This document shows positions 1 through 22,189 of a stretch of 22,189 nt of DNA, one piece after another. This stretch comes from a virus. Numbering within the stretch: the stretch's first letter is position 1; each line of letters opens with the position of its first letter. The translations under genes and the position numbers were made by a program. The notes under the pieces were generated by a model that was not told the DNA's origin, ran no database searches, and saw only the letters and a program-made list of their open reading frames with translations. The stretch is taken from the IMG/VR virus record IMGVR_UViG_3300031659_001719, positions 1-22,189 of that record, one strand, 5' to 3'.

Positions 1-441
1 ACAAAAGGAAAGGGTACATGGGGTAAAGCTGATGCTGACTTAGCCGCTAAAGTTCGTAATGAAGAAGTTGAGCATGAGGGCGTGAATGAATCGTTTAATG
101 CTATGATTAACGATACAATGTTTACTATTGAATTTTCGGAACAACAAGCAGAGGATGGATTTGTGCCGTCTGTTGTAGAATCTTTAGATGTAGATGAATC
201 CAAATTAGGCATTATGCTAAACAAAGGCAAATACAAAAAAGCTGTTGAATTAGTGAAAAAAGAAAGAGACAAAGACAGGTCTCGTAGTGTTGGTTATTGG
301 GCAGCAGAAGTTATCCGTAAATATAGTCTTAACCTAAACCCCAGAGCGCTTGCTAAAATGGTAGAAGAAGAGTATGGTGCAGGCGAGCAAGGCACAGATG
401 AGTTGAACGCAAAGTATAAAAAGGATACTCCAGGACAATGA
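1..441 (+). CDS. Conserved phage protein of unknown function, 5' truncated by window edge
   Basis: The reading frame is open from the first base and has no stop before 439-441, so this is the 3' part of a longer gene. An internal GTG at 82 could be mistaken for the start, but the upstream codons read as sensible protein (KGKGTWGKADADLAAKV) and no ribosome site precedes the GTG. The visible part is hydrophilic and rich in Lys, Glu and Asp, with a helical, charged C-terminal half and no membrane segment or catalytic motif. It overlaps the next gene by 4 nt (ATGA), which suggests co-translation. Position next to other late-type genes suggests a virion or assembly protein, but that is inference only. 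Confidence 0.7.
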   Translation, partial: TKGKGTWGKADADLAAKVRNEEVEHEGVNESFNAMINDTMFTIEFSEQQAEDGFVPSVVESLDVDESKLGIMLNKGKYKKAVELVKKERDKDRSRSVGYWAAEVIRKYSLNLNPRALAKMVEEEYGAGEQGTDELNAKYKKDTPGQ

Positions 442-974
442 TGAAATTTGAGCAATATGTGGATGTAGAGAAAGCTATGTGGTTTATGGAAGCGAATAAC
501 GTTTCATTCGTAGATAATGTGTATCGTCCACTTTCAGAAAGTTACTTTCAATTCTTTCGTGAAGCAAGACGTTACTATAAAGACGGTACGCTGAAAGTAT
601 CTCCGCTTGATGCTCAAATTCTAGATACTAATCTCGGCGAGATGTCAGATTATCAAGGGGAAGAAATTCCTCTTGACTGTCCTCTTGTCGAAGAAGCTGA
701 GCCAGAACTGAATAAGCCAAAGCGTGGTGGTCCAAAGAAGTTCTATGTGTATGTGAAAGACCCATCTACAGGTAATATAAAGAAAGTTACTTGGGGTGAC
801 ACAACAGGACTTAACGTTAAAATTAACAACGTTGCTGCTAGAAAGTCATTTGCAGCTAGATTTAAATGTGATACGAGAAACGATAAAACAAAGGCATTGT
901 ATTGGGCATGTCGCCTACCACGATATGCTAAGATGCTTGGTATGCAAGTTGACAATCCTAGTTCATGGTGGTAA
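438..974 (+). CDS. Putative virion-associated protein with C-terminal RKSF/YWxC motif
   Basis: A 178-residue protein whose last 75 residues are the informative part. A stretch KKVTWGDTTGLNVKIN is followed by RKSFAARFKCD, then KTKALYWACR. This R-K-S-F-x-A-R...C...K-x-x-A-x-Y-W-x-C arrangement recurs, as I recall it, in proteins of T4-type marine phages, where the short domain follows variable N-terminal sequence. The two Cys (near residues 144 and 157) could bind metal or form a disulfide; this is inference. The acidic linker near residues 75-90 is followed by a basic KPKRGGPKK segment. ATG 438 overlaps the previous stop; an adjacent ATG at 441 lies at a better distance from AGGA (432-435) and may be the true start. 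Function is unknown. Confidence 0.75.
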   Translation: MMKFEQYVDVEKAMWFMEANNVSFVDNVYRPLSESYFQFFREARRYYKDGTLKVSPLDAQILDTNLGEMSDYQGEEIPLDCPLVEEAEPELNKPKRGGPKKFYVYVKDPSTGNIKKVTWGDTTGLNVKINNVAARKSFAARFKCDTRNDKTKALYWACRLPRYAKMLGMQVDNPSSWW

Positions 975-977
975 AAA

Positions 978-1412
978 ATGTACGAATATAAATGTAAGAT
1001 GGTCAAGATTATTGATGGCGATACTGTTGACGTTGATATCGACCTTGGCTTTGATATCGTTCTAGCAAATCAAAGAGTTAGACTGTTTGGTATTGACACA
1101 CCAGAATCTAGAACTCGTGATAAGATTGAGAAAAAATATGGATTATTGGCTAAAGATTATGTTAAGAAATTTTTACCACTCAAATCCTACCAAACGCTCG
1201 TCACAGAAAAGGATGATGCGAGAGGAAAGTTTGGAAGGATACTCGGAAAATTTAAAATTTACGACGGTCTTACAGATAGCGAGGTGTTTCTTCATAAAGT
1301 AATGATTCGTGATCACATAGGCGTTGCGTATTTTGGCCAGTCAAAAGATGACATCGAAAATCGGCATTTGAAAAATAGAGAACTGTTGATTGAGAAGGGC
1401 ATAATATTATGA
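978..1412 (+). CDS. Staphylococcal (thermo)nuclease-like protein
   Basis: A 144-aa SNase/TNase-fold protein predicted to cut DNA or RNA in a Ca2+-dependent way. The family signature is complete: IIDGDTVDVDID (Asp13, Asp15) then VRLFGIDTPE with Arg35, Asp40 and Glu43, and later KFGR with Arg87. Arg35, Glu43 and Arg87 correspond to the catalytic trio of staphylococcal nuclease and fall at the same residue numbers. No signal peptide is present, so it should act in the cytoplasm, perhaps on host nucleic acid, unless it is packaged. It starts 3 nt after the previous stop behind a weak ribosome site and overlaps the next gene by ATGA, so it is part of one translational unit. Confidence 0.9.
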   Translation: MYEYKCKMVKIIDGDTVDVDIDLGFDIVLANQRVRLFGIDTPESRTRDKIEKKYGLLAKDYVKKFLPLKSYQTLVTEKDDARGKFGRILGKFKIYDGLTDSEVFLHKVMIRDHIGVAYFGQSKDDIENRHLKNRELLIEKGIIL

Positions 1413-1684
1413 AGCCATATATAGATTGTGAGAGAGTCGGTGATATTTGGTTTCGTGAGTTTGATGATAGTGCTAATGAGCATGAGCTTGAATGGCATCG
1501 TGACAAGAAAGACAGGCTCATAGAAGTCGTCGAAGGCGATGGTTGGATGTTTCAGTATGATAATGACTTACCATTTCTTATAAATAGCACAAATACATTA
1601 TATATACCAAAAGAAACGTTTCATCGTCTTCATAAAGGTAAGAATAGGTTAAAAATTAAAATAGAGGAATATGCTGATGGCTAA
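1409..1684 (+). CDS. Mini-cupin domain protein
   Basis: A 91-residue protein that looks like a single cupin barrel. The first cupin motif is represented by HELEWHRDKKDRLIEVVEG (His25, His30, Glu39 and Gly43) and the second by YIPKETFHRLHKGKN (Pro67, His72, His75, Asn79). His30, Glu39 and His72 or His75 are candidate metal ligands. The pattern of short beta strands ending in LKIKIEE fits the fold. The substrate cannot be read from sequence. It overlaps the nuclease gene by 4 nt and the following gene by 8 nt. Fold confidence is moderate to good; a role as an enzyme rather than a binding or structural domain is uncertain. Confidence 0.65.
   Translation: MKPYIDCERVGDIWFREFDDSANEHELEWHRDKKDRLIEVVEGDGWMFQYDNDLPFLINSTNTLYIPKETFHRLHKGKNRLKIKIEEYADG
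1579..1586 (+). promoter_or_regulatory. Possible T4-type late promoter (TATAAATA)
   Basis: The octamer TATAAATA is the exact consensus of T4 late promoters (gp55-directed). By eye it is the only exact copy I found in the window. It lies inside the cupin gene about 90 nt upstream of the EF-loop peptide and 310 nt upstream of the Ig-like structural gene, in the part of the window that looks late. An AT-rich octamer can arise by chance, so this is a weak call. Confidence 0.35.
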
Positions 1685-1868
1685 AGATATGAATGAAAAA
1701 TTTGCAAAGGTCAGTAAGAAGACTGATGATGGCGATGGCATGGATCCTGTTGGACAAGACGATGCTGATATCGACAACGATGGCGATGTAGATTCTTCTG
1801 ATAAATATCTTAAAAAGCGCCGGGGAGCAATCTCAAAGGCTATTGCTAAACAAGAAGCCAAAAAGTAA
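1677..1868 (+). CDS. Small acidic peptide with one EF-hand/dockerin-type Ca2+ loop
   Basis: A 63-residue protein. ATG 1677 is preferred over ATG 1671 because GAGG at 1664-1667 is 9 nt from 1677 but only 3 nt from 1671. The centre reads DIDNDGDVDSSD (residues 31-42), a perfect 12-position calcium loop with Asp at 1, 3, 5 and 12 and Gly at 6. It is followed by a basic helix KYLKKRRGAISKAI. Similar loop-plus-KYLxKRR segments occur, from memory, at the ends of capsid or prohead-associated proteins of T4-type marine phages. Here it stands alone. A Ca2+-binding virion or scaffold accessory role is inferred. Confidence 0.65.
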   Translation: MAKDMNEKFAKVSKKTDDGDGMDPVGQDDADIDNDGDVDSSDKYLKKRRGAISKAIAKQEAKK

Positions 1869-1897
1869 CTAATTAAAATCAAAAAAGGAAACACGCC

Positions 1898-2470
1898 ATG
1901 GCACTCTGGGGTACATCAGACGCTGACGAAGCAAAACCAAAATATTTAACAGTCGCAGAAAAGAAGCAGGTATATGCTACAGCCGCAGGTTGGCTAGCAG
2001 AGCCTGGTCTATCAACAGGTAATCCAGACGCAGCACCAGAAGTTCTTGCCTGTGTTGGCGGGTTGAACGTTAGTCTTGCTGCCGCTGACATTACAGAAAT
2101 CGAATTCATTACAACTGCCATTGCTGCTGCAACAGCCGCTGCTCTATCAGTTCGTGTTCGGTTCAATGAAGAAGTTGATGTTGTTACTACTGGCGGTACG
2201 CCACAGCTAACTGTAACAAACGATAGCGCTGGTACAAGTACTAGTGTCAACATCGTTCTACCATATGCTTCTGGCACGGGTACAAACGAACTTGTGTTTA
2301 CTCATATATGGTCATCGGGTGAACTACTTGCAACAGATGTTGTATCTGTTGTAGCCAATCCTCTTGCTCTAAACAGTGGTACTATTAAAGACAAGGGCAC
2401 TGCTACCAACTCTACTATTACTAGTCTAGTAGCAATCGGAACAGCAGCCGGTACAATTACAGTATCTTAA
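1898..2470 (+). CDS. Structural protein with SwmB/Ig-like domain
   Basis: A 190-aa protein behind a good ribosome site (AAGGAA, 8 nt). The N-terminus MALWGTSDADEAKPKYL resembles the MALWG-type leader of small virion proteins in T4-like marine phages. Residues about 80-185 form a low-complexity beta-rich domain: VRVRFNEEVDV, then TPQLTVTND, YASGTGTNELVFTH and LALNSGTIKDKG. These are the landmark phrases of the bacterial Ig-like/SwmB family (FSE-VDV, GTPQL-L, SGSGT--L-F, L-L--GTI-D). Such domains are found on cell-surface and virion adhesins. A capsid decoration or fibre-associated role fits, but binding activity is inference. Thr, Ala and Val are abundant; no signal peptide or transmembrane segment is present. 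Confidence 0.7.
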   Translation: MALWGTSDADEAKPKYLTVAEKKQVYATAAGWLAEPGLSTGNPDAAPEVLACVGGLNVSLAAADITEIEFITTAIAAATAAALSVRVRFNEEVDVVTTGGTPQLTVTNDSAGTSTSVNIVLPYASGTGTNELVFTHIWSSGELLATDVVSVVANPLALNSGTIKDKGTATNSTITSLVAIGTAAGTITVS

Positions 2471-2474
2471 TTTT

Positions 2475-2490
2475 TTGTAACATTGTAACA
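2475..2490 (+). repeat. Tandem 8-nt repeat in intergenic gap
   Basis: TTGTAACATTGTAACA is two perfect, contiguous copies of an 8-mer, just after the stop of the Ig-like gene and 13 nt before the next ATG. It lies in one of the few gaps in this block. It could be a protein-binding or mRNA-processing site, or chance. Confidence 0.5.
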
Positions 2491-2503
2491 CTGTGGATTT
2501 ATT

Positions 2504-2878
2504 ATGGAACTAACTGACGAAACATTTTTACTATATGCAGCAAAGTACTATGATAATCCACAGTGTACTAGTCAAGAAGAGTTCGAGGAGGATTTGAAAC
2601 GTATACAATATCTCAAGCGACTCTTCAATCGTTATGATAATTCAGGTGAGTTAAAAGAACGGCTAATACTCAATCATATTATTGTACTCTATAACTGTTT
2701 TGGTTTAGCAGCAACTAATATATTATTTTTAAAACTAGAAGAACACTCTAAAGTTCTAAAGCCGTTTCTTCTTAAACTCAACTTTATGCCAGATTTTGTA
2801 GTATATAACAAACAACGAAAACGAAATACGGACATTGGTATGGATCAGCATGTAATAGAGAAAATTAGGAACATCTAA
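2504..2878 (+). CDS. Conserved T4-type phage protein of unknown function
   Basis: A 124-aa protein, mostly helical. It begins MELTDETFLLYAAKYYDNPQC and continues through FEEDLKRIQYLKRLFNRY, ELKERLILNHIIVLYN and FGLAATNILF. This phrase set, especially the ERLILNHIIVLYN segment, matches a small family I recognise from T4-like marine phages with no assigned function. Some homologues are listed as virion-associated. No catalytic motif is apparent. The start follows GTGGA at a reasonable distance and the stop overlaps the next ATG by 1 nt (TAATG), so the two genes are probably translated together. Confidence 0.8.
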   Translation: MELTDETFLLYAAKYYDNPQCTSQEEFEEDLKRIQYLKRLFNRYDNSGELKERLILNHIIVLYNCFGLAATNILFLKLEEHSKVLKPFLLKLNFMPDFVVYNKQRKRNTDIGMDQHVIEKIRNI

Positions 2879-3369
2879 TGATAGTCGATTTATTTCTAGT
2901 ATACAACATGATTAAAAGACTTGCCACTCCTTTCAGCGAATGGCAAGCGTATAAACTTGGGATAATCGATGAGCGTGGTAAACTACTCAAGAGTAGAAAG
3001 AATTTACGCACAATCAAAGAACGAGATGCCTTTGGTTTATACGATCTAATGATTCTCAAACTAAAACGATTGATTGAGAAGATTCCAGGTGGTAAAACAA
3101 GATTGGGGTCATATGCTGCTGCGTTGTATCTTGTCAAAGAAGGTAAGAATTATACAGATGAAACTTCTGACGAGGTTCTTCAAGAAGGATTCATGAAGCA
3201 CTATACAACACTCTCAGAAGAAAACGATATCAACCTTCGTTTTGAAGAGATTGTCAATACTTCTGGTGGTGGAAATGTTGCTGGTTTGCCACCTGATTCT
3301 CCTCCTGTGTCTAAAAAAGCACAGAAGAAATTGTTGAAACTGAGCCGAAAAGAGTTTGAGGAGAGTTAA
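2878..3369 (+). CDS. Conserved T4-type phage protein of unknown function (TPFxxWxAYKLGIID family)
   Basis: A 163-aa protein. The N-terminal half carries RLATPFSEWQAYKLGIIDE, then a charged stretch and YDLMILKLKRLIEKIPGGK followed by SYAAALYLVKE. These phrases are conserved in the T4-type marine phage gene that normally follows the upstream one, so the pair is syntenic with relatives. The C-terminus is a Gly/Pro linker (residues about 135-147) and a basic tail KKAQKKLLKLSRKEFEES. The N-terminus is hydrophobic (VDLFLVYNMI) but too short for a clear membrane anchor. Function unknown; a structural role is possible given the late context. Confidence 0.75.
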   Translation: MIVDLFLVYNMIKRLATPFSEWQAYKLGIIDERGKLLKSRKNLRTIKERDAFGLYDLMILKLKRLIEKIPGGKTRLGSYAAALYLVKEGKNYTDETSDEVLQEGFMKHYTTLSEENDINLRFEEIVNTSGGGNVAGLPPDSPPVSKKAQKKLLKLSRKEFEES

Positions 3370-3372
3370 CGT

Positions 3373-3858
3373 ATGCCTATTTTCATTTTAATCTTAGTTC
3401 TTATGGGCGTTCTGGGTGGCGTAGGTTATGGCGGTTTCATGTATTATGAAGACACACAAGAACGACTTGCTATCTATGCTGAGAATCAAGCAAAGCTAGA
3501 ACAAGCTGTTGAAACGTCTCAGGCTACAATCAAGCAAATGAATTCTGACATTCAACAGCAACAAGTGTTGAATAAGGAACTTCAAGGCAACCTCACTAAG
3601 GCTACTGCACAACAGGATAAGTTGCGAAAAGTATTATCAAAGCGAGATTTATCAAAAGATGCATTGAGGGATCCAAATAATCTCGAAAAGAGGATGAAAA
3701 ATGCAACTACAAAAGTTTGGGCTCGTATTGAGTCTCTTAGCGGTAACGATGTTCGTCAGCGGATGCTCGACAGGAAAAAAGCTGCCAGCAACCATAATAA
3801 CGCAGACAGAATACCAGTCAAAGCAGATTCAGGAAGCAGCCCCACCAAAGCCGATTGA
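3373..3858 (+). CDS. Inner-membrane spanin (i-spanin, Rz-like)
   Basis: A 161-aa type II membrane protein. Residues about 3-24 form one hydrophobic N-terminal segment (FILILVLMGVLGGVGYGGFM). It is followed by a long Gln/Lys/Glu-rich coiled coil to about residue 95 and a disordered, basic tail. This is the layout of Rz-type i-spanins, which connect the inner membrane to an outer-membrane lipoprotein and fuse both membranes in the last step of lysis. The call is strengthened because the next gene is a lipoprotein starting inside this one in the +1 frame, as in Rz/Rz1. The start sits behind GGAG and 3 nt after the previous stop. Confidence 0.75.
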   Translation: MPIFILILVLMGVLGGVGYGGFMYYEDTQERLAIYAENQAKLEQAVETSQATIKQMNSDIQQQQVLNKELQGNLTKATAQQDKLRKVLSKRDLSKDALRDPNNLEKRMKNATTKVWARIESLSGNDVRQRMLDRKKAASNHNNADRIPVKADSGSSPTKAD

Positions 3859-4111
3859 ACTATACGACGTTGATATCCGGGTTGTAAGCGAAAAGAACAT
3901 CGATGCATTCTTAGAAGAATTTAGAGGTGAGAACGGCCAGTTAGCTATTGTCGCTTTCTCTATTCGTGGTTATCAGAATCTGGCACTAAACGTATCTGAG
4001 TTGGAGAGATATATTCGCCAACAAAAGGAAGTTATTCTTTACTACGAGAAAGCGATTAAACCAGCAGATGACGGATCAAAACCAGACTCAACTCAACAAA
4101 CTTCAAAGTGA
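3701..4111 (+). CDS. Outer-membrane lipoprotein spanin (o-spanin, Rz1-like)
   Basis: A 136-aa precursor with a typical lipoprotein signal: positively charged start, hydrophobic core, then lipobox VSGC with the lipidated Cys at residue 22. The mature part has a short Pro-containing stretch (EAAPPKP) and a helical charged region. It starts 158 nt inside the i-spanin gene in the +1 frame, behind a strong ribosome site (AAAAGAGG, 7 nt). It extends 253 nt beyond that gene, so it is overlapping rather than embedded. Mature length (115 aa) is longer than classical Rz1. It should pair through its C-terminus with the i-spanin in the periplasm. Confidence 0.75.
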   Translation: MQLQKFGLVLSLLAVTMFVSGCSTGKKLPATIITQTEYQSKQIQEAAPPKPIELYDVDIRVVSEKNIDAFLEEFRGENGQLAIVAFSIRGYQNLALNVSELERYIRQQKEVILYYEKAIKPADDGSKPDSTQQTSK

Positions 4112-4484
4112 AGTGAGTAGTATCAAAACTACAGTTGAAACAAATAGACTTCTAGTCGATAGATTAGATAGAGCAATTGAAAAAATGACTGAAATGTCAA
4201 GTCATATTTCAAAGCTACTGGCTGTGCATGAGTCTCGTCTTGAAAATCAAGATGAAAGCATCGGCATTACTCATAAGAGAATTTCAGAATTGCGTGATGA
4301 CCTCAATCACACGATGGAGCGCAATTACGATTCTATCGTGGGAGAGTTTAAAGCTGTCAGAACAATGTTCGAGAAGCACGAGAATCGTATCACCATGCTT
4401 GAAAAATGGAAGTATGGTGTAATCGCCTCTGCTGCTGCTATAGGATTTTTAATGTCCAAGATTGATATTTCTGCTATGTTTTAG
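4068..4484 (+). CDS. XhlA-like coiled-coil, C-tail-anchored membrane protein
   Basis: A 138-aa protein starting inside the o-spanin gene (44-nt overlap). Residues about 5-110 are a heptad-rich coiled coil (LNKLQSEVSSIKTTVE... LEKWKYG). Residues about 117-135 form a single transmembrane helix (VIASAAAIGFLMSKI). Long soluble coil plus one C-terminal membrane helix is the architecture of the XhlA/haemolysin family, which assists a holin in cell lysis. Related T4-type marine phage proteins are generally left unannotated. Being third in a spanin cassette supports a lysis role, but a structural membrane tether is also possible. Confidence 0.65.
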   Translation: MTDQNQTQLNKLQSEVSSIKTTVETNRLLVDRLDRAIEKMTEMSSHISKLLAVHESRLENQDESIGITHKRISELRDDLNHTMERNYDSIVGEFKAVRTMFEKHENRITMLEKWKYGVIASAAAIGFLMSKIDISAMF

Positions 4485-4485
4485 G

Positions 4486-4523
4486 TTGACATTTCTTACA
4501 AACACTGTATAATAGCTATTATA
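4486..4523 (+). promoter_or_regulatory. Sigma70-type promoter with palindrome over the -10 box
   Basis: TTGACA at 4486-4491, a 16-nt spacer ending in TG, and TATAAT at 4508-4513 form a near-perfect host-type promoter. It lies just after the lysis cassette and 33 nt ahead of the primase start. The -10 is the first half of a perfect 16-bp palindrome, TATAATAGCTATTATA (4508-4523), so a repressor could sit on the start-site region. It would launch the replication/nucleotide block. Confidence 0.85.
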
Positions 4524-4555
4524 GCTTATGATGTAAGTGACGTAAGGAAGAACGA

Positions 4556-5560
4556 ATGAATCCTATTGATATGAAGTTTGCTAATCTCTTGTCAAATAGA
4601 CTAGAGAGATTCAGCGTAAAGTCTACTCATCCATACAGGGTCAACTGTCGTTGTCCTATATGTGGTGATTCCCAGAAATCTAAGAGTAAGGCTCGTGGTT
4701 GGATACTCGAAAAAAGTCATGAACTGACTATATTCTATTGTCATAACTGCAACGCAAGTCATAATCTTAAATACTTCCTAAAGTTAGTTGATACTATGCT
4801 ATATAACGACTATGTTTCTGAGCATGGTTTAGAAAAACTATCGACTAAGAAGAAAGAACCTACAGCATTAAACTTCAAGACGCCGAAGTTTCGCAAGCGT
4901 GGTTCTCCTCTCCTCAAAATCAAAAAGATTTCACAACTCATGCCTAATCACAAAGCACGGGTGTATGTTGAATCACGAAAAATCCCCACAAATAAACATT
5001 ATAAACTATACTACGCTCCCAAGTTTGTTGATTGGGTAAATTCACTCGTGCCTGGTAAGCTGGAGATGAAAGAACATTCTCGTCTCATACTACCATTTAT
5101 AGATCAGCGTGGGAGCGTATTTGGATTTCAAGGTCGAGCGTTTGGTTCGACTGAAATAAGATATATAACTATAATGCTAGATGAAAACAAAGAAAAGGTA
5201 TACGGTCTACATGATTTAGACTATAACAGTAAATATTCAGTCGTTGAAGGACCAATTGATAGTTTGTTCCTTGATAATTCTATTGCTATGGCTGGTTCAT
5301 CATTTAAAAGCTTGATGCGTACTGAGAATGCTACTATCGTGTTCGACAACGAACCGAGAAATAAACAAATCGTTGAGAAGATGAATAAGTGTGTCAAAGA
5401 GGGATATAAAGTATGCTTCTGGCCAGACACTCCTGGTAAAGATATAAACGATATGATAATCAGTGGTATGAAATCTGCTGACATTCAACTCATTATAGAT
5501 AGTAATTCATATAGCGGTCTTGAAGCAGAAATGAAATTAATCACTTGGAAAAGAATATGA
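4556..5560 (+). CDS. DNA primase, T4 gp61-like
   Basis: A 334-aa primase that would make RNA primers for lagging-strand synthesis with the phage helicase. The N-terminal zinc ribbon has CPIC (Cys33, Cys36) and YCHNC (Cys62, Cys65). The middle part contains the conserved ILPFIDQRGSVFGFQGRAF stretch typical of DnaG/gp61 cores. The Toprim region carries VVEGPIDSLF (catalytic Glu) and later FDNEPRNK and FWPDTPGKDINDM (acidic metal ligands). Length matches T4 gp61 (about 340 aa). It follows a strong promoter and AAGGAAG site. Its stop overlaps the next start (ATGA), coupling it to the DUF6817-type gene. Confidence 0.9.
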   Translation: MNPIDMKFANLLSNRLERFSVKSTHPYRVNCRCPICGDSQKSKSKARGWILEKSHELTIFYCHNCNASHNLKYFLKLVDTMLYNDYVSEHGLEKLSTKKKEPTALNFKTPKFRKRGSPLLKIKKISQLMPNHKARVYVESRKIPTNKHYKLYYAPKFVDWVNSLVPGKLEMKEHSRLILPFIDQRGSVFGFQGRAFGSTEIRYITIMLDENKEKVYGLHDLDYNSKYSVVEGPIDSLFLDNSIAMAGSSFKSLMRTENATIVFDNEPRNKQIVEKMNKCVKEGYKVCFWPDTPGKDINDMIISGMKSADIQLIIDSNSYSGLEAEMKLITWKRI

Positions 5561-6036
5561 TAGAAGGATTAGAAATACAAATTGACTATCTCTATTCAAT
5601 TGGTGCTGATAAATTGCCACATTCTAAAAAAACACTATTAGAGCATTTAATTGGCACCTCTGATATCTTGAATCATTTTGGTCGTTCTGTCGTTGAACAA
5701 AAAGCAGGACTCTTTCATTCTATTTACGGTACTACCTACTACAAACATTCTAAACAACTTTTCGTAGAGAGAGAAGAAGTTCAGGATATAATTGGTATCG
5801 AAGCTGAAGTTCTTGTTAATATATTTTGTCAAAAGAAAGATAGAACAAATGATATTATTAATAATACAGTTTTACCCGATCCATGGATTACACAACTGAG
5901 ATGGATAGAGTTTGCAAACCTCTTAGAGCAAAAAGACTCTATGAGGAGTGATATATCGCCAACAGTAATCATTAATGATTTTGACTTATCTAGCGAAAAC
6001 GTTAATAAATTAGGTGTATTATTAAATGTTTTATAA
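5557..6036 (+). CDS. DUF6817-type (HD-like) protein
   Basis: A 159-aa protein; ATG 5557 overlaps the primase stop and is preceded by GGAA. It carries the signature I associate with DUF6817: LPHSKKTLLEHLIGTSDIL followed by AGLFHSIYGT and later REEVQDIIGIEAEVLVNIF. The three histidines His22, His30 and His54 sit where HD-superfamily proteins place metal ligands, so a phosphohydrolase or oxygenase-like metalloprotein is possible, but no function is established. The next gene appears to carry a diverged copy of this domain at its C-terminus. Confidence 0.7.
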   Translation: MIEGLEIQIDYLYSIGADKLPHSKKTLLEHLIGTSDILNHFGRSVVEQKAGLFHSIYGTTYYKHSKQLFVEREEVQDIIGIEAEVLVNIFCQKKDRTNDIINNTVLPDPWITQLRWIEFANLLEQKDSMRSDISPTVIINDFDLSSENVNKLGVLLNVL

Positions 6037-7063
6037 AACTATTGATAACTTTATCGACCAAAATAATGTTAACTATATAAGAAACAAGTATCCATTACAA
6101 GGTATGAAATATGGCTGGAAAGCAAATCATTCAGCCGACCCACATGGACATTGGAACTATAGACCAGACGAGCGTTCTACTCTCATAGATAAACATCTTC
6201 CGTATGATATATCTAAGCTAAGTTATTACAGGGACACTTATTTTGACTTATTTGATATATGGGAAAGTATAAAACCACATCTGCCCGACGGCGACAATAC
6301 GGGCGTCAATAGAATATATTTTAATGGATATACATACGGTACTGATGGGTATATTCATAGAGATGACCCGTGGATAGCACGGCAATACTGTGAGCCATCT
6401 GAAACTTGTATGGTATATTTAAATACGAAATGGAACTATCAATGGGGCGGCGAAACTGTACTCATTAATGATGATACGAAGGATATAGATCATTCGGTTT
6501 TACCAAAATGTGGGCGACTGATTATATTCGATTCTAATGCTCTACATGGCGCTAGACCATTATCTAGAAAGTGCAACGATCTTCGACTTGTTCTTGTATT
6601 AAAAACTATTAGAAATAATATCAATCACCCTGCCATTAAATATATGATTCAAAATGAATTCGATAGTAAACTGCATTCGAATATATCTTGGTTTCAATAT
6701 TTTTATAGCATTACTGATGAGGCAATGAAACAAATTAAATTGACTAGTAGTCAAATAAATGCTATACTATACCATAAAATATATCAAATGTCATTTTTAA
6801 CTACAAATAGAGATGAAATACGAAATGTTATTGGTGATAAAGCTGAAGACATTGTATGGAGATACACAGAATTTCAAAAAGCAGGCCAAGGTCTAGACCA
6901 AGCGCATCCGCTATTTGTTGATGCTGCAAATAATAGAGATTTGACGACAATACAAAATGATATAGATTTGATGAAGATAGAGTTTGCTAGATTGTTGCGA
7001 GAAGCGCCTGAAAGTAATAATTTGCATATACTTAAAAATAAACTAGAAGAATATATTACATAA
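6026..7063 (+). CDS. 2OG-Fe(II) dioxygenase with divergent DUF6817-like C-terminal domain
   Basis: A 345-aa two-part protein. Residues 1-195 are a prolyl-4-hydroxylase-type 2-oxoglutarate/Fe(II) oxygenase: HRD (His111, Asp113), ALHGARPL (His174) and Arg187 in NDLRLVLVLK for 2OG binding, plus the strand WGGETVLI. Residues about 205-345 are extra. They contain KLHS (His217), ILYHKIYQ (His250) and RDEIRNVIGDKAEDIVWRY, which align with the neighbouring DUF6817-type protein (LPHS, GLFHSIYG, REEVQDIIGIEAEVLVNIF). The middle His of that domain is a Tyr/Phe here. The oxygenase may hydroxylate protein, nucleotide or lipid; the substrate is unknown. It starts 11 nt inside the preceding gene with a weak ribosome site. 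Confidence 0.8.
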   Translation: MFYKTIDNFIDQNNVNYIRNKYPLQGMKYGWKANHSADPHGHWNYRPDERSTLIDKHLPYDISKLSYYRDTYFDLFDIWESIKPHLPDGDNTGVNRIYFNGYTYGTDGYIHRDDPWIARQYCEPSETCMVYLNTKWNYQWGGETVLINDDTKDIDHSVLPKCGRLIIFDSNALHGARPLSRKCNDLRLVLVLKTIRNNINHPAIKYMIQNEFDSKLHSNISWFQYFYSITDEAMKQIKLTSSQINAILYHKIYQMSFLTTNRDEIRNVIGDKAEDIVWRYTEFQKAGQGLDQAHPLFVDAANNRDLTTIQNDIDLMKIEFARLLREAPESNNLHILKNKLEEYIT

Positions 7064-7077
7064 GGAACGAATGAAAA

Positions 7078-8868
7078 ATGGAACATATGGGTATTACAAT
7101 TAGTCCGAATAAAGATCAGTTATTTGACGATTTAGGCATTCGTCGTCTAAAAGAATCGTATATGAACGATGATGAACTAAGCCCACAAGAACGATTTGCT
7201 TTTGTTTCTAAAACGTTTAGTTCTAACATTCAACACGCTCAACGGCTATATGAATATTCATCGAATCATTGGTTAAGCTACTCTACACCTATTTTATCTT
7301 ATGGTAAATCGTCGAAAGGATTGCCTATTTCATGCTATTTGAATTGGATTCCAGATACAGCGGAGGGTTTAGTTGACACACTCTCTGAAACGAACTGGCT
7401 TAGTATGCTTGGTGGTGGCGTTGGTGTCGGCTTCGGCATTCGTTCTGCTGGTGATAAGTCTACAGGTGTTCTCCCACATCTAAAGATGTATGATGCTTCT
7501 TCTCTTGCGTATCGTCAAGGCAAAACTCGCCGTGGCTCTTATGCTGCGTATCTAGATATTGACCATCCAGATATTCTGTTGTTTCTTGAGATGAGAAAGC
7601 CTACTGGTGACCAAAACTTCCGTTGTCTCAATCTTCATCATGGTATCAATATCTCTGATAAGTTTATGAGCCTTGTAGAAAAGTCTATGCTTGATCCAAA
7701 TGCAGATGATAGCTGGGAACTCAAAGAACCAGAGACTAATGAAGTTAGAGAGATTATACCTGCTCGTGAGTTGTGGCAACGTATTCTTGAAATGCGTATG
7801 CAGACTGGTGAGCCATACCTTCATTATATCGATACATCAAATCGAGCGCTTCCATATTGGCTCAAAGACAAAGGTCTAAAAGTTCGTCAATCAAACCTAT
7901 GCTCTGAAATCACATTGCCAACAGACATTGACCGCACTGCTGTTTGTTGCTTATCATCTTTGAACCTAGAATACTTTGACGAATGGTCTCAGAATGAACA
8001 GTTTCTCGAAGATGTTCTAGAAATGCTGGATAACGTGTTACAGCATTTTATTACCAATGCTCCTGATTTTGTTTCACGAGCTAAATACTCTGCTATGCGT
8101 GAGCGTTCTGTTGGTGTTGGCGCTCTTGGATTTCATGCTTATCTTCAGAAGAAAAATGTTCCGTTTGAATCTGCTGTTGCGAAGTCTCTCAACATGCGTG
8201 TCTTCAAGCACATTAGAGAAGGTCTAGATGCAGCAAATTTGAAGCTGGGTAGTATTAGAGGAGAAGCACCTGACGCTAAGGACACTGGTCGTCGTTGCAG
8301 TCATGTTATGGCTGTTGCTCCTAACGCATCTTCTTCCATTATTATGGGCAATACGTCTCCTTCTGTCGAGCCTTGGAGAGCTAATGCATACAGGCAAGAC
8401 ACATTAAGTGGCGCATTTCTAAATAAGAACAAATTTCTTGATGCTTTAATTAAGAAAAAGATTGACGAAGACTCTTCAATCAACTATGATAGAGTTTGGT
8501 CATCGATAATTGCACACGAAGGTTCTGTACAGCATGTGAGATTTCTTTCTGATTATGAAAAAGATATATATAAGACAGCAATGGAAATTGACCAACGATG
8601 GGTTATTGAACATGCTGCGGATAGACAAATGTTTATTGACCAAGCACAGTCTTTAAATGTGTTTTTTCGTCCAGATGTAAATGTGAAATATCTACATGCG
8701 GTTCATTTCTTGGCATGGAAAAAAGGTCTGAAAACGATGTACTACTGTCGGTCTGAGAAGATTGGTAAAGCAGACAAGGTATCTCGTCGTATTGAAAGGC
8801 AAGTTATTCAAGAACTGGATATGTCCGCTATCGCTATGGGCGAAGATTGTATGGCCTGTGAGGGTTAA
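7078..8868 (+). CDS. nrdA: Class I ribonucleotide reductase, large (alpha) subunit
   Basis: A 596-aa catalytic subunit reducing ribonucleotides to deoxyribonucleotides. Key residues are all visible: ISCYLN (Cys86) and a partner Cys290/291, NLCSE (Asn273, radical Cys275, Glu277), the radical-transfer pair MYYC (Tyr555, Tyr556), and a C-terminal redox pair CMAC (Cys591, Cys594). It is about 165 residues shorter than E. coli NrdA, and the ATP-cone expected at the N-terminus is missing, so dATP feedback inhibition should be lost. ATG 7078 lies 10 nt after AAGGAA. Its partner nrdB is 1.1 kb downstream, with a glutaredoxin between. Confidence 0.97.
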   Translation: MEHMGITISPNKDQLFDDLGIRRLKESYMNDDELSPQERFAFVSKTFSSNIQHAQRLYEYSSNHWLSYSTPILSYGKSSKGLPISCYLNWIPDTAEGLVDTLSETNWLSMLGGGVGVGFGIRSAGDKSTGVLPHLKMYDASSLAYRQGKTRRGSYAAYLDIDHPDILLFLEMRKPTGDQNFRCLNLHHGINISDKFMSLVEKSMLDPNADDSWELKEPETNEVREIIPARELWQRILEMRMQTGEPYLHYIDTSNRALPYWLKDKGLKVRQSNLCSEITLPTDIDRTAVCCLSSLNLEYFDEWSQNEQFLEDVLEMLDNVLQHFITNAPDFVSRAKYSAMRERSVGVGALGFHAYLQKKNVPFESAVAKSLNMRVFKHIREGLDAANLKLGSIRGEAPDAKDTGRRCSHVMAVAPNASSSIIMGNTSPSVEPWRANAYRQDTLSGAFLNKNKFLDALIKKKIDEDSSINYDRVWSSIIAHEGSVQHVRFLSDYEKDIYKTAMEIDQRWVIEHAADRQMFIDQAQSLNVFFRPDVNVKYLHAVHFLAWKKGLKTMYYCRSEKIGKADKVSRRIERQVIQELDMSAIAMGEDCMACEG

Positions 8869-8887
8869 TGATTAAAGGAGAGTTATA

Positions 8888-9382
8888 ATGTTTATGAGTG
8901 CAGACACAAAGACTGTGTGGAATATGAAAAAGAGTGGTTACGAACTAATTGAGAAGCTATCGTTTGAAGATATTGCCATCAAGCAGTTTGTGCCCGTATT
9001 GAAAGAAATTGGTGTTCATCCTTATCGATGGGTTCGTCTCACTGTTCCACAAGGATTTGTTTATAAGTCACATACTGTGCAAACTGCCCCTGGTCTAAAG
9101 CTACTACTTGATTTTGAATTTGCTAGAAAGTCTTACACTACATATGATTATCTAGCGTGGAAACTACGTTGCTATAAAAACAGACTGCCAAATTCTAAGA
9201 ATGATGTAACAGTAAATGAAGCAGAGATTATTATCAATGAACTATTCTTGATGATGCTTGATTCCGAAACAGCAAATAATCCTATTTCAAAATCGAAAAG
9301 GTGTGTTATTGGATTTATGATTATGCATTTAAATGGTAGTGCTTTAAATTTTCGCCCTGATGACACAAGGATGGCTGATTGA
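8888..9382 (+). CDS. Unknown protein between nrdA and the glutaredoxin
   Basis: A 164-aa protein behind a strong ribosome site (GGAGAG, about 8 nt). I do not recognise the family. Visible features are SFEDIAIKQFVPVLKEIGVHPYRWVRLTVPQGFV in the first half, a Tyr/Lys-rich middle (TTYDYLAWKLRCYKNRLPN), and a helical, hydrophobic C-terminal part. It has two Cys that are not in a CxxC pair and no signal or membrane segment. Its stop overlaps the glutaredoxin start, and it lies inside the RNR operon, so expression with RNR is almost certain. A functional link to nucleotide reduction is only suggested by position. Confidence 0.75.
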   Translation: MFMSADTKTVWNMKKSGYELIEKLSFEDIAIKQFVPVLKEIGVHPYRWVRLTVPQGFVYKSHTVQTAPGLKLLLDFEFARKSYTTYDYLAWKLRCYKNRLPNSKNDVTVNEAEIIINELFLMMLDSETANNPISKSKRCVIGFMIMHLNGSALNFRPDDTRMAD

Positions 9383-9636
9383 TCCACGTCAAAATAATCA
9401 CGGCAGATTGGTGCACAGCACCCGAGCACTGGTATTGCGAGTCTGCAAAAAAACTTCTGAGTGATAGTGGAATCAACTATACTGAGCTTGACTTAGACGA
9501 TAGCCATAGTATATTGGAATTTTGGGAGCTTACAGGTGTACCACAGATTTTTGTTAATGGTAAACTATTAGAAGGAGGTTATACTGCACTTAGAGAAAAT
9601 ATAGATACTCTAAAGAAAGGAAATACCGATGATTAA
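9379..9636 (+). CDS. Glutaredoxin-like protein with atypical active site
   Basis: An 85-aa thioredoxin-fold protein starting on TTG that overlaps the previous stop (TTGA); AAGG at 9367-9370 is correctly spaced. The glutaredoxin body is clear: beta1 IHVKIITADWC, helix CESAKKLLSDSG, then TGVPQIFVNGKLLEGGYTAL with the cis-Pro and GG motifs. Where glutaredoxins have CPYC, this protein has HWYC (residues 17-20), so only the second Cys position is kept. Another Cys (Cys12) lies eight residues upstream. It probably reduces NrdA or other thiols, but the mechanism may be non-standard. Confidence 0.85.
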   Translation: MIHVKIITADWCTAPEHWYCESAKKLLSDSGINYTELDLDDSHSILEFWELTGVPQIFVNGKLLEGGYTALRENIDTLKKGNTDD

Positions 9637-9787
9637 AGTTGTTATTAGTGTACTTGGTTTCGTTGCTGTTATTGTTGTTGTAGCATATTTTATGGAAGCA
9701 GATATTACATCTTCTACGCATATGTTCGCAGAAGAACCAGTAGCACCAGTTGTTGTTGAGGCACCTGTCCCAACACAGAAAAAATAA
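9629..9787 (+). CDS. Single-pass small membrane protein (52 aa)
   Basis: A short gene with AAGGA 7 nt before its ATG and an 8-nt overlap with the glutaredoxin gene. Residues 2-21 (IKVVISVLGFVAVIVVVAYF) form one hydrophobic helix. A short acidic/Pro/Val-rich tail (EEPVAPVVVEAPVP) follows and should be exposed in the periplasm or cytoplasm. The length, strong ribosome site and in-operon position support a real gene. Function unknown; a membrane modulator such as a superinfection or lysis-timing factor is possible but not shown. Confidence 0.7.
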   Translation: MIKVVISVLGFVAVIVVVAYFMEADITSSTHMFAEEPVAPVVVEAPVPTQKK

Positions 9788-9798
9788 GGAGAACTACA

Positions 9799-9960
9799 AT
9801 GCAATGGGTTAAAGATAGATTATCAGAACGCACGACACTAGACGGCACTGTAATGGTTGCCGGCGGTGCTGTATTACTTCTATTGCCAGTAACGGTTGTT
9901 AAGATTGTTGCAGTTTGCGCCCTTGCTTATGGCGCATATACATTATTCATGAAGGGCTAA
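9799..9960 (+). CDS. Small membrane protein (53 aa), MQWVKDRLSERT family
   Basis: ATG 9799 is preceded by AAGGAG at good spacing and the stop is 7 nt before nrdB. The protein starts with an amphipathic segment (MQWVKDRLSERTTLDG). It continues as two closely spaced hydrophobic stretches, VMVAGGAVLLLLPVTVV and IVAVCALAYGAYTLF, forming one long or two short membrane helices. Proteins beginning MQW(I/V)KDRLSERT with this hydrophobic profile are, from memory, widespread in T4-like marine phages with no known role. Confidence 0.75.
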   Translation: MQWVKDRLSERTTLDGTVMVAGGAVLLLLPVTVVKIVAVCALAYGAYTLFMKG

Positions 9961-9967
9961 CAAACAT

Positions 9968-10933
9968 ATGCTAACTGATGAGAGGCTTTATTTTAAGCCA
10001 TTTAACTATCCTAATATGTACACACTTTGGTTAAAGCACGAGCAGTCTCATTGGTTGCATGGTGAAGTTCCGATGATGGAAGATCTTAAAGATTGGCGTA
10101 ATCGTTTATCAAGCGCTGAAAAATATTTTCTAGTACAAATCTTTCGATTCTTCACACAGTCTGATATCGATGTGGCGGGTGGTTACGTTAAAAACTACCT
10201 GCCACATTTCCCTCAACCAGAAGTCCGTATGATGCTTATGGGGTTTGCTGCTCGTGAAGCGATCCATATCGCTGCGTATTCACATTTGATTGAAACTCTT
10301 GGTATGCCAGAAAGCACATATAACGAGTTTCTAGAATACGATGCAATGCGTGAGAAGCACGAGTACTTCATGGCGAAGGTAGACAATGATGCAGTTCTAC
10401 CTGTTAAGATGGCAGCAATCTCTGCATTCACTGAAGGTCTAGCACTATTCAGTTCGTTTATTATGCTACTGAACTTTCCTCGTCATGGTAAGATGAAGGG
10501 TATGGGTCAGATTGTTACTTGGTCTATCGTTGATGAAACGATGCACGCCGAAGGCATCATTGCACTGTTTCGTGCATATCTTGAAGAGAACCCTGAAATC
10601 TGGAATGACGATACAAAGGGCCAAATCTACTCTATCGCTGAGAAAATGGTAGAACTTGAAGATGATTTCGTTGACTTAGCGTTTCAGATGGGCGAGATGG
10701 AAAATCTCACAGCAGTGGATGTAAAGCAGTATATTCGTTACATTGCTGACCGTCGCTTGATTTCTATGGGTATGAGGGGCATCTTTAAAGTTAAGAAGAA
10801 TCCTCTGCCTTGGGTAGAAGAAATGATTAACGCACCAACACACACTAACTTTTTCGAGAATCGTTCCACAGACTATGCTACAGCAGCACTCAGTGGTTCT
10901 TGGGAAGACGTTTGGGGAGCAAACAATGGATGA
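9968..10933 (+). CDS. nrdB: Class I ribonucleotide reductase, small (beta) subunit
   Basis: A 321-aa ferritin-like protein that houses the metal-radical cofactor for NrdA. Metal ligands and radical site can be traced: Asp66 (QSDID), Glu97 and His100 (AAREAIH), Tyr104 four residues later as the candidate tyrosyl radical, Glu156 (FTEGLALF), and Glu190/His193 (VDETMH). The presence of Tyr104 argues for a tyrosyl-radical enzyme (Ia or Ib) rather than the Tyr-less Ic form. The C-terminal tail, which docks on NrdA, ends SGSWEDVWGANNG. It starts 7 nt after the small membrane gene and overlaps the zinc-ribbon gene by 8 nt. Confidence 0.96.
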   Translation: MLTDERLYFKPFNYPNMYTLWLKHEQSHWLHGEVPMMEDLKDWRNRLSSAEKYFLVQIFRFFTQSDIDVAGGYVKNYLPHFPQPEVRMMLMGFAAREAIHIAAYSHLIETLGMPESTYNEFLEYDAMREKHEYFMAKVDNDAVLPVKMAAISAFTEGLALFSSFIMLLNFPRHGKMKGMGQIVTWSIVDETMHAEGIIALFRAYLEENPEIWNDDTKGQIYSIAEKMVELEDDFVDLAFQMGEMENLTAVDVKQYIRYIADRRLISMGMRGIFKVKKNPLPWVEEMINAPTHTNFFENRSTDYATAALSGSWEDVWGANNG

Positions 10934-11072
10934 AGCATATGATAAAGAACGCATCTGTGATAACTGCGGAGCAATTTTCACTATAAAGCATGAGTTATAT
11001 GATGATGTACTCTATTGTCCTTTCTGTGGAGATGAAGAGTTGATGAGAGACGAAGAGGAGATGCTGCCATAA
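10926..11072 (+). CDS. Zinc-ribbon micro-protein (48 aa)
   Basis: ATG 10926 lies inside the end of nrdB (8-nt overlap) behind GGGAG. Two CxxC knuckles, CDNC and CPFC, are separated by about 18 residues with a YDD turn, forming a classic zinc ribbon; the flanks are highly acidic (EELMRDEEEML). Small zinc ribbons of this kind accompany nrdB or replication genes in T4-type phages, as I recall. It may bind nucleic acid or a protein partner. The frame ends at 11070-11072, exactly where the next gene appears to begin. Confidence 0.75.
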   Translation: MDEAYDKERICDNCGAIFTIKHELYDDVLYCPFCGDEELMRDEEEMLP

Positions 11073-11485
11073 CATGGTTTTACAATAATGAAGAATTCTT
11101 AGATGTACCTGAAGATTATGTCGGATTCGTTTATATTATCACACAATTAGATACTGATAAAAAGTATGTTGGTAAAAAGCTATTTTGGTCTAAAAAGACC
11201 TTACCTCCACTCAAAGGTAAGATTCGCAAGAGACGTAAGATAGTTGAATCGGATTGGAAAGACTATTTTGGTAGTTCTGAGTTGGTGAAGCGTCTTCTAC
11301 TAGAGAATGGTAGAGGCGCTTTTCGCCGTAATATTCTACATCTTTGTAAATCTAAAGGAGAGATGGGGTATCTAGAAGCCCAGGAGCAATTTGATAGAAA
11401 CGTTCTGCTAGATGATTCGTATCTCAATGGTATCATCAACTGCAAAATTCACCGCAATCATGTAAAATCTTTAAAAAGAGGTTGA
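11069..11485 (+). CDS. GIY-YIG nuclease-like protein, apparent AUA start
   Basis: A 138-aa protein read from 11069. The GIY-YIG core is GFVYIITQLDTDKKYVGKK near the N-terminus, followed by the conserved ESDWKDYFGSS, FRRNILHLCKSKGEMGYLEAQ (candidate catalytic Arg and Glu) and NGIINCKIHRNH at the end. It resembles a small endonuclease family common in T4-like phages, whose members start a few residues before the WFYNNEEF-type segment. That point here is ATA (11069), with GAGGAG 8 nt upstream and the ATAA overlap with the previous stop. No ATG, GTG or TTG exists in frame until 11282, which is beyond the active-site core. The stop overlaps a promoter -35 box. Confidence 0.75.
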   Translation: MTWFYNNEEFLDVPEDYVGFVYIITQLDTDKKYVGKKLFWSKKTLPPLKGKIRKRRKIVESDWKDYFGSSELVKRLLLENGRGAFRRNILHLCKSKGEMGYLEAQEQFDRNVLLDDSYLNGIINCKIHRNHVKSLKRG

Positions 11486-11511
11486 CATTCGTTTCTAAAA
11501 TGATGTAATAT
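11482..11511 (+). promoter_or_regulatory. Sigma70-type promoter for the 11541 gene
   Basis: TTGACA (11482-11487) overlaps the stop codon of the nuclease gene. With an 18-nt spacer the -10 is TAATAT (11506-11511); an alternative TGTAAT gives 16 nt. Transcription would begin about 11517, leaving a leader of roughly 24 nt with an AAAAGGA ribosome site. Confidence 0.7.
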
Positions 11512-11527
11512 AGATACATCAGAAACG
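11490..11527 (+). promoter_or_regulatory. Compound inverted repeat over promoter (operator-like)
   Basis: Outer arms CGTTTC (11490-11495) and GAAACG (11522-11527) enclose inner arms TGATGTA (11501-11507) and TACATCA (11515-11521). The dyad spans spacer, -10 and start site. Because the left arms lie upstream of the predicted start they would not be transcribed, so a DNA operator is more likely than an RNA hairpin. Confidence 0.55.
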
Positions 11528-11540
11528 AAAAGGAATGACA

Positions 11541-12323
11541 ATGAACAAATCTCAGATAACTTACGATCAGATTATGTGTGAATGTGAGAGCGCCATTGAC
11601 TATCTAGTCGATCAATTGGTCGATATCAACAAAATGCATTCTCTAGAGACAAAGAGTTCGAACCTCCTCAAAATAGAACAGAGTTGCAGGAATTTGAAGC
11701 CCAAGTTCAGTCTGTATCGTAGGCTGATTGTTCTGAAGCCTGCTAAGAAATATGCAGCTAATATTGCGGAATATTATTCTCGCTTACAGAAAGAGCTACG
11801 AGAGTTGGTTGAGGATAAAACTCCAGAACTCGTCGAGTCTTATCAATTTCTCAAAATCCCACAGCATAAGAAGTATCTTGACTTTGTGAATTCTCTCATC
11901 GATGACGCCAATTCTTATGCGACGGGTCAGAAGAAGGTTCGTGTGAAGCGCAAGGTATCTTTCGAAAAAATAGTCTCAAAGTTAAAATACAAGGAGTTTG
12001 ATGCTGACCTTAAAATCAGCAGCATCGACCCCATTGTAATTCCACAGAGCGAAATACTGTTCGTTTTCAATACGAAGTATCGTGATTTGTTTATCTATCA
12101 AGCGAAGGATGGCGAGAAATTTTCTGTGAAGGGCACGACTCTTCAGAATTTCGACGAAGATAAATCCTTCAAGAAGAAAATTCGCAAACCAGAAGACGTG
12201 CTTAACAGCGTGTTAAAGACTACTAAACTTCGTGCTATCAGGGCGTTTGGTGAAATTAAAACCAAGCCTGGTATTGCTACGGGCCGCATCAACGGCGAAT
12301 GCATTCTATTACGAGCAATATAG
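11541..12323 (+). CDS. Conserved phage protein of unknown function
   Basis: A 260-aa protein. ATG 11541 is chosen over ATG 11535 because AAAAGGA (11528-11534) is 6-7 nt from the former and adjacent to the latter. The C-terminal half contains RKVSFEKIVSKLKYKEFD, then FNTKYRDLFIYQA, FSVKGTTLQNFDEDKS and IRKPEDVL, phrases I recognise from a T4-type phage family of unknown role. The N-terminal half is helical and very Lys-rich. It holds the first copy of a 33-nt exact repeat (codons reading KSSNLLKIEQS). It has its own promoter and is probably co-transcribed with the next gene, 9 nt away. Confidence 0.8.
   Translation: MNKSQITYDQIMCECESAIDYLVDQLVDINKMHSLETKSSNLLKIEQSCRNLKPKFSLYRRLIVLKPAKKYAANIAEYYSRLQKELRELVEDKTPELVESYQFLKIPQHKKYLDFVNSLIDDANSYATGQKKVRVKRKVSFEKIVSKLKYKEFDADLKISSIDPIVIPQSEILFVFNTKYRDLFIYQAKDGEKFSVKGTTLQNFDEDKSFKKKIRKPEDVLNSVLKTTKLRAIRAFGEIKTKPGIATGRINGECILLRAI
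11653..11685 (+). repeat. 33-nt exact direct repeat, copy 1
   Basis: Begins AGAGTTCGAACCTCC and ends ATAGAACAGAGTT; identical to 12440-12472. It lies inside the 11541 gene and includes the palindrome GTTCGAAC. Here codon position 2 is the first base of the repeat. Confidence 0.95.
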
Positions 12324-12332
12324 GAGATAAAA

Positions 12333-12779
12333 ATGGATATCACTTTTACACCAGATGACCTAGAAGTTGACGAAGTAGAATTTAAACTGGATAAGGAAAT
12401 GCTTTCCTCGAATGTGATTCTCTTTCCCAGGCGAAACACAGAGTTCGAACCTCCTCAAAATAGAACAGAGTTACACGAACGAATTCAAGAGGAGCAGGTA
12501 GAAGTTGCGATTGACATTGCAACTGAAGTCCTCGTTCAAACGCTAGGCTCACTACGAGATATGGGATTCAACATCGAAAAAACTGAAAAACTGGGATATG
12601 ATGCTGCTTTGATGCTAGAGTGCACCAAAGCGCTCATTATGAGAATGCAGGGTAACGATCACCCATTGCACAATAATCTTGAAAAAATTATCCCAATGGC
12701 AGAATTTGAGTCTGACCCTATGAGCTACTACACTCAGTTTTTGAATATTCTAAAGGGCGGTGCAGACGATATCGACTAA
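12333..12779 (+). CDS. Conserved acidic phage protein of unknown function
   Basis: A 148-aa protein behind AGGAGA with about 9 nt spacing. The N-terminal third is acidic and probably disordered (DDLEVDEVEFKLDKE), followed by NVILFPRR. A helical domain then runs through VAIDIATEVLVQTLGSLRDMGFNIEKTE, MLECTKALIMRMQGNDHPLHNN and an acidic end. The NVI(L/S)FP segment followed by a helical core and a DHP(L/F)H phrase matches a small T4-type marine phage family without assigned function. It contains the second copy of the 33-nt repeat, read here as TEFEPPQNRTEL. Confidence 0.75.
   Translation: MDITFTPDDLEVDEVEFKLDKEMLSSNVILFPRRNTEFEPPQNRTELHERIQEEQVEVAIDIATEVLVQTLGSLRDMGFNIEKTEKLGYDAALMLECTKALIMRMQGNDHPLHNNLEKIIPMAEFESDPMSYYTQFLNILKGGADDID
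12440..12472 (+). repeat. 33-nt exact direct repeat, copy 2
   Basis: Identical to 11653-11685, 787 nt downstream and in a different codon phase (first base is codon position 3). Flanking bases differ immediately on both sides. Confidence 0.95.
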
Positions 12780-12868
12780 TTTTTCATGTAAAAAATGAAA
12801 AAAATGAAAAAAGTGAAAAAATACACTTTAAATTGTCAAATTTTTTATAAAAAAAAGTGAAAAAGTGC
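12780..12868 (+). promoter_or_regulatory. A-tract leader with 9-nt repeats (UP-element-like)
   Basis: The gap upstream of the 12869 promoter is almost pure A/T. ATGAAAAAA, ATGAAAAAA and GTGAAAAAA follow each other at exactly 9-nt spacing (12795-12821), and GTGAAAAAGTG sits just before -35. TTTTTCAT (12780-12787) can pair with ATGAAAAA, giving a weak AT hairpin. It could serve as an UP element, a bent-DNA site or a poor terminator. Confidence 0.5.
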
Positions 12869-12897
12869 TTGACTTTTGTTTTGAAAACAGATATAAT
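12869..12897 (+). promoter_or_regulatory. Sigma70-type promoter with palindromic spacer (copy 1)
   Basis: TTGACT (12869-12874), 17-nt spacer, TATAAT (12892-12897). The spacer contains GTTTTGAAAAC (12878-12888), an 11-bp palindrome. The segment AAAGTGCTTGACTTTTG and beyond is shared with the promoter at 13493. It drives the GNAT-like gene, whose GTG is 33 nt downstream. Confidence 0.85.
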
Positions 12898-12929
12898 ATC
12901 TATATCGAATCGAGAAATGGAGAGTTAAC

Positions 12930-13466
12930 GTGGTTGCAAGAGTTCAAATGAGCAAAAGAGTTTCGCTTGGATACGGTAATCTAGACGACGTAGAACTCGT
13001 TGGCCGTGCTTTCGGATACGATATATACTTCGACTCTGATGAGTCTACATATAACACAGTGTGGGTTTATGACCGCAATGCGACTAGACGATTTCGCAAT
13101 TACGACGGCGACATGGAAACTCGCTATCGCATCGCTGCAAGTATAGACTTGACAAAGGAGCGATGTGGCTGGCACGTTGATCTGTTGAAGGTCGATAATC
13201 GATACAAGGGTAAAAACCTTGCTCTTAAAATTTACAAGTTCCTCATGAGGAAGATGAATATCACACTCATGGCTGGCTCTAGTCAATCTGCTGGCGGACA
13301 GTATGTCTGGAACAAACTAGCAAAGACTTCCGGCGTTGTAGTGTATGCTAAGAAGTCTCCCTACTCTAAGGTGGTCGACTTTCCCAAAGCAGGAAAGCGT
13401 GAATTGGCAAGTGAGTTGTTTGACCTGTACGATAGCAGAGCAGAAATGTTTGCTGTTGCTGTGTGA
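12930..13466 (+). CDS. GNAT-fold acetyltransferase-like protein
   Basis: A 178-aa protein starting on GTG, 5 nt after GGAGAG. The C-terminal half looks like a GNAT core: a strand CGWHVDLLKVDNRYKGKNLALKIYKFLM with the acetyl-CoA loop R-Y-K-G-K-N-L-A (family pattern R/Q-x-x-G-x-G/A, with Asn in place of the second Gly). SSQSAGGQYVWNKLAK follows, an arrangement typical of phage GNAT-like proteins. The N-terminal half is beta-rich (YDIYFDSDESTYNTVWVYD). Substrate unknown; modification of a host protein early in infection is one possibility. It stands alone between two near-identical promoters, which suggests independent early control. Confidence 0.7.
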   Translation: MVARVQMSKRVSLGYGNLDDVELVGRAFGYDIYFDSDESTYNTVWVYDRNATRRFRNYDGDMETRYRIAASIDLTKERCGWHVDLLKVDNRYKGKNLALKIYKFLMRKMNITLMAGSSQSAGGQYVWNKLAKTSGVVVYAKKSPYSKVVDFPKAGKRELASELFDLYDSRAEMFAVAV

Positions 13467-13492
13467 ATTTTGTAAAAAAGTCGAGAAAGTGC

Positions 13493-13521
13493 TTGACTTT
13501 TGTTTTCAAAACTGTTATTAT
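13493..13521 (+). promoter_or_regulatory. Sigma70-type promoter with palindromic spacer (copy 2)
   Basis: TTGACT (13493-13498), 17-nt spacer, TATTAT (13516-13521). The spacer has GTTTTCAAAAC (13502-13512), the reverse complement of the 12878 palindrome. Drives the DUF932 gene, which begins at 13556 behind AAGGAAG. Confidence 0.85.
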
Positions 13522-13555
13522 ATATATATTGAATGCTTGAAAAGGAAGACTAAAA

Positions 13556-14503
13556 ATGAGCGGTGAAATTGAAATTGTAAACGGTGAAGCACAGATGGCC
13601 TATGTAGGCGCAGTGCCATGGCATGGTCTGGGGGTTGAAGTACCAGAAGACACTTCTGCTATGGACATGATGACGCTCGCAGGGCTCGACTGGCGTGTTG
13701 AGGAACTCGAATCTTTTGTTGAGTTCGACGGTGAGAAAATCCCAACTGGCCAGAAAGCGCTTGTACGTGACATTGACAGTAAGGTGATGACACAGGTTGG
13801 TGCTAATTGGAATCCGGTTCAGAATTCTGAAGCATTTGAGTTTTTCAATGAGTTCGTCGAAGCGGGCGACATGAAGATGCACACTGCTGGTTCTCTCAAA
13901 GACGGTCAGATTGTATGGGCGCTTGCTAAGGTTGAAGATGACTTTGAACTCTTCAACGGAGACAAGGTTGAATCGTTCCTGCTGTTTTCTAACCCTCATC
14001 AGTATGGTAAGTCGATTGATATTCGATTCACTCCTATTCGTGTGGTGTGCAACAATACGCTGACTTATTCTCTCAGCAAAGATGCGGCAAACGCTGTTAA
14101 GTTAAATCATCGTAAAGCGTTTGATGCTGAGAACGTCAAATCCACTCTCGGTATCGCTCACAGCAAGATGGAAGACTATCGTGAGATGGCTCAGTATCTT
14201 GGTTCAAAGCGCTACACCACTACCTCTCTGGATGAGTATCTCACTGAACTGTTTGGTACTAAGACTGGTACGAAGGGCGATCTTACTCGCACGGGTGAGA
14301 CTGTTCGTGACCTGATGGAAACTCAGCCTGGTGCTGAGTATGCTGAAGGCTCCTGGTGGACTGCTTACAATGCAGTGACCTACTTCACTGACCACGTTGC
14401 TGGTCGCTCAAATGACACTCGGATGCAGTCTGCTTGGTTTGGTGCGAACCAGAAAAAGAAGATGGATTCCCTACAGAAAGCACTGGAATATGCCGATGCG
14501 TAA
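13556..14503 (+). CDS. DUF932 phage/plasmid-like protein
   Basis: A 315-aa protein of the DUF932 family, found on many phages and plasmids with no settled role. The family opening is clear: MAYVGAVPWHGLGVEVPEDTS, then AGLDWRVEEL and a long mixed alpha/beta body. Further landmarks are SNPHQYGKSIDIRFTPIRVVCNNTLTYSL (Arg-Val-x-Cys-x-Asn-Thr motif) and the C-terminal GSWWTAYNAVTYFTDHVAGRSNDTRMQSAWFG. Length is usual for the family. Sequence around 13600-14450 looks richer in G+C with polished codon use compared with flanking genes, and its promoter is strong, so high expression is likely. It overlaps the lipoprotein gene by 8 nt. Confidence 0.92.
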   Translation: MSGEIEIVNGEAQMAYVGAVPWHGLGVEVPEDTSAMDMMTLAGLDWRVEELESFVEFDGEKIPTGQKALVRDIDSKVMTQVGANWNPVQNSEAFEFFNEFVEAGDMKMHTAGSLKDGQIVWALAKVEDDFELFNGDKVESFLLFSNPHQYGKSIDIRFTPIRVVCNNTLTYSLSKDAANAVKLNHRKAFDAENVKSTLGIAHSKMEDYREMAQYLGSKRYTTTSLDEYLTELFGTKTGTKGDLTRTGETVRDLMETQPGAEYAEGSWWTAYNAVTYFTDHVAGRSNDTRMQSAWFGANQKKKMDSLQKALEYADA

Positions 14504-14912
14504 AATACTATTCACTGTTACTCTCGCACTTGCATTGTCTGCTTGTGTTACAAATCAAGGTGGCGGTACTATTGCTGGTGGCGCTGTTGGAGGTCTCCTC
14601 GGTAGTACTGTCGGCAAAGGCTCAGGTCGAGTGCTAGCCACTGTAGGCGGCGCTGTTCTTGGCGCTGTTCTGGGGTCTAAAGTGGGCGAGAATATGGACA
14701 AGAACAATGAGACTCCAGCAGCACCAGTCGTTAGACCGCCTCACTATGTGGAGCGCCAACAGGTAAAACGAGTTCCGTCTGATTTTTCCTGTGAAAGCTA
14801 CGCTGACAATCCAGGAGCATATGCTTCCTGTCAGCGTGGCGTAGCAGAGCGCAAGGAGAAACACCAGCGGAATCTTGAGAACGAAGCTTATCGTATTGGC
14901 AGAGAGAGGTAA
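14496..14912 (+). CDS. Glycine-zipper lipoprotein
   Basis: A 138-aa precursor. ATG 14496 (also ATG 14490 in frame) gives MRKILFTVTLALALSACVT, a compact lipoprotein signal with lipobox LSAC and Cys17. Next is a glycine-zipper region, GGGTIAGGAVGGLLGSTVGKG and VGGAVLGAVLGSKVGENMD (about residues 21-66), the two-helix pattern of the Rickettsia 17-kDa antigen/glycine-zipper 2TM family. The tail is polar with two Cys. It should be anchored in the outer membrane (Val at +2). Host proteins of this family affect envelope integrity; a phage copy might alter the envelope, exclude other phages or aid lysis. It sits between DUF932 and a wall hydrolase. Confidence 0.85.
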   Translation: MRKILFTVTLALALSACVTNQGGGTIAGGAVGGLLGSTVGKGSGRVLATVGGAVLGAVLGSKVGENMDKNNETPAAPVVRPPHYVERQQVKRVPSDFSCESYADNPGAYASCQRGVAERKEKHQRNLENEAYRIGRER

Positions 14913-14917
14913 AATTC

Positions 14918-15556
14918 ATGAGTTTTAATAAAGTATGTAAATTGTTAGTGATTGCTCTAGTTGCTCTGGCTTCTCTGATTGTTGCTTACTTTGTTAATGG
15001 CACTAGTCGCATTTCAGCTAATCAAGTTGAGCCGATGCTTGCGCTAGCGCCTGCACAGACATTAGATTTAGAAATTGAGCCGGTCAAAATAATACATCGA
15101 TACTACGTAGTACCTCAGACAACTGATGCATCTACAATAGACCAAGCACATTGTCTTGCTACCAACATCTACTTCGAAGCAAGGAATCAGAAGGACGACG
15201 AGAAAACGGCAATCGCTAATGTGGTCCTCAACCGTGTTAAGGATAAATCATTTCCTGATACAATTTGTGGCGTCGTCTATCAAGCAGTAAGAAACTCTAA
15301 AGGCGCACCTATTCGCAACAAGTGCCAGTTCTCTTGGTATTGCGATGGTAAATCAGACATGGTGAAAAATACTGTTGCTTATGAAAAAGATTTTAACATC
15401 GCATTAATCACAATGAAAAATCGTGAAGAAGGACCAGATAATGATAACACTAACAATTCCCTTTGGTATCATGCCCATTACGTTGTTCCATACTGGGCAG
15501 CAGCATACACATTTCAAGAGCGCATTGGTGCTCATCTCTTCTACCGCCGCCAATGA
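14918..15556 (+). CDS. SleB-type cell wall hydrolase with N-terminal signal anchor (candidate endolysin)
   Basis: A 212-aa protein behind GAGAGG. Residues about 9-28 (LLVIALVALASLIVAYFVNG) are a signal-anchor or SAR-like segment. Residues about 75-212 form a Hydrolase_2/SleB domain: CLATNIYFEARNQ (catalytic Glu in FEAR), IANVVLNRVKDKSFPDTICGVVYQ, CQFSWYCDGKSD and a WYHAHYVVPYW end. SleB enzymes are lytic transglycosylases acting on peptidoglycan. With no other lysin in the window this is the best endolysin candidate, exported by the host Sec system, though it is distant from the spanin cassette. The stop overlaps the next start (ATGA). Confidence 0.88.
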   Translation: MSFNKVCKLLVIALVALASLIVAYFVNGTSRISANQVEPMLALAPAQTLDLEIEPVKIIHRYYVVPQTTDASTIDQAHCLATNIYFEARNQKDDEKTAIANVVLNRVKDKSFPDTICGVVYQAVRNSKGAPIRNKCQFSWYCDGKSDMVKNTVAYEKDFNIALITMKNREEGPDNDNTNNSLWYHAHYVVPYWAAAYTFQERIGAHLFYRRQ

Positions 15557-15750
15557 TTGAATACACAACTGCAATCATGATTAACAAACTAAACAAATCT
15601 CGTTTGGAAAAGGAAAAGGAGCTAAACTACTATCAAGAAGAGTTAACGGAACTACAAGAGAAAATGGAGAATCTTCAGATGGATATCGATGCAACGAATA
15701 CCATCATTCGAATGATTAAGATTGTTGAGCCCATTATGGATTCTAAATGA
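15553..15750 (+). CDS. Small coiled-coil protein (65 aa)
   Basis: ATG 15553 overlaps the stop of the hydrolase gene (ATGA), so translation is coupled; an in-frame ATG at 15577 is an alternative. The protein is one long charged helix: INKLNKSRLEKEKELNYYQEELTELQEKMENLQMDIDATN, with heptad hydrophobics, ending in IIRMIKIVEPIMDSK. No membrane segment or signal. It might multimerise or act as a partner of a neighbouring protein; function is unknown. Confidence 0.7.
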   Translation: MIEYTTAIMINKLNKSRLEKEKELNYYQEELTELQEKMENLQMDIDATNTIIRMIKIVEPIMDSK

Positions 15751-15780
15751 AAACATACTCAATTGGAAAGGAGCCAACAG

Positions 15781-16035
15781 ATGGGTAAGTATATACTACA
15801 CTGCGACACGGATGATCTGATCCGTGATGATTTCATTAAAGTGGTGACAAATTATAAACGACGATATATGATTGTCTATAATCCCTCTGGTGGACGTAGA
15901 CAGGCTGATGGAAAATACATCATAACTTTTAATGGTGCCGTCTTTGAAAATATGTCAGAATTTTTAGACCATGTAGAAGATACAAGTGGAGGTTATGATG
16001 GATTATTCGGTTATTCTAGAAAAGCTACTAGCTGA
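15781..16035 (+). CDS. Small protein of unknown function (84 aa)
   Basis: ATG 15781 follows AAGGAG by 7 nt and is preferred to an in-frame TTG at 15763 that lies ahead of that site. The product is MGKYILHCDTDDLIRDDFIKVV followed by KRRYMIVYNPSGGRRQADGKYIITFNGAVFENMSEFLDHVEDT. The alternation of short beta strands suggests a compact alpha/beta fold. I do not recognise it. It overlaps the next gene by 38 nt. Confidence 0.65.
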   Translation: MGKYILHCDTDDLIRDDFIKVVTNYKRRYMIVYNPSGGRRQADGKYIITFNGAVFENMSEFLDHVEDTSGGYDGLFGYSRKATS

Positions 16036-16333
16036 ACGTTGTTGGGTTACGTTTACGAAGGTGAACGGCGATATGAGGACGATGTGGTGCACTCTTCAGA
16101 CAAAATATTTACCAGAGCAAAAAGACATCGAAGAAGTGCTTAATAAGCCAAATTTTGAAGAATATCACAGCAGACATTGGAAAAATCTACCAGAAGATCC
16201 TAAATCGATTGCTGTGTGGGATTTAGAGAAGAGTGCTTGGCGTTCTTTTCGTTTGGATTCCATGGTTAAATTTGAAATTAATAGCTTAAACAGCAATGCA
16301 AAACAGAGTGATTTTTTATGGTCGAAATCGTAG
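15998..16333 (+). CDS. SH3-like beta-barrel (DUF2693/WYL-like) phage protein
   Basis: GGAGG at 15988-15992 favours ATG 15998 (5 nt) over ATG 15995. Residues about 4-37 read ILEKLLAERCWVTFTKVNG and MRTMWCTLQTKYLP, the hallmark of the small phage family annotated as DUF2693 or SH3-fold (VxFTKxDGxxRxMxCTL...LP). The end SIAVWDLEKSAWRSFRLDSMVKFE supplies the last strands of the barrel. Such proteins are widespread in T4-type phages and may bind nucleic acid, but no function is known. The stop lies 16 nt into the glycosyltransferase gene. Confidence 0.75.
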   Translation: MDYSVILEKLLAERCWVTFTKVNGDMRTMWCTLQTKYLPEQKDIEEVLNKPNFEEYHSRHWKNLPEDPKSIAVWDLEKSAWRSFRLDSMVKFEINSLNSNAKQSDFLWSKS

Positions 16334-17265
16334 CAGGTAAGCTTGTTCGCAATGAAATTAATGCGAATGCGATGGGTGGAACTGAAATGATGGCACTGGG
16401 AATGAAGCAACGCATTCCCCAAAAGCTGCTAAAGAAATTTCAGATTATCCACTCACGCACTCGTGGACTGCGAGACGATTTAAAAAAAATTCTCGTATGT
16501 CACGACCTAGCTGGAGACCCTGAAGCAGCACATCTAAAAGATGGTGGCTATAAGAAGTACGACAAACTCGTATTCGTTTCTCAGTGGCAGTTTCAGCAAT
16601 ATCATGATTTTTTAGGTGTTCCATATAGTCATTCTTATATTCTGAAGAATGCTATTGAGCCTATTGACGAACATGAAAAGCCGAAGGATGGCAAGATTCG
16701 TATCATCTACCATACAACGCCTCATCGTGGATTAAGTTTATTGTATCCTATCTTCGATGCTCTATCAAAACAGTACAAAAACATCGAGCTTGATGTGTAT
16801 AGTTCCTTCAAGATTTATGGATGGGAGCAAAGAGACGAGCCATACAAGGACTTGTTTGAAAAACTTAAACAGCATCCACAAATCAATTATCATGGTTCAG
16901 TATCTAACGAAGAGGTTAGAAAGGCGCTACAGAACGCTCACATCTTCGCCTATCCGTCTATCTGGCAAGAGACCTCTTGTATTGCATTGATTGAAGCTAT
17001 GTCTGCTGGTTGTCTATGTGTGCATCCAAACTATGCTGCTCTACCAGAGACCGCTGCTAATATGACTGCTATGTATCAGTGGGATGAGGATGCACAAATA
17101 CATGCTAATAGGGCATACAGTTATTTGAAGAATGCTATAGAGCATGTCAGCACATATGGTGTGCTAGATATGAATAGGCAAATACACGATACGAACTATG
17201 CTTTCAATTGGACTCGCCGTCAAAAAGAATGGATTCAATTTTTATCATCGCACCCATCTTTTTAG
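16318..17265 (+). CDS. GT-B glycosyltransferase (GT4-like)
   Basis: A 315-aa enzyme expected to transfer a sugar from a nucleotide sugar to an unknown acceptor. The N-terminal Rossmann part has NAMGGTE (residues 17-23), a usual opening of GT4 proteins, and LVCHDLAGDPEA. The donor-binding half begins IRIIYHTTPHRGLSLLYPIFDAL, includes INYHGSVSNEEVRKALQNAHIFAYPSIWQETS and the EX7E motif (Glu218, Glu226) in ETSCIALIEAMSAG. Length is short for GT4 (usually 350-400). Possible targets are phage DNA bases, host surface or virion protein. It may be weakly translated (GAG-only ribosome site). Confidence 0.88.
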   Translation: MVEIVAGKLVRNEINANAMGGTEMMALGMKQRIPQKLLKKFQIIHSRTRGLRDDLKKILVCHDLAGDPEAAHLKDGGYKKYDKLVFVSQWQFQQYHDFLGVPYSHSYILKNAIEPIDEHEKPKDGKIRIIYHTTPHRGLSLLYPIFDALSKQYKNIELDVYSSFKIYGWEQRDEPYKDLFEKLKQHPQINYHGSVSNEEVRKALQNAHIFAYPSIWQETSCIALIEAMSAGCLCVHPNYAALPETAANMTAMYQWDEDAQIHANRAYSYLKNAIEHVSTYGVLDMNRQIHDTNYAFNWTRRQKEWIQFLSSHPSF

Positions 17266-17275
17266 AAAAAAAGAT
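17256..17275 (+). terminator. AT hairpin at end of glycosyltransferase gene
   Basis: ATCTTTTT (17256-17263) and AAAAAGAT (17268-17275) form an 8-bp stem with a 4-nt loop, overlapping the stop codon and touching the next -35. There is no U-tract after it, so it is at best a weak terminator or mRNA end. Confidence 0.35.
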
Positions 17276-17303
17276 TGACATTTATTTACATATGATATAT
17301 GAT
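17275..17303 (+). promoter_or_regulatory. Sigma70-type promoter for the Rnh-PhoH block
   Basis: TTGACA (17275-17280), 17-nt spacer, TATGAT (17298-17303). The region around -10 is a run of overlapping ATATGAT/GATATAT repeats. Transcription should start near 17310, about 30 nt ahead of the GTG start at 17340. Confidence 0.8.
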
Positions 17304-17339
17304 ATATATTAAGTATAGTGAACAACAAAGGATAAGAAA

Positions 17340-18206
17340 GTGATTCTAGTTGACATGAATCAAGTTATGATTAGTAACGTCATGGTTCAAATTGGCAACC
17401 ATCACAATGTTGAGTTTGAAGAAAGTCTCATTCGACATATGATTCTCAATTCAATTCGCTCGTATCGTCGAAAGTTCAAAAGTGATTATGGAGAACTTGT
17501 TCTCTGCTTTGACGATAAGAACTACTGGCGACGAGACATTTTTCCATACTATAAGGCAAATCGTAAAAAGTCTCGTGAGTCTTCTGAACTCAACTGGAAT
17601 GAACTATTTCGTATTCTAAATATTGTGCGAGATGAACTCAAAGAAGTTTTTCCATACAAGGTAGTTCAAGTTGACCGTGCTGAAGCAGATGATGCTATTG
17701 GCACAATTTGTCATAAGTTTGGCGTTGAATTGAACGCTGGTTCTACAGAAAAGATTTTGATTCTTTCTGCTGATAAAGACTTTATTCAACTACATAAGTA
17801 TGCTAATGTAACGCAATACGATCCTATTCGTAAGCGCTGGGTTCGTCATGCTAACCCTATCCAGTATATATTGGAGCACATTATGAAGGGTGATACTGGC
17901 GATGGTGTTCCAAATATGCTATCGCCCGATGATTGTCTTGTTATGAAAACTCGTCAAAAGCCTATGACACAAAAGCGTATCACACAATATACTACTGAAC
18001 TTAAAAATGATTGTATGTCGAACGAAACAATCCTTCGTGGCTATCAACGCAATAAAGCTATGATTGATTTGTCTATGGTGCCCGAATATATTCAGAAGCA
18101 GGTAATGACTAAATACAACGAAGCAGGGGGCGATAGATCAAAATTGTTCAACTACTTTATTGAAAAACGATTGAAAAATCTTATTGAAAACATAGGTGAA
18201 TTTTAA
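17340..18206 (+). CDS. rnh: T4 RNase H-like 5'-3' exonuclease (FEN/PIN family)
   Basis: A 288-aa nuclease that would remove RNA primers from lagging strands. Start is GTG with AAAGGA 7 nt before. Acidic metal ligands are spread as in T4 Rnh: Asp5 (LVDMNQ), Asp58 (CFDD), Glu115, Asp117 and Asp118 (AEADDAIG), Asp145 and Asp147 (LSADKDFIQL), Asp185 and Asp188 (GDTGDGVPN). The YYKANRKKSRE segment matches the basic arch region. Length is close to T4 Rnh (305 aa). First gene of its transcription unit, directly abutting the next gene. Confidence 0.92.
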   Translation: MILVDMNQVMISNVMVQIGNHHNVEFEESLIRHMILNSIRSYRRKFKSDYGELVLCFDDKNYWRRDIFPYYKANRKKSRESSELNWNELFRILNIVRDELKEVFPYKVVQVDRAEADDAIGTICHKFGVELNAGSTEKILILSADKDFIQLHKYANVTQYDPIRKRWVRHANPIQYILEHIMKGDTGDGVPNMLSPDDCLVMKTRQKPMTQKRITQYTTELKNDCMSNETILRGYQRNKAMIDLSMVPEYIQKQVMTKYNEAGGDRSKLFNYFIEKRLKNLIENIGEF

Positions 18207-18641
18207 ATGCAACTATCTATTTCTGAAATCTTAGGCAAAGCATCTAAGATGAAATCTAAATCAGACAAAGTAAAATGGCTGAAGCAGAATGAAGCGAGGT
18301 CTGTCAAGACTGTGTTGAAAGCAATGTATTGCTCTTCTCTCAAATGTCTGTTACCTGAAGGCGTTCCACCATATAGTCCATCAACCCTTATCGAAGACCA
18401 TGGTATGCTCTTTACCAATACTAGACGTATACCATATTTCTATGAAGGTACAGGATCTCAATTACAATCATCGAGGCGAGAAAATTTGTTCATTGAACTC
18501 CTTGAATCAGTTCATAAGGACGATGCTCTGCTGCTTATCGATATGAAAGATAAGAAACGCATGAAGGGATTGACTGTAAAGACTATCAACGAAGCATATG
18601 CTAATTTAATTGTAGAGGATACAAACACTTCAAATGGGTAA
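18207..18641 (+). CDS. DUF6433-type phage protein
   Basis: A 144-aa protein starting at the base after the Rnh stop. It carries family phrases I recognise: SISEILGKASKMKSKSDKVKWLKQ, VKTVLKAMYCSSLKCLLPEGVPPYSP, RRIPYFYEGTG, RRENLFIELLESVHKDDALLLIDMKDKK and GLTVKTINEAY. This is the small family widely conserved in T4-type phages, usually near rnh or other replication genes; function unknown. All-helical, soluble. It overlaps the following basic peptide gene by 8 nt. Confidence 0.82.
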   Translation: MQLSISEILGKASKMKSKSDKVKWLKQNEARSVKTVLKAMYCSSLKCLLPEGVPPYSPSTLIEDHGMLFTNTRRIPYFYEGTGSQLQSSRRENLFIELLESVHKDDALLLIDMKDKKRMKGLTVKTINEAYANLIVEDTNTSNG

Positions 18642-18804
18642 AACATATCGACGTGAGAAAAGCACCTGGGACGAAGGCCCAGAACGGTTCGAACGCAATG
18701 CAAGGAATCGAAAGAACTCTCAAAAAATGAAAGAATACGCCTATCAAGAAAAACGTAGGCAGAAAAGCAAGATTCGGGAAAGTGAAAAGTATGAAGAACT
18801 CTAA
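18634..18804 (+). CDS. Small highly basic peptide (56 aa)
   Basis: ATG 18634 to TAA 18804: MGKTYRREKSTWDEGPERFERN, then a run of Arg, Lys, Gln and Glu. There are about 20 Lys/Arg residues in 56. No good ribosome site is visible, so translation probably depends on coupling with the upstream gene (8-nt overlap). MGK(T/S)(Y/F)RR-type short basic proteins occur at a comparable place in T4-like marine phages from memory. Likely a nucleic-acid-binding or unstructured accessory. It ends 14 nt inside the HAD-like gene. Confidence 0.65.
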   Translation: MGKTYRREKSTWDEGPERFERNARNRKNSQKMKEYAYQEKRRQKSKIRESEKYEEL

Positions 18805-19396
18805 GTTAATATTAACAGATTGCGATGGTGTTCTACTTGATTGGTCGTATAGATTCTTTGAATTTATGGAGCAAAAGGAATACACGCTATCTGATGATTA
18901 TGCATATAGGTATGGCATTGATAAAATATTTGAAGAGATAACAGATAAGGCTCATGGTCGACGACTTGTAACAGAATTCAACGAAAGCGCATGGATTGGA
19001 TTCTTGCCTTCTTTCAGAGATGCAGTTAAGTATGTAAAAAAACTGAATGAAGAGCATGGTTACGTCTTCGGTGTCATTACGTCACTTTCCACAAACCAAT
19101 ATGCCATGGCACTTCGTGAAGAAAACTTAGTCAGAATTTTTGGCGAAAACGTTTTCGACTTCATTCACTGTATCGAAACTGGTGCTGATAAAGATTGTGA
19201 ATTGATGGAATTTCAAGATAGCGAATGTTGGTGGATTGAAGATAAAGTAGAGAATGCAGAATGTGGGTTGAAGTTCGGCCTTAAACCAATTTTGATGAGA
19301 CACACTCATAATGAAAGCTACGAATTCACGGACTTCCATATACCTGTTGCAAGGAATTGGAAAGAAGTGTATAATATCGTCACTGGAGAAGCATAA
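18791..19396 (+). CDS. HAD-superfamily hydrolase (5'-nucleotidase-like)
   Basis: A 201-aa protein. ATG 18791 is preferred; an in-frame GTG at 18782 is possible. HAD motif I is LTDCDGVLLDW with nucleophile Asp10 and acid/base Asp12. Motif II is VITSLSTNQ. The region WWIEDKVENAECGLKFGLKPILM corresponds to motif IV (Glu-Asp) plus the last core strand. An insertion between motifs I and II could be a small cap. Such phage enzymes are likely phosphatases acting on nucleotides or polynucleotide ends, but the substrate is not readable. It lies in the replication block; its stop overlaps the next start by 1 nt. Confidence 0.8.
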   Translation: MKNSKLILTDCDGVLLDWSYRFFEFMEQKEYTLSDDYAYRYGIDKIFEEITDKAHGRRLVTEFNESAWIGFLPSFRDAVKYVKKLNEEHGYVFGVITSLSTNQYAMALREENLVRIFGENVFDFIHCIETGADKDCELMEFQDSECWWIEDKVENAECGLKFGLKPILMRHTHNESYEFTDFHIPVARNWKEVYNIVTGEA

Positions 19397-19623
19397 TGCC
19401 TACATATTCATTTGAACATATAGAAACTGGCGACACTATGACATCCTTTTGCACATGGAAGGAAGCGCAACTAATAATTAAAGATGGGTATAAACTGTTA
19501 ATCTTTGCTCCTGCTATTGTAACGGGCACTGGTAGTATTACAGGTAAAATAGATAACGGATTCAATGATGTTTTGACAAGAGTGAAAAAAGCGAATATAG
19601 GATCCAACATTCAAACAAAATAG
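19396..19623 (+). CDS. Small MPTY-type phage protein (75 aa)
   Basis: Starts at TAATG with GGAG 8 nt upstream. MPTYSFEHIETGDTMTSFCTWKEAQ resembles the N-terminus of FmdB-type zinc-ribbon proteins, but the expected CxxC pair is missing (ETGD where Cys would be). LIFAPAIVTGTGSITGKIDNGFNDVLTRV is the conserved second half in T4-like marine phage relatives. Zinc binding looks lost; function unknown. It sits 8 nt upstream of phoH. Confidence 0.75.
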   Translation: MPTYSFEHIETGDTMTSFCTWKEAQLIIKDGYKLLIFAPAIVTGTGSITGKIDNGFNDVLTRVKKANIGSNIQTK

Positions 19624-19631
19624 GACAATCC

Positions 19632-20387
19632 ATGCTCGCAAGTCCGGACCGACTAACAAAAAGACAAAAAAGAAAATTGCGCCAAGATAAAGTTTTGGAC
19701 AACTCTGGGAAACTGAATGTAGGAGAAAGATTTAAACTGTTAGACGTTGAGCCGATGACAGTAGCACAAGAAGATGCATTTGACTCGTGGGATAACGATT
19801 TTCATTTGATGCTTCATGGTATTGCTGGCACAGGTAAAACGTTTATTGGATTATATCTAGCACTCAAATCAGTGCTTCAAGATAAAGATTTTAGTAAAGT
19901 TTTTATTATTAGATCAGTAGTACCAACAAGAGATATTGGGTTCTTACCCGGTAATCAAAAAGAGAAGATGCGGGTCTACGAAGCGCCCTATCAAGATATT
20001 GCTAGAAAGCTGTTTAATCGTGGTGATGCTTATGAAATTTTAAAGACAAAGAACGTTGTAGAATTTATGTCCACCTCATTCATTCGTGGTATCACACTAG
20101 ACGATTCAATTATCATTGTAGATGAAGTTCAAAACATGAATGCGATGGAGTTACATTCTGTTATGACAAGAGTTGGTGAAAATTGTAAGATCATATTTTG
20201 TGGTGATGTTCGTCAAGATGATTTGACAAGCGAACGAAAAAAAGAGTTGAGCGGGTTAAGAGATTTTTTACGCATTATAGATAGTATGAAAGAATTCGAT
20301 TTCGTTGAATTCACTTCCAAAGACATTGTGAGATCAGGCCTCGTAAAATCCTATATTATAGCGAGGTCCAAACTAGGACTAGATTGA
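19632..20387 (+). CDS. phoH: PhoH-family P-loop ATPase
   Basis: A 251-aa ATPase. Walker A is GIAGTGKT (residues 63-70); Walker B is IIIVDEVQN (Asp164, Glu165); a later FCGDVRQDD gives the sensor-like loop typical of PhoH and SF1-like helicases. The stretch IIRSVVPTRDIGFLPGNQKEKM is a family signature. The gene is very common in marine phages and is sometimes treated as a phosphate-stress gene, but the domain itself suggests a nucleic-acid or RNA helicase-type role. The basic N-terminus (RLTKRQKRKLRQDK) may contact nucleic acid. Followed by an overlapping nuclease gene, which hints at joint action. Confidence 0.95.
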   Translation: MLASPDRLTKRQKRKLRQDKVLDNSGKLNVGERFKLLDVEPMTVAQEDAFDSWDNDFHLMLHGIAGTGKTFIGLYLALKSVLQDKDFSKVFIIRSVVPTRDIGFLPGNQKEKMRVYEAPYQDIARKLFNRGDAYEILKTKNVVEFMSTSFIRGITLDDSIIIVDEVQNMNAMELHSVMTRVGENCKIIFCGDVRQDDLTSERKKELSGLRDFLRIIDSMKEFDFVEFTSKDIVRSGLVKSYIIARSKLGLD

Positions 20388-21058
20388 TGAAACATTTTAA
20401 TCATGTACAGGCTTCAACCCTAACGGAGCTTGTTGCCGAAACTACGGGTAGCGGTAGAGTGTACAATACACCTGACGGAAATCGCTACCCGTCAGTTACG
20501 ACTGTATTATCAGAACTAAGCAAAGCAGGTATTGCCGCTTGGAGAAAACGTGTTGGCGCAGAAGAAGCCAACCGTATCTCTACACAAGCCAGTTCTAGAG
20601 GTACAAAAGTTCACCAAATATGTGAAGACTACCTCAACAATAAGCCTGACGTATTTGATGGCCAAATGCCAGCGAACATCTTTATGTTCAAACAAATCCA
20701 ACCCATTCTAGACACACATATTGATAATATTCAATATTTAGAAGCACCTCTGTATTCAGATTTTCTAAAAACAGCAGGTCGGGTAGATTGTATTGCAGAG
20801 TTCGACGGGAAACTCTCTATTATTGATTTCAAAACATCTCGTAAACCCAAAAAGAAAGAATGGATTTCTAACTACTTTATGCAAGCATCTTGTTATGCTG
20901 TAATGTACGAAGAACGAACTAAAATACCAGTCAGTCGCACTGTAGTGATTATTGCGGTAGATGGTTCTGAGTCTCAAGTGTTTATTGAAAACAGAGATAA
21001 TTTCATCGAACAATTTGTAGAACTCAGAGTCTCATACAAAGAGAAATACGGTATCTAG
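20387..21058 (+). CDS. PD-(D/E)XK (RecB/Cas4-like) exonuclease
   Basis: A 223-aa nuclease starting at TGATG (1-nt overlap with phoH) behind AGGA. The N-terminal motif GTKVHQICEDYL (His76, Glu80 region) is the GxxxH element of RecB-type nucleases. The catalytic core is Glu120, GRVDCIAEFDGKLSIIDFKTS (Asp134, Asp147, Lys149) followed by the helix MQASCYAVMY with Gln and Tyr, as in RecB motif III/QxxxY. Single-domain phage enzymes of this kind process DNA ends. Membership in the family is well supported; the precise polarity is unknown. Confidence 0.88.
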   Translation: MKHFNHVQASTLTELVAETTGSGRVYNTPDGNRYPSVTTVLSELSKAGIAAWRKRVGAEEANRISTQASSRGTKVHQICEDYLNNKPDVFDGQMPANIFMFKQIQPILDTHIDNIQYLEAPLYSDFLKTAGRVDCIAEFDGKLSIIDFKTSRKPKKKEWISNYFMQASCYAVMYEERTKIPVSRTVVIIAVDGSESQVFIENRDNFIEQFVELRVSYKEKYGI

Positions 21059-21125
21059 AGTCTCTTTATCCAAGCTTCTTTTATTTTCTGTTTATACGAA
21101 CAACAACTTGAGAGAAAAATCAATC

Positions 21126-21515
21126 ATGTTTAAAACACTCGCTACTATCACTTTATGGTATTCAATCACTTTTATATCTTTAATTATGTTCTCTAGTAAT
21201 GCAAAATCTCAAACGACAGAGGATGCTTTTATTATGAACGTTAAGATGGTATGTGATGATACAAAAAAGATTGCAGCATTTGTGAATGAAAACCAATATA
21301 AGTTAATCGCAGGTGGCCTGACAACGACTAGTAATAGAGGCAATGTTCTAATAACAGTATATGGGAATAAAGAAAACGTAGTTGTTCTTGGTGTTGACCC
21401 AAGTGGGTTTACATGCTTTATTGTTGAAATTAACCATGCTCTTCATTACGAGTATGGTATTAAGAAGCATATGCTGGCTCCTAAAAAAGATACTGGCCCA
21501 AAAATTGCTTCATAA
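21126..21515 (+). CDS. Exported small protein of unknown function
   Basis: A 129-aa protein from ATG 21126; the longer frame from TTG 21108 would put a charged tail ahead of the signal and is disfavoured. Residues 1-29 form a Sec signal peptide: MFKTLATITLWYSITFISLIMFSSNAKSQ, with likely cleavage after the small residues near NAKS. The mature protein is about 100 aa with two Cys (VCDD and FTCF), which could form a disulfide. It also has ITVYGNKENVVVLGVDP, suggesting a small beta fold. Periplasmic location is predicted. Similar short exported proteins in marine T4-type phages are uncharacterised. Its end overlaps the upstream extension of purN. Confidence 0.7.
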   Translation: MFKTLATITLWYSITFISLIMFSSNAKSQTTEDAFIMNVKMVCDDTKKIAAFVNENQYKLIAGGLTTTSNRGNVLITVYGNKENVVVLGVDPSGFTCFIVEINHALHYEYGIKKHMLAPKKDTGPKIAS

Positions 21516-21549
21516 AGCATTATTTAAAGAAACCTCTAGCACACAATAT

Positions 21550-22077
21550 TTGCCAATTGTGTGCTTTGCATCGGGTAATGGTACAAATCTACAAGCACTC
21601 ATTGATGCACATATTAAAATAGATACGCTCATCACAGACAATCCAAACGCATATGCAATTCAAAGAGCGCAGAATGCAAATATACCTTATTATGTTATAA
21701 CAAAGAAAAAAGAATGGATAAACGCAATACCAAACAACACTGTATTGATTATACTCGCTGGATTTATGAGAATACTACCATTGGATTTCGTAAACAAGTT
21801 TCGTGATCGCATAATCAACATACACCCAAGCCTGTTACCATCATTTCCTGGTCTTGATGCTATTAAACAAGCATACGACTATGGTGTAAAGTATACAGGT
21901 GTAACAGTACACTATGTTGATGAAGGTATAGACACTGGTAGCATCATCGCACAGAAGGCTGTGTACATTCCATCAGTGTGTACTCTTGCTGACCTAGAAG
22001 AAAACATTCACCAAGTAGAACACGAGTTGTATTCAATGGTGATAAAACGAATGCTACGGTATGAGGATTTAGATTGA
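21550..22077 (+). CDS. purN: Phosphoribosylglycinamide formyltransferase (purine synthesis)
   Basis: A PurN-type enzyme, transferring a formyl group from 10-formyl-tetrahydrofolate to GAR. Motifs: FASGNGTNLQALID at the N-terminus, LAGFMRILPLDFV, NIHPSLLPSFPG with Asn90 and His92, and VHYVDEGIDTGSIIAQ with Asp128, matching the Asn-His-Asp catalytic set of E. coli PurN. Length from TTG 21550 is 175 aa (E. coli 212). The start is uncertain: the frame is open from 21382 with ATGs at 21436 and 21454 and TTG at 21505, all without a convincing ribosome site. TTG 21550 puts the family N-terminus first and avoids overlap with the preceding gene. Confidence 0.88.
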   Translation: MPIVCFASGNGTNLQALIDAHIKIDTLITDNPNAYAIQRAQNANIPYYVITKKKEWINAIPNNTVLIILAGFMRILPLDFVNKFRDRIINIHPSLLPSFPGLDAIKQAYDYGVKYTGVTVHYVDEGIDTGSIIAQKAVYIPSVCTLADLEENIHQVEHELYSMVIKRMLRYEDLD

Positions 22078-22080
22078 GTA

Positions 22081-22107
22081 ACGCCCATATCGATTGTGTT
22101 TGGGCGT
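22081..22107 (+). terminator. Hairpin after purN
   Basis: ACGCCCA (22081-22087) and TGGGCGT (22101-22107) make a 7-bp G+C-rich stem around a 13-nt loop, 3 nt after the purN stop and before the next promoter. No U-tract follows, so it may be a factor-dependent terminator, an mRNA-stabilising hairpin or an operator. Confidence 0.5.
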
Positions 22108-22133
22108 CATATGAAAACAGTTTGACTAAACAC

Positions 22134-22172
22134 TTGACAACATCACTGAACCGCTGTATAATAACTATTATA
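22134..22172 (+). promoter_or_regulatory. Sigma70-type promoter with near-palindrome over -10
   Basis: TTGACA (22134-22139), 17-nt spacer, TATAAT (22157-22162). From CTG before -10 to about 22173 the sequence is nearly the same as at 4505-4524. The 16-mer TATAATAACTATTATA has one central mismatch from a perfect palindrome. The promoter points off the window at a gene beyond 22189. Confidence 0.85.
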
Positions 22173-22189
22173 GACACTGAGAAGAGAAA

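Follow-up and report, generated by a model that had tools for sequence, protein, structure and literature searches.

Two adjoining genes of a T4-like virus, both on the + strand, share a 33-nt exact direct repeat that very probably records a short templated duplication, in which DNA of the downstream gene (gene 2) was copied into the upstream gene (gene 1). On comparison with relatives, the repeat appears to be a well-preserved scar of a copying error or of recombination rather than a regulatory signal.

Two neighbouring genes and the repeat that they share

The window, i.e. the whole 22,189-base virus record that was analysed, is T4-like in its gene content, with ribonucleotide reductase subunits, a glycosyltransferase, an RNase-H-type exonuclease and PhoH. 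The features of the locus are collected in Table 1. Gene 1 has an N-terminus ∼100 aa shorter than those of its relatives in named phages, and a scan of genome_contigs found no relative of it; a protein search with gene 2 likewise returned no match. The AlphaFold model of gene 1 (mean pLDDT 49, pTM 0.34) is too poor to use.

Table 1. Features of the gene 1/gene 2 locus in window coordinates
Feature	Position	Strand	Description
Gene 1, recipient	11535..12323	+	262 aa, function unknown; phrog_11903-like over residues 55-261
Lineage-specific insertion in gene 1, 87 bp (29 codons)	11610..11696	+	Placed by alignment, edges uncertain by about ten bases either side
Possible full copied tract, 47 nt	11646..11692	+	43/47 identical to gene 2 (12433-12479)
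Copied 33-mer, derived copy, within the insertion	11653..11685	+	Read as KSSNLLKIEQS
Gene 2, donor	12333..12779	+	148 aa, function unknown; weak phrog_23114 match, E 3.2e-5
Native 33-mer of gene 2, ancestral copy	12440..12472	+	Read as TEFEPPQNRTEL; FEPPQN in gene 2 of 8/8 relatives

The first-pass annotation had reported an exact repeat in two genes and in different frames, with flanks that diverge at once, and this observation is partly confirmed. The repeat is real: the two copies, 787 bp apart, are identical at 33/33 nt, the exact match stops at both ends, and the codon phase differs between the genes. The flanks, however, do not diverge at once, as the outer 7 nt on either side still match at 5/7 positions, so that with four mismatches, all within those 14 nt, the repeat grows to 47 nt at 91% identity. 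Chance is a poor source of such a match. The 33-mer exceeds every other exact direct repeat of the window, whereas the longest repeat in each of 100 simulated Markov-1 windows averaged 14.2 nt and never exceeded 18 nt. The window holds two copies only. A 28–29 nt core gave no match in genome_contigs, and in IMG/VR it was found in two contigs of the same lineage and in no others; DNA searches of phages and plasmids returned weak matches only (best E 2 and 0.9), and a DNA search of phages with window positions 11200-13000 returned none.

The spacing of the copies also sets this repeat apart on the sister contig G001 (75.8 kb), where the distance between copies is divisible by three in 72 of the 73 exact direct repeats of at least 20 nt, with the 33-mer as the sole exception. 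Most of these repeats lie at 64–74 kb, in a stretch that resembles repetitive structural genes, and such spacing is what repetitive proteins should give; that of the 33-mer fits copying at the DNA level instead. On contig G003, four of seven repeats are spaced in this way; the three exceptions are a 26-nt tandem where gene 1 meets gene 2 and a 20–22 nt repeat that forms two pairs.

The surroundings of gene 1 differ among phages. Its homologue in phiM19, phiN3 and RHph_I1_18 follows the glycosyltransferase gene and stands one gene before RNase H, whereas the window has the glycosyltransferase gene directly beside the exonuclease gene (16318-18206), with no gene 1 between them; gene 1 thus seems to have relocated. 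Upstream of it, at 11488-11526, a putative promoter (TTGACA and TAATAT, picked out by eye) sits inside a long imperfect palindrome, CGTTTCT..TGATGTA..TACATCA.GAAACG, both arms of which differ from the window in the relatives, and which is possibly an operator.

Gene 1 carries an insertion that its relatives lack

Alignments of gene 1 and of gene 2, used as queries, gathered eight more distant contigs (L022, L023, L024/L033, L025/L007, L026/L032, L027/L031, L028/L034 and L029/L030), which are not all independent: in this region L022 equals L023 and both resemble L024 at 99%, and L027 and L029 are 99.6% identical. Gene 2 of the window is about 76–81% identical in DNA to that of the four relatives compared. 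In gene 1, two fixed anchors lie 105 bp apart in the window lineage and 18 bp apart in 8/8 relatives, none of which has the insertion. The four relatives checked for exact edges all show the alignment gap that defines the insertion in Table 1, and in a blastn comparison of the window with contig G003 the match ends at 11603 and restarts at 11697. Roughly the right-hand half of the inserted sequence is gene 2 DNA, with the 33-mer inside it in the other reading frame. In gene 2, by contrast, FEPPQN stands at the same place in 8/8 relatives. Given a gene 2 that has FEPPQN and a gene 1 that lacks the insertion throughout the relatives, gene 2 is the donor and gene 1 the recipient. The alignment with relatives that the first-pass annotation had proposed as a check thus marks the gene 2 copy as the native one, and its suggestion of recent copying or a recombination scar at the DNA level is supported by the eight contigs without the insertion.

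Could both genes have held the sequence ancestrally, the relatives having lost the copy in gene 1? Relatives of gene 1 do differ in length at this place, in keeping with such a history. An alignment with ten gene 1 proteins of farther relatives, one taken from IMG/VR and the other nine from named phages, shows none that spans the complete insertion, and the spacing in phiM19, phiN3 and RHph_I1_18 is as short as in the close relatives, the others being intermediate. In one protein alignment, residues of the distant L008/L009 sit opposite the insertion; the N-terminus of L008/L009 is much longer, and the placement is regarded as a probable effect of that length on the gaps. The shared 18-bp spacing of the eight relatives, together with the similarly short forms in the three named phages, argues against such a loss. 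Moreover, the 33-nt segment in the relatives' gene 2 is identical at only 22–28/33 nt, with synonymous changes among the differences, and an ancient copy should not have stayed at 33/33 while gene 2 drifted this far, unless by gene conversion. Ancestral presence in both genes is accordingly a poor contender, of very low probability. The same comparison dates the duplication: with 33/33 identity to gene 2 of its own lineage and 22–28/33 to that of the relatives, the copy was made after the split from them.

The left ∼40–50 bp of the insertion gave no convincing donor in the window, in five contigs or in two contigs aligned in full, and the best score of this half against the window was reached by 22/100 and 8/100 shuffles on the two strands. 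Extending the match with gaps into the part of gene 2 that precedes the repeat gave a result that depends on the scoring, being equalled in 9/400 shuffles with lenient gaps, 50/400 with strict gaps and 6/200 in an earlier run; it is suggestive at most of a longer copied tract, and nothing comparable appeared with gene 2 of two relatives. Extension of the repeat to the right was not significant (64/300). The left half was either copied from gene 2 and then scrambled, or it came from DNA outside the sequences searched.

Both copies are present in sister contigs

Both copies are also found on two IMG/VR contigs, 3300031510_000007 and 3300031721_000685, which differ from the window at 13 and 14 of 1366 aligned positions of the locus and from each other at 1 of 1369; the latter contig is 99.7% identical to the window across 14.9 kb. 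A single repeat of read-length scale in metagenome contigs is the kind of feature that misassembly can produce. Here three contigs with substitutions between them carry both copies and the same insertion, which makes an assembly artefact very unlikely, its probability being close to nil. The copying, moreover, preceded the divergence of the three known members of the lineage, so that the 'recent' of the first-pass annotation holds with respect to the split from the relatives and fails with respect to the split between the window and the two other strains. Over 11606-11692 one base differs between the window and these strains, and over the rest of gene 1 (702 nt) there are nine differences. Window and sister differ in gene 1 by seven synonymous changes (∼163 sites) and three non-synonymous changes (∼623 sites), one of the latter within the insertion; these changes, few as they are, can only hint at continued purifying selection on gene 1.

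A functional site or a mobile element would account poorly for the repeat

Selection on the DNA or RNA itself, with two copies of a functional site (for protein or small-RNA binding, or a T-loop mimic) held identical, would account for 33/33 identity and for the confinement of the four differences to the 14 outer nt. The first-pass annotation had further pointed to a match to the tRNA T-loop consensus and to an 8-bp palindrome. The motif does fit, as GTTCGAACC agrees with the consensus it quoted and holds GTTCGAAC, but finding the 9-base pattern six times in the window against 2.8 expected is no significant excess (six being reached in 7/100 shuffles), and the palindrome is absent from gene 2 in 8/8 relatives. 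The gene 1 copy is itself absent from all eight, gene 2 varies at synonymous positions, the window has no match to an Rfam family, and the RNA folds of 61-nt segments around either copy are no more stable than those of shuffled sequences (z 0.33 and −0.90). With codon-level drift in gene 2 and RNA that behaves like shuffled sequence, the proposed protein- or sRNA-binding site finds no backing, and a functional site is very improbable.

A tRNA T-arm or a mimic of one was considered and rejected: the window has no tRNA gene, and the palindrome is absent in 8/8 relatives. In a tRNA scan of pieces of two contigs, G003 proved to have four tRNA genes and a tmRNA gene, and G001 none; the ARAGORN tmRNA gene lies at L040 616-938, with the tag ANDNFVSQEYALAA.

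An in-frame insertion of ∼90 bp within a gene also resembles the Rickettsia palindromic elements, small repeats of a mobile or selfish nature that insert into coding regions. Such a repeat should be dispersed, whereas the window has two copies, IMG/VR adds only the two contigs of the same lineage and genome_contigs none, and one copy belongs to the ordinary ancestral coding sequence of gene 2. A mobile repeat is thus highly improbable, and an element of the Rickettsia type was set aside for want of multiple dispersed copies and of a stable hairpin in the 61-nt segments.

Proposed mechanism of the duplication

The short templated duplication from gene 2 into gene 1 may have proceeded as follows. 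While an ancestral phage was replicating its DNA or repairing a break, a DNA end within the 5′ portion of gene 1, either still growing or broken, would have copied about 33–47 nt of gene 2, ∼790 bp downstream, or alternatively of gene 2 of a co-infecting relative; the copied end would then have been rejoined within gene 1, leaving the 87-bp insertion with its right half from gene 2. The donor segment can be read through in the frames used by gene 1 and by gene 2, and the third is closed by a stop. As the length of 87 bp is divisible by three and the borrowed segment carries no stop in the frame of gene 1, that gene stayed open and gained 29 residues, some of them from gene 2 DNA read in another frame. 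The copying is attributed, by inference, to template switching or to illegitimate recombination, and a single origin of the whole 87 bp is inferred likewise. A slipped-strand origin, also raised in the first-pass annotation, is a poor fit with a copy 787 bp away. RecA-like proteins above the Pfam cut-off are present on contigs G001, G002 and G003 and were not found on the shorter contigs G004 and G005. In T4 itself, UvsX and Dda cooperate in template switching, according to the outline in a review (PMC3016280), and evolved T4 genomes rearrange via microhomologies of 6–10 bp, as summarized in PMC9391042.

A bolder proposal is that the gene 1/gene 2 unit is a duplication hotspot that repeatedly supplies raw coding sequence, as the dispersed 33–47 nt copy here and the 41-bp junction tandems of relatives, and that the out-of-frame copy now serves gene 1 as a functional N-terminal extension maintained by selection. 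If true, new protein sequence would have been drawn from a neighbour's codons read in another frame; this combined proposal is, on the present sequences, unlikely.

Short duplications occur elsewhere in the locus. Tandem copies with a 41-bp period are present at the gene 1/gene 2 junction in four of the eight relatives (L025, L027, L028 and L029), so that short duplications are not a one-off here; a single event may nevertheless underlie all four tandems. An extra 68-aa ORF with no PHROG match separates gene 1 from gene 2 in L026, L027 (3681-3887), L028 and L029, and beside it L027, L028 and L029 have a 41-bp-period tandem copy of the start of gene 2. Further downstream in the window, a 61-nt repeat at 84% identity (12850-12910 and 13474-13534; TTGACTTTTGTTTT...) stands ahead of two genes and looks like a pair of duplicated promoters; its exact core is 27 nt in the sister loci and 21 nt in the window.

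Significance and relation to known systems

The locus is a natural example in which donor, recipient, the state before insertion and the relative dating are all visible. It indicates that a T4-like phage can gain coding sequence by an out-of-frame paste from another gene, and that a long stretch shared unchanged by two genes should not be taken for a regulatory site without a comparison with relatives, which decides the matter. Among the titles that a literature search listed, none concerned this locus or, in any phage, a templated insertion placed out of frame.

A study of template switching in T4-like DNA reportedly describes replacement between existing imperfect repeats. DNA is said to have been copied there from site to site, as here; in the present case, however, new sequence was inserted, in natural phages and with no prior repeat seen between the two genes. 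Microhomology-mediated segmental amplification and deletion in T4, as outlined in PMC9391042, is likewise a rearrangement of a T4-like phage at short homologies, but it concerns whole loci in tandem, whereas here 33–47 nt were placed ∼790 bp away and out of frame. The template switching that PMC8604942 sketches as a cause of altered proteins in yeast is also non-adaptive and rewrites several codons at once; it involves inverted repeats and substitutions, in contrast to an insertion in direct orientation. Rickettsia palindromic elements and other bacterial MITEs within genes, in the account of PMC2229807, are short in-frame insertions that are tolerated, as this one is, but they form multi-copy palindromic families, whereas gene 1 holds a single copy of a segment of its neighbour. 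The kind of mutation is thus already known, and the example is new.
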